A stretch of DNA of 64,000 bases from Methylacidiphilum infernorum V4 (lineage in GTDB: Bacteria; Verrucomicrobiota; Verrucomicrobiia; Methylacidiphilales; Methylacidiphilaceae). The notes under the pieces were generated by a model, which saw only the letters and a list, made by a program, of their open reading frames with translations, did not search any database and was not told where the DNA came from. The stretch covers positions 1 through 64,000 of the forward strand of contig NC_010794.1 in assembly GCF_000019665.1 (NCBI RefSeq), in the 5' to 3' direction. The position numbers were made by a program, and so were the translations under genes. This document shows positions 1 through 64,000 of the stretch, piece after piece. Position 1 is the stretch's first letter, and each line of letters opens with the position of its first letter.

Positions 1-250
1 AAATATTTATTTTTTAAGATCTTCATTTTGCTTGTTAGGAAAAATAGATTTTTAAAAGAATAAAGAATGGCCTTTCAAAAGGCAAAAAATCGCCGAGGTT
101 GTGAATAACTTTGGCAATAAAATTCGACTTTCTTCATAAAATCAGTCCTTATCATGAGGATACATTTTTAGTTGTTCATAATTAACAACTTACAAGAGAG
201 CTCTTATAGAAACAGATATAAAAATAAAATCACAATGATGTTAATAACTT
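1..250. other. dnaA upstream region, candidate origin/DnaA autoregulation site
   Basis: This AT-rich non-coding stretch precedes dnaA. It holds two exact matches to the DnaA box in its TGTGNATAA orientation, at 100-108 and at 250-258; the second overlaps the GTG start of dnaA. A 7-bp inverted repeat (AGTTGTT at 170-176, AACAACT at 184-190) and a small GCCTT/AAGGC hairpin followed by an A-run (70-88) are also present. DnaA boxes beside dnaA commonly mark the origin or autoregulation of dnaA. The window starts here, so part of the region may be missing. Confidence 0.45.
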
Positions 251-1615
251 GTGAATAAGTTGAAAACTGATCTGAATTTAATCTGGAACGATATCTGTTT
301 AGAACTTCAAAAGGTAATCTCTAAAGAAGCGATAGAAAAGTGGTTTGTGCCCATTGAACTCCTGAGCATTGAAAATGATCAACTTCTGCTTAAGGCTCCC
401 GATCCTATTTATCAGTACTGGATAGAAGAAAACTATTTATCCCAGCTCATCGGGGCATCTTTTCGAATTTTGGCTAAAAACCCTAAAATCATTTTTGCTC
501 AAGAATCGCCTGGAAATGGAGAAAAGGCTACAGGAAAAAAGATCAAGTCCTTGCCCAGGGAAGACAAAAGCTCAATTTTTGAATCCAAAGGTTTAAACAC
601 GAAATTTTCTTTTGAAAATTTCGTCGTAGGACCGAATTCAGAATTTGCGGCCGCAGCTGCAAAAGCCGTCGCAGAATCTCCCGCAAAAGCCTATAACCCG
701 CTTTTCCTGTACGGGAAAGTGGGTTTGGGGAAAACCCATCTTATGCAGGCGATCGGCAATCATATCGTGGAAAAAAATAAATGGATTCTTGTCCAGTATG
801 TTACCTCCGAACAGTTTACCAATGAGTTTATCGAAGCCATTCAAAAGGGCAGCATTGGTCAATTCAGGAAAAAATACCGTCAAATAGACGTTCTTCTCAT
901 AGATGATATTCAGTTCTTGGCGGGTAAAGAACGTTCTCAAGAAGAATTCTTTCATACCTTTAACTGTCTTTTTGATGGAAGCAAGCAGATCGTTTTAAGT
1001 GGAGACGAGGCCCCAAGCTCGCTTCAGAACTTGGAAAAGAGGCTGATATCAAGATTTGAATGGGGATTGACGGCTGAAATACTTCCCCCAGGAATTGAGG
1101 TAAGGCTGGCTATTTTAAAGCATAAACTAAAAAATTATTCCCTCTCAATCGATGAAAAAATTTTGGAGTTCATAGCCGAAAGAATAAAAACCAATGTCAG
1201 GCAATTAGAAGGAGCTCTCAATAGACTGTGTGCTTATGCCTCCATCCATAAAGAAGGTAAGATTACACTTGAAGAAACACAATCACTCTTAAAAGACCTT
1301 ATTTCCTTGCAACCTTCAAAGACGATTACCATAGAAATGATCCAAAAAAGGGTATGCGAAGCCTACGATATCCGGTTTTCAGATATGGTTTCCAAAAGGA
1401 GAATATCGGCTATAGCTTTGCCTCGCATGGTAGCCATGTATTTAGCAAGAAGGTTAACGAACCTTTCTCTTTCCCAAATCGGTGAAAATTTTGGAGGAAG
1501 AGATCATGGAACGGTTCTTCACGCCCAACGGACAATATCCGAAAAAATGTCCAAGGACCCGGATTTAGCCCAGTTGATAAAAAAAATAACTGAGCAATTA
1601 ACTTCTTCTCAATAA
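251..1615 (+). CDS. dnaA: Chromosomal replication initiator protein DnaA
   Basis: DnaA is the AAA+ ATPase that binds DnaA boxes, melts the origin and loads the replicative helicase. The 454-residue protein shows the usual order: an N-terminal helicase-interaction domain, a variable linker (about residues 80-115), an AAA+ core with Walker A GKVGLGKT near residue 155 and a Walker B LLIDDIQF, and a C-terminal DNA-binding domain with the signature GGRDHGTVLHA, a slight variant of the usual RDHTTV. The start is a GTG; it gives the expected N-terminus, and a DnaA box overlaps it, which suggests autoregulation. Length is normal for the family, and dnaN follows on the same strand. Confidence 0.97.
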   Translation: MNKLKTDLNLIWNDICLELQKVISKEAIEKWFVPIELLSIENDQLLLKAPDPIYQYWIEENYLSQLIGASFRILAKNPKIIFAQESPGNGEKATGKKIKSLPREDKSSIFESKGLNTKFSFENFVVGPNSEFAAAAAKAVAESPAKAYNPLFLYGKVGLGKTHLMQAIGNHIVEKNKWILVQYVTSEQFTNEFIEAIQKGSIGQFRKKYRQIDVLLIDDIQFLAGKERSQEEFFHTFNCLFDGSKQIVLSGDEAPSSLQNLEKRLISRFEWGLTAEILPPGIEVRLAILKHKLKNYSLSIDEKILEFIAERIKTNVRQLEGALNRLCAYASIHKEGKITLEETQSLLKDLISLQPSKTITIEMIQKRVCEAYDIRFSDMVSKRRISAIALPRMVAMYLARRLTNLSLSQIGENFGGRDHGTVLHAQRTISEKMSKDPDLAQLIKKITEQLTSSQ

Positions 1616-1821
1616 GTTGTAAATAACAGTGAATAAAAAGAAAAAAATCTTTTAAATTAGGCTAAAGGAATAAAATTATTAACAGTCATCAATAATTTAT
1701 TCAAAACGGGGAGGGAAAAATTATCTTTTTACCTATTAAAAAGTTAACCGGTTTTTCACCCTTTTATTCCCTATGAATTTTATTTTTAAGAAAAAAAAGG
1801 TTTTATTATAAAACAAAAGTT
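1616..1821. other. dnaA-dnaN intergenic region, AT-rich
   Basis: About 206 bases of very AT-rich DNA separate dnaA and dnaN. Only imperfect DnaA-box-like words are visible (TGTAAATAA near 1619, AGTGAATAA near 1629). Such a spacer is a frequent origin location in bacteria, and dnaN probably has its own promoter here. I see no open frame or strong hairpin. Confidence 0.3.
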
Positions 1822-2937
1822 ATGAAATTTTCTGTGGAAAAAAAGAGCTTCATCGACTCCTTAACCCTTATTCAAAGTATCATCAATCCTCGATCTACGT
1901 TGCCCATTCTCAGCCATGTGCTCCTTTCGGCAAAGGCTCCCGACCGGCTCCTATTTTTTGCCACCGATCTACAAACGGCGTTGAAGATCGAGCTTACTGC
2001 TAACGTAGAAGAAGAAGGAACCACCACTTTACCGGCCCGAAGGCTTTTAACAATAGTTAGAGAACTCGATTCCGATCAATTGTCCTGGAAAACAAACAGC
2101 AATCATCAGACCACTCTTTCTTCGGACAGGTCTTTTTTCCAGCTTAACGGTTTACCTGACGATGATTATCCAAAGTTTTTTCCTGAAAGAAGGGAAGAAG
2201 GACTGAGTATTTCTCAAGGTAAAATTCGAAAAATGTTAAGGATGGTGGAGTATGCCATGGCCGATGAAAGTAGACCTGCCCTAAACGGAGCTTGGTTCTC
2301 TATAAAATCAGGCCGTTTTGAAGTGGCGGTGACCGATGGAAAAAGATTGGCTTACACCTTTGAAGAAGTTGAAAACGAATCATTTGAAGCTGAAGGGATA
2401 GTTCCGGCTAAAGCCGTCTTGGAAATTTCAAGAATAATTGAAGATTCAGATAAAACCCTGAAGCTATTTTTAGATTCAAACAAAATATTCCTGGAACTAG
2501 ACAACATTCTTTTCTTTTCTAAACTCACCGAGGGCAAATATCCAAATTTCAAACAAGTCATTCCCAAAACAACAACTCAAAAGGCTGTTATCGACCGAAA
2601 CAGTTTCTTGCATGCGATACGTAGGGTTTCTTCCATTGCCATAAGCGGTTCCAACTCACTACCCGTAGTTCTAGATTTTTTAGGAACGAATGAATTGGTT
2701 CTAAGTTGCCAGGCTCCAGAGATTGGCCAAGCTCGAGAGACGATCAGCCTTAAGGCATTTCAAGGGGAAGCTTTTTCTATCCCTTTTAATCCCCTTTACT
2801 TAATCGAACCGTTAAGAGAAATGGAAAAGGAAGATGTTATCCTGGAATTCGTAAATCCTTCAACAAAAGGCAATCCTTGCTTAATCACCGAAGGAACTAA
2901 CTTTGTTTACGTTTTAATGCCGATTAAAAATCAATAA
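1822..2937 (+). CDS. dnaN: DNA polymerase III beta subunit (sliding clamp)
   Basis: This is the ring-shaped processivity clamp that tethers DNA polymerase III to DNA and serves as a docking hub for repair proteins such as MutL. The 371 residues match the bacterial clamp length and the three-domain repeat. Recognisable segments are the N-terminal KKSFIDSLTLIQSIINPRST, the TDGKRLA motif in the middle domain, and the C-terminal end VYVLMPIKNQ, equivalent to the usual VxMPM/LR close. It follows dnaA in the classic origin order. Confidence 0.96.
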   Translation: MKFSVEKKSFIDSLTLIQSIINPRSTLPILSHVLLSAKAPDRLLFFATDLQTALKIELTANVEEEGTTTLPARRLLTIVRELDSDQLSWKTNSNHQTTLSSDRSFFQLNGLPDDDYPKFFPERREEGLSISQGKIRKMLRMVEYAMADESRPALNGAWFSIKSGRFEVAVTDGKRLAYTFEEVENESFEAEGIVPAKAVLEISRIIEDSDKTLKLFLDSNKIFLELDNILFFSKLTEGKYPNFKQVIPKTTTQKAVIDRNSFLHAIRRVSSIAISGSNSLPVVLDFLGTNELVLSCQAPEIGQARETISLKAFQGEAFSIPFNPLYLIEPLREMEKEDVILEFVNPSTKGNPCLITEGTNFVYVLMPIKNQ

Positions 2938-2949
2938 CCTTCTAGAGAT

Positions 2950-3336
2950 ATGATACAACGATCTGGATATATTGGCGTTTTTGTGGAGCCTTTTACAAAA
3001 GAGGAAGTAGAAAAATTGGTTTCCCATTGGCTCGAGCGCTTTGAAAGAGTTGAACAGGTTATTCCTGGACAATACAATTATACTTCTACCCTGGTTATAG
3101 AAAAAATCGAGGATCTCCTTTACGAAGAACATCCTCAATTTCGCATTGTTCAAGGAGACGATTTTGCCTGGGTTTACCTCTCTTATAATCGTCAAGTTCT
3201 TGAAACTTCGGGATTTTATTCCGACCAGATTCCTTTAAGCTTAGAGGTACTCCTCGAATTGCCCAATCTTGTGGAAATTGTTGAAGAGACGAACGAAAAA
3301 AGGTTAAAAGAACTCGAGGATGCAGGGTTCTTCTAA
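2950..3336 (+). CDS. Hypothetical protein between dnaN and lspA
   Basis: A 128-residue soluble, acidic protein that I do not recognise. It starts 12 bases after the dnaN stop and is probably cotranscribed with it. It has no signal peptide, membrane segment or cysteine cluster. A charged N-terminal half (EEVEKLVSHWLERF) and a C-terminal helical stretch rich in Glu and Lys are visible. Position beside dnaN suggests a housekeeping gene, but no function can be inferred. The open frame is well used and colinear with its neighbours, so I regard it as real. Confidence 0.7.
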   Translation: MIQRSGYIGVFVEPFTKEEVEKLVSHWLERFERVEQVIPGQYNYTSTLVIEKIEDLLYEEHPQFRIVQGDDFAWVYLSYNRQVLETSGFYSDQIPLSLEVLLELPNLVEIVEETNEKRLKELEDAGFF

Positions 3337-3420
3337 TTTTTTTCTACATAAGCCTGGGTTTTCCTTTTATGTCTTTTTCTTCGATCCTTATCTCTAAAAT
3401 TTCATTGCCCAAAGGTCGCC

Positions 3421-3906
3421 ATGCAGGGGTTTCACATTTTTTTTTTTGTAATAGTCTTCGGCTTTCTCTTGCTGCTTGACTTGACAACCAAGTACTGGAT
3501 TTCTTCATTCCTGGAGGTATCCTACGATAGAACAATCATTCCCGGATTTTTAGATTTGGTTTACGTCGAAAACACGGGCATAGCTTTCGGGCTTTTTGCA
3601 GGAAACAATAGATTTTGGGAGGTTTTTACCTTATTATTAATTTTAATAGGTTTTTTTTATTTTAGAAAAAAAATCTTCAAAACTATTCCTTATATGGTTA
3701 TTGGAGCAATGATTTTTGCCGGAGCCCTGGGAAACGGGATAGATCGTATTATCCATGGGCATGTCACCGATTTTATTGATGTGCATTTCTTCAATTATCA
3801 CTGGCCCGCTTTTAATCTTGCTGACACCTACTTAACCCTAGGGTTTAGTTGTATTTTTTTATATTTTTTAAAACTTAAGCATACTTCTAATCAAAAGAAT
3901 ATTTAA
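3421..3906 (+). CDS. lspA: Lipoprotein signal peptidase (signal peptidase II)
   Basis: LspA is an inner-membrane aspartyl protease that removes signal peptides from prolipoproteins after lipidation. The 161-residue protein has four hydrophobic segments and the conserved blocks: D-x-x-T-K near residue 20, NTGIAFG (residues about 57-63), GALGNGIDRI with the first catalytic Asp, and FNLADT with the second. Length is normal. It is followed after 2 bases by nadA, so the two are probably cotranscribed. Confidence 0.94.
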   Translation: MQGFHIFFFVIVFGFLLLLDLTTKYWISSFLEVSYDRTIIPGFLDLVYVENTGIAFGLFAGNNRFWEVFTLLLILIGFFYFRKKIFKTIPYMVIGAMIFAGALGNGIDRIIHGHVTDFIDVHFFNYHWPAFNLADTYLTLGFSCIFLYFLKLKHTSNQKNI

Positions 3907-3908
3907 AA

Positions 3909-4850
3909 ATGAGTTTAAAAAAGATGGGCATAGAAGAAAAAAAAGAAAGGGTGCTGAAGCTTAAAAAGGAGAAAAATGCTCTTATTTTAGCTCATAACTA
4001 CCAGCTCGCCGAGATCCAAGACGTGGCTGATTTTGTTGGCGATTCTTTGGGGTTATCTTTTAAAGCTCGAGAAGCTACACAACAAAGGATTATTTTTTGC
4101 GGCGTTCATTTTATGGCCGAAACCGCAAAAATTCTAAACCCGAATAGAAAAGTCATTCTTCCCGATATCGAGGCGGGATGTTCCCTTTCTGATTCCTGTA
4201 GTTATGAAGATCTTTTAGAGTATAAAAAAGAAAATCCGACTACTTTTATTGTCGCTTACGTTAACACATCGGCTGCCGTTAAGTCACTGAGTGATTGTAT
4301 CTGTACCTCTGCCAACGCCTTAAAAATCGTGCAAAAAGTTCCTCCGGACAGGAACATCCTTTTTGTACCTGATCAAAATTTGGGGGAGTGGGTACAGAAC
4401 CAGACCGGAAGAAAAATGGATTTATGGCCTGGTGAATGCTATGTCCATGTTGAAATTACCCACCAATCCTTGTTGGAATTAAAAAAGAGATTTCCAGCCG
4501 CTCCCATTGTTTCCCATCCGGAATGTGAAAGAGCGGTAAGAATGCTTTCGGATTTCGTCTGTTCCACAGAGCAGATGATCGGTTATTGCAAGAATCATCC
4601 GGCTCGGTCCTTTATTATCGCCACAGAATCGGGAATGATAACCAGGCTCAAAAAAGAAATCCCAGAAAAGGAATTCATAGCTGCTTCTACTTCCCGTTGT
4701 GCTTGCGCCCATTGTAAATTCATGAAAAAAATTACGCTGGATAAGCTTATCACTGCCCTTGAATCTGATCGTTTCGAAATCGATGTCCCGATTGAAATCC
4801 GTAAAAAAGCTTTCCTTCCCATTCAACAAATGTTGGAGTGGAGCGTGTAA
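3909..4850 (+). CDS. nadA: Quinolinate synthase A
   Basis: NadA condenses iminoaspartate with dihydroxyacetone phosphate to quinolinate, using a [4Fe-4S] cluster, in de novo NAD synthesis. The 313-residue protein carries HNYQLAEIQDVADFVGDSL near the start, the EAGCSLSDSC block, HPECERAV, and the C-terminal CACAHCKFM segment; cysteines in these blocks include the cluster ligands. The length fits the short NadA form without an N-terminal extension. nadB and nadC are not in the window. It lies 2 bases after lspA. Confidence 0.95.
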   Translation: MSLKKMGIEEKKERVLKLKKEKNALILAHNYQLAEIQDVADFVGDSLGLSFKAREATQQRIIFCGVHFMAETAKILNPNRKVILPDIEAGCSLSDSCSYEDLLEYKKENPTTFIVAYVNTSAAVKSLSDCICTSANALKIVQKVPPDRNILFVPDQNLGEWVQNQTGRKMDLWPGECYVHVEITHQSLLELKKRFPAAPIVSHPECERAVRMLSDFVCSTEQMIGYCKNHPARSFIIATESGMITRLKKEIPEKEFIAASTSRCACAHCKFMKKITLDKLITALESDRFEIDVPIEIRKKAFLPIQQMLEWSV

Positions 4851-4864
4851 GTAGGCAGCTGTAG

Positions 4865-6556
<1,692 letters not shown>

Positions 6557-6853
6557 ACAAAATCATTTCTTCGCCGGCTTACAGCTGCCTGAATCTCATA
6601 GAGAGCCCGTTTTCTAAAAGGGAACTTGGAGGAAAAGCAAGTTTTAATTGTAAAAAAAAACAAAGAGCATTAAAAAAATTGAAAGATTAAAATTGCAAGA
6701 TTTTTAAAAATTACTATATCGTTTTGTGATTTTGCCCTTTAAAAAGATCAGAAAGTTTATCAAAGACCAACAAAAAAGTATCCTCAAGGGGAACCCTAAT
6801 AATTTATATATTTTAAGCAAATTGCCTAAAAATGCCATTGTTGATTTAAAAAA

Positions 6854-8143
6854 ATGAAAATAGCCATTATCGGTTCAGGGTACGTGGGATTAACTACAGG
6901 AGCTTGTTTTGCAGATGTTGGGCACGAAGTCATTTGCGTGGATAATGATGAAAAAAAAATAAAGATGTTAAAGCAAGGAAAGGTACCGATTTATGAACCG
7001 GGACTTGAAGAGATAGTCAAAAAAAATTTATCCAAAGGTCTTCTTCACTTTACCGAGAGTATAGAAGAAGGAGTCGAAAGAAGCCTGGTCATTTTTATTG
7101 CCGTACCCACTCCCCCTTTGGAGGATGGCAGCGTGGACATGACCTACATCGAGAAAGTGGCCAGGCAAATCGCTGCCGTATTAAAAGATTACAGGGTGAT
7201 TGTCGACAAGAGTACTGTTCCTGTTAAAACCGGAGAAAGGGTCTATCAAACCATTAAACGCTACAATAGTCATAATATCGACTTTGATGTCGTCAGCAAT
7301 CCGGAATTTTTAAGAGAAGGGGTTGCCGTAAAGGATTTACTTCATCCCGATCGAGTGGTGATAGGGGCAATGAGCGAACGGGCCATAAAGATAATGAAGG
7401 AGATCTATTCCCCTTTTAACGCCCCCATCTTAATTACTGATCTCAACTCTGCCGAGCTCATCAAGCATGCTTCAAATAGTTTCTTGGCTTTGAAGATCTC
7501 TTACATTAATGCCTTATCGAGAATATGTGAAGCGGCGGGGGCTAACGTGCAAATGGTTGCTGAAGGAATGGGATTGGATCACAGGATTGGAAAACATTTC
7601 CTAAAGGCAGGAATAGGATGGGGAGGATCCTGTTTTCCTAAAGATGTTGCTGCTTTCATCAAGATCTCCCAGGAACTCGGCTACGATTTTAAGCTCCTAA
7701 AAGAAGTTTCTCAAATAAACCACGACCAAAAAGAGCATTTTTTGCGAAAAATAAGGGACGTTTTATGGGTTTTGAAAGACAAGAGAATAGGGTTATTGGG
7801 ATTAGCTTTTAAAGATAATACCGATGATATTAGAAGCAGCGTGGCGATGGACCTGGCGATGACTTTTGTGAAAGAGGGAGCAATTGTCCAGGCTTTTGAT
7901 CCTAAAGCCATGGAAAAAGCAAAAGAAAAACTTCCTTCGATTCATTATTGCTCATCGGCTCAAGAGGTAGCTGTGGATTCTGACTGTATCGTGATCGCTA
8001 CGGAATGGGAAGAGTTTAGGAAGCTGGATTGGAAATCGATGAAATCGACGATGATCAGTCCTATTATTTTTGATGGAAGAAATCTCCTCGATAAAAAAGA
8101 GATGACCCGCATGGGGTTTCATTATATTGGAATTGGAAATTAA
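6854..8143 (+). CDS. ugd: UDP-glucose 6-dehydrogenase
   Basis: This enzyme oxidises UDP-glucose to UDP-glucuronate with NAD+, feeding envelope polysaccharide synthesis. The 429 residues show the N-terminal NAD-binding GSGYVGLTTG (residues about 7-16), VDKSTVPVKTG, the NPEFLREG block and the catalytic-cysteine segment GIGWGGSCFPKDV, followed by a second Rossmann-like domain (GLAFKDNTDDIR). Length is typical. The 297 bases upstream are non-coding, very AT-rich and probably contain divergent promoters for ugd and the RNA ligase. purA starts 11 bases after its stop. Confidence 0.95.
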   Translation: MKIAIIGSGYVGLTTGACFADVGHEVICVDNDEKKIKMLKQGKVPIYEPGLEEIVKKNLSKGLLHFTESIEEGVERSLVIFIAVPTPPLEDGSVDMTYIEKVARQIAAVLKDYRVIVDKSTVPVKTGERVYQTIKRYNSHNIDFDVVSNPEFLREGVAVKDLLHPDRVVIGAMSERAIKIMKEIYSPFNAPILITDLNSAELIKHASNSFLALKISYINALSRICEAAGANVQMVAEGMGLDHRIGKHFLKAGIGWGGSCFPKDVAAFIKISQELGYDFKLLKEVSQINHDQKEHFLRKIRDVLWVLKDKRIGLLGLAFKDNTDDIRSSVAMDLAMTFVKEGAIVQAFDPKAMEKAKEKLPSIHYCSSAQEVAVDSDCIVIATEWEEFRKLDWKSMKSTMISPIIFDGRNLLDKKEMTRMGFHYIGIGN

Positions 8144-8154
8144 AGCAGAGGATT

Positions 8155-9423
8155 ATGAATTCCGTTCTTGTCGGTGCTCAATGGGGAGATGAAGGAAAGG
8201 GAAAAATTGTTGATTTTCTAACTCAAGATGCAGATGTAGTTGTTCGCTGCCAGGGCGGTGATAACGCAGGTCATACGGTTGAAGTCAACAATGAAAAGTT
8301 CGTTCTCCATCTGATTCCCTCGGGCATTTTATGGCCTGAAAAGATCTGTTTGCTAGGCAGCGGCATGGTTATAGATCCCGTTTCTCTTGTTGAAGAAATC
8401 AAAAACATAGAAGGCAGGGGGATAGAAATTCGAAACCGGCTTTTTATTTCTGAAACTGCCCACATGGTATTCCCTTACCATAGGATCATTGATGAACTGC
8501 TTGAAAAAAACCGGGGCAAAAGCCGAATTGGAACAACGAGAAAAGGAATAGGTCCGGCTTATGCCGATAAAATAAGTCGGACTGGTCTTCGTATTCTTGA
8601 TCTTCTTGATAAAAAAAGTTTCTTGGAAAAATTTCAAAGGCTGGTTGAGGAAAAAAATCGTTATATCCAGTTTTTAGGGGGAGAACCCTTGGATTGGAAG
8701 GAAATTGCAGAACCTTATTTAAAAGCCGCTGATGAGATTTCTACGATGGTCGTCAACACCGCCATCTGGCTTTACGAGGCTTCGGCTTTACAAAAAAACA
8801 TCCTCTTTGAAAGCGCGCAAGGGACTTTTCTCGATATTGACTTTGGAACATATCCTTTTGTAACCTCCTCCAATACCACGGCAGGTGGAGCTATTACAGG
8901 GAGCGGATTACCTCCCCATAAAATTAGCCGTGTTATCGGGTGCATGAAAGCCTATACAACGCGGGTGGGAGAAGGTCCGTTTCCTGTGGAAAACAGGGAG
9001 CTTTCGGAAATGCTCCATGCCTCTGGCAGGGAATTTGGATCGACAACGGGTAGGGCGAGAAGATGTGGATGGTTTGACGGTGTTTTAGCCCGGTATGCTT
9101 CCCTGATCAACGGTTTTGACGAGGTGGCTGTAACCAACCTGGATGGACTTGATTCCATGGAGAAAATTCCCGTCTGTGTTTCTTACGAGTTCAAAGGCAA
9201 GATCCTCAAATATCCTCCCAACTCCGTGCGCCAGCTAGAAGAGTGTGTTCCCATATATGAAGAACTACCGGGATGGTTGGAGTCTACAGCAAAGGTACGT
9301 TCTTTTGAAAAACTTCCTCAAGCTGCTCAAAATTACTTGAATAAACTGGGCATGCTTGCCGGGGCACCCGTGCGCATTGTTTCTGTGGGAGCTTCTAGAG
9401 ATCAAACTTTTTTTGTCGATTAA
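8155..9423 (+). CDS. purA: Adenylosuccinate synthetase
   Basis: PurA joins IMP and aspartate at the expense of GTP, the first committed step to AMP. The 422-residue protein begins with the conserved GAQWGDEGKGKIVD P-loop and catalytic Asp, continues with GDNAGHTV containing the catalytic His, the switch region TTRKGIGPAYADK and the GTP-specific segment TTGRARRCGWFD. Length and start fit the family. It probably shares a transcript with ugd 11 bases upstream, although the two pathways are unrelated. Confidence 0.97.
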   Translation: MNSVLVGAQWGDEGKGKIVDFLTQDADVVVRCQGGDNAGHTVEVNNEKFVLHLIPSGILWPEKICLLGSGMVIDPVSLVEEIKNIEGRGIEIRNRLFISETAHMVFPYHRIIDELLEKNRGKSRIGTTRKGIGPAYADKISRTGLRILDLLDKKSFLEKFQRLVEEKNRYIQFLGGEPLDWKEIAEPYLKAADEISTMVVNTAIWLYEASALQKNILFESAQGTFLDIDFGTYPFVTSSNTTAGGAITGSGLPPHKISRVIGCMKAYTTRVGEGPFPVENRELSEMLHASGREFGSTTGRARRCGWFDGVLARYASLINGFDEVAVTNLDGLDSMEKIPVCVSYEFKGKILKYPPNSVRQLEECVPIYEELPGWLESTAKVRSFEKLPQAAQNYLNKLGMLAGAPVRIVSVGASRDQTFFVD

Positions 9424-9541
9424 TTTCCTAATAAAATGACGGGATCTTAACTCTATGTTATGTTTTTTTTTAATGAACCAAGAAGCTTTTCTGCCTTATA
9501 GCCCCGCTTTCTTATTTTTCATTTTTAAAAATTTTCAATAC

Positions 9542-9574
9542 AAACAGAAAAGAGGGATAGTAAACAGAAAAGAG
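9542..9574 (+). repeat. Short direct repeat upstream of uppS
   Basis: The 13-base word AAACAGAAAAGAG occurs twice, at 9542-9554 and 9562-9574, with a 20-base period, inside the 182-base purA-uppS gap. Two direct copies one or two helical turns apart could bind a regulator of uppS, or may be chance in AT-rich DNA. No regulator is known for this pattern. Confidence 0.35.
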
Positions 9575-9605
9575 ATCGTTAAGGGAAAAATTAAGATATT
9601 TTTAG

Positions 9606-10388
9606 ATGAATAGTGCTAGAGGATACGAACAGCAAGGGAATAATGGTGGGGCTACTCATTCCTCTTTGCTTGACAGCCGAAATATCCCCGAACATGTGGC
9701 TATAATAATGGATGGGAATGGACGTTGGGCTGAAAAGAGAAATTTGGCTCGAATCGAAGGTCATAGGGAAGGGCTCAATGCTGCAAAAGAGGTTGTTCAA
9801 ACAGCTTTGGAAGTAGGAATACATTACTTAACCCTCTATGTTTTCTCTGTTGATAATTGGAAAAGGCCATACTTCGAAATAAAAGCTCTTATGGAGATGT
9901 TTGAAGATTTTCTAAGCAAGAATGAAGAAGAGTTGATAGAAAAAGGAATAAAACTGGTCACTATTGGAAGGAGAACAGACTTGCCTAAAGGACTGCAAAA
10001 GCAACTGCTGTCTACCTGTAAAAAAACAGAATCTAATTTTAAACTCGTTCTAACCTTGGCTTTAAGTTACGGTTCGAGGTTGGATATCCTTGACGCCGTT
10101 AAAGAGATTGCAAAAAAAGCTCTCCATGGCCAAGTCAAGATTTCAGATATAAATGAAGAGCTTTTCAAATCCCATCTTTCAACCTCTTTTTGTCCTGATC
10201 CAGATTTATTAATAAGAACGAGCGGGGAGATGCGCTTAAGCAATTTTCTCCTTTGGGAATCTTCCTACACGGAGTTTTACTTTACCACCACCTATTGGCC
10301 GGATTTCAGGAGGCAAGAATTTTTGGAGGCCTTAGGAACGTTTGCGAAAAGGCAGAGAAGATTTGGACAAGTAGCCGTAAAAAATTGA
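9606..10388 (+). CDS. uppS: Isoprenyl transferase (undecaprenyl diphosphate synthase)
   Basis: UppS adds isopentenyl units to farnesyl diphosphate to build the C55 lipid carrier for peptidoglycan and polysaccharides. The 260-residue protein contains the diagnostic IMDGNGRWAEKRNLARIEGH near residues 33-52, the YVFSVDNWKRP block, and the C-terminal PDLLIRTSGEMRLSNFLLW and YWPDF motifs of cis-prenyltransferases. The first 25 or so residues are a non-conserved leader. It begins a run with cdsA, psd and pssA, all for membrane lipid or carrier synthesis. Confidence 0.96.
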   Translation: MNSARGYEQQGNNGGATHSSLLDSRNIPEHVAIIMDGNGRWAEKRNLARIEGHREGLNAAKEVVQTALEVGIHYLTLYVFSVDNWKRPYFEIKALMEMFEDFLSKNEEELIEKGIKLVTIGRRTDLPKGLQKQLLSTCKKTESNFKLVLTLALSYGSRLDILDAVKEIAKKALHGQVKISDINEELFKSHLSTSFCPDPDLLIRTSGEMRLSNFLLWESSYTEFYFTTTYWPDFRRQEFLEALGTFAKRQRRFGQVAVKN

Positions 10389-10439
10389 TAATTTTCTTTT
10401 CGATATTTTTATTCTTGGTGTTTTAGTCGATTATAGCCG

Positions 10440-11330
10440 ATGACTGTTGAAATGGTAGAAAAAGAATCCAATTTTTACGCCCGCTTTTTTTCTTCCCTCG
10501 TTCTCTGGGGCGTTCTCCTTTTCGTGATCTTGTACGGCTTGAAAATCATCGAGATGATCATCTTTATTTTCTTCGGAGTCTTGGCCTTGGAAGAGTTTTA
10601 TCGGATGCAAGAAGTCAAAGGCAACAGGGTATTTCGTTCTGCGGGGCTTTCTGCTGCGTTTTGCCTTTACGTTGGAATCTGGTTTTTTTGGAATTTTCTA
10701 CCCAACGGGTCCTCTTTTTATTATTTTTTTGAACAGGCATTGTATTTTATTTTTATAGCCAGCCTTTTTTCCCTGGTCATTTATCGTTGGAACTTTCTGG
10801 ACAATCCGGTATCGGCTATTGCATTGACTCTTTTAGGCTTTTTTTACGTTGCTTTTCTCTTTAGTTTTCTTGAGCGTATTTCTTTTTGCAAGGGACTTCC
10901 TTTTAATGCCGATGCTGCTCTTTTCTACGTTATAGCGGTGACGAAACTCAGCGATACGGGTGCATTTTTAATAGGTAAAAACTTTGGGCGCCGTTTTCTT
11001 ATTCCCCAAATTAGTCCAAAAAAAACATGGGAAGGATTGGGGGGAGGAATTCTCTTTTCCTTTTTAGCCGGGATAATTCTCCCCTTTGGATTTTCTAAAT
11101 TTTTTAAAGGCTTCCCCTATTCCGATTCCCTCTTTTTGAGCGTGGTTATAGGGATAGTGGCAGCGATTGGAGACCTGGCCAAAAGCACGGTTAAAAGGGA
11201 CGCTCATGTCAAGGATTCAGGGCATATTATACCGGGTATAGGAGGGATATTGGACCTGATTGACAGCCTGCTGTTGAGCGGTCCTTTGTTTTATTTTTAT
11301 TGCTTTTTTCGATACCACATAGGGCCGTAG
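10440..11330 (+). CDS. cdsA: Phosphatidate cytidylyltransferase
   Basis: CdsA makes CDP-diacylglycerol from phosphatidate and CTP, the branch point of phospholipid synthesis, in the inner membrane. The 296 residues include about seven or eight hydrophobic segments, the KLSDTGAFLIGKNFGRR block, SPKKTWEGLGGG, and the C-terminal CDS signature. That signature reads KRDAHVKDSG then IIPGIGGILDLIDSLL: the usual PGHGG and DRxD are PGIGG and DLID here. It sits 51 bases after uppS and 27 before psd, so it is likely in one operon with them. Confidence 0.92.
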   Translation: MTVEMVEKESNFYARFFSSLVLWGVLLFVILYGLKIIEMIIFIFFGVLALEEFYRMQEVKGNRVFRSAGLSAAFCLYVGIWFFWNFLPNGSSFYYFFEQALYFIFIASLFSLVIYRWNFLDNPVSAIALTLLGFFYVAFLFSFLERISFCKGLPFNADAALFYVIAVTKLSDTGAFLIGKNFGRRFLIPQISPKKTWEGLGGGILFSFLAGIILPFGFSKFFKGFPYSDSLFLSVVIGIVAAIGDLAKSTVKRDAHVKDSGHIIPGIGGILDLIDSLLLSGPLFYFYCFFRYHIGP

Positions 11331-11357
11331 CTTCTTTTAAAGAAAGCTGAGAAAAGT

Positions 11358-12005
11358 ATGAAACTTCCCCTTGTTTTCCGTGAAGCCTTTTATTTCGTTT
11401 TAATCTTAGGTGGGCTTTCCCTTTTGTTTTTGTCCTTGCCCTTTAAACTGGCTAAGGTTGTAGGGTTTCTTTTTTTACTGGGATTTTTTTTTCTTTTTTA
11501 TTTTTTTAGAGATCCTGAAAGAACTATCCCTGCGGACCCTCAAGCTATTTTAGCCCCTGCCGACGGCAAAATCGTAGAAGTAGACATCGAGGAAAAATCT
11601 CCCTTTTTTGAAGGCAGGGCACAAAAAATTTCCATATTTCTCTCTATTTTTGATGTTCATGTCAATCGATCTCCCGTCGAGGGCAAGATTATAAAGAAAA
11701 AGTACCACAGGGGGGCATTTTTGGATGCGCGAAATCCCCGCTCATCGGAAGTAAATGAAAGCCAAGATTGGTGGATAGAAACCCCAGGAGGTTATACTGT
11801 AGGAGTAAGACAAATTGCAGGTCTTATTGCTCGACGATTGGTGGGGTGGAAAGAAATGGGGCAAAAAATTTATGCTGGAGAAAGAATAGGAATGATTAAG
11901 TTTGGTTCAAGAACGGAACTCTATTTACCGGTTGTGTGTACCGTGGAAGTAAAACCCGGGGATAGGGTAGAGGCCGGAAAATCTATAGTAGCAAAATGGC
12001 CATGA
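11358..12005 (+). CDS. psd: Phosphatidylserine decarboxylase (short form)
   Basis: Psd converts phosphatidylserine to phosphatidylethanolamine with a pyruvoyl group made by self-cleavage. The 215-residue protein is the short type, with two N-terminal membrane segments, FRDPERTIP, APADGKIVEV, FDVHVNRSPVEG, and the self-processing site IKFGSRTELYLP near the C-terminus, where cleavage at Gly-Ser yields the pyruvoyl subunit. Its last codons overlap the start of pssA, the gene for its substrate, indicating translational coupling. Confidence 0.95.
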   Translation: MKLPLVFREAFYFVLILGGLSLLFLSLPFKLAKVVGFLFLLGFFFLFYFFRDPERTIPADPQAILAPADGKIVEVDIEEKSPFFEGRAQKISIFLSIFDVHVNRSPVEGKIIKKKYHRGAFLDARNPRSSEVNESQDWWIETPGGYTVGVRQIAGLIARRLVGWKEMGQKIYAGERIGMIKFGSRTELYLPVVCTVEVKPGDRVEAGKSIVAKWP

Positions 12006-12886
12006 ACAATGGAAATGCTCAAAAAAATGAAAAAATTTATCTTTTGCCTAACCTTTTGACTGCAGGCAACTTGATTTGCGGTTTTCTTGCTATTCTTAAG
12101 ATACTCGAAGGAAGCATTCTAAGAGATAGTGATACGGCCGGATGGATCCATACTTATGAAAACAGCCTGGATTTTATTTTAGCGGCTTTCGTCTTTGATG
12201 TATTAGATGGAAGACTGGCTCGTTTTGGAGGGAAAGAAAGCATGTTCGGCAGGGAATTTGATTCTTTAGCCGACCTGATCTCTTTTGGAGTTGCTCCAGC
12301 CTTGCTGGTATTCGAAATCGTTCTTTATCAGTTTCCTCATAAAATAGGTTGGATTGTCGCTTCAGTTTATCTCGTTTGCGGTGCCCTGAGACTGGCCCGG
12401 TTCAACGTGCTTTCCACCCAGTATAAAGGATCTAACCTGGAATTTACGGGATTTCCTATTCCTGCTGCTGCCGGTCTTGTCTGTTCAATTACTTTGCTCA
12501 TGCTCTATTTTTATGAGACAGATAGAGAACTTGAAAAAGGATGGGGAAAATATATTCTGGTCATTTTGTTGCTTTTCCTTTCAATCATGATGTTCAGTAA
12601 AAACCTTTATCCAAGTTTTAAAGGCATTACTTGGAAGACAAAATGGACGGTTCCCAAGTTTCTTTTTGTCGTTTCCATTTTAGGGTTGACGATAGTGTAT
12701 TATAAATGGATGTTAGCGGTTGATTTTTTAGGTTATCTTTTGTATGGCTTTTTTAGGCCCTTTATTTCCAAGCCGTTAAGAGTCGCTATAGAAGAAGAGG
12801 CGGAGGAAGACGAAGAAAAGGATGAAGAAAAGAAAGATGAAAAAAAATCATTTGAATTGGATTCGGAAAAAGAGAAGTTCCGATAA
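11996..12886 (+). CDS. pssA: CDP-diacylglycerol-serine O-phosphatidyltransferase
   Basis: PssA makes phosphatidylserine from CDP-diacylglycerol and serine, supplying Psd. It is a membrane protein of 296 residues with the CDP-alcohol phosphotransferase motif DVLDGRLARFGG followed by FDSLADLISFG (D-G-x2-A-R...G-x3-D-x3-D). Several hydrophobic segments follow. The last 35 or so residues are an unusual tail made almost only of Glu, Asp and Lys. The start overlaps the psd stop by 10 bases; a second ATG at 12002 would give the ATGA type overlap and may be the true start. No gene is seen between its stop and the tRNA. Confidence 0.94.
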   Translation: MAMNNGNAQKNEKIYLLPNLLTAGNLICGFLAILKILEGSILRDSDTAGWIHTYENSLDFILAAFVFDVLDGRLARFGGKESMFGREFDSLADLISFGVAPALLVFEIVLYQFPHKIGWIVASVYLVCGALRLARFNVLSTQYKGSNLEFTGFPIPAAAGLVCSITLLMLYFYETDRELEKGWGKYILVILLLFLSIMMFSKNLYPSFKGITWKTKWTVPKFLFVVSILGLTIVYYKWMLAVDFLGYLLYGFFRPFISKPLRVAIEEEAEEDEEKDEEKKDEKKSFELDSEKEKFR

Positions 12887-12980
12887 GGTTTTACCCTCTT
12901 TTTGTATTTATATATTTGCTGTTTGATCCAAGGAAAATAGAGGAATAGTGGAGTAAGCATTGAGGTTTTTTAAAGAAAAA

Positions 12981-13063
12981 GGGCAGATACCCAAGTGGCC
13001 AACGGGGGCAGACTGTAAATCTGCTGGCTTACGCCTTCGCTGGTTCGAATCCAGCTCTGCCCA
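12981..13063 (+). tRNA. tRNA-Tyr (GTA)
   Basis: A complete cloverleaf can be drawn: acceptor GGGCAGA (12981-12987) pairs with TCTGCCC (13056-13062), with A as discriminator. The anticodon stem GCAGA/TCTGC encloses a 7-base loop with anticodon GTA at 13015-13017, a long variable arm follows as expected for tRNA-Tyr, and the T-arm carries GGTTCGAATCC. CCA is not encoded. A run of T at 13064-13070 directly follows and may help end the transcript. Confidence 0.96.
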
Positions 13064-13193
13064 TTTTTTTCTTTTTTTTGCTCTCTCTTTATTGACATCT
13101 ACGGACATTTTCTTAGGCTAATAACAAAAAAATAAGGTAATTGCTTTGAGTGTTTCCCATCGAGATTTTGCTTCTCCAGGGAAAGGTTGTTGG

Positions 13194-14339
13194 ATGTCAG
13201 TACCCGACAAGGATTGGAATGATTGGCACTGGCAACTGAAAAATCGATTAAATTCCCTAGAACAAATTGAGCAGCGGCTGTTTTTAATTCCCGACGAACG
13301 CCGCGGATTGATGTTTGCCGCAAAAGAAAAACTTGCCTTTTCTCTTACTCCTTATTTTTTCAATCTCATCGATCCTTTCAATCCCGACTGTCCCCTCCGT
13401 CGGCAGGTTATTCCTAGAGCGGAAGAACTGGTTAGCATGCCTTATGAAATGATGGATCCCTGCGGGGAAGACAAGGACATGGTGGCTCCCGGGCTTGTGC
13501 ACCGCTACCCGGACAGGGTTCTTTTTTTGGTTACCGATAGGTGTGCTACCTACTGTCGCTATTGCACAAGAAGTCGAATTGTCAGCGGGGTGGGGAGTCA
13601 AAAACTTGAAATAGATGACAAGTTGACCTTTGATTACTTAAAAAAACATACGGAGATAAGAGATGTCCTCATCTCGGGGGGGGATCCCCTTCTTCTTTCC
13701 GATGGGCGATTAGAAAAAATCCTTAGGCAGTTAAGAGAAATTGCCCACATCGAAATTATCCGAATAGGCACCCGGGTCCCTATTTTTCTTCCTCAAAGGA
13801 TTACAGAGAGTTTGTGCAAGGTCTTGAAAGCCTATCATCCTCTATGGATCAATATTCATTCTAACCATCCCAAGGAATTGACCTTGGAAGCTAAAACTGC
13901 ACTCGAGAAATTAGCCGATACGGGGATCCCTTTAGGGAATCAATCCGTTCTATTGAAGGGCATAAACGATGATCCGCAAACCATGTTGGAGCTGGTCAAT
14001 AAACTTGTTCGATGTCGTGTAAGACCCTACTATCTCTATCAATGTGATCTTATCCAAGGAACTCATCATTTTCGCGTTCCCATTAGAAGAGGCTTGGAAA
14101 TAATGCAAAAGCTCAGGGGTTTTACTACCGGATTTGCCGTTCCTCAATACGTCGTAGATGGACCCGGGGGTGGTGGGAAAATTCCGTTGAATCCCGATTA
14201 TGTCATGGGATATTATGAAGACAAGGTCTTATTGCGTAATTATGAAGGCAAAATATATTCCTATCCAATGGTGCAACAGGCCAAGGGAGAGGAAAACGAC
14301 GACAGGCAATCCGAAGCGGGGATGGGAAAGTATAAGTAA
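13194..14339 (+). CDS. kamA: Lysine 2,3-aminomutase family radical SAM protein
   Basis: KamA-type enzymes shift the alpha amino group of lysine to the beta position with SAM, a [4Fe-4S] cluster and PLP. The protein shows WNDWHWQLKNRL at its start, the radical-SAM CATYCRYCTRSR (CxxxCxxC), a SGGDPLLLSD block, and the PLP-lysine motif DGPGGGGKIPLNPDY. I chose ATG 13194 (381 residues) because the conserved domain begins right after it and a GGGAAAGG precedes it; a TTG at 13146 would add 16 residues. It could instead be EpmB, which beta-lysylates elongation factor P; no efp or epmA gene is nearby to decide. Confidence 0.88.
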   Translation: MSVPDKDWNDWHWQLKNRLNSLEQIEQRLFLIPDERRGLMFAAKEKLAFSLTPYFFNLIDPFNPDCPLRRQVIPRAEELVSMPYEMMDPCGEDKDMVAPGLVHRYPDRVLFLVTDRCATYCRYCTRSRIVSGVGSQKLEIDDKLTFDYLKKHTEIRDVLISGGDPLLLSDGRLEKILRQLREIAHIEIIRIGTRVPIFLPQRITESLCKVLKAYHPLWINIHSNHPKELTLEAKTALEKLADTGIPLGNQSVLLKGINDDPQTMLELVNKLVRCRVRPYYLYQCDLIQGTHHFRVPIRRGLEIMQKLRGFTTGFAVPQYVVDGPGGGGKIPLNPDYVMGYYEDKVLLRNYEGKIYSYPMVQQAKGEENDDRQSEAGMGKYK

Positions 14340-14359
14340 TAGCGGAAACTAACTTCATC

Positions 14360-15559
14360 ATGTCCTTGGTGCCGACACCTTTTGCGGGCAAAGTGCATTT
14401 ATTGAAAGAGGGTAGGCATAGAATTTTAGAAGGTCATGTCTGGATATATCGAACGGAAGTTTCTCATTATGATCCGAATATAAAAGATGGGGATGTCGTC
14501 GAGGTCGTTGCTGCGGGTGGGCAAAGCTTGGGTGTTGGATTATGGAATAGTCAATCCCAGATTTCCGTCAGGATTTACTCCAGGGAAAAGGTTCCTCTCA
14601 ATAAAGAAATTATCCACTGCTTTCTCTCCAAGGCCTTTAAATACAGAGAAAAGCTATTCTCGGGCAAAGACAGCAATGCTTATCGACTCTTTTGGTCTGA
14701 ATCGGATGGATTGCCGGGTTTAATCATAGACAAGTATGCGGATTGGTATGTTGTGCAATTCTTGACTTCGGGAGCCGACCGGAAAAGGAATGAAATTCTA
14801 GAGGTCTTAAAAGGAATCACCCAGAGCACAAACATCATCCTGCGCAACGATGCTCCAGTAAGACTCTTGGAAGGGTTATCCTTGACAAAAGAAAGTTTGA
14901 AAGAAGATTTTCCCTGTCGTCATCTCGTTTGCATGGAGGGGATCCCTATTTTGGTCGATCTTTATAATGGGCAAAAAACCGGTCTTTATTTAGACCAAGC
15001 CGCAAACTACAAGTTCATTTCACAAATAGCGAAGGGGAAAAGGGTCCTTGATTGTTTTTCCTATCAGGGATTATTTTCTATCTTTTGTGCTCGAGGAGGA
15101 GCACAATGCTGTGTTGCCGTTGATCAGTCCGCAGCCGCTATTGATATAGGAAAAGAAAATGCTTCACAACTTGGACTGCAAATTGAGTGGGTTTGTGAAA
15201 ATGCTTTTGATTGGCTAAGGAAAAAAGAAAGGGAGAAAGAAAAATTCGATTTGATCATTCTCGATCCTCCCTCTTTTACTAAAACAAAAGTTCAAAAAGA
15301 ATCGGCTTTCCGCGGCTATCATGAAATTCATTTGCGCGCCTTAAGATTGCTTGATTCAGGAGGTTTCTTGGCCAGCTTCTGTTGTTCACATCATATTACG
15401 ATGGAAGAATGGAAGGAATTAATTTCCAGAGCTTGCTGGGAAACAAGCTCAAGGCTCCGTTACTTGGGCTGTTTGCCACAAAGCCCTGATCATCCCATCT
15501 TGTTCAATATTCCTGAAACAGAGTATCTTAAAGGGGTTCTAGCCCAGAAAATGGATTAA
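14360..15559 (+). CDS. Class I SAM-dependent rRNA methyltransferase, RlmI-like
   Basis: The 399-residue protein starts with a PUA-like RNA-binding domain (LKEGRHRILEGHVWIYRTEV), followed by a linker domain and a Rossmann methyltransferase domain. Visible there are GQKTGLYLDQAANY, the SAM-binding stretch VLDCFSYQGLFSIFCARGGA and the catalytic-loop ILDPPSFTK. This architecture matches RlmI/RlmK-type enzymes that make 5-methylcytosine in 23S rRNA; the exact target base is not visible. It begins 20 bases after the aminomutase gene. The 213 bases after it hold no gene, only the ppsA leader. Confidence 0.88.
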   Translation: MSLVPTPFAGKVHLLKEGRHRILEGHVWIYRTEVSHYDPNIKDGDVVEVVAAGGQSLGVGLWNSQSQISVRIYSREKVPLNKEIIHCFLSKAFKYREKLFSGKDSNAYRLFWSESDGLPGLIIDKYADWYVVQFLTSGADRKRNEILEVLKGITQSTNIILRNDAPVRLLEGLSLTKESLKEDFPCRHLVCMEGIPILVDLYNGQKTGLYLDQAANYKFISQIAKGKRVLDCFSYQGLFSIFCARGGAQCCVAVDQSAAAIDIGKENASQLGLQIEWVCENAFDWLRKKEREKEKFDLIILDPPSFTKTKVQKESAFRGYHEIHLRALRLLDSGGFLASFCCSHHITMEEWKELISRACWETSSRLRYLGCLPQSPDHPILFNIPETEYLKGVLAQKMD

Positions 15560-15772
15560 ACCTAGCCTTTGATGATAAGGGGTGAGGAGAAATCCCCTAG
15601 ATCAAGTATTTTAAGATTCCCCCCGAGGATGAGCTTTAAAATAACCCTAACCCGATCCCTGTACAAAGCTGTAAAGAAAATAAATGGATTGTTTTTGAAT
15701 GGATAAGGACTTAATTTTAAAAAAGATACCCGTTGTCCTTGGAACTTAAAAAAAATATCAAGGAGCTGCCTT

Positions 15773-18223
15773 ATGAATCTTCCTTCTCAATCCACTGATA
15801 AAAACCAGGCCTTACTTTTATGGTTTGACGAGATCAATATCAAGGATGTCCCGCTGGTAGGGGGTAAAAATGCTTCCCTTGGTGAGATGTATTCTCATCT
15901 TTGTTCTAAAGGGATAAAAGTTCCCCATGGTTTTGCCACGACGGCTAAAGCTTACCGGTTGTTCTTGTCCGAGAACAAACTTGAAGAGGAGCTTTCCCGA
16001 ATCCTCTCCGATCTCAATCCGCGTGACCTTGAGAACTTGAGGGAAAGAGGAAGAAAGATCCGCTCTCTCATTATCGATTGTCCTTTACCCAAGGAGCTGG
16101 AAAAGGAAATACTCATGGCTTATTCAAAGCTCAGCGAGGAAGCCAAGCTTGAAGCGGTGGATGTTGCCGTTCGTTCTAGCGCAACCGCAGAGGACCTTCC
16201 CGGTGCCAGTTTCGCCGGTCAACAAGAGACTTATTTAAACATAAGAGGCAGGGATAATCTTTTGTCTTCGATCAAAAAATGCTTTGCCTCTTTGTTTACG
16301 GATAGAGCGATTTCTTATAGGACGGATATGGGTTTTGAACATACAAAAGTAGCCCTGTCTGTGGGTGTACAGCGCATGGTTCGGTCGGATCTCGCTTGTT
16401 CTGGGGTGATGTTTTCCATAGACACCGAGTCGGGATTTAATAACGTCGTTTTGATCAATTCCTCTTATGGATTGGGAGAAAATATCGTTCAAGGAATTGT
16501 CAATCCTGATGAATACTATGTTTTTAAACCCACCTTGATGAAAGGCTACAAGCCTATTTTACAAAAGAGATTGGGTGGCAAGGAACTAAAACTCGTTTAC
16601 GATATCGGTGGAGAAAAAATCGTCAAAAACGTCCCCGTTCCTCCAGAGGAGAGGAAGAAATTTTCGTTAACCGACGAGGAAATCCTTACCCTTGCCCGGT
16701 GGGCTTGCATCGTTGAAGAACACTATTCAGAACTCAATGGAAGATTTACCCCGATGGACATGGAATGGGCAAAAGATGGTATAACGGGGGAGCTTTTTAT
16801 GCTTCAAGCAAGGCCGGAAACGGTCCACAGGGGTAAAACGCGTAATTATATAGAATTTTATCGATTGAAAAGCACCGGCCCTGTGCTGATCGAAGGCAGA
16901 AGCGTAGGAGAAAAGATTGTTCATGGGAAAATTAAGGTCATAAGAAACATCGGACAGATTGACCAGTTCAAGGAGGGGAAAATTCTCGTTACCGAAAAGA
17001 CCGACCCCGACTGGGAACCGATCATGAAGAAGGCAAGAGCGATAGTGACAAACCGGGGGGGAAGAACATGTCATGCGGCTATTGTCAGCCGAGAATTAGG
17101 TGTGCCGGCTATTGTAGGGACGGAACGGGCAACAGAAGTTCTCAAGGATGGCATGACCGTAACGGTAAGCTGTGCGGAGGGAGATGTAGGTAAGGTCTAC
17201 GAAGGGGAGATTCCTTTTGAGATAGAAAAGGTAAACCTGGAAGAAATTCCCCGGCCTCGGACCAAGATCATGATGAACGTGGGAAATCCTGAAGAGGCCT
17301 TCGATCTCTCCTTTCTTCCCAATGATGGGGTAGGATTGGCCCGAGAAGAATTTATTTTGACCAATTATGTTCGAATCCATCCCATGGCCTTGGTTCATTT
17401 CGAAAAACTGAGGGAAGGTCCAGACAAGGAAAAAATTAGGGTGCTGACGGAAAATTATCCCCGTAAAACCGATTTCTTTGTAGAAAAGCTGGCCGAAGGC
17501 ATTGGTATGATTGCTGCGGCTTTTTATCCCAAAGAAGTGATAGTTCGGTTAAGCGATTTTAAGACCAACGAATACGCCAACTTGATTGGGGGAGTGGATT
17601 TTGAACCCCAGGAACGCAACCCGATGATCGGTTTTCGAGGGGCATCGCGGTATTATAACCCGAGATACCAGGCAGGCTTTGCCTTAGAGTGCCAGGCCAT
17701 TAAAAAGGTCAGAGAGACATTTGGGCTTGTAAACCTCAAGGTAATGGTTCCCGTGGTGAGGACGGTGGAAGAAGGAAAAAGGGTTATCGAGGAAATGGAA
17801 AAAAACGGGCTTAAAAAAGGAGAAAATGGCCTTGAAATTTACATGATGTGCGAGATCCCCAGCAATGTTATTCTGGCTGAAGAGTTTTGTGAAGTCTTTG
17901 ATGGTTTTTCCATCGGTTCTAACGACTTGACCCAATTAGTCCTTGGATTGGATAGAGATTCCGAAATAGTGGCTTATCTATATGACGAACGTAACGAGGC
18001 GGTAAAACGCATGATTTCTTCTGTAATTAAGACGGCTAAAAGAAAAAAAAGAAAAATAGGGATCTGTGGGGAGGCCCCGAGTAATTATCCAGAATTTGCC
18101 GAATTCCTCGTGAGGGAAGGTATCGATAGTTTATCCTTAAGTGCGGATGTCATCATTAAGACTACTTTAAATATTTTGCAGTTAGAAAAAACTCTTTTCG
18201 GAGAGCAGGTTCCTAATCGCTAA
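15773..18223 (+). CDS. ppsA: Phosphoenolpyruvate synthase
   Basis: PpsA converts pyruvate and ATP to phosphoenolpyruvate, AMP and phosphate, a gluconeogenic entry reaction. The 816-residue protein has the three expected domains: an N-terminal ATP-binding domain (VGGKNASLGEMY, RSSATAEDLPGASFAGQQET), a central swivelling domain with the phospho-histidine in GGRTCHAAIVSRELG, and a C-terminal barrel ending in a GSNDLTQLVLGLDRD then GICGEAPS segment. A Shine-Dalgarno AAGGAG lies a few bases upstream of the ATG. The next gene begins within 25 bases, suggesting cotranscription. Confidence 0.96.
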   Translation: MNLPSQSTDKNQALLLWFDEINIKDVPLVGGKNASLGEMYSHLCSKGIKVPHGFATTAKAYRLFLSENKLEEELSRILSDLNPRDLENLRERGRKIRSLIIDCPLPKELEKEILMAYSKLSEEAKLEAVDVAVRSSATAEDLPGASFAGQQETYLNIRGRDNLLSSIKKCFASLFTDRAISYRTDMGFEHTKVALSVGVQRMVRSDLACSGVMFSIDTESGFNNVVLINSSYGLGENIVQGIVNPDEYYVFKPTLMKGYKPILQKRLGGKELKLVYDIGGEKIVKNVPVPPEERKKFSLTDEEILTLARWACIVEEHYSELNGRFTPMDMEWAKDGITGELFMLQARPETVHRGKTRNYIEFYRLKSTGPVLIEGRSVGEKIVHGKIKVIRNIGQIDQFKEGKILVTEKTDPDWEPIMKKARAIVTNRGGRTCHAAIVSRELGVPAIVGTERATEVLKDGMTVTVSCAEGDVGKVYEGEIPFEIEKVNLEEIPRPRTKIMMNVGNPEEAFDLSFLPNDGVGLAREEFILTNYVRIHPMALVHFEKLREGPDKEKIRVLTENYPRKTDFFVEKLAEGIGMIAAAFYPKEVIVRLSDFKTNEYANLIGGVDFEPQERNPMIGFRGASRYYNPRYQAGFALECQAIKKVRETFGLVNLKVMVPVVRTVEEGKRVIEEMEKNGLKKGENGLEIYMMCEIPSNVILAEEFCEVFDGFSIGSNDLTQLVLGLDRDSEIVAYLYDERNEAVKRMISSVIKTAKRKKRKIGICGEAPSNYPEFAEFLVREGIDSLSLSADVIIKTTLNILQLEKTLFGEQVPNR

Positions 18224-18247
18224 TAAAAATGGAAAATAGATTTGCCG

Positions 18248-20968
18248 ATGAGATTTAGCTCTAAGCTCATCCTGGGAACTTATGGATTAAGGAATTTTCT
18301 CCCTCCCCAACGCGTTGCCCTTGTTGGCGCATCGGAAAAACCGGCAACCGTAGGAAGGGCAATAATGGAGAATTTGATTCGGTGGGGCGGGATTTTTTAT
18401 CCGGTAAACCCCTATCATGACGAAATTTTCGGCAGAAAATCTTATCCCAACATCGAGAGTTTGCCTGAACCCATTGATCTAGCCATTATTGCCACTCCTG
18501 CTCCAACGGTTCCAGAGATCATGGAAGGATGCGTCCGCGCCTCGGTTAAGGGGGCAATCATTATATCCGCAGGGTTCAAGGAAATTGGGAAATCCGGAAA
18601 GCTATTGGAAGAAAAAGTGATTGCCATAGCCAAGCGAGGTGGGGTAAGGGTAATTGGGCCAAATTGCGTAGGGGTTATTTTGCCCCATGCCCGTTTCAAC
18701 GGGACATTTTTAGCCGGCCTACCCAAATCGGGGCACATTGCCTTTTTAAGCCAAAGTGGTGCCTTGGGAGCCGCCGTTTTAGACTGGAGTTTTAGCCAAA
18801 ACATCGGCTTTAGCGCCTTCGTTTCTCTTGGATCCATGGCCGACGTGGATTGGGGAGATATCCTTTTTTTTCTGGCCGAGGATCCTCTAACCCGAGTCAT
18901 CCTTATTTACATGGAATCCATTGGCGATCCTTCTTCTTTTCTTTCTGCAGCAAGACAAGTCAATTTTCAAAAGCCCATTTTGGTTTTAAAAGCCGGTAGG
19001 TCAAAAGAAGGTTCCCGGGCGGCCTTATCGCATACAGGTTCATTGACAGGAAGCGACGAAGTCTTGGATGCGGCATTTTTGAGGACGGGGGTGCTGCGAG
19101 TGGCTTCCTTTTCCGAGTTTTTTTCCCTGGCTTCTTTCTTTAGTCAAAGACCGCTTCCCACAGGGCCTCGGCTTGTCATCTTAACCAATGCCGGAGGTGC
19201 GGGTGTGCTGGCAACGGATAGGCTTGTCATTTCTGGTGGTGAACTAGCCACTCTGACCGATGCCGCCCTTCAAAGGTTAAATGCATTCCTTCCCCTGGCC
19301 TGGAGCCATGGAAATCCGGTGGACATTCTCGGGGATGCTGATGCTCAGCGGTACCGTAAAGCGTTGGATATTTTATCGGAAGAAGAGCATGTAGATGGAA
19401 TTCTTGTTATCCTTACGAAGCAGGCGATGACCGATCCTGAAGAGGTAGCTAAGCAAGTTGTCCTTTTTGCCAGGGGTTATCATAAGCCGATTTTGAGTTG
19501 TTGGATGGGGGGAGAATCCGTTCATAAGGCAAGATTGTTCCTTGAACAAGAAGGAATACCCACCTTTGAGTTTCCAGAGGAAGCAGCCCAGGCTTTCTCT
19601 TATGGTTGGATGCACAGGAAAAGCCTTTCGGCCATATATGAAACTCCAATGCCGGTTGGGGCAACCGAGGAACTCATCAAGGCCAAGGAAAACACAGCAT
19701 TTGTCATTTCCCAGGCAAAAGAAAAAAATCTAACCCTTTTGACGGAGTATCAATCCAAGAAGATTCTTAATTGTTATGGTATTGAGGTTAATGAAACTTA
19801 TCTTGCTCAAAGCGCAGAAGAAGCTCTCTTGATAGCCGAAGAAATAGGCTATCCGGTGGTTGCCAAGTTAAATTCTTCCCGGGTCACCCACAAAAGCGAC
19901 ATTGGGGGAGTGATCCTTGGGATTTCAGACAGGGAATCCCTAAAAAGGGCATTTGAAAAGATTAGGGAGAATACCCTTAAACAGTCTACCGAAAACGCTT
20001 TTGAGGGGATAACGGTACAAAAAATGATATCTGAAAAAGGCCTTGAATTGATTTTAGGCGGGAGTGTAGATCCTCAATTTGGTCCGGTTCTTCTATTTGG
20101 ATCTGGAGGGGTATTTGTAGAAATTTATCAAGATAGAGCCCTTGCTCTTCCTCCTCTTACGACAGTTCTTTCTTCGATTCTCGTCGAAAGAACTAAAATA
20201 GCCAAGGCCTTTGATGGTTTTCGAGGAATACCTCCGGTAGAGAAAAAAAGGCTCAACGAAACCTTGGTTCGTTTTAGTGAACTTTTAGTTAACGAACCGA
20301 GGATAAAAGAAATCGATGTCAATCCTCTTTTTGTTTATGGGAATAGGGTTATGGCCTTGGATGCCAGGGTCATTCTCCATCCCTTTTCCATTGATGAAAG
20401 TTCTATACCTGCTGCTTCGATCAGGCCTTATCCCCTGGAATATATCTGGAAAGATGTTCTTTTAGATGGAACAAGGGTCTTGATTCGACCCATAAAACCC
20501 GAAGATGAGCCGCTGATGAGAGAATTCCATAAGGGGCTTTCCCAGGAATCCGTTTATTACCGCTATTTTCAAAATCTCTCCCTGGAAGAGCGGATCGATC
20601 ACTTGAGGCTTTCCCGGATCTGTTTTTCGGATTATAACATTGAAATCGTTCTTGTAGCCCAGGTTCTTTCCGAGGATCAGCCGGCTGAAATTATTGGGGT
20701 AGCTAGACTTGGAAAATATCATGGTTTTGATGGAGCTGAATTTGCTCTCATTATCCAAGACCGCTGGCAAAACAAGGGTCTTGGAACTCTTTTTGTCCGT
20801 AAACTTAAGGAGATCGGGAAAAAAGAAAAGTTGTCCTGGATTATAGAGAGGATGTTGCCTTTAAATGAATCGATGAAAAAGATCGCCAGTAAAGAAGGCT
20901 TTAATTTGTATTTTGAGGAATCTGCCCACGAATACATTGCAGAGCTAGACTTGAGAGAAGCATCTTGA
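18248..20968 (+). CDS. NDP-forming acyl-CoA synthetase fused to GNAT acetyltransferase
   Basis: A large protein of about 906 residues with four parts: an N-terminal CoA-binding domain (VALVGASEKPATVGRA, GPNCVGVILP), succinyl-CoA-ligase-like domains with SHTGSLTGSD, an ATP-grasp domain (GYPVVAKLNSSRVTHKSDIG), and a C-terminal GNAT domain (from about residue 745, with RLGKYHGFDGAEFALIIQD and WQNKGLGT). This is the layout of Pat/PatZ protein lysine acetyltransferases and of bacterial ADP-forming acetyl-CoA synthetase fusions. Whether it acetylates proteins, makes acetyl-CoA or both cannot be told. It follows ppsA, so central carbon control is plausible. ATG 18248 was preferred over a TTG 6 bases upstream. 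Confidence 0.88.
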   Translation: MRFSSKLILGTYGLRNFLPPQRVALVGASEKPATVGRAIMENLIRWGGIFYPVNPYHDEIFGRKSYPNIESLPEPIDLAIIATPAPTVPEIMEGCVRASVKGAIIISAGFKEIGKSGKLLEEKVIAIAKRGGVRVIGPNCVGVILPHARFNGTFLAGLPKSGHIAFLSQSGALGAAVLDWSFSQNIGFSAFVSLGSMADVDWGDILFFLAEDPLTRVILIYMESIGDPSSFLSAARQVNFQKPILVLKAGRSKEGSRAALSHTGSLTGSDEVLDAAFLRTGVLRVASFSEFFSLASFFSQRPLPTGPRLVILTNAGGAGVLATDRLVISGGELATLTDAALQRLNAFLPLAWSHGNPVDILGDADAQRYRKALDILSEEEHVDGILVILTKQAMTDPEEVAKQVVLFARGYHKPILSCWMGGESVHKARLFLEQEGIPTFEFPEEAAQAFSYGWMHRKSLSAIYETPMPVGATEELIKAKENTAFVISQAKEKNLTLLTEYQSKKILNCYGIEVNETYLAQSAEEALLIAEEIGYPVVAKLNSSRVTHKSDIGGVILGISDRESLKRAFEKIRENTLKQSTENAFEGITVQKMISEKGLELILGGSVDPQFGPVLLFGSGGVFVEIYQDRALALPPLTTVLSSILVERTKIAKAFDGFRGIPPVEKKRLNETLVRFSELLVNEPRIKEIDVNPLFVYGNRVMALDARVILHPFSIDESSIPAASIRPYPLEYIWKDVLLDGTRVLIRPIKPEDEPLMREFHKGLSQESVYYRYFQNLSLEERIDHLRLSRICFSDYNIEIVLVAQVLSEDQPAEIIGVARLGKYHGFDGAEFALIIQDRWQNKGLGTLFVRKLKEIGKKEKLSWIIERMLPLNESMKKIASKEGFNLYFEESAHEYIAELDLREAS

Positions 20969-20999
20969 CCGTTAAGGAACCCTGGATAAAAGAACCTCG

Positions 21000-21071
21000 T
21001 GCGCGGTACAGGGATTGAACCTGTGACCTCTCGCGTGTGAAGCGAGCGCTCTACCACTAAGCTAACCGCGC
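21000..21071 (-). tRNA. tRNA-Val (CAC)
   Basis: On the minus strand a 72-base cloverleaf runs from 21071 to 21000. Acceptor GCGCGGT pairs with ACCGCGC, followed by discriminator A. The D-arm has AGCTTAGTGGTAGAGC, the anticodon stem CTCGC/GCGAG closes a TTCACAC loop with anticodon CAC, and the T-arm reads GGTTCAATCC. CCA is not encoded. Confidence 0.95.
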
Positions 21072-21225
21072 TAGCTACACCCCCACCTTCTTTGCGAATT
21101 GTAGCAGATTAGCCTTTGTCTTTCAAAAGAATTGTCTTTTTTTCTCTTTTATTTAAAGAAAATTCTTTTTGATTTCTCTTTTGTTGGTGTTCAACATAGT
21201 AGAAAATAAAGGAACGAAAGAGAGT

Positions 21226-22098
21226 ATGTCCAAAAGAAGCCTTGGGAAAGGGCTAAGTGATTTAATTAACACCAAGTCCCTTTTTTCATCCTCGCCTAGC
21301 GAAGAACGAGGAGAAAAAATCAGCATGATTAAACTCAGCCATATCACTCCTAATCCTTATCAACCCAGGAAAGAGATTCATGAAGAAGATCTAGAGGACA
21401 TGGTTCAATCCATAAAGGAAAAAGGCATACTCCAACCTATCATTGTAAGGCAACTCAAAGAGGACCATTTCGAGCTCATCGCCGGAGAAAGAAGATGGAG
21501 ATCGGCAACTAAAGCGGGACTTGAAGTGATCCCTGCCATTGTTCGCAACGTTTCTGACAGCGATCTTCTCGAACTCGCCTTAATAGAAAATCTCCAGCGC
21601 AGCGATCTTAATCCTATAGAGGAAGCAAGGGGCTATGCCCTCATGATCGAAAAATTTGGATTTACCCAGGAACTTGTAGCCCTCCGGCTTGGGAAAAACA
21701 GGGCGACGGTAGCCAACTCCTTAAGGCTGTTGAGTCTTTCAGAGCGTGTTCAAGAGCTGATCGAAAAGGGAAATTTGAGCCAAGGCCATGGAAAAGTTTT
21801 GGTCGGTATTTCCGATCGAAAGAAACAGGAAAAAGTAGCTTTAAAAATTATTCAAGAAGGTTGGTCAGTCAGAAAAACCGAAGAATTTGTAAGTGGTTTT
21901 GCCTCTTCAAGAAGGAAGCAGGATCAAGGCAAGCAAAAGGAGCCCGATTGCTTGAAGAATATCGAAACTGAACTCTGCTCGAAACTTGGATCCAAGGTAA
22001 AAATAAAGGGCAATAAAAATTCAGGGAAAATCGAAATTGCCTTCAATTCGTTCCAGGATCTTCAGCGTGTTCTTTCCTTCCTGGGAATATCTTTTTAA
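21226..22098 (+). CDS. parB: Chromosome partitioning protein ParB
   Basis: ParB is the CTP-dependent clamp that binds parS sites and spreads on origin-proximal DNA for chromosome segregation. ATG 21226 gives 290 residues beginning MSKRSLGKGLSDLI, the normal ParB start, and a GGAACGAAAGAG purine stretch precedes it. Visible are the N-terminal nuclease-like/CTP fold with LIAGERRWRSATKAG, ENLQRSDLNPIEEARGY, and the HTH region (LGKNRATVANSLRLL). A longer frame exists upstream but lacks conservation. parA is not adjacent and I did not spot a consensus parS in the window. The 3' end overlaps the convergent CAP gene by 56 bases. Confidence 0.94.
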   Translation: MSKRSLGKGLSDLINTKSLFSSSPSEERGEKISMIKLSHITPNPYQPRKEIHEEDLEDMVQSIKEKGILQPIIVRQLKEDHFELIAGERRWRSATKAGLEVIPAIVRNVSDSDLLELALIENLQRSDLNPIEEARGYALMIEKFGFTQELVALRLGKNRATVANSLRLLSLSERVQELIEKGNLSQGHGKVLVGISDRKKQEKVALKIIQEGWSVRKTEEFVSGFASSRRKQDQGKQKEPDCLKNIETELCSKLGSKVKIKGNKNSGKIEIAFNSFQDLQRVLSFLGISF

Positions 22099-22663
22099 AA
22101 AAGAAAGGGAGCTGGTGGAGAGGCGCATGGCTACTCCTTATCGATGCCCCGTTGAAAACGACATAGCCGCTCCTTCCGTTTTGTGCAGCACCTATTCCCG
22201 CTATTTGAATAGCTGCCTCCAGGAGATTTTTCCTATGACCAGGGCTTTTTTCCCAGGCTAAGACTGTTTCTTGTGGATCGATCCCTTCTGTCGAATAATG
22301 GAGGTTTTCATTTATCACAGCCCATCCTTCGTCTTGCGTTATTTCTTTTAAAGAGCTTAGAGAGCGGTGGACAAGTTTTTTTTCCAAGGCAATATGTTCT
22401 GCCCACTGTTGGCTGATCTGATCCAGCCTGGGGTTAGCAACAAGGGGAGGGAGGTTGTTATCCTCACGAAATTGGTTAATCAAGGCAAGGGTTAGCTGTC
22501 TGAATTTTGCCAAAGAAAAGGAAGAAACATGGCCGCTGTCGGCAATCGCTATTTCAGAAAGATCGAAGGAAAAAACGAGATGAAAGATAAAAAAATACAA
22601 AAATATTCTATAGCTTGATGACGAGTTTGGTATTTTCTTATGTTTCATGGAAAAGAAAAGCAT
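22043..22663 (-). CDS. Secreted CAP/SCP-domain protein
   Basis: A 206-residue exported protein. Residues 1-42 contain a basic start and a hydrophobic stretch (FLYFFIFHLVFSF) typical of a signal peptide; Met6 is an alternative start. The rest is a CAP domain of the YkwD type: LINQFREDNNLPPLVANPRL, QWAEHIAL, VINENLHY, AWEKSPGHRKNLL and GIGAA. Two His and two Glu residues in these blocks are the usual cavity residues of the family. Bacterial members are extracytoplasmic and of poorly known function. The last 56 bases overlap the end of parB on the other strand. Confidence 0.86.
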   Translation of the reverse strand: MLFFSMKHKKIPNSSSSYRIFLYFFIFHLVFSFDLSEIAIADSGHVSSFSLAKFRQLTLALINQFREDNNLPPLVANPRLDQISQQWAEHIALEKKLVHRSLSSLKEITQDEGWAVINENLHYSTEGIDPQETVLAWEKSPGHRKNLLEAAIQIAGIGAAQNGRSGYVVFNGASIRSSHAPLHQLPFFFKKIFPGRKEHAEDPGTN

Positions 22664-22731
22664 CTTGATAGAAAATCAAAATCATGACAAGACCGGAAGT
22701 GGCAGGAAAAGGAGAAAAAACCCGGTAAAAT

Positions 22732-24519
22732 ATGGGAAGAAAAATCCACATCTTAACTGAAGAGGTTGTCAATCAGATCGCCGCGGGTGAAGTGGTTGAA
22801 AGACCCGCTTCCATCTTAAAAGAGCTCTTGGAAAATGCCATAGATGCTGGGGCAACCCAGATCGATGTTGAAACCCGTTCTGGAGGCATATCATGGATTA
22901 AAGTTAAAGACGACGGCTGCGGTATGAGTAAAGAGGATGCATTGCTTTGTTTAGAAAGGCATGCCACCAGCAAACTCTTTAGCATGGATGACTTTTCTAG
23001 GCTTTCGACCTATGGATTTCGAGGAGAAGCCATCCCAGCCATCGCCTCGGTTACAAAGCTAATCTTAGCCACGCAAGAAAGAGATTGTCCGGAAGGGGTG
23101 ATCATTGAAGTCCACGGAGGAACCATAATTCGCGTGGAGGAAACAGCGGGACTCGTGGGAACATCGGTTTCAACCAGTTCTCTTTTTTATAACTTACCTC
23201 CCCGGCTCAAGTTTTTAAAATCTCCCAGAACCGAGCTTTTACACCTCCAAAGGCAACTTATTTTTGCCGCACTCTCCCATCCTGAGATAGGTTTTAGATA
23301 CAACCATAGTCCGGGCGGTAAGGGAGGGTGGGAAAAAGGAGAGGACCTTCGGCAAAGAATCATTTCCGTGTTGGGCGAGGAATGGGAAAAAGAACTTTGC
23401 TGGATTGAAAGAGAAGATGAAGGATTCAGGATTTATGGGGCGGTGAGTAAGCCCGGGGTAGGAAGGCCTTCTAAAGAGGACATGTTCTTTTTTGTTAACA
23501 AAAGACCCGTAGAATCAAAAAGTTTTTACCTGGGTGTCATCGATGCCTATAGAAATTCTCTCATGAAAGGGCTCTACCCTCTTTGTGTTCTTTTTGTAGA
23601 AGTCCATCCCGGGGAAATCGATGTTAATGTGCATCCGACGAAAAAAGAGGTCCGTTTTAAAAGGGAATATGCCTTTAGAGATTTCGTACACAAGGCTATT
23701 TTAGGAGAGCTTTCCTCCTATAAGCCCTTCTCGAGTGCTCTGATGGAAGAAAAAGGGTATGACCGGATGCTGCCGGATAGTTCAAAGGCCGTAGCCCAGA
23801 AATCCTCTTGTATTTCAGTCGAAGCTCAAATGGAAGAACTCTTTGATAAGCAACCTGTTTTCCATGCTAAGGCTCTCGAGGACAACGAACAAAAAGAAAA
23901 GATCAATCCCTATAAAATTGTCGGTCTTTTCTCTTCTCTTTACATCGCTATTGAAACGGCTGAAGGGATTATGCTCATTGACCAGCATGCGGCACATGAG
24001 AGAGTGTTGTTCGAAAAATTGCTTTTGCAGTTTGAATCCATGCAAAAACATTCGCAAAAGCTCATTACACCGCTACTAATCAGCCTGTCTTCCACTGAAT
24101 CGGCCATTCTTTCCCATTCTCTTCCCTTTTTTGAACAACTGGGTTTTGAAGTTCGTCCTTTCGGTCTTTCCTCTTTTCTTTTAGAATCCATACCCAGCGG
24201 AGTCAAAAGAATGGACTACGAGCAGTTTTTTCGAGAAGTCCTTGCGGAGCTAGTTGAAACAGATCGGCAAAAAAAGACCGCTCGTTTTTACTGGCAAAGG
24301 GATATCGCCTTGGCCGTTTGTCGTCAAGCTATAAAATCCGGAGATCCATTGACAAAAGAAGAACAGGAAGAACTGGTTAAAAATCTTTTTGCCTGCAAAT
24401 TGCCCAACACCTGTCCCCATGGAAGACCTACCTGGATAAGGATAAGTTTCCAGGAAATTGAAAAACGCTTTGGAAGATCCGGCCCCTTGGGTTGCACGAT
24501 GAAGGGGAAACTATTCTAG
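22732..24519 (+). CDS. mutL: DNA mismatch repair protein MutL
   Basis: MutL couples mismatch recognition by MutS to strand removal. The 595-residue protein has the GHKL ATPase motifs (ELLENAIDAGATQI, DDGCGM, TYGFRGEAIPAI) and the transducer domain with NVHPTKKEV. The C-terminal domain holds DQHAAHERVLFE, the DQHA(x)2E(x)4E metal-binding motif of nicking MutL proteins, and CPHGRPTW. It should therefore be a MutL with its own endonuclease activity, as in bacteria lacking MutH. mutS is not in the window. It is convergent with ychF, 7 bases apart. Confidence 0.96.
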   Translation: MGRKIHILTEEVVNQIAAGEVVERPASILKELLENAIDAGATQIDVETRSGGISWIKVKDDGCGMSKEDALLCLERHATSKLFSMDDFSRLSTYGFRGEAIPAIASVTKLILATQERDCPEGVIIEVHGGTIIRVEETAGLVGTSVSTSSLFYNLPPRLKFLKSPRTELLHLQRQLIFAALSHPEIGFRYNHSPGGKGGWEKGEDLRQRIISVLGEEWEKELCWIEREDEGFRIYGAVSKPGVGRPSKEDMFFFVNKRPVESKSFYLGVIDAYRNSLMKGLYPLCVLFVEVHPGEIDVNVHPTKKEVRFKREYAFRDFVHKAILGELSSYKPFSSALMEEKGYDRMLPDSSKAVAQKSSCISVEAQMEELFDKQPVFHAKALEDNEQKEKINPYKIVGLFSSLYIAIETAEGIMLIDQHAAHERVLFEKLLLQFESMQKHSQKLITPLLISLSSTESAILSHSLPFFEQLGFEVRPFGLSSFLLESIPSGVKRMDYEQFFREVLAELVETDRQKKTARFYWQRDIALAVCRQAIKSGDPLTKEEQEELVKNLFACKLPNTCPHGRPTWIRISFQEIEKRFGRSGPLGCTMKGKLF

Positions 24520-24526
24520 GAATGAA

Positions 24527-25633
24527 TCAAACATTAAAACGAAACTCGATAATTTCACCATCGCTCACGATGTAGTCTTTGCCTTCTATCCTGATCTTCC
24601 CCGCCTCCCTAGCCTTTCCGAAGGAGCCATATTGGATAAAGTCTTCGTAATACAGGCATTCGGCAGCAATGAATCCCCTTTCAAAATCAGAATGAATGAC
24701 TCCGGCGGCCTTTGAGGCCGTGTCACCCGCCCGTATTGTCCATGCACGAGTCTCCTTGGGTCCAGTAGTAAAAAAGCTTCTTAGTCCAAGGAGCTTAAAT
24801 ACGCTCTGCACAAGCTTATCACAACCGGAATCCGCAAGGCCAAGAGAACGCAAGTATTCCTTTCTTTCTTCAGGATCAAGAACATTGAGATCGGCTTCGA
24901 GTTGAGCAGAAAGGATAACATATTCATAGAAAGGATGTTGTTTCACATAGGCGATGAGCTTCTCAACCCAAGGGTTTTTCTCTCCTAGAAGAAGTTCGGT
25001 TTCATGCACATTGCAGACAAGCAGGATGGGTTTGAGCGTCAACAAGGAAAGGCTTTTTATTTGTCTCAACTCTTCAGCCTTTAAACCTAGAGAAAAAATA
25101 GGGGTACCTTTCCCCAAAAAATGGAGTAATTTTTCCAGCAGTGAAGGGTCGCATCCGGCTTTTCCTTTGAGCAAGTTCCCTTTTCTGGCTTTTCCAAGAT
25201 GTTTTTCTACGGTTGCATAATCGGCCAATGAAAGCTCCGTGAGGAGAATATCCAGGTCTGATACGGGGTCTACCCTTCCGGAAACATGATGGACTTCATC
25301 TCCTCCAAAACAGCGAAGCATTAAAAGGATTGCATCGACTTCCCGAATGTGGCTTAGAAATTGATTGCCTAAACCTTCTCCTTGGCTGGCTCCTTTTACA
25401 AGGCCTGCAATATCAACAAGCTCAAAGGCGGCTGGAATTGTTTTTGCTGACTTGGATAGTCGAGATAGTTCTTCAAGTCTTTTATCGCTGACAGTAACGA
25501 TCCCCACGTTAGGATCGATCGTGCAAAAAGGGTAATTGGCCACTTCAGCCTTTTTGCTTTTAGTAAGGGCATTAAAGAGTGTGCTTTTACCTACGTTGGG
25601 TAGCCCTACAAGACCGGCTTGTAACATGCTCAT
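24527..25633 (-). CDS. ychF: Redox-responsive P-loop ATPase YchF
   Basis: YchF/Ola1 is a universally conserved P-loop NTPase of the Obg family that binds ribosomes and prefers ATP to GTP. The 368 residues show the P-loop GLPNVGKSTLFNAL, DIAGLVKGAS (G3), an altered G4 where NKxD is NVHE, in keeping with ATP preference, a coiled-coil region, and a C-terminal TGS domain ending GEIIEFRFNV. Length matches the family. The neighbouring NusG-like gene is divergent, with about 117 bases between. Confidence 0.96.
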   Translation of the reverse strand: MSMLQAGLVGLPNVGKSTLFNALTKSKKAEVANYPFCTIDPNVGIVTVSDKRLEELSRLSKSAKTIPAAFELVDIAGLVKGASQGEGLGNQFLSHIREVDAILLMLRCFGGDEVHHVSGRVDPVSDLDILLTELSLADYATVEKHLGKARKGNLLKGKAGCDPSLLEKLLHFLGKGTPIFSLGLKAEELRQIKSLSLLTLKPILLVCNVHETELLLGEKNPWVEKLIAYVKQHPFYEYVILSAQLEADLNVLDPEERKEYLRSLGLADSGCDKLVQSVFKLLGLRSFFTTGPKETRAWTIRAGDTASKAAGVIHSDFERGFIAAECLYYEDFIQYGSFGKAREAGKIRIEGKDYIVSDGEIIEFRFNV

Positions 25634-25750
25634 AGATTTGTTATTAATGAATGAAATCTTTTGAAGTTGAAAAGCTCAATGGGACTTTTTGAATTCTTTT
25701 ATCGAATAAAATGAACTCATTTCCTATTATAATTTAACTTAAAAAAAGTC

Positions 25751-26308
25751 ATGGAGAAGAGATGGTCTGAGCAATCCTTTTGGTATTGTCTTTCCATTCA
25801 GCCTAAAAAAGAAAAGCTTGCAGTGGAAAATTTAAAAAAAGAAAATATAGAAGTCTTTTTTCCCCAGTTTCAATACCAAAAAATCAGGAGCAGAAAAACT
25901 TCCTTGGTTTTGGAGCCTCTTTTTCCTGGCTATCTTTTTGCCAAATTCAACCTCTACTCTAAACTTACCTTTGTTCGTTCCACAAAAGGGGTGAGAAAAG
26001 TGGTTCATTTTGGTTCCAGCTATCCCGTCATCCCGGATAGTTTTATAGAAGAGTTGAGGATACAATTTGGGGAAGAGGGGATTAAAACAATTCGAGAAAG
26101 GATTGACGTCGGTTCAACGATCAATATTGCTGAAGGGCCTTTTCAAGGTTATTCATGCATTGTGCTCGGTTTTATTCCGGCAAAAGAGCGAGTTAGAGTA
26201 CTTCTCGAATGGTTAGGAAGAGCCGTCCAAATCGAGGTTAACCTCAAGGAAATAGCGGCAAATGGTTTAACCCTGTTTAAGAAGGACATGGAAATGACGG
26301 ACCGCTGA
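25751..26308 (+). CDS. NusG/RfaH-type transcription antitermination factor
   Basis: A 185-residue protein with an N-terminal NGN domain (FWYCLSIQPKKEKLAVENL, FFPQFQYQKIR, LFPGYLFAKF) and a C-terminal KOW motif (VGSTINIAEGPFQGYSCIV). Paralogous NusG proteins of the RfaH, LoaP or UpxY kind load onto RNA polymerase at particular operons, often for polysaccharides. It is not next to secE or ribosomal protein genes, where the housekeeping nusG usually lies, and it is followed by two sugar-modifying genes and lptD on the same strand. A dedicated role in that unit is inference. Confidence 0.82.
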   Translation: MEKRWSEQSFWYCLSIQPKKEKLAVENLKKENIEVFFPQFQYQKIRSRKTSLVLEPLFPGYLFAKFNLYSKLTFVRSTKGVRKVVHFGSSYPVIPDSFIEELRIQFGEEGIKTIRERIDVGSTINIAEGPFQGYSCIVLGFIPAKERVRVLLEWLGRAVQIEVNLKEIAANGLTLFKKDMEMTDR

Positions 26309-26362
26309 ATCGTTTCTCTTTAGAATCTCATGATCCTTTTCTCTCTATCCTGGGAAAGTGTA

Positions 26363-26600
26363 CTATCCATGGGAAAGGGGTAGAGCTGTTGAAAAACTGC
26401 TTGCGCCTTTATGCTCTTCTGTGCATACTTGGCCAATATAGGCCTTGGGGGTCAGGGGATAGCTTGTGGAAAGGGAGGCCCGGGCCCAGGGTCTTAAGAC
26501 CATGGCTGCCACATCGTCGCCGGCCAAACAGGAAGTGAGCTTTTTTCCTGCCCGAGTAGCAATGAATAAGCCTGGAAGAACGGAACAGGGAATGTTATAA
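26363..26600. repeat. Degenerate GC-richer fragment, diverged copy A of a repeat
   Basis: The roughly 295 bases between the NusG-like gene and the next gene contain no convincing gene. About 26440-26590 resembles 49960-50120: both carry an AGCAATGAATAAG-type core with related flanks (GCTTGTGGAAAGGGAGGC here, GCCTGTGGAGAGGAAGGC there), in the same order and orientation. The stretch is locally GC-rich (GCCCGGGCCC near 26480). I interpret it as a remnant of an old mobile or duplicated sequence; its origin is unknown. The copy ends immediately before the next start codon. Confidence 0.45.
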
Positions 26601-26603
26601 AAA

Positions 26604-27494
26604 ATGATCGTATTGTTCGGATCAACGGGATATGTCGGAGGTTTCTTTAAAAAACTTCTCCAATCAAAAAACAGGGATTTCATTGCCCCTTCCCACAAGG
26701 AAATAGACCTGCTTAATGAAAAACAGCTAAGCGATTTTTTTGATCGGATAGCCGTTGAATTTGTCATTAATGCCGCCGGTTATACAGGAAAACCCAACGT
26801 AGATGCTTGTGAAGAAAATAAAGTCGATTGCCTTTTAGGAAATGTCATCATTCCTGGGATCCTTGCGAAAGTTTGTGCAAAAAAAGGCATCGTGTTTGGT
26901 CACGTGTCATCGGGTTGTTTATACCAAGGGGACAAGGGGATGAACCCGGATGGTTCAAGGATTGGATTTCAGGAGGATGATCCTCCCAATTTTTCCTTCA
27001 GGACCTCAAGATGTAGTTTCTACAGCGGCTGTAAGGCGCTCGGCGAAGAACTCTTAGCGGACAGCCGCTGTTATATATGGAGACTGCGCATGCCTTTCCA
27101 CTGGCAAGATCACCCTAAAAACTATATCTCGAAGCTCCTCTATTATCAACGGCTCATTGACATGCGCAACTCCCTGTCAGAAGTCGAGGAATTTGCAAGA
27201 GCCGCTTTCGAGTGTTGGGAAAAAAAGCTGCCTTTTGGTATTTATCACATCACCAACACGGGGTCGGTCACGACAAGGCAGATCGTGGAAAAAATACTCC
27301 GTTCTCCTCTTGGAACCAAGCTTAAAGAAAAGGGGAAGAAGTTTCTTTTTTTTGAAAACGAAAAAGAATTTTTAAAACAGGTTAAAGCCCCAAGATCAAA
27401 CTGTGTTCTCGACAACTCGAAGATCTTGAACATGGGCATTTTTATCCGGCATGTCGAAGAAGCCTTGGAAGAAGATCTCGGCAAGTGGCAATAA
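26604..27494 (+). CDS. NAD(P)-dependent sugar-nucleotide reductase/epimerase, UER1-like
   Basis: A 296-residue short-chain dehydrogenase-fold protein with N-terminal cofactor motif GSTGYVGGFF, NAAGYTGKPNVDACEENK, SSGCLYQGD, IGFQEDDPPNF and the catalytic YSGCK. These blocks resemble the plant-type bifunctional 4-keto-rhamnose 3,5-epimerase/4-reductase (UER1/NRS-ER) more than RmlD, especially the IGFxEDDxPNF element. The likely role is the last step of a deoxysugar nucleotide such as dTDP- or UDP-rhamnose; the substrate is not certain. It sits between the NusG-like gene and a sugar aminotransferase gene, supporting a polysaccharide role. Confidence 0.78.
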   Translation: MIVLFGSTGYVGGFFKKLLQSKNRDFIAPSHKEIDLLNEKQLSDFFDRIAVEFVINAAGYTGKPNVDACEENKVDCLLGNVIIPGILAKVCAKKGIVFGHVSSGCLYQGDKGMNPDGSRIGFQEDDPPNFSFRTSRCSFYSGCKALGEELLADSRCYIWRLRMPFHWQDHPKNYISKLLYYQRLIDMRNSLSEVEEFARAAFECWEKKLPFGIYHITNTGSVTTRQIVEKILRSPLGTKLKEKGKKFLFFENEKEFLKQVKAPRSNCVLDNSKILNMGIFIRHVEEALEEDLGKWQ

Positions 27495-27557
27495 GATCAA
27501 AAGACGTCCAAAAAAGCCAAGTTTGCTTTTGTTTGATTTGCCTGTTGGAGGATACAA

Positions 27558-28775
27558 GTGGAAAAGAAAAAGAACTTAGCAGTTCCTTTCATGGATCTGA
27601 AAAGGATTTCGGCTTTTGAAAAAAAAAGCTTGGAGGAAGCATTTTGCCGAGTGCTTGAAAGCGGCAGGTATATCCTTAGCGGGGAGGTAAAAAACTTTGA
27701 AGATTCGGTCAGCCGTTATCTCGATATTAAACATTGTATCGGGGTTTCCTCCGGAAGCGATGCTATCCTTCTTGCTTTGTTGGCATTGGGAATAGGACCC
27801 GGGGACAAAGTCCTATGTCCGACATTTACCTTTTTTGCTACGGCAGGTTCCATTGCACGCATTGGAGCTCAACCGGCCTTTGCCGATGTCTGTCCTCGGT
27901 GCTTTCAACTTTCTCCTTTTGAAGCCCAGTCAAGAATCGATTCGAATACCAGGGGAATCATCCCCGTTCATCTTTTTGGACAATGTGCGGAGATGGCCGG
28001 TTTTAAAACAATTAAAGAAAAAAATAATATTTTTATTATCGAAGACAGCGCTCAAGCTTTTGGGGCATCTCTGGGAAATAAAAAAGCGGGAGCAGTAGGG
28101 GATGTGGGCTGTTTTTCATTTTTCCCTACGAAAAATTTGGCTGCCCTTGGGGAAGCGGGGCTTGTAGTTACAGCCTCAGATGAAATAGCTCGGACGATCA
28201 GGGCCTTGAGAGTTCATGGTTCCTTTAAAGTGAAATATTCCCACGAATTAATTGGGGGTAACTTTCGCATGGACGAATTACAAGCGGCTTTTCTCGATGT
28301 TCGGTTGAATGCCGTGGATAAGCTGATCGAAGAAAGAACTAAAAATGCCCAATATTATGAACAGGCTTTCCTTTCGTCGGGCCTTGCTATTCCGTGTCCT
28401 GATCCTTGCCTTTGCCAGGCTGATCAACGCTGGGAAATGAACAACCTGGAAAAAGACGGCTGTTATCCTCTCTATCTGCCCCAAACCGTCCGGGGCAGAC
28501 ACAGCTTCAATCAGTACGTGATCAGGGTAAAGAAAGACAGGGATAAGCTGAGAGATTATCTTAAAGATCAGGGTATACAGACCGAAATCTATTATCCATT
28601 GCCCCTGCACCTTCAGCCTTGTTTTTCTTCCCTTGGTTATCAAAAGGGAGATTTCCCTATTGCCGAAAAACTTTCCCAGGAAGTTTTAGCCCTGCCCATT
28701 TTCCCGGGGATTCTAGAAGAAGAATTAGAAAGAGTAGTGAAGGGGGTTTGTCAATTTTTTGGCCGGTCTTGCTAA
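27558..28775 (+). CDS. DegT/DnrJ/EryC1/StrS aminotransferase
   Basis: PLP-dependent sugar aminotransferases of this family convert keto-sugar nucleotides to amino sugars. The 405-residue protein has VPFMDLKRI at the N-terminus, GVSSGSDAILLALLALGIG, the HLFGQCAEM block, EDSAQAFGA with the PLP-contacting Asp, and FFPTKNLAALGEAG with the Schiff-base lysine. C-terminal HLQPCF and LPIFPG elements follow. A GTG start is preceded by GGAGGA. Relative to typical 370-residue members there is an insertion of about 30 residues near 275-310. Substrate unknown; likely a surface-polysaccharide sugar. Confidence 0.9.
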   Translation: MEKKKNLAVPFMDLKRISAFEKKSLEEAFCRVLESGRYILSGEVKNFEDSVSRYLDIKHCIGVSSGSDAILLALLALGIGPGDKVLCPTFTFFATAGSIARIGAQPAFADVCPRCFQLSPFEAQSRIDSNTRGIIPVHLFGQCAEMAGFKTIKEKNNIFIIEDSAQAFGASLGNKKAGAVGDVGCFSFFPTKNLAALGEAGLVVTASDEIARTIRALRVHGSFKVKYSHELIGGNFRMDELQAAFLDVRLNAVDKLIEERTKNAQYYEQAFLSSGLAIPCPDPCLCQADQRWEMNNLEKDGCYPLYLPQTVRGRHSFNQYVIRVKKDRDKLRDYLKDQGIQTEIYYPLPLHLQPCFSSLGYQKGDFPIAEKLSQEVLALPIFPGILEEELERVVKGVCQFFGRSC

Positions 28776-28860
28776 TCTCGGTACCGAAAAAATAGCCTTA
28801 TTGTCCTTTTAAAATATTTGATCTTGTCAACAACTTTCTTTTATCGTTATCCTTTATTTC

Positions 28861-31362
28861 GTGTCGGATACCCCTCTTGATCGCATGCTTTTCCAAAACA
28901 CTCCTTTTGCAGCCGGTTGCGCAAAGAAAGCAGGGATTGTTCTAGTCCTGCTCTATGCTTTTATTACCTTTTCCTTGCAACTGTTCGCCCAAGAAGAGAC
29001 AACCGAAGAGGAACAAAAAGTTCCCCCGGGACAGATTCCCGTGGAAATTACCGCAGAAGAAACGCATTTTGTCGGAAATATCGCAGTAGCAAGAGGTAAT
29101 GCGGTTGCCCATTATGGAGAGACGGATATTTATGCCGACCAGATAAGCTACGATTCGCTAAAAAGAGAAGTCATAGCCGATGGTAATGCAAGAGTATACA
29201 CCGAAAAGAGAGTCTTTCGAGCTTCCCACATCGTCTATAACCTGGATACTAAAGCGATCACGGCTCAAAACTGGTCGCTTTTCGATACTCCTCTTTTATC
29301 CTCCGGGCAGACATTAACCACTCCGGAAGAAGATCATTACCATGTTGAAAACGGTATGTTTACCGTGGAGAACAGGGAGCATCCTTATCTTCAAACTAAA
29401 GCTAAAACCATTGATATTTATGCCAACGATAAGATCGTCATGAAAAATGTGACGGTATACATGGGCAAAATTCCCGTTCTTTGGCTTCCCATTATCAGCC
29501 AGCCTTTAAACAGCGAGGAAAGTACTTATAACATCATTCCCGGAGAAAGGTCTTATTGGGGATGGTTTGTGACTTTTACTTACAACTACAAGTTTAGTGA
29601 AAAAGCAGCAGCTACCTTTCAACTGGATTATAGATCCTTGAGAGGCCCTGGAGTAGGGGCGATCCTTAAGTTTATTCCCAGTGAGGGAGGGACAGGTTTC
29701 CTAAGGACTTATTATGCCAACGATCTTGACTACCAGCTTAATCCCACCTCCCTTCCTCGATTTGACGTGGGTCCTAACCGAGGAATGTTTAATTTGGCCA
29801 TGAAAATGCCTTTGACCCAGGAATTTACTCTTTCTACGGATATCAATTACTGGACGGATCCCTATATCATGGAGGACTTTCTTTGGAATACTTACATGTA
29901 TAACCGGCAGCCTGACAACATGGCTTGGCTGAATTATTACAATCCTAATTTTAGTGCCGATCTTTTAGTAAGAGATAACTTGATGCCCTTTTTCAATTCT
30001 ATAAACCGCCTCCCCGAGCTTTCCATCATGACCAACCGCACCCGGATTTTCAATACCCCTATTGCCTACCAATCCCGGTATAGCGTGGTGAATTTCGAAG
30101 AGCAATTTTCGAATCTTAACTTTACCCCGGGCAATATCTTCGGCCTTTTTTATCCATGGCAACCTCTCAACCGTTTTGTTTTTCCTTTGGCCAGGACCCA
30201 AACCCTGAGCCCTCAGCAGCTTCTTTCCTTGCCTGCACCCTACTACCTGAGCAATTATGGGGGATATCGGTGGGATACCTACCAAGAACTGAGCTATCCT
30301 AAAGAATATTTTCATTGGCTTTCGGTTACGCCCCGTATTGGATTTGAAGGGACATATTGGAGTGACCAGAATGTCTTAAGCATGGTTCCAACCGCCAGTC
30401 GGTTAGATTTTAGCAGGGCTCTTTTTGTAGCCGGTCTTGAAAGTTCATTCAAACTTTCTAAAGTTTGGGAAGACGTCGAGCTGTCTGCCTTGGGGATCCA
30501 TGGAATAAGGCATGTCATTCAACCCTTTATGAATTTTCAGTATATCCCCAATCCCTATGATAATCCGTATCAAGTTTTAGGTTTCGATAACTTCATGCCC
30601 ACGATTACTCCTCCCGTGATCAACCTTATGAATTATCCTTCGATCGACTCCCTTTTTGGAATGACTTACTTAAGGACGGGAATCCGGCAGAGGATTCAAA
30701 CCAAGAGGGATGGGAGCACATATAACCTTGCGGATTTTACGGTGTTTGTGGATGCCAACTGGGATAGAAAATACAACCAGCTTTTAATTCCCATGAGCGA
30801 CACCGTAGACGAGGTCTATGGGGTGGTCGATTTTAACCCGGTTCCTTGGATAAACTTGCATTCTGATATTGCGTTGCCGACATGTGATCTAGGATACACC
30901 AACTGGACTACCGCCATCACTTACCAGTTTCATCGAGCCAACGACCTTACTTTTGGTTATTCCTATTTGGATAACGTGCAGGTACCGGTTAGCTTTCTCC
31001 CCATTCCGTTGACGGGTACATTTCCTGCCCTTGTTAATGGGGTACCCAACTTGAATGGATCGATACTCACCGCTTATTCACAGGCCTTTATTGGATTGCA
31101 GAACACCGTTTTCGTTTCTGATTTTTGGAGGATAAACAAGGATTGGCAGGTCATGGGGATGATTACTTATCAAGGAACAGGAAGTTACATACCCTTTGAA
31201 AATTTTACCATTTATAGAGATCTCCAAGACTGGGTATTTTCTTTTAATTTCCAAAACATCATGTTTCCGGGTAGTCCATCGATGCAAATGTATTACATCG
31301 CTTTTACCTTAAAGGCATTCCCATCGCTCAAGGTTGACTATGGTTGGGGAAATGGCATGTGA
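28861..31362 (+). CDS. lptD: LPS-assembly outer membrane protein LptD
   Basis: LptD forms the outer-membrane barrel that inserts lipopolysaccharide. The 833-residue protein has an N-terminal signal segment (GIVLVLLYAFITFSLQLFA), a periplasmic OstA-like jellyroll (ITAEETHFVGNIAVARGNAV, YDSLKREVIADGNARVYTE) and a long C-terminal region rich in aromatic, alternating residues that fits a beta-barrel. The conserved interior strand PYYxxIxPxx type motif reads VLWLPIISQP here. The GTG at 28861 is used; ATG 28885 is an alternative. It shows that the organism has an LPS-bearing outer membrane. The 3' end overlaps the opposite gene by 35 bases. Confidence 0.88.
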   Translation: MSDTPLDRMLFQNTPFAAGCAKKAGIVLVLLYAFITFSLQLFAQEETTEEEQKVPPGQIPVEITAEETHFVGNIAVARGNAVAHYGETDIYADQISYDSLKREVIADGNARVYTEKRVFRASHIVYNLDTKAITAQNWSLFDTPLLSSGQTLTTPEEDHYHVENGMFTVENREHPYLQTKAKTIDIYANDKIVMKNVTVYMGKIPVLWLPIISQPLNSEESTYNIIPGERSYWGWFVTFTYNYKFSEKAAATFQLDYRSLRGPGVGAILKFIPSEGGTGFLRTYYANDLDYQLNPTSLPRFDVGPNRGMFNLAMKMPLTQEFTLSTDINYWTDPYIMEDFLWNTYMYNRQPDNMAWLNYYNPNFSADLLVRDNLMPFFNSINRLPELSIMTNRTRIFNTPIAYQSRYSVVNFEEQFSNLNFTPGNIFGLFYPWQPLNRFVFPLARTQTLSPQQLLSLPAPYYLSNYGGYRWDTYQELSYPKEYFHWLSVTPRIGFEGTYWSDQNVLSMVPTASRLDFSRALFVAGLESSFKLSKVWEDVELSALGIHGIRHVIQPFMNFQYIPNPYDNPYQVLGFDNFMPTITPPVINLMNYPSIDSLFGMTYLRTGIRQRIQTKRDGSTYNLADFTVFVDANWDRKYNQLLIPMSDTVDEVYGVVDFNPVPWINLHSDIALPTCDLGYTNWTTAITYQFHRANDLTFGYSYLDNVQVPVSFLPIPLTGTFPALVNGVPNLNGSILTAYSQAFIGLQNTVFVSDFWRINKDWQVMGMITYQGTGSYIPFENFTIYRDLQDWVFSFNFQNIMFPGSPSMQMYYIAFTLKAFPSLKVDYGWGNGM

Positions 31363-31915
31363 GAGATTCTGGAGGTTGTGAAAATTCCGTGGGAAGGCCG
31401 TCAATACTCTTGGCGTTTTTTTCCAGCCAGTATTTTCGTATGCCCTTTTCTCCTTTCTTATTTGACCAGCGGATAAGCTCTTCTCTGTTTCCCATGAATT
31501 GAAATAAAGGAACGCCAAATCCACAGGAAGTGCTCACCAAATCGACGGACATTTCGATAATCTGCCTTGAACCGGGAAGCGAAGGGAAACGGCCGATCAA
31601 TTCTTCCCACCTTTTTTCCCATGGATGGATCGCTTTGCCTTTTCCATAAAGCCTCAAAATCAGGGGAGCCCCTTCGAAAGAACAAAACATCAGAGTTATG
31701 CGCCCATCGACTTGAAGATGGGCAGCGGTCTCATTCCCACTTCCGGTCAGGTTGAGCCAGAGGAGCTTTTGAGGGCTCAAAATGCGCAGGGTATCCAGAC
31801 CTTTTGGAGAAATATTAATTCGACTGGAAGAGGTAGCCGTGGCCACAAAAAAAATTTTTTGACCGAGTATAAAATCTTTCAGTTCAGGAGTAATTTCCTT
31901 GTAGCTTTTTCCCAT
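31328..31915 (-). CDS. Pyridoxamine 5'-phosphate oxidase-related flavin-binding protein
   Basis: A 195-residue protein of the PNPOx-like split-barrel family: YKEITPELKDFILGQKIFFV, NISPKGLDTLRIL, LNLTGSGNETAAHLQ and the block GRITLMFCSFEGAPLILRLYG are typical of this group, which binds FMN or F420. The last 60 or so residues (GIRKYWLEKNAKSIDGLP) also occur in this subfamily. Substrate unknown. It is downstream of kdpC on the same strand with a 3-base gap, so it may be read from the kdp transcript, and its end overlaps lptD. Confidence 0.83.
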   Translation of the reverse strand: MGKSYKEITPELKDFILGQKIFFVATATSSSRINISPKGLDTLRILSPQKLLWLNLTGSGNETAAHLQVDGRITLMFCSFEGAPLILRLYGKGKAIHPWEKRWEELIGRFPSLPGSRQIIEMSVDLVSTSCGFGVPLFQFMGNREELIRWSNKKGEKGIRKYWLEKNAKSIDGLPTEFSQPPESLTCHFPNHSQP

Positions 31916-31918
31916 GGT

Positions 31919-32512
31919 TTAATAACCTATCTTTTTTGGATAGCGTTTGTCGAGTTCAAGATTGAGCAGGAGCACATTCACCACCCGTTCACCCAGTATC
32001 CCCCAAGTGGGAGCCTCCGTATGTTTGCGCAGCAGCTCTTCGATGGACTTTGGATCTGCTTTCCTTTCGTGGGCGACTCGGGGAACTTGAAGAAGGCCGT
32101 TTTCAAAGCTGATATGAGGGTCTAAACCACTTGCCGATGCACAGACCGCATCGGAAGGAACAGGGGTTGTGGGAGAAAGGGCGTTTTCCTTTCTATATCT
32201 TAGCGTCCTTTCTCTTAGGGTATCGATCAAGGCTAAGGAAGAGGGAGCGAGATTTGAGCCTCCAGAACTCAAGCCATCATAGTCTGAAGCTGAAGGCCTG
32301 GAATGAAAATACCAGGGGGAGTCGAATTTCTGGCCTATCAAGGCCGAACCGATTACATTTCCCGTTGCATCTTTAATCAAGCTTCCTTCAGATTGGTAAG
32401 GGAAAAAAATTTTCCCAACGATAAAAACAGCAAGAGGATAGAGCCCGCCAAGGAGAAGGGTTAACAAGAAGGTGATTTTTAAAGAAAGGATCAACAAAGA
32501 AAATATTTTCAT
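31919..32512 (-). CDS. kdpC: Potassium-transporting ATPase subunit KdpC
   Basis: KdpC is the single-span subunit that helps the high-affinity K+ pump KdpFABC bind and couple. The 197-residue protein has one N-terminal membrane helix ([23 protein letters not shown]), [26 protein letters not shown] and [15 protein letters not shown], all diagnostic blocks of KdpC. It is the last kdp gene, 9 bases after kdpB. Confidence 0.95.
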
Positions 32513-32521
32513 GGCAAGAAG

Positions 32522-34567
32522 CTAGGCAAGATGGAGAAAAAATAACAACTCGTCGATGATTTTTATCCCGATAAAGGGGGCGATGATCCCCCCAAGTCCA
32601 TAAATTAAAATATTTTTGATCAAGAGTGCCTCGGATGAAATCGTTTTTAGTTTGACGCCTTTCAGGGCAATGGGGATGAGTGAAACAATGATAAGAGCAT
32701 TAAATATAACGGCACTGAGAATGGCGCTTTCGGGAGTACGCAGGTGCATAATGTTAAGGGGAGAGATTTCAGGAAAGGTGGAGATGAGCATGGCAGGAAT
32801 GATGGCAAAATATTTAGCCACGTCATTGGCGATGCTAAAAGTGGTTAATGCTCCCCGGGTGATGAGAAGTTGTTTGCCGATTTCAACAATTTCTATGAGT
32901 TTCGTCGGATTGCTATCGAGATCAACCATGTTTCCCGCCTCTCTTGCCGCTTGAGTTCCTGTGTTCATGGCCACTCCCACATCGGCTTGGGCTAAAGCGG
33001 GAGCATCATTTGTCCCATCCCCGGCCATGGCAACAAGATGGCCTTGGGCTTGTTCTTGCCTGATCCTTTTAAGCTTTTGTTCAGGAGTGACTTGGGCCAT
33101 GAAATCGTCTACCCCCGCTTCTGCTGCTATAGCCGCTGCCGTCAGGGGGTTATCACCCGTGATCATGATGGTTTTAATGCCCATTTTCCTGAGCCTTGCA
33201 AAACGCTCCCGGATTCCTCCTTTGACGATGTCCTTAAGCTCAATGACCCCAAGTACCTCTTTGCCTTCAACGACGACTAGAGGAGTTCCCCCGGTTTTGG
33301 CTACTGTTGCGACAATTTCTTTTACCGGCTGGGGGAATGTGCCCCCTGTCTCCTGCAAATATTCTTCAATGGCATCCATTGCCCCTTTGCGTATTTTTCT
33401 TTCGCAACAGGAGCCGTCGGCAGAATAAAAATCGACACCACTCATACGGGTTTTGGCGGAGAAAGGAATGAACTTGGCGCGGTTGTCGAGCACTTCCCTG
33501 CCTCTTAATCCATGTTTTTCTTTCGCCAAGATAACAATCGATCTTCCTTCGGGAGTTTCATCGGCAAGGCTGGCCAGTTGTGCAGCATCGACAAGCCTAA
33601 AATGATCTATGCCCGGCGCAGGTATAAATTGGGTAGCCATGCGGTTGCCAAGGGTAATCGTGCCCGTTTTATCAAGCAGAAGCACATCGATATCGCCGGC
33701 GGCTTCCACCGCTCGGCCGCTGGTAGCTATGACGTTATGCTGGACCAGCCTATCGATCCCTGCAATACCGATAGCACTGAGCAATCCCCCGATAGTTGTA
33801 GGGATCAGGCAAACCATCAGGCTCGATAAGATGGGAATCGATACGGGAAGATGGGAATATTTTAAAAAGGGAACAAGAGTAAGGACAACCAATAAGAAGA
33901 TAAAGGTTAGAGAAGCCAAGAGTATGGTCAAAGCAATTTCGTTAGGGGTTTTTTGTCTTTTTGCCCCTTCAACCATATCGATCATCCGGTCCAGGAAAGT
34001 GTTTCCCGGCTCAGAAGTAATTCTTATGACAATCCGATCGCTGATTACCCTTGTGCCCCCTGTAACCGCACTTCTATCTCCACCGCTTTCTCGGATTACA
34101 GGTGCAGACTCCCCGGTTATGGCTGATTCATCTACCGTTGCAGCCCCTTCTATCACTTCGCCATCCGAAGGGATCGTATCTCCGGCCACGCAAACGACGA
34201 TGTCACCTTTTTTTAGCTCTTGGGCATTGACCATTTCTTCTTTTCCATTAACGAGCTTTTTGGCGACCGTGATCGTCCTACTCTTTTTTAAACTCTCTGC
34301 TTGGGCTTTCCCTCGACTTTCGGCTATCGCCTCGGCAAAATTGGCAAACAAAACGGTAAACCATAACCAGAGACAGATCTGGGAAGTAAAAAGGAGAGGT
34401 TCGGAGGAACGGGGAATTTCAATCGTGGTCACCAAGGCCCCGATTTCGGTTACGAAAATGACCGGGTTTTTCCAAAGGCTAAGAGGATTGAGTTTAAAAA
34501 AAGCATCTTTGATAGCCTCAAGAATAAGGGAATAATTCCAGAAAGAAGGAGACTTTAAAGTTTTCAT
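32522..34567 (-). CDS. kdpB: Potassium-transporting P-type ATPase KdpB
   Basis: KdpB hydrolyses ATP to drive high-affinity K+ uptake. The 681 residues contain the P-type motifs in order: [13 protein letters not shown] (actuator TGES), [14 protein letters not shown] with the phosphorylated Asp, KTRMSGVDF in the nucleotide domain, [14 protein letters not shown] and [18 protein letters not shown]. Seven membrane segments are spread as in the family. Length is normal. A long open frame on the opposite strand is a shadow of this gene. It is 3 bases from kdpA. Confidence 0.97.
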
Positions 34568-34570
34568 CTT

Positions 34571-36295
34571 TTAAAAGGATTTCCCCATCCCGATCATAAA
34601 ATGTTCCAGAATAGGACCAACGGTAAGGGCGGGAAAGAAGTTGAGGGCAGCCAGAAGAAAAATCGTTGCGCCAAGAACGAAAATAAACAGCCACCCTCCT
34701 GTAGGGAAAACCGTTTGACTGGCGTAGCGTTTCTGGTTGGCAAGGGAACCGGCTATAGCAAGAATGGGAATAAGAACAAAGTATCTTCCCAAAAACATGG
34801 CTACACCAAGGAGAAGGGCAAAGGGCTTTGAAGTCGCATTCAAACCTCCGAAAGCACTTCCGTTGTTTTCCGTGGTTGAGGTAAAGGCGTAAAGGACCTC
34901 GGTCAGGCCATGAGGCCCTTTATTGCCCAGTGCCGCAGTCCCCCACGAAGAATTCAAAGCCAAGGCGGATAACCCAAGGATGAGGACATACTGGATCATA
35001 AGAGCCAAAACCGCCATCTTGATCTCGTAGCTTCCGATCCTTTTCCCCAAGTACCCCGGTGTGCGGCCGATCATAAGGCCAAAGAGAAATACCGAGAGAA
35101 TGACAAAAAGAAGAATGCCGTATAAACCGGAACCGACTCCTCCGAAGATCAGTTCTCCAAGCCCCATGTTGAATAAAGGGATCATCCCTGCAAGGGGTTG
35201 AAAGGAATCATGCAGGGAATTTACGGCCCCGCAGGAAGCCAGTGTGGTCACGGAGGCAAAAAAGCTCGAATCGAATATTCCAAAACGCATTTCTTTGCCT
35301 TCCATGTTGAGCTGGTTTTTAATACCGAGGCTGCTAAAAAGGGGGTTCCCCGCCTGTTCAAAGATAAAGCAACTTAGGGTCAGGATGAGAAAACAGAAGG
35401 TCATTGTCAGCCAGATAGACCACCCATGACCCAGTTTTTTGCAGCTCAGGCCAAAGTAGTAAGTGAGCGCACTGGGAATGAGGAAAATGGAAAGCATTTC
35501 TACAAAATTAGAAAGCGGGGTAGGATTTTCGTAAGGGTGAGCGGAATTGGCGTTTAAGAATCCTCCCCCGTTGGTTCCAAGGAGCTTAATGGCTTCTTGG
35601 GAAGCGATAGGTCCTTGTGGAAGTTTAACGGGTAAGTTTGCCAAAGAACTTTTTAGCTCAAGGGGAATATAGGAAACATAGGCATTGAAATTTTGAGGAA
35701 CTCCTTGAGAAAGGAGAATGATCGCTATAAAAAGAGATAGGGGCAGGAGCAGATAATAGTGGATCCGGATAAGATCCACCCAGCAGTTCCCTACAGTTTT
35801 CATCTCGGTTCGTACAATGCCTCTTACCAATGCGGCTGCGGCGGCAATCCCGGTTGCAGCCGAAGTGAAGTTGGGCACGGCAAGGCCAAACATTTGGGCA
35901 AAGTAAGAAACTTGCTTTTCCGGGACGTAAGATTGCCAGTTGGTGTTAGTTGCAAAACTGATAGCGGTATTGAAGGCTATATGGGGAGCCATCGGTCCGA
36001 TTTTTTCGGGGTTTAGGGGAAGTATAGACTGTAATCTAAGAATAAGATAGCTCACCAGAATGCCGACAAAATTAAAGCAGAGAAGGCCAACGGCATATTC
36101 AATCCAACTTTGCTCTTTTGATCTGTCGATGGAACAGAGCTTGTAAGTCAAGTTTTCCAAGGGTTTTAAGATTGGATCGAAAACCGTTTTGCCCTCTTTA
36201 TCGAGAACTTTATAAAGGTGAGTTCCAAGAGGTATGTTTAATACCGCAAGCAAGGCGATGAACAATCCAAGTTCTATCCCTGGAGAAGTATTCAT
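34571..36295 (-). CDS. kdpA: Potassium-transporting ATPase K+-binding subunit KdpA
   Basis: KdpA is the membrane subunit that selects K+, related to K+ channels. The 574 residues have about ten membrane segments and conserved pore-loop blocks such as FNTAISFATNTNWQSY, LGTNGGGFLNANSAHPYENP, TTLASCGAVNSLHDS and TSTTENNGSAFGGLN. Length is slightly above the enterobacterial protein. It follows kdpF by 13 bases. No kdpD/kdpE sensor-regulator genes appear in the window. Confidence 0.97.
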   Translation of the reverse strand: MNTSPGIELGLFIALLAVLNIPLGTHLYKVLDKEGKTVFDPILKPLENLTYKLCSIDRSKEQSWIEYAVGLLCFNFVGILVSYLILRLQSILPLNPEKIGPMAPHIAFNTAISFATNTNWQSYVPEKQVSYFAQMFGLAVPNFTSAATGIAAAAALVRGIVRTEMKTVGNCWVDLIRIHYYLLLPLSLFIAIILLSQGVPQNFNAYVSYIPLELKSSLANLPVKLPQGPIASQEAIKLLGTNGGGFLNANSAHPYENPTPLSNFVEMLSIFLIPSALTYYFGLSCKKLGHGWSIWLTMTFCFLILTLSCFIFEQAGNPLFSSLGIKNQLNMEGKEMRFGIFDSSFFASVTTLASCGAVNSLHDSFQPLAGMIPLFNMGLGELIFGGVGSGLYGILLFVILSVFLFGLMIGRTPGYLGKRIGSYEIKMAVLALMIQYVLILGLSALALNSSWGTAALGNKGPHGLTEVLYAFTSTTENNGSAFGGLNATSKPFALLLGVAMFLGRYFVLIPILAIAGSLANQKRYASQTVFPTGGWLFIFVLGATIFLLAALNFFPALTVGPILEHFMIGMGKSF

Positions 36296-36308
36296 GTTGT
36301 AATGGGCT

Positions 36309-36389
36309 CTAAAATTTCTCAGGCCATAGGATTACGGCCAACAAGTAAATGAGAAGACAGATCGAAAGGCAAAGCAGAAAAACAAGCAT
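36309..36389 (-). CDS. kdpF: Small K+-transporting ATPase subunit KdpF
   Basis: A 26-residue open frame lies just upstream of kdpA, 13 bases from its start. It encodes a single hydrophobic helix (MLVFLLCLSICLLIY, continuing LLAVILWPEKF) ending in the Pro-Glu-x-Phe pattern typical of KdpF, a peptide that stabilises the KdpABC complex. Position, size, hydrophobic character and C-terminal pattern all agree. The start codon is ATG at 36389. About 190 non-coding bases separate it from priA and should contain the kdp promoter; I recognised no riboswitch there. Confidence 0.85.
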   Translation of the reverse strand: MLVFLLCLSICLLIYLLAVILWPEKF

Positions 36390-36580
36390 AGGTGAAGAGC
36401 GAACCTTACAACATTCTTTATATTTTTTCGCATCCCATACAATAGAATAGGCTAATTAAAAAAAGCATAACAAAGAAACATAGCATAAGGAAATCGCTCA
36501 TAAGCTAATAGTAGTTATTTTTGTCTTGTTGAGGAGTTAAAAGATTTGGAGAAGATATAAAAATTGTATAAAAATGAAAG

Positions 36581-38881
36581 TCATTTGAGAAGGTCTTGGG
36601 GATCGATGTCTATTCTAAGGGTAATACCTAATGTTTCCTTTCTGTCTAAAAGAATTTCCCTTAGTTTTTGACTGGCTTCCAAGACCTTCAAGGAGCGAAT
36701 GAACAACTGGTAATGATATTGGCTTTTGACCTTGACGATCGGTGCTGGAGAGGGGGTTCCAACAAGGGTTGTATCATCTTCAATCTTTTCCTTGATTTCC
36801 CTGGTTAAAACCTGGGCTAAGTATTTTACTTTTTCTTCTGGATTACCGACAAAGCGGATCATGATCGCCCTATAGAAAGGAGGATAGGAAAGGCTTTTCC
36901 TAAATTCCAATTCTTGCTCGGCAAAGCCGAGATAATCATGATGTCTTGCAAATTGAATAGCGGGATGATAGGGAGTTCGTGTCTGTATATAAACCTCTCC
37001 CTCGATGCTTCCTCTTCCGGATCGACCTGAAACTTGAAGGAGTTGTTGAAAGCTTTTTTCCGAGGCTCGGAAATCAGGAAGGTGAAGGAGGCTGTCGATA
37101 GAAACAATGCCGACTAAGCTGACATGGGGAAAATCCAGGCCCTTGGCGACCATCTGGGTGCCTACAAGGATATCATAATCATGCTGGCTGAATGCTCTCA
37201 GGGCCTGCTCTAAATCTCCCTTTTTCCTTATTGTATCCGAATCCATCCTGAGAATTCTTGCCGCAGGGAACAATTTTCGTATGGATTCCTCGACTTTTTC
37301 AGTACCACTTCCAAGAAACTTAAATTTTCCGGCCTTGCAAACGGGACAAAACGAAGGAAAAGAAGAGCTGTAATTGCAGAGATGGCAGTTTAAAACCCCG
37401 GGAATTTTATGATAACTCAAGGAAATCGAACAGTTTGGACAAGGCAATACATATCCACAGCTAGAACATTGAAGGGAGGAAGAATATCCCCGATGATTAA
37501 TGTAGAGAATAACTTGCTCTTTTTTGTCCAACCTTTTTTCAATCGCTTCCTTAAGTTCCCTGGAGATTAATTCTTCTGTATTCGATAAAGGTTTTTGGGT
37601 TTCGGTTTTAGAAGCCCGCTGTTTTTGTTTTCTTAGGTCGATGATACTCACCAGGGGCAGTTTTCTTTCTTCTACCCTCTTTTTAAGCTCGACCAAGTTA
37701 TACTTGGCATTGAGGGCATTGTAATAAGATTCCAGCGAAGGGGTTGCTGAACCTAAAAGAACAAGACTTCCCTCTAGCCGACCACGCATGACGGCTACGT
37801 CTCTTCCGTGATACCTGGGACTCTCTTCTTGTTTGAAAGAACTTTCGTGTTCTTCATCAACGATAATTAAGCCAAGGGAGCGGAAGGGAGCGAAAATGGC
37901 CGATCTTGTTCCAATGAGAATATCGATTTGATTAGCAAGAACTTGATTCCAAAGGTGGGCCTTTTCTCCACGAGAAATTCGACTGTGCCAACAGCCAAGA
38001 GTATAGCTAGAGGCAAATCGGGCATGGATTCGTTCTAGAAGCTGGGGAGTCAGGGCGATTTCGGGAACGAGGAAAAGGACCTGTTTTTTTTGAGTCAAGC
38101 ATCTTGCCATCGCATGCAGGTAAACTTCAGTCTTGCCGCTGCCGGTAACTCCGAAAAGAAGAATGGGCTTTGGCTTGGGATCCTCTAGTTGTTGCCCAAT
38201 GAAATCAAGGGCTTTTCTTTGTTCTTCGGTCAGGTTTTGAGGTGGAGTATAACATGGGAAAATGGGAGGGGAGGAGGCCTTTTTTTTCTCCGTTAAAACC
38301 GCCCTGAGCAGTCCTTTTTCTAAAAGTTTATTCCAGGTTCTCCTGGGGATTCCTGTCTTTTGAGGGAGCTCCGAGAGTCGAACAGGATGGAATTTTTGAA
38401 GATAAGCTAAGGCTTCCTTTTCTTTCTTTGCCCTTTTATGCTTGTTTTGAAAAAGGAGGAGATCAAGGTCGGGGGCCAGGGATAGCAAAAGATCTTGCTT
38501 GGGTTTGACAGCCGATCTTACCGACTGGGGAAGTGCGGCTTGTAGAGCGGAGAGAAGTGGCGCGCAATAATAATTAGCTATCCACCGGCAGAGTTTAAGT
38601 ATGTTTGGAGGAACCGTTAATTGCTGATTTTCAAGCCGCAGAATGGGTTTAAGGCGTTCGGATTTTTGTTTTTCAAGGATATCAACGACTATTCCTCGAC
38701 TAAATCCCTTTTTTAAGGGGACGCGAACATAAGATCCAAGGACAATCTCTTTTTCCAGTTCTTCGGGGATACAATAATCGAGCAAAAAGTCCCTTTTGTT
38801 GTCCAATAAAACTCGAGCCACGTGGAGATCGGGCGAGGAGGGAGGAGGAAAAAAAAATCCCTGTTCCATGATAAAGGCCAT
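36581..38881 (-). CDS. priA: Primosomal protein N' (replication restart helicase PriA)
   Basis: PriA recognises stalled forks and reloads the replisome. The 766-residue protein has an N-terminal 3'-DNA-binding domain, helicase motif I GVTGSGKTEVYL, motif II IIVDEEHESSFKQEE, GSATPSLESY, and a zinc-binding insert with eight cysteines (CSSCGYVLPCPNC then CHLCNYSSSFPSFCPVC), followed by GTQMVAKGLDFPHV and QVSGRSGRG. Met5 is an alternative start. The kdp operon follows on the same strand after about 190 bases. Confidence 0.95.
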   Translation of the reverse strand: MAFIMEQGFFFPPPSSPDLHVARVLLDNKRDFLLDYCIPEELEKEIVLGSYVRVPLKKGFSRGIVVDILEKQKSERLKPILRLENQQLTVPPNILKLCRWIANYYCAPLLSALQAALPQSVRSAVKPKQDLLLSLAPDLDLLLFQNKHKRAKKEKEALAYLQKFHPVRLSELPQKTGIPRRTWNKLLEKGLLRAVLTEKKKASSPPIFPCYTPPQNLTEEQRKALDFIGQQLEDPKPKPILLFGVTGSGKTEVYLHAMARCLTQKKQVLFLVPEIALTPQLLERIHARFASSYTLGCWHSRISRGEKAHLWNQVLANQIDILIGTRSAIFAPFRSLGLIIVDEEHESSFKQEESPRYHGRDVAVMRGRLEGSLVLLGSATPSLESYYNALNAKYNLVELKKRVEERKLPLVSIIDLRKQKQRASKTETQKPLSNTEELISRELKEAIEKRLDKKEQVILYINHRGYSSSLQCSSCGYVLPCPNCSISLSYHKIPGVLNCHLCNYSSSFPSFCPVCKAGKFKFLGSGTEKVEESIRKLFPAARILRMDSDTIRKKGDLEQALRAFSQHDYDILVGTQMVAKGLDFPHVSLVGIVSIDSLLHLPDFRASEKSFQQLLQVSGRSGRGSIEGEVYIQTRTPYHPAIQFARHHDYLGFAEQELEFRKSLSYPPFYRAIMIRFVGNPEEKVKYLAQVLTREIKEKIEDDTTLVGTPSPAPIVKVKSQYHYQLFIRSLKVLEASQKLREILLDRKETLGITLRIDIDPQDLLK

Positions 38882-38995
38882 TTAAAATAAACAAAAGAAA
38901 GAAAGGCATACAAAGAAATCTTTGGAAAAAAGGATAAAGGACAAAGAGAAATCTTCTTTTTTAATCCTTAATTTTATGGGATCATTAAAACAGAT

Positions 38996-39205
38996 ATGAC
39001 AACAGATAAGATATACAAGATCGTCCATGTGGTCGGCATTTCCGATGAGAGTATTCAGCAAGCGGTGCGTAATGCTATTGAAAGGGCGGGGAAAACCCTC
39101 CGCAACCTGGATTGGTTTGAGGTGAATGAAATCAGGGGATCAATTAAAGAGGGCAAGCCCGTATTCCAAGTTGAAGTAAGAATTGGTTTTAGATTGGAAG
39201 ACTGA
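38996..39205 (+). CDS. Dodecin (flavin-binding storage protein)
   Basis: A 69-residue protein that matches dodecins, which form hollow 12-mers that bind flavins and guard against free flavin toxicity. The pattern IYKIVHVVGISDESIQQAV, RAGKTLRNLDWFEVNEIRG and FQVEVRIGFRLE covers the three-strand, one-helix fold; the Trp in LDWFEV is the flavin-stacking residue. It is a single gene between priA and the guanine deaminase, convergent with the latter. Confidence 0.93.
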   Translation: MTTDKIYKIVHVVGISDESIQQAVRNAIERAGKTLRNLDWFEVNEIRGSIKEGKPVFQVEVRIGFRLED

Positions 39206-39250
39206 CGATAGATTCCCTTGCTTTAATATGGGGAAGCCAACCGGGTTCAT

Positions 39251-39757
39251 TTAGTAAAGAATTTTCAAAGGGGATTTTTCCCAGTTTTGGAGGATAGCGA
39301 TTCCTTCCTCTCTCAAAAGCTGGATAGCCTGGATTTTTCTTTGGCAAACGGGCTTGCCCAGTTCTTCGTAAAGGAAAGCGTCTCGAAAACCGATGCCTTG
39401 AACATCTTCCTTGCCGCAAGCGTAATAAACTTTGCTTATCCCCGCCCAGTATATTGCAGAAAGACACATCGGGCAAGGTTCGCAGCTTGTATAAATAATC
39501 GATCCCTCCAGATCAAAGTGGGAAATTTTTTTGGCTGCTCTTTGAATGGCAAGAATTTCTGCATGGGCTGTCGGGTCGAGACGGGATAACACTTCATTAT
39601 GAGCAAGTCCTATGGCTTCCTCCTGCAAAACCACTACGGCTCCGAAAGGTCCTCCTTCTCCTTGTTCCGAGCCGTATTGGGCTAGTTTTAAAGCAAGTCT
39701 CAACCAGTAGTTATGTTTTTCATTGTCCTCCGGAATGGAAGCATCCAAGGTTGCCAT
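39251..39757 (-). CDS. guaD: Guanine deaminase (cytidine deaminase fold)
   Basis: A 168-residue zinc enzyme related to Bacillus GuaD, which converts guanine to xanthine. Visible motifs are GGPFGAVVV, the zinc His/catalytic Glu in DPTAHAEILAI, and the zinc cysteines in TSCEPCPMCLSAIYWAGI. The later GFRDAFLYEELGKP matches the C-terminal part of the GuaD subgroup, distinguishing it from TadA, which is shorter and has a different end. Function as guanine deaminase is likely but related nucleoside deamination is possible. Confidence 0.84.
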   Translation of the reverse strand: MATLDASIPEDNEKHNYWLRLALKLAQYGSEQGEGGPFGAVVVLQEEAIGLAHNEVLSRLDPTAHAEILAIQRAAKKISHFDLEGSIIYTSCEPCPMCLSAIYWAGISKVYYACGKEDVQGIGFRDAFLYEELGKPVCQRKIQAIQLLREEGIAILQNWEKSPLKILY

Positions 39758-39985
39758 ACCAAGAATAGTTTAATTGTTTTAAGGACAAACCCCAAGGTAT
39801 AATCCCTGTAGAAAGAGAATATTAAAGATCGATATTTTTTTCTTCTCAACCTTTTTCCGGATCGATAAGCCCGGTGGGCTGTTCTTGAGAATTAAAAAAT
39901 AAGGTAAAGTCTGCCACCCATTACAGGGGATCGATTTTCTTTTCTCCAACCGCTTTCGGTGTTTTTTTTCCCCTTACCCAAACTA

Positions 39986-40010
39986 CGGGAATATCCCGGA
40001 TTTTTTTTTT
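39986..40010 (+). terminator. Hairpin with T-run ahead of norC (attenuator or operator)
   Basis: CGGGA (39986-39990) and TCCCG (39994-39998) form an inverted repeat with a 3-base loop, and ten T follow at 40001-40010. This looks like a small intrinsic terminator reading toward norC, which starts 28 bases later. Because no gene precedes it on this strand in the 280-base gap, it may act on a norC leader transcript; the same palindrome could also be a protein operator. Confidence 0.35.
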
Positions 40011-40038
40011 AACCTTTTTCTTGTTAAACTCCTTTTAG

Positions 40039-40713
40039 ATGCAATTGGGATGGCTAGAAATCACCCTTTTTTCCATTGTCCTGACCATTGTTGTTTCGGC
40101 TCTATTTGTCCGAGGGAAAAATTGGCTTGATCCCGGCTTTTGGGCTGTTTTTGCTCTTGTCGGCTCCCTGGTCATGTTCAGCGTCCTTTGGTTATTGACT
40201 TTTGACAGCTTGAAAAAAATGTCGTTTGGATCGAAAAGAGTGCCTTCGCCAACGGTGATTAACCACCGGGTTGGCTATAGCTATGATCCCGATAGGAAAA
40301 TGTTTGTTCCTACCATAGGTGAAGAGGAGCTGTTTTTTGGTAAGAAATGGTCCGAAAAGGAAGCTTTTCAACTGATTACCAAGGGGAAATTGGCGATCCA
40401 GAGTCGAAATTGCATGGATTGCCATACTCTTTTGGGCAACGGGGCTTATTTTGCTCCTGATCTAACAAAATCCTGGCTCGATCCCAAGTGGGATACGATG
40501 ATCAAACCAATGGTTGGTGCAGAAACAAAAGAAGAAGCGATATCCAAATGGCTTCAAAATCCGGAGTATTATGCGACCTGGCAAAGGAGGATGCCCAATT
40601 TGAAAATCGATGATCAAGAAGCAAGAGCGATTGTCGGATACCTCAAGTTCATGTCGGCTATAGATACAAACGGCTTCCCCGATCATTTTGGTCAATCCGC
40701 TTTAGCTTATTGA
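40039..40713 (+). CDS. norC: Nitric oxide reductase cytochrome c subunit NorC
   Basis: NorC is the membrane-anchored cytochrome c that passes electrons to NorB for reduction of NO to N2O. The 224-residue protein has two hydrophobic segments near the N-terminus, then a single c-type haem site CMDCH, followed by LLGNGAYFAPDLTKSWLDP, a NorC signature, and a C-terminal RRMPNLKIDDQEARAIVGYL block containing the likely Met ligand. norB follows after 13 bases. This predicts NO detoxification or respiration at the inner membrane. Confidence 0.92.
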   Translation: MQLGWLEITLFSIVLTIVVSALFVRGKNWLDPGFWAVFALVGSLVMFSVLWLLTFDSLKKMSFGSKRVPSPTVINHRVGYSYDPDRKMFVPTIGEEELFFGKKWSEKEAFQLITKGKLAIQSRNCMDCHTLLGNGAYFAPDLTKSWLDPKWDTMIKPMVGAETKEEAISKWLQNPEYYATWQRRMPNLKIDDQEARAIVGYLKFMSAIDTNGFPDHFGQSALAY

Positions 40714-40726
40714 TCTTTTGCTATCG

Positions 40727-42142
40727 ATGAAAAATCCAGGCATTCTTTATGAATCTCAAAAATTAGCCCTTTGGTACTGGGCTTTGGCTGTCGTTCTTTT
40801 TGGCTTTCAGCTAATCTTTGGGCTCATCATCTCCTATCAATACCTTCAGCCTGAATTCCTGCACAAGATTTTCAATTTTTCTGTTGGCCGGCTCTTGCAT
40901 CTCAATGCCATGATCCTTTGGCTCCTTTTCGGGTTTATCGGTGGAATCTACTGGTTTTTGCCCTTGGAAACGCAAAGGGAGATAGTGGGCCTATTTTTAG
41001 GAAAAATGGCGTTTGTTTTGATTGCCGTCGCCGTGGGGATTGTGGTCGGCGTTTTCCTCTTGGTACAAATAGGAAAAGCGGATTGGGTTACGCTTTGGTT
41101 TATTACCGAGGGAAGAGAATACATTGAAGCGCCGAGATGGGCTGATATAGGGATTGTGGCCGTTTTTTCGATAATCTTTTTCAATGTTTTAGCCACGATT
41201 TGGAAGGCTCAAAAACTCAAGGGGATTCTTTGGGTTTTAACCCTGGATTTGTTGGCCATCATTGGATTTTACATTGCAGGGATGTTTTTTACGCCCAACA
41301 TCTCGGTGGATCAATTCTGGTGGTGGTGGGTAGTTCACCTATGGGTGGAAGCAACATGGGAGGTTCTTGTCGGTGTTCTTGTGGCCTGGGTGCTTATGGC
41401 GGTTTTAGATACGCCGAGGAAAATCCTGGAAGGATGGCTTTACTTAGAGGTATTCCTCGTTTTCGGAACGGGGATCTTGGGCCTTGGGCATCATTATTTT
41501 TGGATTGGAGCCCCCGAGTATTGGCTGGGTATCGGGGGATTTTTTTCCGCCTTGGAACCCCTACCCCTGGTAGCAATGGTTGTCCATGCCGTTTATGATG
41601 CAGGCATGCATAGGCTAACAACCACCAATAAGCCTGCTTTCTTTTGGATAGTCTTTCAGTCCTTTGGGAATTTCCTGGGCGCCGGGGTATGGGGCTTTAT
41701 GCATACCCTGCCCCAAATTAACCTTTATAGTCATGGAACCCAAATTACGGCGGCTCACGGCCACCTAGCCTTTTTTGGAGCCTATGTGGCGACAAACATA
41801 GCTATGATTTATACGGCCCTTCAGAAAATCCGCTTGTCTAAAGGAGGTAATCTTGATGGACGGCTCTGGAGATGGACCTTTGTGGGATTCATTCTATCCA
41901 TATTTGGGATCACAGCCCCTTTAACCGTAGCCGGGTTTGCTCAAACCTTTATAGAAAGAGCCGTTGGAGGGTCGACTTGGCAGGCCTATATTAACGGTCA
42001 GCTTCATCCCTGGGTCAAAGAAGCCATGGCTTGGCGCTTTGGCTTTGGAATTATGTTTTTTATTTGTTATTTAATGCTTGTCATCGATCTTTGTACCATT
42101 GGCAAACAGCCCGTAGATAAAGAGAATACCCATTGTTTATGA
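40727..42142 (+). CDS. norB: Nitric oxide reductase catalytic subunit NorB
   Basis: NorB is the haem-copper-oxidase relative that reduces NO at a haem b3/FeB centre. ATG 40727 gives 471 residues (a TTG 9 bases upstream is the alternative). About twelve membrane helices are visible. Histidine motifs include GRLLHLNAMILWLLF, WWWWVVHLWVEATWEV with an FeB His and the NorB-specific Glu, GLGHHYFWIGAP, and HTLPQINLYSHGTQITAAHGH in the haem-ligand helix. It lacks the N-terminal extension of quinol NORs, fitting the cytochrome c type with NorC. Its stop overlaps the next start. Confidence 0.93.
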   Translation: MKNPGILYESQKLALWYWALAVVLFGFQLIFGLIISYQYLQPEFLHKIFNFSVGRLLHLNAMILWLLFGFIGGIYWFLPLETQREIVGLFLGKMAFVLIAVAVGIVVGVFLLVQIGKADWVTLWFITEGREYIEAPRWADIGIVAVFSIIFFNVLATIWKAQKLKGILWVLTLDLLAIIGFYIAGMFFTPNISVDQFWWWWVVHLWVEATWEVLVGVLVAWVLMAVLDTPRKILEGWLYLEVFLVFGTGILGLGHHYFWIGAPEYWLGIGGFFSALEPLPLVAMVVHAVYDAGMHRLTTTNKPAFFWIVFQSFGNFLGAGVWGFMHTLPQINLYSHGTQITAAHGHLAFFGAYVATNIAMIYTALQKIRLSKGGNLDGRLWRWTFVGFILSIFGITAPLTVAGFAQTFIERAVGGSTWQAYINGQLHPWVKEAMAWRFGFGIMFFICYLMLVIDLCTIGKQPVDKENTHCL

Positions 42143-42447
42143 TCAATCCCCAAGCTGTAGTTACGATGCTTATGGCTGGACTTTTGTTTACCCTTGCTGC
42201 GGGCTTATATGCTTTTTTTTATGCCCTAGGAAAATTTTGGAAGTCTTTTTTCTTGGAACTCCTTTCTTTTCTGTTTGCCTTTTTAATGGTGCTCAGTGGT
42301 TTTGTTTTAGTCGCTTGTCCCACTTTTACCCTATTTTGGAAGCTTCTTTTAGCGGTTTCTATCCTGGCCTATTTAATCATACCTAGGGGGATGATCTGGG
42401 TTGTACAGAAACTTCACCAAAAAGAGAAAAAAGAAGACTTGCCGTAA
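42139..42447 (+). CDS. Small membrane protein of the nor operon
   Basis: A 102-residue, very hydrophobic protein with three predicted helices (VVTMLMAGLLFTLAAGLYAF, FFLELLSFLFAFLMVLSGFV, LLLAVSILAYLII) and a charged C-terminal tail. ATG 42139 overlaps the norB stop as ATGA, so translation is coupled. I do not recognise the family. Position suggests an assembly factor or accessory subunit of the NO reductase, which is inference. Confidence 0.72.
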   Translation: MINPQAVVTMLMAGLLFTLAAGLYAFFYALGKFWKSFFLELLSFLFAFLMVLSGFVLVACPTFTLFWKLLLAVSILAYLIIPRGMIWVVQKLHQKEKKEDLP

Positions 42448-42636
42448 GCCTTGATTAGGCTCAATAAGCTTAGACAGAAGGGCTATTTGACCAACTAAAC
42501 CAGGCAAAGACCTGGAAAAGGATACCTGCTGTTGCGATTCCTAAAAGGACGGCAAGCGATCGGGCTCCGGCCCAAGCAAAAGACAAAAATATAAAAAAAA
42601 GATTTTTTTTATTTATTAAAGTTTTAATATCTTTCC

Positions 42637-43146
42637 ATGGCGGAAATTTCTTTGACGGCTGTATACATCTCCCTAGAGGAGGCTGAAGATGCAGTAAAAC
42701 GACTTGAGCAAGCCCATTTTCCAATCGCCAATGTTTCTATCTTAGCACAGAATCTTTCGAGTGAAAAGAAAGTCCACGGCTACGTGACCGCTGGTGACAT
42801 AGCTAAATCCGGGGCCTCGATTGGCGGATGGGTAGGAGGCCTTTTTGGGGTGCTTGTGGGAGCTGCCTTTGTTTGGGTTCCTGGGTTTGGTCCCCTCATT
42901 GTCGCAGGCCCTCTTTCCGCAGCTTTGCTTGGGGGTCTTGAAGGAATGGTGGCTGGAGGGATTGCCGGGGCTGCACTGGGTTTTTTGTCCGGATTGGGAA
43001 TCGAGAAAAAACACATCTTGAAATTTGAAGAGCATCTCAAGGCCGGAAAATATCTTCTTGTGGTTCGGGGAAGTGCAGAAGAGATCGAAAGAGCAAAAAA
43101 AATTCTCGAGCAGGAAACGCATCCCGTAGAAATCCAGGCCCATTAG
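42637..43146 (+). CDS. Glycine-zipper membrane-associated protein, stress-protein-like
   Basis: A 169-residue protein with an N-terminal ferredoxin-like segment (TAVYISLEEAEDAVKRLEQA, FPIANVSILAQNL), a long glycine- and alanine-rich hydrophobic middle (residues about 55-125, GGWVGGLFGVLVGAAF, GGIAGAALGFLSGLGIEKK), and a C-terminal repeat of the ferredoxin-like type (GKYLLVVRGSAEEIERAKKIL). This resembles general-stress proteins of the YflT/DUF1269 type. It starts 190 bases after the nor operon. The 198 bases after it hold no gene that I can support. Confidence 0.7.
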   Translation: MAEISLTAVYISLEEAEDAVKRLEQAHFPIANVSILAQNLSSEKKVHGYVTAGDIAKSGASIGGWVGGLFGVLVGAAFVWVPGFGPLIVAGPLSAALLGGLEGMVAGGIAGAALGFLSGLGIEKKHILKFEEHLKAGKYLLVVRGSAEEIERAKKILEQETHPVEIQAH

Positions 43147-43344
43147 TCCCTATTTCTCGATAGAGCTCTTGGAATAAAGAGTCTTTTAAATTGGATGATG
43201 CCCAGCTAAGTGGACAGCTCCAAAAAAAATTCCAAAGCTAGGCCCGGTGAGAGGCTTGTAGCGGGGATGAAGAGGGATTTTTCTTGCGGAAGATTAGGCC
43301 ATTTCCAAAAGATAGGAAGATAGGAAAGGAAACCGTATAAGGAT

Positions 43345-44145
43345 TTAGAGTTTTTTGCAGATGACCGTAACTATCCTATGTTTTCTTTCTATCCCTCTTG
43401 GAGTTCTTAATTTTTCAAGTTCTTTTTTTATTTCTTCGACAACTTGGGGTTTACGTTCTTGGGGGATTTGAGAAAGAAAATTACCAAAGCTACTGGACTC
43501 AAAAAATTCCAAGATCTGTTCAGCTGTATCAGAATAAAAGGAATCTTCGTCTACTTGGAAGAGATCTATGGAAAAGCCACTCTTTTCAATGAGGCTTTGT
43601 ATTTCTTGGATTCCCAGAGAAAAAGGGGAAAAAACCCCCTCTTCGGGTTTATAACCAAGGATTTTTATAACGGCTTTTTCAATAATGAGGCGGATAGGAG
43701 TATTCTGATTTTTATCTCCGGTCGTCAGACCGAGCTTTCCCTCCTTTTTGAGGATTCTTTTTATCTCCTTGAGGGTTTCTTCCTTTTTTTCAATCCAATG
43801 GAAAACACTATTGAGATAAACACAATCAAAAGAGTTATCGGCAAACCGGTAAAGATCGTCTGAACTGCCGACTTCAAAAAGGAGATTGGCTTTTGCCCTC
43901 TTTTTTGCGATTTCTACCCGGCAGACCAGGGGATCTATGCCTATAACCCTGCCTCTTGGACCTACAATTTCTGAAACGTGTAAAGCGAGCTTACCGGTAC
44001 CGCAACCTATGTCTAATACCCGGTCTGCTGGCTTGATGCCCAATAGATTAATCATTTTTATACCATGGGCAAGTTGAGAGTAACTTAACTCATCGTATCT
44101 TTGGGCTAGCTCTTTTGTATCTTTATCCAGGTAAACTGCTTTCAT
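43345..44145 (-). CDS. SAM-dependent class I methyltransferase
   Basis: A 266-residue methyltransferase with motif I VLDIGCGTGKLALHVSE, the acidic GIDPLVC strand (motif II), SSDDLYRFADNSFDCVYLN (motifs III and IV) and LKEIKRILKKEGKLGL (motif VI). The C-terminal part may form a substrate-binding lid. The family contains ubiquinone, arsenite and many other methyltransferases; there is no cysteine set of the arsenite type, so the substrate is unknown. ATG 44145 was preferred to a TTG 24 bases upstream, since neither shows a clear ribosome-binding site. Confidence 0.8.
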   Translation of the reverse strand: MKAVYLDKDTKELAQRYDELSYSQLAHGIKMINLLGIKPADRVLDIGCGTGKLALHVSEIVGPRGRVIGIDPLVCRVEIAKKRAKANLLFEVGSSDDLYRFADNSFDCVYLNSVFHWIEKKEETLKEIKRILKKEGKLGLTTGDKNQNTPIRLIIEKAVIKILGYKPEEGVFSPFSLGIQEIQSLIEKSGFSIDLFQVDEDSFYSDTAEQILEFFESSSFGNFLSQIPQERKPQVVEEIKKELEKLRTPRGIERKHRIVTVICKKL

Positions 44146-44244
44146 TTTTTTGGCTAAAAAAATAAACAAATTTTATGCATGAACGGTTGCGTCAGGGCTT
44201 TTCCCATGGGTAAGCGGATCAGAAATTCGAAGGATTGGGCGGCC

Positions 44245-44877
44245 TTACATTAAGGGCAAATTCTTTTCTATTTCTTGCCAATCCAACGCGTTTAAAAATT
44301 CTTCGATGTACCCTTCTTTGTCTTGATTAAAGTCGGGTTCGTAAGCATGCTCGGCAAGATCTAAAGCAATCAGGGCATTCATGCCAGCAAACGGAAAAGC
44401 ATCTTCCCTGTTGGAAGGAATGTTGAAAAGTTCTCCCGTAGAGTGATCCAAGACCGTCCAAACCCAACCGGAGGTATGCAATGCTTTCAGTTTCAGGTCT
44501 AACTTGAAATTTTCGATTGACTTGAAGTTGGATTCAAGAAGATCCTTGATTTTCCCTTCGCAACTGCCGTTTTTATTTAGGCCGCTAAAATAGAGTTCAT
44601 GGCTCTTTATCCTTCCGTAGAGAGAATACCATTGTCCGATACCCGAGAAGGCAAGCTCATTTTTTGGAGATTCCTCTAGGGGTTGAGAAGAAAGCCAACG
44701 GCCAACGTACTCGTTACATTCTTTGGCCAAGTTGTTGGCTTCTTCCAATAGGTTCTTATACAAGTTGACGTGATTGGCCAGGGATTTCGAGGATATTTTG
44801 CCGATGCCGTTTTCAAACTTTTTTAAGAATAGCTCGGATTTATCGGGTAGAATTTTTAAGGAAAACAGGTCTGCCAT
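44245..44877 (-). CDS. Iron/manganese superoxide dismutase-like protein, divergent
   Basis: A 210-residue protein with the overall Fe/Mn-SOD pattern: an N-terminal helical hairpin with NHVNLYKNLLEEAN, SHELYFSGL holding the second metal His (near residue 93), LHTSGWVWTVLD, and ALDLAEHAYEPDF with the D-x3-H pair of metal ligands. Compared with true SODs, the first ligand His (about five residues before NHVNLY) appears to be Ser or Lys, and the usual WEHAY is AEHAY. Either the metal site is changed or the protein has another role. No other SOD is in the window. Confidence 0.72.
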   Translation of the reverse strand: MADLFSLKILPDKSELFLKKFENGIGKISSKSLANHVNLYKNLLEEANNLAKECNEYVGRWLSSQPLEESPKNELAFSGIGQWYSLYGRIKSHELYFSGLNKNGSCEGKIKDLLESNFKSIENFKLDLKLKALHTSGWVWTVLDHSTGELFNIPSNREDAFPFAGMNALIALDLAEHAYEPDFNQDKEGYIEEFLNALDWQEIEKNLPLM

Positions 44878-44962
44878 TACTCAATTATATTGAGAAAATG
44901 GAATTTTGCCTAGCAAAAAACCTTTCCTCCCGTGGTGGGGCTATAAGCTAGCTTGGAATGCT

Positions 44963-46642
44963 TTAGTTTTCTTTTTTTTCCGTCGCGGAAAGAAGAAGTC
45001 TTTGGGCAAGCCTGACCGATTCTTCGTTGATTCCTCCAAGCATTCTGGCTATTTCCCTTAAACGATCTTCGGCGACAATTTCTTTGAGCAACACCCGTGT
45101 TGAATTTTCCGCAAGTTCTTTTACAACCTTGAAATGAGCATCACCTCCGGCTGCCATAGAAGGGAGGTGGGTGATGCAGAGAACTTGGTGTCGTGTTGAC
45201 AGTTCCTTTAATAAAGAGCTGACTTTCCATGCTATTTCACCACCGATGTTGGCGTCTATTTCATCAAAGACCAGGATAGGAATAGGATCTGCAGCGGTAA
45301 GAACGGTTTTAAGGGCGAGCATAACCCGGGCTGCTTCACCGCTCGAAGCGATCTCTTTAAGAGGTTTCAAAGGCATTCCGGGATTGGGAGAAAAAAGAAA
45401 TTCAATATCATCTTGACCGGTTGGGCTGATTGTATCTTTTTTCTCGACTCGGATCGAAAAGTCGGACTGGGCAAAGCCCAAAGATTTTAAAACCACCTGG
45501 ATGGAGAGGGTCAGTTTTTCAGCTGTTTGTTTGCGCTTTGCGCTCAACAGGGAAGCTTCTTTGAGCAGCTCTTCTTTGAGTTGATTTTCTTTTAGGGAAA
45601 GACTAGCGATAAGATTTTCCTCTTCTTCGGCTTGCTCCAGTTCATGGATAAGCTGGTTTTTAAACTGGAGAATGCCATCAATATTTAAAGCAAATTTTCT
45701 TTTTAAATTTTCTAAGAAGTTTTTTCTCTGCTCGAGCTTTTCGAGCTCCTCGGGATTGATTTCGATCCGGGAAAAATAATCTTCAATTAACCTATCGAGC
45801 TCCAACAGGTCCCGGTTGGCTGACTGTTCCAAGGATACTGCTTGCGATCCTAAAGAAGGATCGAATTTCTCAACAGTACAGAGGAGCCTGTGCAAGGAAG
45901 ATAGAGAAGAAAGAATCGAAGGATTGTTTTGGGAAAGGACCGATCGGATTTCAGCAATACAATCATAAATTTTCCAGCTGCTTCGAGCCAAATTTAACTT
46001 CTTTTCAATCTCCTCGTCTTCTCCGGGAACGAGATTTGCGGCTTCAATTTCCAACAGCTTGCGGTTGAGATGCTGCTTTTTTTTAAGAAGTTCTTCCGCG
46101 GAAAAAGATTCTTTTTTTCTTAAAAGGCCTTGATAATTTTCATAAAGATTTTTTAACCGCAAGAGCTCTTCTTCTAAATGGCCATAACTGTCGAGGAGTT
46201 TTTGCTGGTTTTTTTTATCGAATAGCGATTGATGATCATGAGGGCCAAGGACATCAATGAGGTTTTCTCCAACCTCTTTTAGAAGCGAAAGAGGAATGAG
46301 GTTGCCGTTTATAAATTGACGGCTCGTTCCGGTAGGGCGGATCTCTCTTCTGAGTATAAAAAAGGGGCTGTCCAGTTCTTCTATTCCTTTTTCTTGGAAT
46401 AGGCTCACTACTCTTTTGCCGCATTCTCCAGATAGCTGGAACTCCCCCTCCACTATGCCCGTTTTATCTTTATTTTTCAGAAAGGAAGGGAGAGCTTTTT
46501 CTCCAGCCAAAAGCTTCAAGGAATCAATGACAATGGATTTTCCCGCCCCTGTTTCTCCGGTTAAAACATTTAGTCCAGGGACAAGTGACCATTCGAGCTC
46601 ATCAATAAGGGCAAGGTTTTCAATCCTTAGCTTGAGCAACAT
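44963..46642 (-). CDS. recN: DNA repair protein RecN
   Basis: RecN is an SMC-like ATPase recruited to double-strand breaks. The 559-residue protein starts with LRIENLALIDELEW, Walker A GETGAGKSIVIDSL, a GPHDHQSLFD segment, two coiled-coil stretches (about residues 160-215 and 290-375), the ABC signature SSGEAARVMLALK and Walker B ILVFDEIDANIGGE, closing with CITHLPSMAAGGDAHF. Length is normal. It lies downstream of prfB on the same strand, with 33 bases between. Confidence 0.95.
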   Translation of the reverse strand: MLLKLRIENLALIDELEWSLVPGLNVLTGETGAGKSIVIDSLKLLAGEKALPSFLKNKDKTGIVEGEFQLSGECGKRVVSLFQEKGIEELDSPFFILRREIRPTGTSRQFINGNLIPLSLLKEVGENLIDVLGPHDHQSLFDKKNQQKLLDSYGHLEEELLRLKNLYENYQGLLRKKESFSAEELLKKKQHLNRKLLEIEAANLVPGEDEEIEKKLNLARSSWKIYDCIAEIRSVLSQNNPSILSSLSSLHRLLCTVEKFDPSLGSQAVSLEQSANRDLLELDRLIEDYFSRIEINPEELEKLEQRKNFLENLKRKFALNIDGILQFKNQLIHELEQAEEEENLIASLSLKENQLKEELLKEASLLSAKRKQTAEKLTLSIQVVLKSLGFAQSDFSIRVEKKDTISPTGQDDIEFLFSPNPGMPLKPLKEIASSGEAARVMLALKTVLTAADPIPILVFDEIDANIGGEIAWKVSSLLKELSTRHQVLCITHLPSMAAGGDAHFKVVKELAENSTRVLLKEIVAEDRLREIARMLGGINEESVRLAQRLLLSATEKKEN

Positions 46643-46675
46643 GAGAATTTCATTTTAAAAAAAAAACCTCCGCGT

Positions 46676-47810
46676 TCAAGCTTCCTGTCGTTGCAGAGTT
46701 TCTTCTCCACTCTTTTTGCCGAGCAAATAAGCCCAAATGAAAGAATCCAGATCACCATCAAGAACCTCTTCGACCTGGGTTTTTGTTACTCCTGTTCTCA
46801 AGTCTTTAACCATCTTGTAAGGTTGGAGAACATAGGAACGAATTTGCCTACCCCAGCCTATTTCCCCTTTTTGACCATAGATTCTTTCCATTTCTGCTCT
46901 TTTTTTGTCTTTTTCCAGTTCGTAGAGCCGGGAACGTAGAATTTTCATTGCTGTGGCCTTATTTTGAATTTGACTCCGTTCGTTTTGGCAAACCACGACT
47001 ATACCCGTAGGCAGATGGGTAATACGCACCGCGGAGTCGGTGGTGTTGACTCCCTGGCCCCCATGTCCCCCGGAACGAAAGACATCGATGCGCAGATCGC
47101 TTTCTTTAATTTCAATTTCGATGCTTTCGTCAACTTCAGCAACGACGTCAACAGAAGCAAAAGAAGTTTGTCTTTTCCCTTGAGCGTTGAAAGGGGAAAT
47201 TCTTACCAAGCGATGGACACCACGCTCCGCTTTTAAATACCCATAGGCATAGCTTCCGGAGATAAGTAGGCTTGCCGATTTTATGCCTGCTTCTTCTCCG
47301 GGAAGAATATCTATAAGGCTTACTTTAAAGCCATGTCTTTCGGCATACCTTTGGTACATTCGTAAAAGCATGGCTGCCCAATCGCAGGCTTCGGTCCCTC
47401 CCGCTCCCGAATGAACAGATAGGATGGCGTTTTTCTGATCCATGGGATCAGAAAGAACGAGTTTGACTTCTATGCTGTCTAAAAGATCGGAATAAGCGTT
47501 GATTTCTTGCTCTAGTTCTTTCTCAAGAGAAGGATCTTCGCTTTCCTGTAAAAGATCATAGAGAGCCTCGATGTCTTTGAATCGATTGACAAGAGTTTTA
47601 TAATCAGAAAATTTGGCTTTGAGTTCTTTGGACCTCGAAAGGGCTTTTTCAGCTTTTTCAGGCGTTTGCCAAAAACTCGGACTGGCCATTTCTTTTTCTA
47701 GGGATCGAAGTTCTCCTTCTATCTGGTTGGGATCAAAGAAACCCCCGTAAGACAGCTACCCTTTGTTTAAGTTCAGAAAGCCTGTCGGAAACAAGTTTCA
47801 AATCGATCAT
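46676..47810 (-). CDS. prfB: Peptide chain release factor 2 with programmed +1 frameshift
   Basis: RF2 terminates at UGA and UAA. The gene begins with ATG at 47810 and 25 codons (MIDLKLVSDRLSELKQRVAV then LRGFL), reaches an in-frame TGA at 47735-47733, and continues in the +1 frame (DPNQIEGELRSLEKEM...) to 46676, giving about 377 residues. The slip site CGG GGG TTT CTT TGA matches the autoregulatory RF2 signal, with a G-rich Shine-Dalgarno-like element just upstream of CTT-TGA. Later blocks include SGAGGTEACDWA with the peptidyl-hydrolysis GGQ motif in FRSGGHGGQGVNTTDSA. The anticodon-like tripeptide SPF is present in VRISPFNAQG. Confidence 0.95.
47731..47746 (-). promoter_or_regulatory. RF2 programmed +1 ribosomal frameshift site
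   Basis: On the minus strand the sequence reads CGGGGGTTTCTTTGATCC. The CTT codon precedes the in-frame TGA; slippage by one base gives GAT and opens the main RF2 frame. Low RF2 slows termination at the TGA and favours the shift, making the gene autoregulated, as known in many bacteria. The TGA falls at codon 26, as in Escherichia coli. Confidence 0.93.
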
Positions 47811-47889
47811 AGAGTAAAGCTATCTTAGGTGTTGCCAAAAAACAACTGCTTGTGATCCTTTGCCTTAAAAACCCTGGCCTATTGTTCAG

Positions 47890-48495
47890 TTATGTCGAAG
47901 GATGAGGATGTCTTTTTTCCCTTTCAAGTCTTTGAATGGCCTTGTGTATGCGATTTAAAGTTAAATCGACATTATCGAGATTTTTTTCTACTTCGTAGAG
48001 ATTCCCCGACTTGTCGTAAATGAGTATCTGGGTTGAGTTTTTAGCCACTCCGAAATCTCGGGTGAGTGTGCCGTTATAGTCAATGACAGGAAAAGGCCTG
48101 GAGTGTTCATCAAAATGCTTTTTTATATGGGAAAGAGCCATGGCTTTAAAAAAGCCCGCATGCGAAATATCTTCAACTAAAATAAGAGCTACCTCGCTGG
48201 GAAGCTTGGTTTTAGGATCTTCCCCGAGAAGCTTTGCCCATTTTTCCTGTTTTCTGCCTTGGCTCATGTTGGGTACGGAAACAATGAAAACAGAAATTTT
48301 CCCGATGAACATCTCCCGGGGATGTTTTATCCCCAAGGGATCGATTAAAAAAGGAAAGGGAAGATGGTGGGCGTATCCCTCGTAAGGGATCCAGCCATGA
48401 GAAGAGGGTTTATCCGCGGCCATCAGGGCAGAAGAAGGAAAGATTGAAAAGAGCAAAAAAAGGGTGAGTGTTGGGCAACAACAACTTTTATTCAT
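47890..48495 (-). CDS. Secreted thioredoxin-fold protein lacking CxxC
   Basis: A 201-residue protein with a clear signal peptide (CCCPTLTLFLLFSIFPSSALMAA). The mature part looks like a peroxiredoxin/thioredoxin-type fold: KISVFIVSVPNMSQGRKQEKWA, FPVIDYNGTLTRDFGVAKNSTQILIYDKSGNLYEV, the last being the usual beta-strand pair after the cis-Pro region. No redox-active CxxC is present; the only cysteines are in the signal peptide. A non-catalytic chaperone or binding role is possible but unknown. It is divergent from moaC. Confidence 0.65.
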   Translation of the reverse strand: MNKSCCCPTLTLFLLFSIFPSSALMAADKPSSHGWIPYEGYAHHLPFPFLIDPLGIKHPREMFIGKISVFIVSVPNMSQGRKQEKWAKLLGEDPKTKLPSEVALILVEDISHAGFFKAMALSHIKKHFDEHSRPFPVIDYNGTLTRDFGVAKNSTQILIYDKSGNLYEVEKNLDNVDLTLNRIHKAIQRLEREKRHPHPST

Positions 48496-48690
48496 GAGAA
48501 GAAGAGGGCTTTTTAGGCGCCCGGTTTTGTTGACTTTTAAGAGCTAACGGCAACTGTAAGCTATTCGACAAAGCAAGGAACCACATGGAAGGGGGCAGAC
48601 GTTTCTCTTTTTTAAAGAAAACATTTTTGGTTGTTTTGTTGTGAAATTACCTTAGTCTAATAAGTTTTAGAAAAAAGTCATCGCCTTTTT

Positions 48691-49164
48691 ATGGAAGAAG
48701 AAGCTTCAAAAAATGCAAAAACTTTTTTTTCCCATCTTTCCGCTTCGGGTGAAGCGAGGATGGTCAGGGTGTCGGAAAAGCATGAACAAAAAAGAACTGC
48801 CGTTGCCGAAGGCTTTATCACTCTTTCCGGGAAAACTCTTGAGCTATTGAAAGCTCGTGCCATTCCTAAAGGAGATGTTTTAACCCTTGCCAAGGTTGCT
48901 TCTATTATGGCTGCAAAGAAAACGGCGGAATTGATCCCATTGGCTCATCCTATCGGGCTGAGCTTTGCTGACACTACTTTTGAGATTGAAGAGAAAGGGA
49001 TAAGAGTGGTGTCAACGGCGGAGTCGGTTGCCAAGACAGGCGTGGAGATGGAAGCTCTTGTGATGGTTGCTATTGCGGTTTTGACCCTTTATGACATGTG
49101 TAAAGCCGTAGATCAATCCATGGTTATTGGTCCAATCAAGCTCCTCGAAAAGAAGAAAGCATGA
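48691..49164 (+). CDS. moaC: Cyclic pyranopterin monophosphate synthase MoaC
   Basis: MoaC completes conversion of GTP to cyclic pyranopterin monophosphate in molybdenum cofactor synthesis. The 157 residues include KGDVLTLAKVASIMAAKKTA, LIPLAHPIGLSFADTTF, the KTGVEMEALVMVAIAVLTLY block and DMCKAVDQSM with the catalytic lysine. Length is normal. Its stop overlaps the next gene, another cofactor gene. moaA and moeA are not in the window. Confidence 0.95.
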   Translation: MEEEASKNAKTFFSHLSASGEARMVRVSEKHEQKRTAVAEGFITLSGKTLELLKARAIPKGDVLTLAKVASIMAAKKTAELIPLAHPIGLSFADTTFEIEEKGIRVVSTAESVAKTGVEMEALVMVAIAVLTLYDMCKAVDQSMVIGPIKLLEKKKA

Positions 49165-49664
49165 AAATCGGTCGTGTGACGCTCAGTGACAGGGCAGCGG
49201 CAGGGATATATAAGGATGAAAGCGGTCCAGAAATAGAGAGGGTGATCAGCAATCTCTTTGAAGAGCCGGTGGAGTTTGTGTCGGTATTGATCCCCGATGA
49301 TAAAGAGCTGCTCATATCCCAGTTTATTCGGCTTGTGGACGAGCTGGACTGTCCTCTTGTTTTGACTACGGGGGGTACAGGTCCAAGTGCAAGGGATATT
49401 ACTCCTGAAGCGACCAAGGTTGTCCTGGATAAGGAGCTGCCCGGCTTTGGAGAAATCATGAGAATGGAGTCTTACAGGAAGGTAAAAACGGCCATTTTGT
49501 CCCGTGCGATAGCGGGCATACGCAAGCGATCGTTGATCGTCAACTTGCCGGGGAAACCTTCGGCAATTTCTGAATGCTTATCGTTATTGGGAGAAGCCAT
49601 TGTCGAATGTTTAGATCATATTCGTGGCTATAGACCTACTTTATCCAACAAGCTGCATCCCTGA
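49161..49664 (+). CDS. Molybdopterin adenylyltransferase MogA/MoaB-like
   Basis: A 167-residue protein of the MoaB/Mog fold that adenylates molybdopterin before metal insertion. Motifs: RVTLSDRAAAGIYKDESGP, the TTGGTGPSARDITPEAT nucleotide loop, GFGEIMR and NLPGKPSAISECL. It overlaps the moaC stop by 4 bases (ATGA), implying translational coupling. MogA and MoaB cannot be separated reliably from sequence; MogA is slightly favoured by the size and the closing segment. Confidence 0.9.
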   Translation: MKIGRVTLSDRAAAGIYKDESGPEIERVISNLFEEPVEFVSVLIPDDKELLISQFIRLVDELDCPLVLTTGGTGPSARDITPEATKVVLDKELPGFGEIMRMESYRKVKTAILSRAIAGIRKRSLIVNLPGKPSAISECLSLLGEAIVECLDHIRGYRPTLSNKLHP

Positions 49665-50195
49665 AGCCGGCCTGAAAAAATTTAAATCCACTTTGAGCTT
49701 ACGTCGGTGATGAAGAAAGGTTGACATTTTTAAAAATTCTATAAACATAACGAGAAGAGCTGTTGAACTGTTGAAGGATGCATTGCAATTTTTTGAGCAG
49801 CGCTGGAAAAATGGCCCAAATGAACCATTAAAACCGATAGATGTAGAGATGGGGAAAAAAATCGAACCGAACTGGTTCCAACTTCGTTGCTTTGAGTTGA
49901 TGGCGAGGGTTTGAACAGTTGATTAATGAGTTGATCTTTTTTATACTTTACCTCGAGTTGGCCGTCTTGAAGAGCCCTACGGCCAGTTCCGCCGGAAGGC
50001 AGGCCTGTGGAGAGGAAGGCTCTGGCCTGGTGCGAACGGGCCGGCCGCATCCAGCCTCGATGAGTAAGTCTGTCAGCTTTGCCCCTGTTTGAGCAGCAAT
50101 GAATAAGTCTGACGGAACGGAAATTGCGTGGCAACCCCACAGTCAGGGTTGGTTTTTAAAGAAATTTTTAGATGTATAAATAAAGGCAATTTACG
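49665..50195. other. Decayed intergenic region with repeat copy B and a LysR-like fragment
   Basis: About 530 bases without an intact gene. On the minus strand near 49739-49825 a short frame reads HLGHFSSAAQKIAMHPSTV, reminiscent of the first helix-turn-helix of LysR-type regulators, then stops; it may be a truncated gene end. About 49960-50120 is the second diverged copy of the repeat seen at 26.44-26.59 kb. Within it, ATGAGTAAGTCTG (50059-50071) and ATGAATAAGTCTG (50099-50111) form an imperfect tandem pair. The rest shows nothing I can assign. Confidence 0.45.
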
Positions 50196-50527
50196 CTCTA
50201 GGTCTCCTTCCGCAAGGGAGGGGATACGGGGCGTCGCCCGCAAGGGTGGGGTAGACGGAGAGCCGGTTCTGCCTTGGATGATCGCATGGAACATCAGCTA
50301 GACAAAGGCAGCCGTTCCGTCTATATTGCGGGGAGGGCTCACCCCTATAGGGGTGGTAGGATCGGAGCGAGCCCAAGCTTGCGCCTGTGGTGAAGGCGCT
50401 TGTGCGGGGCACCCTCGGAAGAGGGTGTTCGCCGTTCCCCGCAGATGCAGGAAACCCTTGCGGTTCCTCCGGGTGGGAGTAATCCCTACCGGAAGCTCCG
50501 TCCGTGGGGAGGGGAGCTAAACTCTAG
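50196..50527 (+). ncRNA. Structured GC-rich RNA, HEARO/omega-RNA-like
   Basis: A roughly 330-base GC-rich stretch folds into many hairpins on the + strand: 50206-50221 (loop GCAA), 50235-50248 (GCAA), 50252-50323 (8-bp base stem plus 7-bp inner stem), 50340-50355 (CACCCC/GGGGTG), 50381-50399 (GCGCCT/AGGCGC), 50403-50443 (7-bp stem enclosing a second 7-bp stem with loop GGAA), 50469-50492 (loop GTAA) and 50494-50518 (AGCTCC/GGAGCT). Four GNRA tetraloops fix the strand. CTCTAG occurs at both edges. It directly precedes a transposon remnant; HEARO RNAs, the guide RNAs of IscB, look like this, but I could not compare with a model. No IscB gene is present. Confidence 0.6.
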
Positions 50528-51075
50528 TATTGCAAATAGTGCGTAATGGTGTATTATGTAGGGCATGGAAAGCACTATGAGCACGGGCCGGGCGGCCAAG
50601 CTGCTGGGGGTCTTGGTCAAGACCATGCAGCGATGGGAGCGTGAAGGCCGACTAATTCCTGCGGTGCGGACCGACAGCAACCGAAGGCTTTACACCGAAT
50701 CACAGCTTCGTGATTTTCTCGGCCTGCGCCATGCGGTGTCCGAGCCGACGCGGCTCATCATCGCCGATCGCTGGTATCCGAGCAGTCGCCTGTGTTCGGT
50801 TTGCGGGTGGAAGAACGAGGCGCTGACGCTCAAGGATCGGAGCTGGACGTGTCCCGAGTGCGGCACGCACCACGACCGCGACTTCAACGCGGCGCTCAAC
50901 CTCAAACGGCTGGCAACCGCAACTGCCCTACCCGTGGCGAGTCCGTCTGGTAACAGCGGCACTGCGGCAGAGATGGTCTCTGCCGTAGTCGGGAAAGTTA
51001 CGCCTGTCAGAGACGATTCCGTTGAGGAATCGGGGCAGGAAGAGAACAGTGCGCACCTTTGCGCATGTTTTTGAT
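50528..51075 (+). mobile_element. Internally deleted IS607-family element
   Basis: A GC-rich block, clearly richer than its neighbours, contains a single open frame combining both IS607 genes. Near its edges are imperfect inverted repeats: GCAAATAGTGCG at 50532-50543 and, reversed, GCAAAGGTGCGC at 51051-51062; the match is GCAAA plus GTGCG. The exact ends are approximate. The full element should be about 2 kb; the middle of both genes is missing. It may be mobilised by intact relatives elsewhere in the genome. Confidence 0.6.
50565..51074 (+). CDS. Chimeric IS607 TnpA N-terminus / TnpB C-terminus
   Basis: A 169-residue fusion. Residues 1-60 or so ([35 protein letters not shown]) are the MerR-like HTH start of the IS607 serine recombinase TnpA. 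From about residue 66 the sequence switches to the end of Tnp[37 protein letters not shown], giving the four-cysteine zinc ribbon and the last RuvC Asp. The recombinase core with its catalytic Ser and most of the TnpB RuvC domain are missing, so neither enzyme can work. The frame is kept open across the junction. It may be a decayed remnant or a DNA-binding regulator. Confidence 0.85.
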
Positions 51076-51110
51076 AGCAGGTTAACAGCCATTTCTAGAA
51101 AAAATTACTT

Positions 51111-51557
51111 ATGAACGAAGGAAATAAAAAGACAGCACCAACGGTTTTTGAAATTGAAGAAGGAAACCAACTTCTAGCACGATTCGATCTTTACGAATTT
51201 CTTCCTTGTATAACCCTGGATGCGGAAACCGGGGAAGTGCTTATGCTTGGTTACATGAACCGGGAAGCCTTGGAAAAAACCATACAGAGCGGCCTTGCAA
51301 CCTATTACAGCCGATCGAGAAAAAAAATTTGGGTCAAGGGTGAAGAATCCGGTTTTTTCCAGCACGTTCAAGATATTTTCATTGACGATGACCAAGATAC
51401 CTTGCTTTTAAAAGTAAGAGTCGATGGAGGTGCTTCTTGCCATGTGGGTTACAGGAGTTGTTTTTATAGAAGGTTAAAAAAAGGGAGCAGCAAGGAACTG
51501 GAGTTTACTGAAACTCACAAGGTCTTTGATCCTAAAGTCGTTTACAAGCATGGCTGA
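51111..51557 (+). CDS. hisI: Phosphoribosyl-AMP cyclohydrolase
   Basis: HisI opens the adenine ring of phosphoribosyl-AMP in the third step of histidine synthesis. The 148-residue protein has DAETGEVLMLGYMNREALEK, TYYSRSRKKIWVKGEESG and the metal region DDDQDTLLLKV then CHVGYRSCFYRR. The usual DCD reads DDD here, so one of the three zinc cysteines is replaced by Asp; the other two, in CHVGYRSC, are kept. The gene starts 36 bases after the IS607 remnant, whose insertion could affect its expression. No other his gene is in the window. Confidence 0.93.
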   Translation: MNEGNKKTAPTVFEIEEGNQLLARFDLYEFLPCITLDAETGEVLMLGYMNREALEKTIQSGLATYYSRSRKKIWVKGEESGFFQHVQDIFIDDDQDTLLLKVRVDGGASCHVGYRSCFYRRLKKGSSKELEFTETHKVFDPKVVYKHG

Positions 51558-51574
51558 GGCTCTCGTTTTTCTTT

Positions 51575-52657
51575 CTACTGTTCCCAATCGACCCATCTCA
51601 CCATTTCTTCAAGCCTGTTTCTCCCGTCATGATGCCAGAATGCGGTGGGCTGTTGCATGAGCCCTACAGGACAAAATCTCGTTGCCCCCGCTTCTATGAA
51701 GATCGAAACAATGTTTTCGGGTGTTTTGTTGAAAACCCCGATCGTGCTGAGCATGCCTTTTATGGGATGGAGCCAATCTTTGAGTTTTGTTATTTCAACA
51801 AGATCGACATAGATCGTGCGATAGCCGCATGTGGGTTCGAAACGAGGGGTTTTCCTTAAAATGACCGTCCAGGGGTTTGGCTCAAGCAGACTGTTTCCCC
51901 ATAACGGCCATCCCAACGCTTTGGCGCAATCCCTACGATTTTTGATTTCCGCCAAGGCTTCGATGTCCAGGGATGCGGGATGCCGGTCCCGATTTTCTCT
52001 CAAACTGTCAGAGAGAACCTGGCAAAAAGACTCTATTTTTTCCCTTGCAGAGTTTCCTTCAACAACGATTGTTTGAGGGGAAAGGCACCCCAACTGGCTA
52101 TAGAGACTAATGTCATGGGCTGCTAGGGCGATTTTCTCTTTGTCGATCTCTTCGATTGCCCCTAGCCAAATTAGGCTTACTTTATGCCCATGACCGATAA
52201 ATCTCTTGGTAGTCGGAGTAAGGCTTTTGAAATGTTCTATGGTCTTTTGTTGTCCAAAAACAACAATGCAATCGGACTGGTCAAAAGCTTGTCGATTAAA
52301 CTCCTCGTAGAGTGCAACCTTGTCTCGGAGTTTTTGAGGAAGAGAAGAGATGAATTGGAGCATCGGTTTTTTGATGGGCTTTGGGCATTGTATCGCGTTG
52401 AAAGAACCAAGCAGTAGGCCGAGCATAAGGCTTTGAAACCCTGCTATGGGAGTGTTGGCGGCGAGCACATGATAGATTTGATAGGGAGCAATGGCTTTTG
52501 TCCGACCTTGACCATAAGGGAAAAAACCATCCAAAGCCGTTATGCTTTTTAGTTCAAGCTCTAAAAGGGTAGCAAGATCCTTTTTGCTTTTGAATCCCAT
52601 TTCAGGGAAAAGTCTGCAAACGCCGTCAAGCAGTTCAATTCTTTCAAGCGTATCCAT
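51575..52657 (-). CDS. luxC: LuxC-like acyl-CoA/acyl-protein reductase
   Basis: LuxC reduces activated fatty acyl groups to aldehydes with NADPH, as in the bioluminescence fatty acid reductase complex. The 360-residue protein shows IYHVLAANTPIAGFQSL, FIGHGHKVSLIWLG, and DISLYSQLGCLSPQTI, where the Cys is the expected acyl-thioester nucleophile. The aldehyde-dehydrogenase-like fold and length (family usually 400-480) are slightly short at the N-terminus. It lies 33 bases downstream of luxE on the same strand. No luxAB luciferase gene is nearby. Confidence 0.88.
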   Translation of the reverse strand: MDTLERIELLDGVCRLFPEMGFKSKKDLATLLELELKSITALDGFFPYGQGRTKAIAPYQIYHVLAANTPIAGFQSLMLGLLLGSFNAIQCPKPIKKPMLQFISSLPQKLRDKVALYEEFNRQAFDQSDCIVVFGQQKTIEHFKSLTPTTKRFIGHGHKVSLIWLGAIEEIDKEKIALAAHDISLYSQLGCLSPQTIVVEGNSAREKIESFCQVLSDSLRENRDRHPASLDIEALAEIKNRRDCAKALGWPLWGNSLLEPNPWTVILRKTPRFEPTCGYRTIYVDLVEITKLKDWLHPIKGMLSTIGVFNKTPENIVSIFIEAGATRFCPVGLMQQPTAFWHHDGRNRLEEMVRWVDWEQ

Positions 52658-52690
52658 GGATTGCCTTATCCTTCGAGAAGTTTAAGGGCT

Positions 52691-53764
52691 TCAAATAGAA
52701 AGCATTTCTTCAACACTTAATGAACAACCTCGTGGGGAAGCGGCCCTCGATCTTCCGAGGAGGAAAAAACTTTCTTGGGTTTTTATCGCGACATCCCCTG
52801 TTTGAATGCATAAAATTGAATCAATATTGGCGAGATCTATCCAGCGAATTAACCCTTTTTGGCCTACTTGGCACTCTTTGTCGGTTCTTGGATCAATCAC
52901 CAGAATTCTAGCCCAAGGAGGAGTATGAAATTCTCCATCATGTCCCCGGGAATAGGCCTGGCTGGATAATTCCGTCATCCCATATTCGCTGAATATCCGA
53001 TCTTGAGGTAACCCAAAATAAGAAGAAAGTCTTTGATAGAATTCTTTTTTATCGATCTCTTTGGATTTCCCTTTCATTCCACCGGTTTCAAGGATAAACG
53101 AGCCTTGGGGTAAGGGGAGAGGATCGTCAGGTTGATTTTCCATAAGGTAAGCGAAGCTGAAAGCGGTTCCACAAATACCTAGTTTTTTGTTTTCAAGGAT
53201 ATCAGCCGTTAGTTTTTTCCTAAAGGGTTCGATTGAGAATGTTTTGTTTTCGATCCAAAAAGAGGAAGGAAAGGGATTTTTTTCCGCCCAAAATGAGAAC
53301 ATCGCAGATAAAGAGGACCGGGGCTCTTCTTTAGGAGAGGGAGCCAAGAAATGGAGGTGGACCGAATCGATAGGAACGGCTGCTTGGAGAGCTCCGAGCC
53401 ATGAAACGGCCTTGTAAATCTCATTGTCCCAAAAGTAATGTTTGCCGCGAACTCCAGAAGTGGTTCCACTTGTAAGGTAAAAAACGGCTGCTTTTTCTAT
53501 TTCATGGCAGAAGACGGTTGCTTTTTTGAAAAGTTCTTGGGGAAGGGCGGGAATATCCCTCCAGCATGGAATGTCTTGCGGAAAAGATTGGCAAAAGATT
53601 TTATAGGGAGGACAGTGGTTTTTTTGAAACTCAAATAAAAACAGGGCGAGAGAATTGAAACGTTGAGGATTTTCTACGAGGGAGATGATCTGATCCATCC
53701 ACCATTGTCTGTTGACCGGGTCTTGGAAAAAACTTCTTTGCAGTTCTTGAGCTTTTTCTTTCAT
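52691..53764 (-). CDS. luxE: LuxE-like acyl-protein synthetase
   Basis: LuxE activates a fatty acid with ATP and passes it to LuxC through a C-terminal acylated cysteine. The 357-residue protein belongs to the adenylate-forming family: FYLTSGTTSGVRGKHYF (P-loop-like), LETGGMKGKS, FSEYGMTELSSQAYSRG and LGRSRAASPRGCSLSVEEM, the last containing the Cys that LuxE uses for acyl transfer. Length matches LuxE. With luxC it forms a two-gene unit likely to reduce fatty acids to aldehydes, for alcohols, waxes or membrane lipids, an inference. Confidence 0.88.
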   Translation of the reverse strand: MKEKAQELQRSFFQDPVNRQWWMDQIISLVENPQRFNSLALFLFEFQKNHCPPYKIFCQSFPQDIPCWRDIPALPQELFKKATVFCHEIEKAAVFYLTSGTTSGVRGKHYFWDNEIYKAVSWLGALQAAVPIDSVHLHFLAPSPKEEPRSSLSAMFSFWAEKNPFPSSFWIENKTFSIEPFRKKLTADILENKKLGICGTAFSFAYLMENQPDDPLPLPQGSFILETGGMKGKSKEIDKKEFYQRLSSYFGLPQDRIFSEYGMTELSSQAYSRGHDGEFHTPPWARILVIDPRTDKECQVGQKGLIRWIDLANIDSILCIQTGDVAIKTQESFFLLGRSRAASPRGCSLSVEEMLSI

Positions 53765-53841
53765 TTTTGCAATGGAGAAATAAACTAAATTAAAATATAC
53801 GGATTTTTTAAGAAAATCTCTTTAAATGCCGAGCATGGCCA

Positions 53842-54084
53842 ATGCAAAATAAAAATGACCAGACTTTTTTATCTCCCTCTATTACTCTTGAAGGGGAGTT
53901 GTGGGTTAAGGAAAAGGCGGTTGTCAATTGTCATTTTCATGGAAAAATAAGAGTGGATGGAAAATTAGAAATCCTTTCTGGAGCCGTGATTGAAGGCGAA
54001 GTTTACGCTCAAGCTATAGAAATTGATGCGGGAGCGATCATCAATGGGAAAATAGTCATCGGCAAAAGCAAACCCAACAATTAA
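53842..54084 (+). CDS. Short bactofilin
   Basis: An 80-residue bactofilin. The protein is one right-handed beta-helix repeat set (GELWVKEKAVVNCHFHGKIR, KLEILSGAVIEGEVYAQAIEI) with charged ends and no membrane segment. Bactofilins polymerise without nucleotides and act as scaffolds for envelope enzymes. It is shorter than the usual 120-180 residues. Its stop overlaps the next start by one base (TAATG), implying cotranslation with the zinc-ribbon partner. Confidence 0.88.
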   Translation: MQNKNDQTFLSPSITLEGELWVKEKAVVNCHFHGKIRVDGKLEILSGAVIEGEVYAQAIEIDAGAIINGKIVIGKSKPNN

Positions 54085-54857
54085 TGAAACCTTTGGATTT
54101 AATCAAAGAGCTAACCAGCAAAACAAAGGTCATCCATTGTCCCTTTTGTGGGCATACCCAAACAGAGTCCAAGTGGGCTCTTTCAACCCTTTGCAAAAGC
54201 TGTTGCCGCTACATCGGGTTGGCTTCGAGAAGAGAAGCAGACCACCGGATTGCTTCTCCTTCTTCTTTAGTTAAAACTCGAGTAGTGGTTTGTCCCTATT
54301 GCTCTCACTCTCAAAAAATTTATGCAGAGGCGATTTCCGTGGGTTGTCCCCATTGTGGAGCCTATCTTTACGTCGAAAATCTTTATGTAAAAGGGAAAAT
54401 AAAGAGAAAACTTTCTACTCTCGGAGATATCCAATTTGGAGTGGGTTCAGAATATTCGGGACCTCCTGTCCAGGGAAGAAAAATAAAGATCAGAGGCATC
54501 ATTCAAGCCTCGGTGAAAGCATTGGAAGAAGTGGAATTTTACTCCCAATGTTCGGTTAAAGGGGTAGTTTTTGCTCCAAGGGTGACAGTGAACCGGTTTG
54601 CTTCGGTCCAGGCCAGGGAAATTATCAGCGGACAGCTTGTTATTAAAGGAATAGTTCAAAGTGAAAAGGTTATAGCCAAGGATTTTTTAAAAATCGAATC
54701 TTTCGGTCGTTTAATCACAAAAAAAATGCTCACCAATCGATTGGTTGCCGAGCCTTTTTCTCACTTGGAGGCGGAATTTAAAACCTATTCTTGCCTTAGC
54801 CGCGAAACTCAAAAAAACTTTGTCGAGCTGGGAGAGGAAAGACTGTTGGAAATATGA
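54084..54857 (+). CDS. Zinc-ribbon protein with bactofilin-like C-terminal domain
   Basis: A 257-residue protein with two zinc ribbons in the first 95 residues (CPFCGHTQTESKW then CKSCC; CPYCSHSQ then CPHC), followed by a beta-helix-like region (VKALEEVEFYSQCSVKGVVF, ASVQAREIISGQLVIKGIV) resembling bactofilins. I know bactofilin-like proteins with such N-terminal ribbons only vaguely, and the role is unknown. Coupling to the short bactofilin suggests that the two copolymerise, the ribbons perhaps binding a partner or nucleic acid. Confidence 0.75.
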   Translation: MKPLDLIKELTSKTKVIHCPFCGHTQTESKWALSTLCKSCCRYIGLASRREADHRIASPSSLVKTRVVVCPYCSHSQKIYAEAISVGCPHCGAYLYVENLYVKGKIKRKLSTLGDIQFGVGSEYSGPPVQGRKIKIRGIIQASVKALEEVEFYSQCSVKGVVFAPRVTVNRFASVQAREIISGQLVIKGIVQSEKVIAKDFLKIESFGRLITKKMLTNRLVAEPFSHLEAEFKTYSCLSRETQKNFVELGEERLLEI

Positions 54858-54918
54858 AAAATATTTTGCCTTTCGTAGGGCATTGTGCTTGTATTTAGAT
54901 TTTTTACTGGAGGATAAA

Positions 54919-55071
54919 ATGTCTCAACACCGCAGTTATCGTACCGGTTCATTGTTAGTGGCTAAAAGAAATGTCCTTAAAAGATACGAAAGAATTAATA
55001 TCCTAAAGAAACAGGGAAAATGGAAAGAGGGAGATAAAGTCCTTGGTTTACCCAAGACAAAACCGATCTGA
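54919..55071 (+). CDS. Small basic protein (Chlamydiae/Verrucomicrobia type)
   Basis: A 50-residue basic protein, MSQHRSYRTGSLLVAKRNVL continuing KRYERINILKKQGKW and ending GLPKTKPI. ATG 54919 is preceded by a strong GGAGG, five bases upstream, and the longer frame that encloses it is not conserved in style, so the short version is chosen. The pattern VLKRYERIxxLKKxGxWKExDxVxGLPKTK matches a small basic protein family found in Chlamydiae and Verrucomicrobia (TIGR04137 from memory), suspected to be ribosome-associated because of its size and charge. Function unproven. Confidence 0.85.
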   Translation: MSQHRSYRTGSLLVAKRNVLKRYERINILKKQGKWKEGDKVLGLPKTKPI

Positions 55072-55081
55072 TTTTTGAATC

Positions 55082-55128
55082 GAGCCTTAAACTTTTTTGT
55101 TCTTGATGCCTCCCAACAAAAAAGGCTC
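55082..55128. terminator. Inverted repeat between convergent genes, possible bidirectional terminator
   Basis: GAGCC (55082-55086) and TTTTTTGTT (55093-55101) pair with AACAAAAAA (55115-55123) and GGCTC (55124-55128), giving a long AT-rich stem with a small bulge between two convergent genes. It lies where a two-way terminator is expected. Confidence 0.4.
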
Positions 55129-55147
55129 TTTGAGGGGAGGGGTGCTC

Positions 55148-56056
55148 TTATTCTTGAATGACTTCAAAATAGTCGGCCACGGGAGATCGAATAAAAGAAA
55201 ATTTTTGATGGCCTAGATCGATTTTCTGACTCACTTGGAGCTCCCTTGGGGTAAGTTTAATCGGCTCTTTAGAGCCAAAAAGAATCAAGCGTTGGGGATA
55301 ACGGCGGCTGAATTGAGGAATGCCCAAGCCATAGCGAACGTGGATTTCTCCTGTGACCACGCAGACCGTCCTGCGTGTTCCTAGGGGCGATTCAAGAAAG
55401 TTCATAATTTGCTTGGCCATGAAGGCTTCCCTAACTCTTTGGGCCTCTATTGCATGGGCGATCCTTTTATCGTCCATGAAGGAATGGACGGCAAGGAAGG
55501 GGGTTAAAAAATTTTTATAGAGTGGGCTTAGGGAAGGCAGGGGATAAAGCTCCTTTTCTTTTTCAGTTAAAGAACTGTAACCCCCTCGCGCAATTTTGGA
55601 AGGGATCGAGGGCCGAATATCTATGCCGATAATAGGGATACGATGTTTTTGAGCAAAAAGGCAAAGCGGACGGTAGTCGAGGTAATTGGGCCATTTTTTT
55701 TGCCATTGGATAAGTTTAGCAAATTGCTCGAAGCTTAGATGGCCTTCTGCAAACTGGTTAATCAATTTTTGATCTTGGGCGTCGAGAGATTCAAGGGCCA
55801 AAGCCAGAGGAACTTCCCTGCGGTAAAGAAGCCGTAGAATATCCAACTGGGCTTTGTGGTGAGTTTTTAGGGTGTGAACCTCACCCAGGTAAATGATCCG
55901 CGATTGAGAGAGATCCTTGAGTAGTTCTTGCTGGTTGACAACGGTCCCGTGCAAGATATCTATCCAGGTGTTTTCAATGGACCATCCAGTGGTGAGAACA
56001 CTGAAAAGTAAAAAAAAGGTCAGCAAAGGATTGTTCACAGGAAGGCTCAATAGCAA
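55148..56056 (-). CDS. ChaN-like haem-binding/uptake protein
   Basis: A 302-residue exported protein: a hydrophobic N-terminal segment (LLTFFLLFSVLTTGWSI) and a ChaN/Tiki-type domain with IIYLGEVHTLKTHHKAQL, ALALESLDAQDQKLI, IPIIGIDIRPS and VCVVTGEIHVRYGLG. The paired Glu-His motifs at both ends (GEVH, GEIH) are typical. ChaN in Campylobacter binds haem; others of the superfamily are metalloproteases, so the activity is open. It overlaps none of its neighbours; the HAD phosphatase gene lies 6 bases upstream on the same strand. Confidence 0.83.
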   Translation of the reverse strand: MLLSLPVNNPLLTFFLLFSVLTTGWSIENTWIDILHGTVVNQQELLKDLSQSRIIYLGEVHTLKTHHKAQLDILRLLYRREVPLALALESLDAQDQKLINQFAEGHLSFEQFAKLIQWQKKWPNYLDYRPLCLFAQKHRIPIIGIDIRPSIPSKIARGGYSSLTEKEKELYPLPSLSPLYKNFLTPFLAVHSFMDDKRIAHAIEAQRVREAFMAKQIMNFLESPLGTRRTVCVVTGEIHVRYGLGIPQFSRRYPQRLILFGSKEPIKLTPRELQVSQKIDLGHQKFSFIRSPVADYFEVIQE

Positions 56057-56062
56057 AGAAAC

Positions 56063-56758
56063 TTAACAAGGATGGGAGTTGCAGCCGAGAGCGAAGAGGG
56101 CATCAATTTTCTCTATCGAGAGCTCCTGCCAGCTTTGAACGACTATATCGGCTTTTTCCAAGCTTTCTTTTGATCGGGTTGTTGTCAAAGCCACTACGTG
56201 CATTCCTGCAGCTATGGCTGATTCGACGCCGGCAGGGGCATCTTCAAAGACGACGCAATGGGTTGGAGGATAACCCAGTTTTTGGGCGGTGAGCAGATAG
56301 GGCATTGGACTGGGCTTGCCTTCCTTAACGTCTTCTGCACAGACCAAGACGCTGAAATAAGGGCTAAGGCCAAGTTGTTCCAATACGAAGCTGATGTTGG
56401 TTTTTGTTGTCGAAGAACATACGGCCATGGGAATGTGCTTTTTTTTAAGAGCGTTGAGAAAGCCTATTATTCCCTCGACCAACTGAAGCCCTTCTTCCCG
56501 GACTATGTTTTTGTAAAGTTCTTCTTTTCTTTTTGAAAGCTTGTAAATCTCCTCTAAGTTTTGTGTCCATCCAAGGTATTGAGAAATGATGGTTTCGTTT
56601 TTCATTCCAAAAGTTTTTTCCATAAAATGCGGGTCGATCTCTTTTCCTTGTTCTAAAGCAAGGAGTCGCCAACTTTTTTCATGTTGTTTGAGTGAATCGA
56701 CGATGACTCCGTCCCAATCAAAAAGAGCAGCCCATGGATAAAGAGGAGGTTTGTTCAT
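56063..56758 (-). CDS. HAD-superfamily hydrolase, beta-phosphoglucomutase-like
   Basis: A 231-residue HAD phosphatase with motif I FDWDGVIVDS, cap helices (KSWRLLALEQGKEID), motif II MAVCSSTT, and motifs III/IV VCAEDVKEGKPSPMPYL and VFEDAPAGVESAIAAGMHVV. These features place it with beta-phosphoglucomutases and related small-sugar phosphatases; the substrate cannot be read. It probably forms a unit with the ChaN-like gene downstream. Confidence 0.88.
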   Translation of the reverse strand: MNKPPLYPWAALFDWDGVIVDSLKQHEKSWRLLALEQGKEIDPHFMEKTFGMKNETIISQYLGWTQNLEEIYKLSKRKEELYKNIVREEGLQLVEGIIGFLNALKKKHIPMAVCSSTTKTNISFVLEQLGLSPYFSVLVCAEDVKEGKPSPMPYLLTAQKLGYPPTHCVVFEDAPAGVESAIAAGMHVVALTTTRSKESLEKADIVVQSWQELSIEKIDALFALGCNSHPC

Positions 56759-56798
56759 AAATAAGCCAATAGGTTAGCGGACCGGCTCAAATCCAGAT

Positions 56799-58037
56799 AT
56801 GAATCCAAGAAAAAAACACTATTTCTTGAGCAATCGGTCAGCCGAAAAGCTAACGATAGGGTTATATTTGTTCAAGTTTTTTAGGGAAATCATCGCTTTT
56901 TCTTTATCCGCAACATTCCCTGTCTTTTCTTTTTGCCCTGATTTTTGTACAATTCAAGCAAAAAGTACTTCGGCAATAACCGAACAAAAAAGGGCGAAAG
57001 ACTATAAAGACAAAGCCCTCCATGCCATTTATAATAATCGCAATGCTATCGCCATAAGGTACTTAAAGAAAAGTTTATCCTTATTTGCCGAAGATCCACA
57101 GATCAGCGAACTTCTTGCTTTAGCCTATCTTAGGGAAGACAAGGTTAAGGAGGCTGTCTTATGGCTGGACAGGTCGAAACAGGGCGATGTGGCTTCTTTT
57201 TATAGGGAAATTGGGCCCCCTTTCCAGGTGGCTGCCTTTAAAAGCGTTCGGTTGGCCTTCGTGGATTCTCCCTATCCTTTTTATCCACTTGTAGAGGTTA
57301 ATATTAAAGGGAGGAGTTTTTTATTTTTGGTTGACACGGGTTCCTCAACCAGTCTTGTGGATAAGCAGCTGGCCCAAGAGATAGGGATGAAGGGAAGATC
57401 CCCTTTAAAGCTGGTTTTGAGTAGCGGCAACAAGACCGAAGGCTTGCTGTGTGCCATTGAGAGTATCAGTTTGGGCCCGTTGTTCGTGAAAAACGTTCCG
57501 GCACTCATCGTCGGTCAACTCCATCAAAAACCGTATGCCCGGGGATATAATTTTCAGGGAGTCTTGGGAATGGATTTTTTATCTCGGTTCAATCTTCTCA
57601 TCGATTATCCCAATAGGGTTATTAACCTTTTGAAAAAGAATATTGCCGGTGAAGATGTTGTCGCTACAGGTTCTAAGATCGTGGCTGAAATTCCTTTTTT
57701 TCTTAATCCCCAGGGATTGATCTTTCTTAAAGGAAAATGCCGCTTGAAGGAATTTTTATTTCTCTTCGATACAGGCTCGAGAGATTATCCTATGGAATTT
57801 TCTAAAGAATTTGTCCGAGCCTTGAAGCTCACCCGGGGATCTTTAGATGATCCTTTGAGTTGTGTGACCCTGGATAGCCTGCAGATCAAAGGATTAAGGG
57901 GCGATTTTACTCCCTTGTCTTTGGAAATGCCTACCTTGGAAAAAATACCTTTTGGGGGAATTATTGGAAATAGCTTGTTGCATCGCTACAAGCTGTTTTT
58001 TGATTTCCAGAGAATGGTATTGCGACTTTTTTTATAG
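56799..58037 (+). CDS. Exported protein with two retropepsin-like aspartic protease domains
   Basis: A 412-residue protein with a hydrophobic N-terminus (TIGLYLFKFF, FSLSATFPVFSFCP), a TPR-like helical part (HAIYNNRNAIAIRYLKKSL, ISELLALAYLREDKVKEAV), then two aspartyl-protease-like domains. The first active site is FLVDTGSSTSLVDKQL (Asp near residue 179), the second FLFDTGSRDYPMEF (Asp near 324). GVLGMDFLSRFN and GIIGNSLLHRYK are the paired flap-end signatures. The layout suggests an intramolecular pseudo-dimer in the periplasm or outer membrane. Substrate unknown. Confidence 0.82.
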   Translation: MNPRKKHYFLSNRSAEKLTIGLYLFKFFREIIAFSLSATFPVFSFCPDFCTIQAKSTSAITEQKRAKDYKDKALHAIYNNRNAIAIRYLKKSLSLFAEDPQISELLALAYLREDKVKEAVLWLDRSKQGDVASFYREIGPPFQVAAFKSVRLAFVDSPYPFYPLVEVNIKGRSFLFLVDTGSSTSLVDKQLAQEIGMKGRSPLKLVLSSGNKTEGLLCAIESISLGPLFVKNVPALIVGQLHQKPYARGYNFQGVLGMDFLSRFNLLIDYPNRVINLLKKNIAGEDVVATGSKIVAEIPFFLNPQGLIFLKGKCRLKEFLFLFDTGSRDYPMEFSKEFVRALKLTRGSLDDPLSCVTLDSLQIKGLRGDFTPLSLEMPTLEKIPFGGIIGNSLLHRYKLFFDFQRMVLRLFL

Positions 58038-58063
58038 AATGAGAGCAAAAAAAAAATATAAAA

Positions 58064-58135
58064 TGGGCAGACAGGGATTCGAACCCTGAACCAAGTGCTT
58101 AAAAGGCACCTGCTCTACCGTTGAGCTATCTGCCC
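58064..58135 (-). tRNA. tRNA-Lys (TTT)
   Basis: A 72-base cloverleaf on the minus strand: acceptor GGGCAGA/TCTGCCC with A discriminator, D-arm AGCTCAACGGTAGAGC, anticodon stem GGTGC/GCACT with loop CTTTTAA and anticodon TTT, T-arm GGTTCGAATCC. CCA is not encoded. Confidence 0.95.
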
Positions 58136-58278
58136 TTGATCCATAGAATTTATTTTCTTTAAAAAAAATGTCTAAAAAAAATCTAAAATTTTTGATCTCT
58201 TTTTCTTATATGAAAATAACGTTGTTTTTGTCTATCCAAAAGGTATAGTTTCAAAAACCCGGTGATTACCATATTCTT

Positions 58279-59079
58279 ATGAAGAATATCTCAGTGACTG
58301 CCTTAGCCGATTGTCAAAGCCAGAAAGACCATAGAAAAATCAAGATCAACAGGGTGGGGGTTAAGGGACTTAAATATCCGATAGAAGTTCGAGATAAGAA
58401 TTTTGAAAGCCAGCATACCGTTGCGACCGTATCCCTTCTTGTCGATCTTCCCCACCATTTTAAGGGGACGCATATGAGCCGATTTGTCGAAGTGCTCAAT
58501 GCTCACGGGCGGATGATCCATGTCAGCAATGTTTTTGCCATCGTTCATGAACTTCAAAGGAAACTGCATGCTGAAACAGCTCATGTCATCTTAGAGTTCC
58601 CCTATTTTATAGAAAAAAAGGCCCCGGTAACGGAATCAAAAGGGTTGGTGGACTACTGGGTTCGGTTTGAAGCGGCAGCCTATCTCGATGAGACCGATTT
58701 CGTGATGTGGGTGACCGTACCGGTTACCACTTTGTGCCCCTGTTCAAAGGCGATTAGTGACAGAGGGGCACACAACCAGAGAGGGTATGTTTCCGTGGCT
58801 TTGCGATTTATCCATACGATTTGGATTGAAGACGTCATTGAGATGGTGGAAGCGTCGGCAAGTAGTCCGATTTATTCTCTTCTCAAAAGACCCGATGAAA
58901 AGTATGTGACTGAACAGGCCTTTGATAACCCGGTGTTCGTGGAAGACTTGGTTCGCAACGTGGCTCTTAGACTTAATGCCAATCCCGATATTTTCTGGTA
59001 TAGGGTGGAAGCCGAAAACATGGAAAGCATCCATAATCATGCCGCTTATGCTTGCGTGGAGAAAGGATCAGAAAGTTAA
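58279..59079 (+). CDS. folE2: GTP cyclohydrolase FolE2
   Basis: FolE2 is the zinc-independent GTP cyclohydrolase I that makes dihydroneopterin triphosphate for folate. The 266-residue protein has RKIKINRVGVKGLKYPI, HMSRFVEVL and TTLCPCSKAISDRGAHNQRG, where the catalytic Cys and the His are family signatures. Length is normal. The 199 bases upstream, after tRNA-Lys, carry only AT-rich DNA. Its presence hints at a need to make folate under zinc limitation, if the canonical FolE is absent elsewhere. Confidence 0.95.
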   Translation: MKNISVTALADCQSQKDHRKIKINRVGVKGLKYPIEVRDKNFESQHTVATVSLLVDLPHHFKGTHMSRFVEVLNAHGRMIHVSNVFAIVHELQRKLHAETAHVILEFPYFIEKKAPVTESKGLVDYWVRFEAAAYLDETDFVMWVTVPVTTLCPCSKAISDRGAHNQRGYVSVALRFIHTIWIEDVIEMVEASASSPIYSLLKRPDEKYVTEQAFDNPVFVEDLVRNVALRLNANPDIFWYRVEAENMESIHNHAAYACVEKGSES

Positions 59080-59174
59080 AAAGCTAGATCATCCTCTTTT
59101 TTCTTTTCCTAAAAAGAAGAAAGGTTATTTTTATTGCGCAATTTTTTAAATTGAGTTATAAATACTATTTATAG

Positions 59175-59272
59175 ATCCGTGGGGGAGCCTTTATGGCTGA
59201 GAGGTTTCCCTTAATGAAGAGGGAAACGACCCTATGAACCTGATCCGGATAATGCCGGCGGAGGGAAAGGAT
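59175..59272 (+). promoter_or_regulatory. TPP riboswitch (THI element)
   Basis: The conserved elements are present in order: GGGGGAGCC, CTGAGA (59197-59202), a variable hairpin GTTTCCC/GGGAAAC (59204-59210, 59221-59227), ACCC, GAACCTGATCCGGATAAT and GCCGGCGGAGGGAAAGG. ATCC (59175-59178) pairs with GGAT (59269-59272) in the closing stem. It lies 70 bases before thiC and would repress it when thiamine diphosphate is high. A T-rich stretch follows. Confidence 0.95.
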
Positions 59273-59290
59273 GGATTTTCTTTTTTTTGA

Positions 59291-61252
<1,962 letters not shown>

Positions 61253-61354
61253 TATATTTTTTTTTATTTTTCTCCTTTTCTTTTTCGTATAATTATATTT
61301 TATAATCGAAACAAAAAAATTTTTGAATCTGTTCTTCGCTCTTTTCTTGTTATT

Positions 61355-64000
61355 ATGGAACGTCATTTTTCATCCTCCGGTTTAATGAGTTCGAAGAAAA
61401 GGTCCATTGGGCTTGAGAATCTTTCGCTCATCGAAGAATACTACGAGCGTTGGAAGAAAGACTCTTCGTCGGTGCCTGATGATTGGAATGCGTTTTTCGA
61501 AGGATTTGAATTTGGCTATAACGAATCTTTAAAAAACGGGCCGATAGAAGTCGGGAAGAAAAAACCTATTTCCATTGATCTCAAAAAGCAGAGGGCTGTT
61601 TATGAACTTATAAATGCTTATCGGACTCTTGGTCATTATATAGCCAATTTAGATCCTTTAGGATTCAACCGTTATGAATTCGACGAGTTGAAGCTAGGGA
61701 GATTCGGATTAAATCAAGGAGATCTTGACCAAGAATTCGATTCTGGAGACCTGGCCGGGGGGGGAACAAGAAAATTAAAAGAAATCCTGGACATTCTCAA
61801 GGAATCCTATTGTTCAACCCTGGCTGTTGAATTCATGCACATGGACTCTTTTGTCCAGAGACAGTGGATAGCCCAAAAAATCGAAGGGAAATTCTTCAAG
61901 CTGAAGTTTTCCAAGGAGCATAAAAAACAGATCCTTTATGATTTGCTTAAAGCCGAACTTTTTGAAGCTTTTTTACACACCCGTTATGTGGGTCAGAAGA
62001 GATTTTCTCTCGAGGGATGTTGTACGCTCATCCCCATGATGGATGCCGTCATTGAAAATTGCCCGATGCATGGAATAGAACGTATCGTGATCGGGATGGC
62101 CCATAGGGGTAGGCTCAATTTTGTCACGAATATTTTGCAGCAGGATTACAAAGTTATCTTCGATGAATTTTCCGAAAATTACGTTCCCGAGGGGGTGCTA
62201 GGGGATGGGGATGTGCGTTACCATCTAGGATTTGAGGCGGCATTAAAAACCCGTTCGGGTGAGATCGTAACCGTGGGCTTGGCTCCCAATCCCAGCCATC
62301 TGGAAGCTGTCAATCCAGTGGTGGAAGGCAAAGCAAGGGCGTGGGAGAGAAGATTGCTCGACACGGAAAAAAGAAAAAAAGTTTTACCGGTCCTCATCCA
62401 TGGGGATGCTTCTTTTATGGGGCAAGGAGTGGTTCAGGAAACATTAAATTTGTCCAGGCTGGAAGGATATAAAACGGGAGGAACGCTCCATATTATTATT
62501 AATAACCAGATTGGTTTTACTACGGTTCCTCAAGATGGGCGATCCACTCATCACTGTACGGCGGTAGCCCTCATGTTGGCCGTTCCTATATTTCATGTTA
62601 ACGGGGATGATCCTTTAGCCGCGGTTTTTGCTGTATTGACGGCATTAGAATACAGACAGGTTTTTGGTCAGGATGTAGTGGTAGACCTCATTGGCTATAG
62701 AAAGTACGGGCACAATGAAGGCGATGAACCCAGTTTTACCCAACCGCTTCTCTATAAGGCGATTGCCCAACACCCCAACATCAGTGATGTATTCCTCGAT
62801 CAATTAATAAAGACGGGGGATATGACGAGGGAAGAAGCCAATGAATACCGCAAGATTTTTGTTGCCGAATTGAACCAAAAAATGGAGGAATCGAAAGCCT
62901 GGATAAAGAGTGAAGAACCCCCTACTCTCAGACAAAGGATGTCTTGTCCAAGGATTTTGGATCCGGTAAAAACAGCGGTTCCCTTGGAAGAGTTGCTTTA
63001 TGTTGGCCGCTGCCTGGTCCAGGAGCCACCCGATTTTAATCTTAATCCAAAAGTGAGAAAAATCCTTGCAGAAAGAAAAGCGATGATCGAGGGCAAAGAG
63101 CCCATCCTCATCCCTTTTGCGGAGATGTTGGCTTTCGGCACACTCCTTTACGAAGGTATTCCGGTAAGACTGTCCGGTCAAGACAGCAGGCGGGGAACGT
63201 TTAGTCAAAGACATGCCGTTCTTTACGATACGAAAGCAGCCAAGAAATACGTTCCTCTTGAACATATCCATCCTAACCAGGCTATTTTCTGCATTTATAA
63301 CAGCCCTCTTTCTGAATATTCCGTTTTAGGGTTTGACTACGGCTATTCTTTGGATTATCCCGAAGCCCTGATTATCTGGGAAGCTCAATATGGCGACTTT
63401 GTCAATGGGGCACAAGTCATTATCGATCTCTATTTAGTCAGTTCGGAATCAAAATGGGGGGTCACATCGAATATCGTTTTGCTTTTACCTCATGGATATG
63501 AAGGTCAGGGTCCAGAGCATTCAAGCGCCCGTGTAGAAAGATTCCTTCAGGCTTGTGCTGAAGATAATATCGTTGTTGCCAATTGCACTACTCCAGCCAA
63601 TTATTTTCATATCTTAAGAAGACAGGTTCTACGCGGTTTTTCCAAGCCCCTGGTTCTTTTTACCCACAAAAGCTTGTTGCGGAACCCTCATTGTTCATCG
63701 GAAATTTCGGAGTTTGTGCAAGGCACATTTGAAGAGGTGTTGGCTGATCCCCAAGTACATCAACCTTCTCCAAAGGTTATTCTTTGTTGCGGCAAAGTCT
63801 ATTATGACCTGTTGGAGTATAGAAAGAGCATAGGAAAAATGGATGTACCCCTAGTTCGAATCGAGCAACTCTATCCTTTGCACGAAAAGAAACTAAAAGA
63901 GATCATCTCACGTTACCAACCTCAATCCCTTGTATGGTGTCAAGAAGAGCCTAAAAACATGGGAGCATGGAATTACATTTTCCCTAAACTGCAAGAACTA
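61355..64000 (+). CDS. sucA: 2-oxoglutarate dehydrogenase E1 component, truncated by window end
   Basis: The reading frame opens at ATG 61355 and stays open to the last base: 882 codons, with the end beyond the window. SucA decarboxylates 2-oxoglutarate with thiamine diphosphate in the TCA cycle. Start MERHFSSSGLMSSKKRS, then ERIVIGMAHRGRLNF, the ThDP-binding HGDASFMGQGVVQETLNLSR and INNQIGFTT, DVVVDLIGYRKYGHNEGDEP, SGQDSRRGTFSQRHAV, and near the end QEEPKNMGAWNYIF. Full length is usually about 900-950. Its need for thiamine fits the neighbouring thiC. E2 and E3 are not seen. Confidence 0.93.
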   Translation, partial: MERHFSSSGLMSSKKRSIGLENLSLIEEYYERWKKDSSSVPDDWNAFFEGFEFGYNESLKNGPIEVGKKKPISIDLKKQRAVYELINAYRTLGHYIANLDPLGFNRYEFDELKLGRFGLNQGDLDQEFDSGDLAGGGTRKLKEILDILKESYCSTLAVEFMHMDSFVQRQWIAQKIEGKFFKLKFSKEHKKQILYDLLKAELFEAFLHTRYVGQKRFSLEGCCTLIPMMDAVIENCPMHGIERIVIGMAHRGRLNFVTNILQQDYKVIFDEFSENYVPEGVLGDGDVRYHLGFEAALKTRSGEIVTVGLAPNPSHLEAVNPVVEGKARAWERRLLDTEKRKKVLPVLIHGDASFMGQGVVQETLNLSRLEGYKTGGTLHIIINNQIGFTTVPQDGRSTHHCTAVALMLAVPIFHVNGDDPLAAVFAVLTALEYRQVFGQDVVVDLIGYRKYGHNEGDEPSFTQPLLYKAIAQHPNISDVFLDQLIKTGDMTREEANEYRKIFVAELNQKMEESKAWIKSEEPPTLRQRMSCPRILDPVKTAVPLEELLYVGRCLVQEPPDFNLNPKVRKILAERKAMIEGKEPILIPFAEMLAFGTLLYEGIPVRLSGQDSRRGTFSQRHAVLYDTKAAKKYVPLEHIHPNQAIFCIYNSPLSEYSVLGFDYGYSLDYPEALIIWEAQYGDFVNGAQVIIDLYLVSSESKWGVTSNIVLLLPHGYEGQGPEHSSARVERFLQACAEDNIVVANCTTPANYFHILRRQVLRGFSKPLVLFTHKSLLRNPHCSSEISEFVQGTFEEVLADPQVHQPSPKVILCCGKVYYDLLEYRKSIGKMDVPLVRIEQLYPLHEKKLKEIISRYQPQSLVWCQEEPKNMGAWNYIFPKLQEL

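Follow-up and report, generated by a model that had tools for sequence, protein, structure and literature searches.

Elements that consist only of the two ends of an IS605-family insertion sequence, left after deletion of the core, are described as PATEs in Haloquadratum (PMC3119063), and an ends-only sequence of the same kind is reported from Halanaerobium (PMC7290912); MITEs and small RNAs of Coxiella are treated in PMC5896051. For TnpB of the ISDra2 type, the guide is described as following the scaffold of the reRNA, or omega-RNA, at its 3' end (PMC8612924), and RAGATH-18 (RF03064) has been reported as the reRNA of IS607 TnpB, found with IS607 TnpB only (PMC11061315). The genome paper of Methylacidiphilum infernorum V4 mentions one class of IS605-family insertion sequences with about 20 loci (PMC2474590), and a paper on related Methylacidiphilum genomes gives 23 annotated transposases for V4 (PMC6688271). 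We found no open-licence paper uniting MITE, TnpB, guide RNA and IS605 and, going by titles and the openings of abstracts among the matches listed, none on tnpB-less scaffolds in mini-elements.

The locus considered here lies at positions 50196-50527 of a 64,000-nucleotide stretch of the V4 genome (the window), where a previously unassigned, stand-alone structured RNA gene had been predicted. In place of such a gene, the stretch almost certainly represents the two fused ends of an IS200/IS605 element whose middle was deleted, whose ends spread non-autonomously as a PATE, and which is now decaying. The element is ordinary in kind. Like the PATEs of the two papers cited above, it has fused IS605 ends, lacks a transposase and is host to other mobile elements; unlike them as described there, it resides in a thermoacidophilic bacterium and has kept, beyond the end palindromes, a TnpB scaffold of ∼190 nt and a stub of tnpA.

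Genomic setting and parts of the element

Three unrelated mini-elements stand in a row between mog and hisI, each with the scaffold region of a TnpB or the 3' end of a tnpB element. Their parts, in window positions, are as follows; L103 is a full-length relative from an Aquificales MAG.

49161-49664: MoCF_biosynth gene (mog), on one side of the locus
49908-50120, + strand: third mini-element, 213 bp, with GG...GG ends and the 3' scaffold of another TnpB type
50187-50512, + strand: internally deleted IS200/IS605 element (PATE/MITE), found at six other genome places, both halves matching a full IS605 element
50206-50221, + strand: left-end hairpin (CCTTCCGCAAGGGAGG), 6 pairs, with 50 of 54 cells pairing across nine homologues
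50286-50324, + strand: start of tnpA (Y1 transposase), first 13 codons MEHQLDKGSRSVY, from tblastn with L103 TnpA
50324-50325, no strand: deletion junction, ∼1.47 kb of the parent absent (L103 ∼856-2323)
50325-50512, + strand: end of tnpB, overlapping TnpB reRNA/omega-RNA scaffold and right end, from L103 homology and covariation
50513-51080, + strand: mini-IS607, 568 bp, directly 3' of the IS605 element, with six further full-length copies at 98-100%
51111-51557: phosphoribosyl-AMP cyclohydrolase gene (hisI), on the other side of the locus

In all four other genomes of the genus the interval between mog and hisI is short and holds none of the three mini-elements. A promoter-like stretch (TTGACA...) at 49720-49753 is common to the window and to genome G002; in G002 it is close upstream of hisI, and in the window it is now separated from hisI by the three mini-elements.

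Copies within the genome

A DNA search of the V4 genome gave 19 matches, eleven of which correspond to the left end, 28 bases long, of the neighbouring IS607-type element. The others place the element at seven sites: four retain the left end, the stub and the scaffold, two are incomplete, and one is a relic with a broken tnpA (genome positions except for the window copy):

Window, 293937, 2191224 and 206849: the left end, the stub of tnpA and the scaffold
1410728: hairpin of the left end, and the scaffold
768362: a left end recognised by blastn
2068027-2069015: the relic, covered by two of the matches

The copies have diverged, with identities of 66-87%. The junction, TCTAT followed directly by ATTGC, is nevertheless identical in the window, 294-kb and 2191-kb copies, and the 207-kb copy is short of a few bases there; three of the four stub-bearing copies thus lack the core with the transposase at one identical position, from which the fourth deviates by a few bases. 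The 1411-kb copy has a larger deletion at this point. Within the relic, 2068640-2068918 is a decayed tnpA (42% identity over residues 1-95, three stops, E 1.3e-12), and therefore a fuller element was once in the genome. We rejected the reading that an insert interrupts this copy, which is a relic made up of the decayed tnpA and other TnpB pieces.

The heptamer TTTTAAC lies directly 5' of six of the seven copies, as the fixed target of a PATE would. One point against the deletion reading is that the copy in the window itself has neither this flank nor a recognisable right tip.

A DNA search in the genus found the element in one of five genomes, and R1, a covariance model built from the copies, in one of 288 genomes of the phylum (under stricter filters and with five candidates scored per genome, so that weak matches could be lost); both times the genome was that of V4. 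Near-exact DNA patterns matched 0, 6 and 0 stretches of viral contigs, the six giving no R1 match, and a pattern with the RNA's own bases had no match in the genome contig collection. A distant blastn search with the 294-kb copy against plasmids and phages was also negative.

Full-length relatives in Aquificales

An in-frame translation of the conserved 5' part of the 207-kb, 2191-kb and 294-kb copies gives MEYQLDKG... and SVY or a close variant. Searched by tblastn against plasmids, this peptide had three weak matches, of which the best (E 0.5) belongs to a tnpA annotated as IS200/IS605 and containing IDKGCHSVY; two Paraburkholderia matches (E 9 and 10, no annotation) were set aside, and phmmer against PDB found none. 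A degenerate DNA pattern for QLDKGxHSVY led to nine loci in the genome contig collection, on which, together with L071, R1 was run. Four of the nine (L102, L103, L108 and L110), all in Aquificales MAGs, have R1 matches at both the left-end and the right-end place. Matches in L104 and L109 were weak, in tnpA or the left end only, and L071, L105, L106 and L107 gave none.

In L103 the left-end match (739-868, 62.0 bits, E 1.8e-17) runs into tnpA (817-1224), and the right-end match (2331-2518, 101.4 bits, E 2.9e-29) overlaps the end of tnpB (1199-2509) and the right end, as a TnpB reRNA does. The two proteins carry the domains PF01797 (TnpA, E 5e-45) and PF01385 plus PF07282 (TnpB). Both ORFs are open in L110; in L102 tnpA is shortened and tnpB is divided between two frames, and in L108 tnpA is broken.

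Both ends of the window copy are homologous to this one full IS605 element, as are those of a PATE to its parent. The left part is 76% identical to L103 over 139 columns (z 36.9 against dinucleotide shuffles; blastn E 3.6e-18) and the right part 78% over 159 columns (z 44.0; blastn E 3.2e-25, window 50351-50513 with L103 2353-2515, overlapping the end of tnpB). Residues 1-13 of L103 TnpA are found at 77% identity in the window (tblastn E 0.032) and at 100% in the 2191-kb copy (E 2.8e-5). The left match of the window stops at L103 position 855 and its right match starts at 2353; the right match of the 294-kb copy begins at 2324, and the part between the halves was placed by aligning the copies with the parent.

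The window element thus shares with the IS200/IS605 elements L103 and L110 the left-end hairpin, the tnpA start MEYQLDKGCHSVY and the tnpB 3' end with its overlapping RNA scaffold. Its other copies add the TTTTAAC flank, present at three of the four Aquificales copies, and the 294-kb copy adds the right tip, GGTTCAC, common to L102, L103 and L108. It differs in lacking the ∼1.47-kb middle, in its damaged tip and flank, and in sequence: the relatives belong to another phylum and are 71-78% identical to the window copy, depending on the method, and for this reason they do not identify the donor.

The most probable history begins with the entry of an IS200/IS605 element (LE - tnpA - tnpB/reRNA - RE), related to those of the Aquificales MAGs. 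It lost its middle, and the remaining ends then spread as a non-autonomous PATE. By analogy with IS605 biology, a Y1 TnpA acting in trans may have moved the element as single-stranded DNA, excising it and inserting it 3' of TTTTAAC, and the scaffold was probably kept because it overlaps the right end. The transposase is by now gone or broken and the copies have drifted apart; the order of the elements suggests that the mini-IS607 settled later at the right end of the window copy.

In support of such a history, no Y1 transposase was matched by Pfam in the V4 genome, in a search whose control matched in 5 of 14 genomes; all four other genomes of the genus have Y1 transposases. The motif QLDKGxHSVY occurs in none of 30 Y1 loci listed from the genus, several of them shown in the wrong frame.

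Fold, edges and alternative RNA families

Several of the observations behind the original prediction are sound. Folding of the + strand is stronger than expected by chance (z -4.59; none of 100 shuffles did as well), all four GNRA tetraloop sequences are present, and the G+C content of 0.625-0.63 is unlike the 0.345-0.50 of the surroundings (windows from 48000 to 49899); the adjoining IS607 piece is likewise G+C-rich. The - strand, too, folds better than chance (z -5.93), and three other copies fold less convincingly (z -2.20, -3.42 and -0.25). The statement that no gene is encoded holds in that there is no intact gene, but the sequence was once coding, comprising the opening 13 codons of tnpA and the end of tnpB.

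The predicted arms fared differently. Covariation supports the 3' half, the GGCACCCTC/GAGGGTGTT arm included. The long 5' arm at 50252-50323 has no such support: its positions, which are the left end and the start of tnpA, pair in 71.7% of cells over nine homologues against 71.2% in shuffled columns, and 213 of 500 shuffles attain its three pairs with two-sided change. Slid versions of the arm pair less well (30-54%), as is typical when a structure comes from one row. The left-end hairpin has two pairs with two-sided change and recurs in the Aquificales left ends.

CTCTAG does stand at 50196 and 50522, where it had been taken to mark both edges, but the real element runs from ∼50187 to 50512. 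The first CTCTAG lies within the left end of the element, where other copies read GCTCCAG or GCTCTATG; the second lies within the left end of the neighbouring mini-IS607, a left end with copies elsewhere, and the pair is therefore a coincidence. A mobile element does adjoin the stretch, as had been said, but what was called a transposon remnant is a different, young 568-bp mini-IS607.

The fold is real, but it makes neither a new stand-alone RNA family nor a HEARO. The proposal was of a HEARO/IscB omega-RNA that stands alone and has its guide at the 5' edge, and the size of ∼300 nt, the strong fold and a neighbourhood rich in transposon pieces would suit it. HEARO/IscB omega-RNAs are also guide RNAs of IS200/IS605-type elements, serving another nuclease family than TnpB from another position in the element. 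We consider this assignment extremely improbable: both halves are explained by a tnpA-tnpB element, and RF02033 has no match in the window at the gathering score, or around the locus at E up to 10, setting the element apart from the family it was said to resemble. The RRXRR domain of IscB is also without a match in the genome, a weak test as 14 control genomes are equally without one. The idea of a transposon-linked, guide-like RNA was right to the extent that the sequence is linked to a transposon and holds the scaffold of an RNA-guided nuclease, but the family and kind were wrong. GNRA loops and a long fold of many helices might equally recall a group I or group II intron; given the IS605 origin, and no intron family in Rfam at the gathering score (window) or at E up to 10 (locus), the chance that the stretch is an intron remnant is vanishingly small. 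The same Rfam searches gave no other relevant family. Elsewhere in the window, a TPP riboswitch was found at 59171-59283 (72.9 bits, gathering score).

With the assignment to fused IS605 ends, one apparent lead to a new structured RNA family proves false, and a more general caution follows: a strong, GNRA-looped fold next to mobile elements can consist of IS605 or IS607 ends brought together by a deletion.

The 3' scaffold as TnpB guide RNA

The 3' half is, by homology and covariation, the scaffold of a TnpB reRNA/omega-RNA. On nine sequences (six copies and three from Aquificales) a 47-pair structure has 90.4% of its cells paired, and 11 of the 47 pairs show two-sided change, a number reached by 0 of 500 shuffles, with slid versions 43.5-52.6% paired; the structure was derived from the same alignment on which it was tested, which favours it. 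A TnpB-type scaffold overlaps the tnpB 3' end, and because of this any guide would be expected at the 3' edge, as described for ISDra2 (PMC8612924), and not at the 5' edge as first supposed. Like the ISDra2 reRNA, the 3' half is homologous to a tnpB 3' end plus right end; unlike it, the window element has no tnpB in cis.

A comparison with RAGATH-18 gave scores for the parent below the cut-off of 44.9 bits (30.7 in L103 and 30.5 in L108), and no match to the window copy at E up to 10. Both ends of the RAGATH-18 consensus, CCTGTGG...GCAGGAA, occur in the 3' half, but they do not pair with each other in the consensus fold obtained here, and the parent is an IS605, not an IS607, element. A copy of the third mini-element, at L005 2508-2574 (genome ∼1411735-1411801), has a weak RAGATH-18 match of 26.3 bits against the same cut-off.

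The window element is most likely a decaying, functionless relic, since it has no transposase, no cognate TnpB and no right tip, and since its copies have drifted. There is a hint to the contrary in the scaffold alignments, where pairing may have been retained above pure drift in diverged copies. The scaffold half is more diverged than the left-end and tnpA-stub half (66-74% against 74-87% identity among four copies), and this holds in all six pairwise comparisons, in one by a single point. Over five copies of the V4 genome the scaffold pairs nonetheless in 91.3% of cells, and six pairs show two-sided change against 2.9 in shuffles, a number reached by 8 of 500; five rows are a weak control, the shuffles ignore relatedness, and three of the six pairs fall in the poorly aligned helix 1.

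On this evidence one might suppose that the mini-element is kept as a source of guides, its scaffold being transcribed, loaded into TnpB made elsewhere and used by the element or the cell. Pairs retained in five tnpB-less copies, in the half that diverged more, are what would be expected, as is the retention of the 3' end of a tnpB element by all three unrelated mini-elements side by side. Possible partners exist, in that eight genome places align with the TNB domain model from its position 1 or 2 through to its last. (A weak TNB match in a long frame at 328 kb reads, by eye, like a DNA methylase and was discarded.) None of them is cognate, however, the best-scoring TnpB match in the genome being only 37% identical to the TnpB of the parent. 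The window copy lacks the right tip, the place beside which a guide starts, half of the two-sided pairs come from the poorly aligned helix, and the overlap of scaffold and right end means that retention needs no guide function. We therefore think it very unlikely that the element serves as a guide source, and prefer to regard it as a relic. It is likewise unlikely, if not to quite the same degree, that the three non-autonomous families of TnpB derivatives keep working scaffolds by using the TnpB of other copies; were this true, mini-elements would hitch-hike both on transposase and on the RNA-guided cutting that restores the element after excision.

The mild interest of the locus arises because three unrelated, adjacent mini-elements all retain the TnpB scaffold region. 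A TnpB guide scaffold can outlast tnpB in fused ends of this kind, and a single genome here supplies a small, testable set of tnpB-less scaffolds for the use of TnpB in trans by mini-elements.

Neighbouring mini-elements

The mini-IS607 is, to judge from its sequence, young and the product of a deletion at a 12-base repeat. Its ends match five longer copies at 98-99% with a 12-base overlap, and the repeat, ACGCGGCTCATC, is found on both sides of the deletion; three of the longer copies measure 2030, 2030 and 1902 bp. An open ORF at 50565-51074 (169 aa) fuses the MerR helix-turn-helix of TnpA to the zinc ribbon of TnpB (Pfam MerR and Cas12f1-like_TNB). The TnpA of one longer copy has MerR and Resolvase domains, as expected of an IS607 TnpA. 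The mini-IS607 starts at the GG of the right end of the IS605 element, whose missing tip is not recognisable beyond it, and in the 1411-kb copy another IS607-like piece occupies the same spot.

The third mini-element has at least 17 other genome places at 75-88% identity (40 of 102 candidates scored), 16 of which were used in its alignment. Its 3' sequence also follows tnpB at two loci (L039 and L040) and a broken tnpB at a third (L038).
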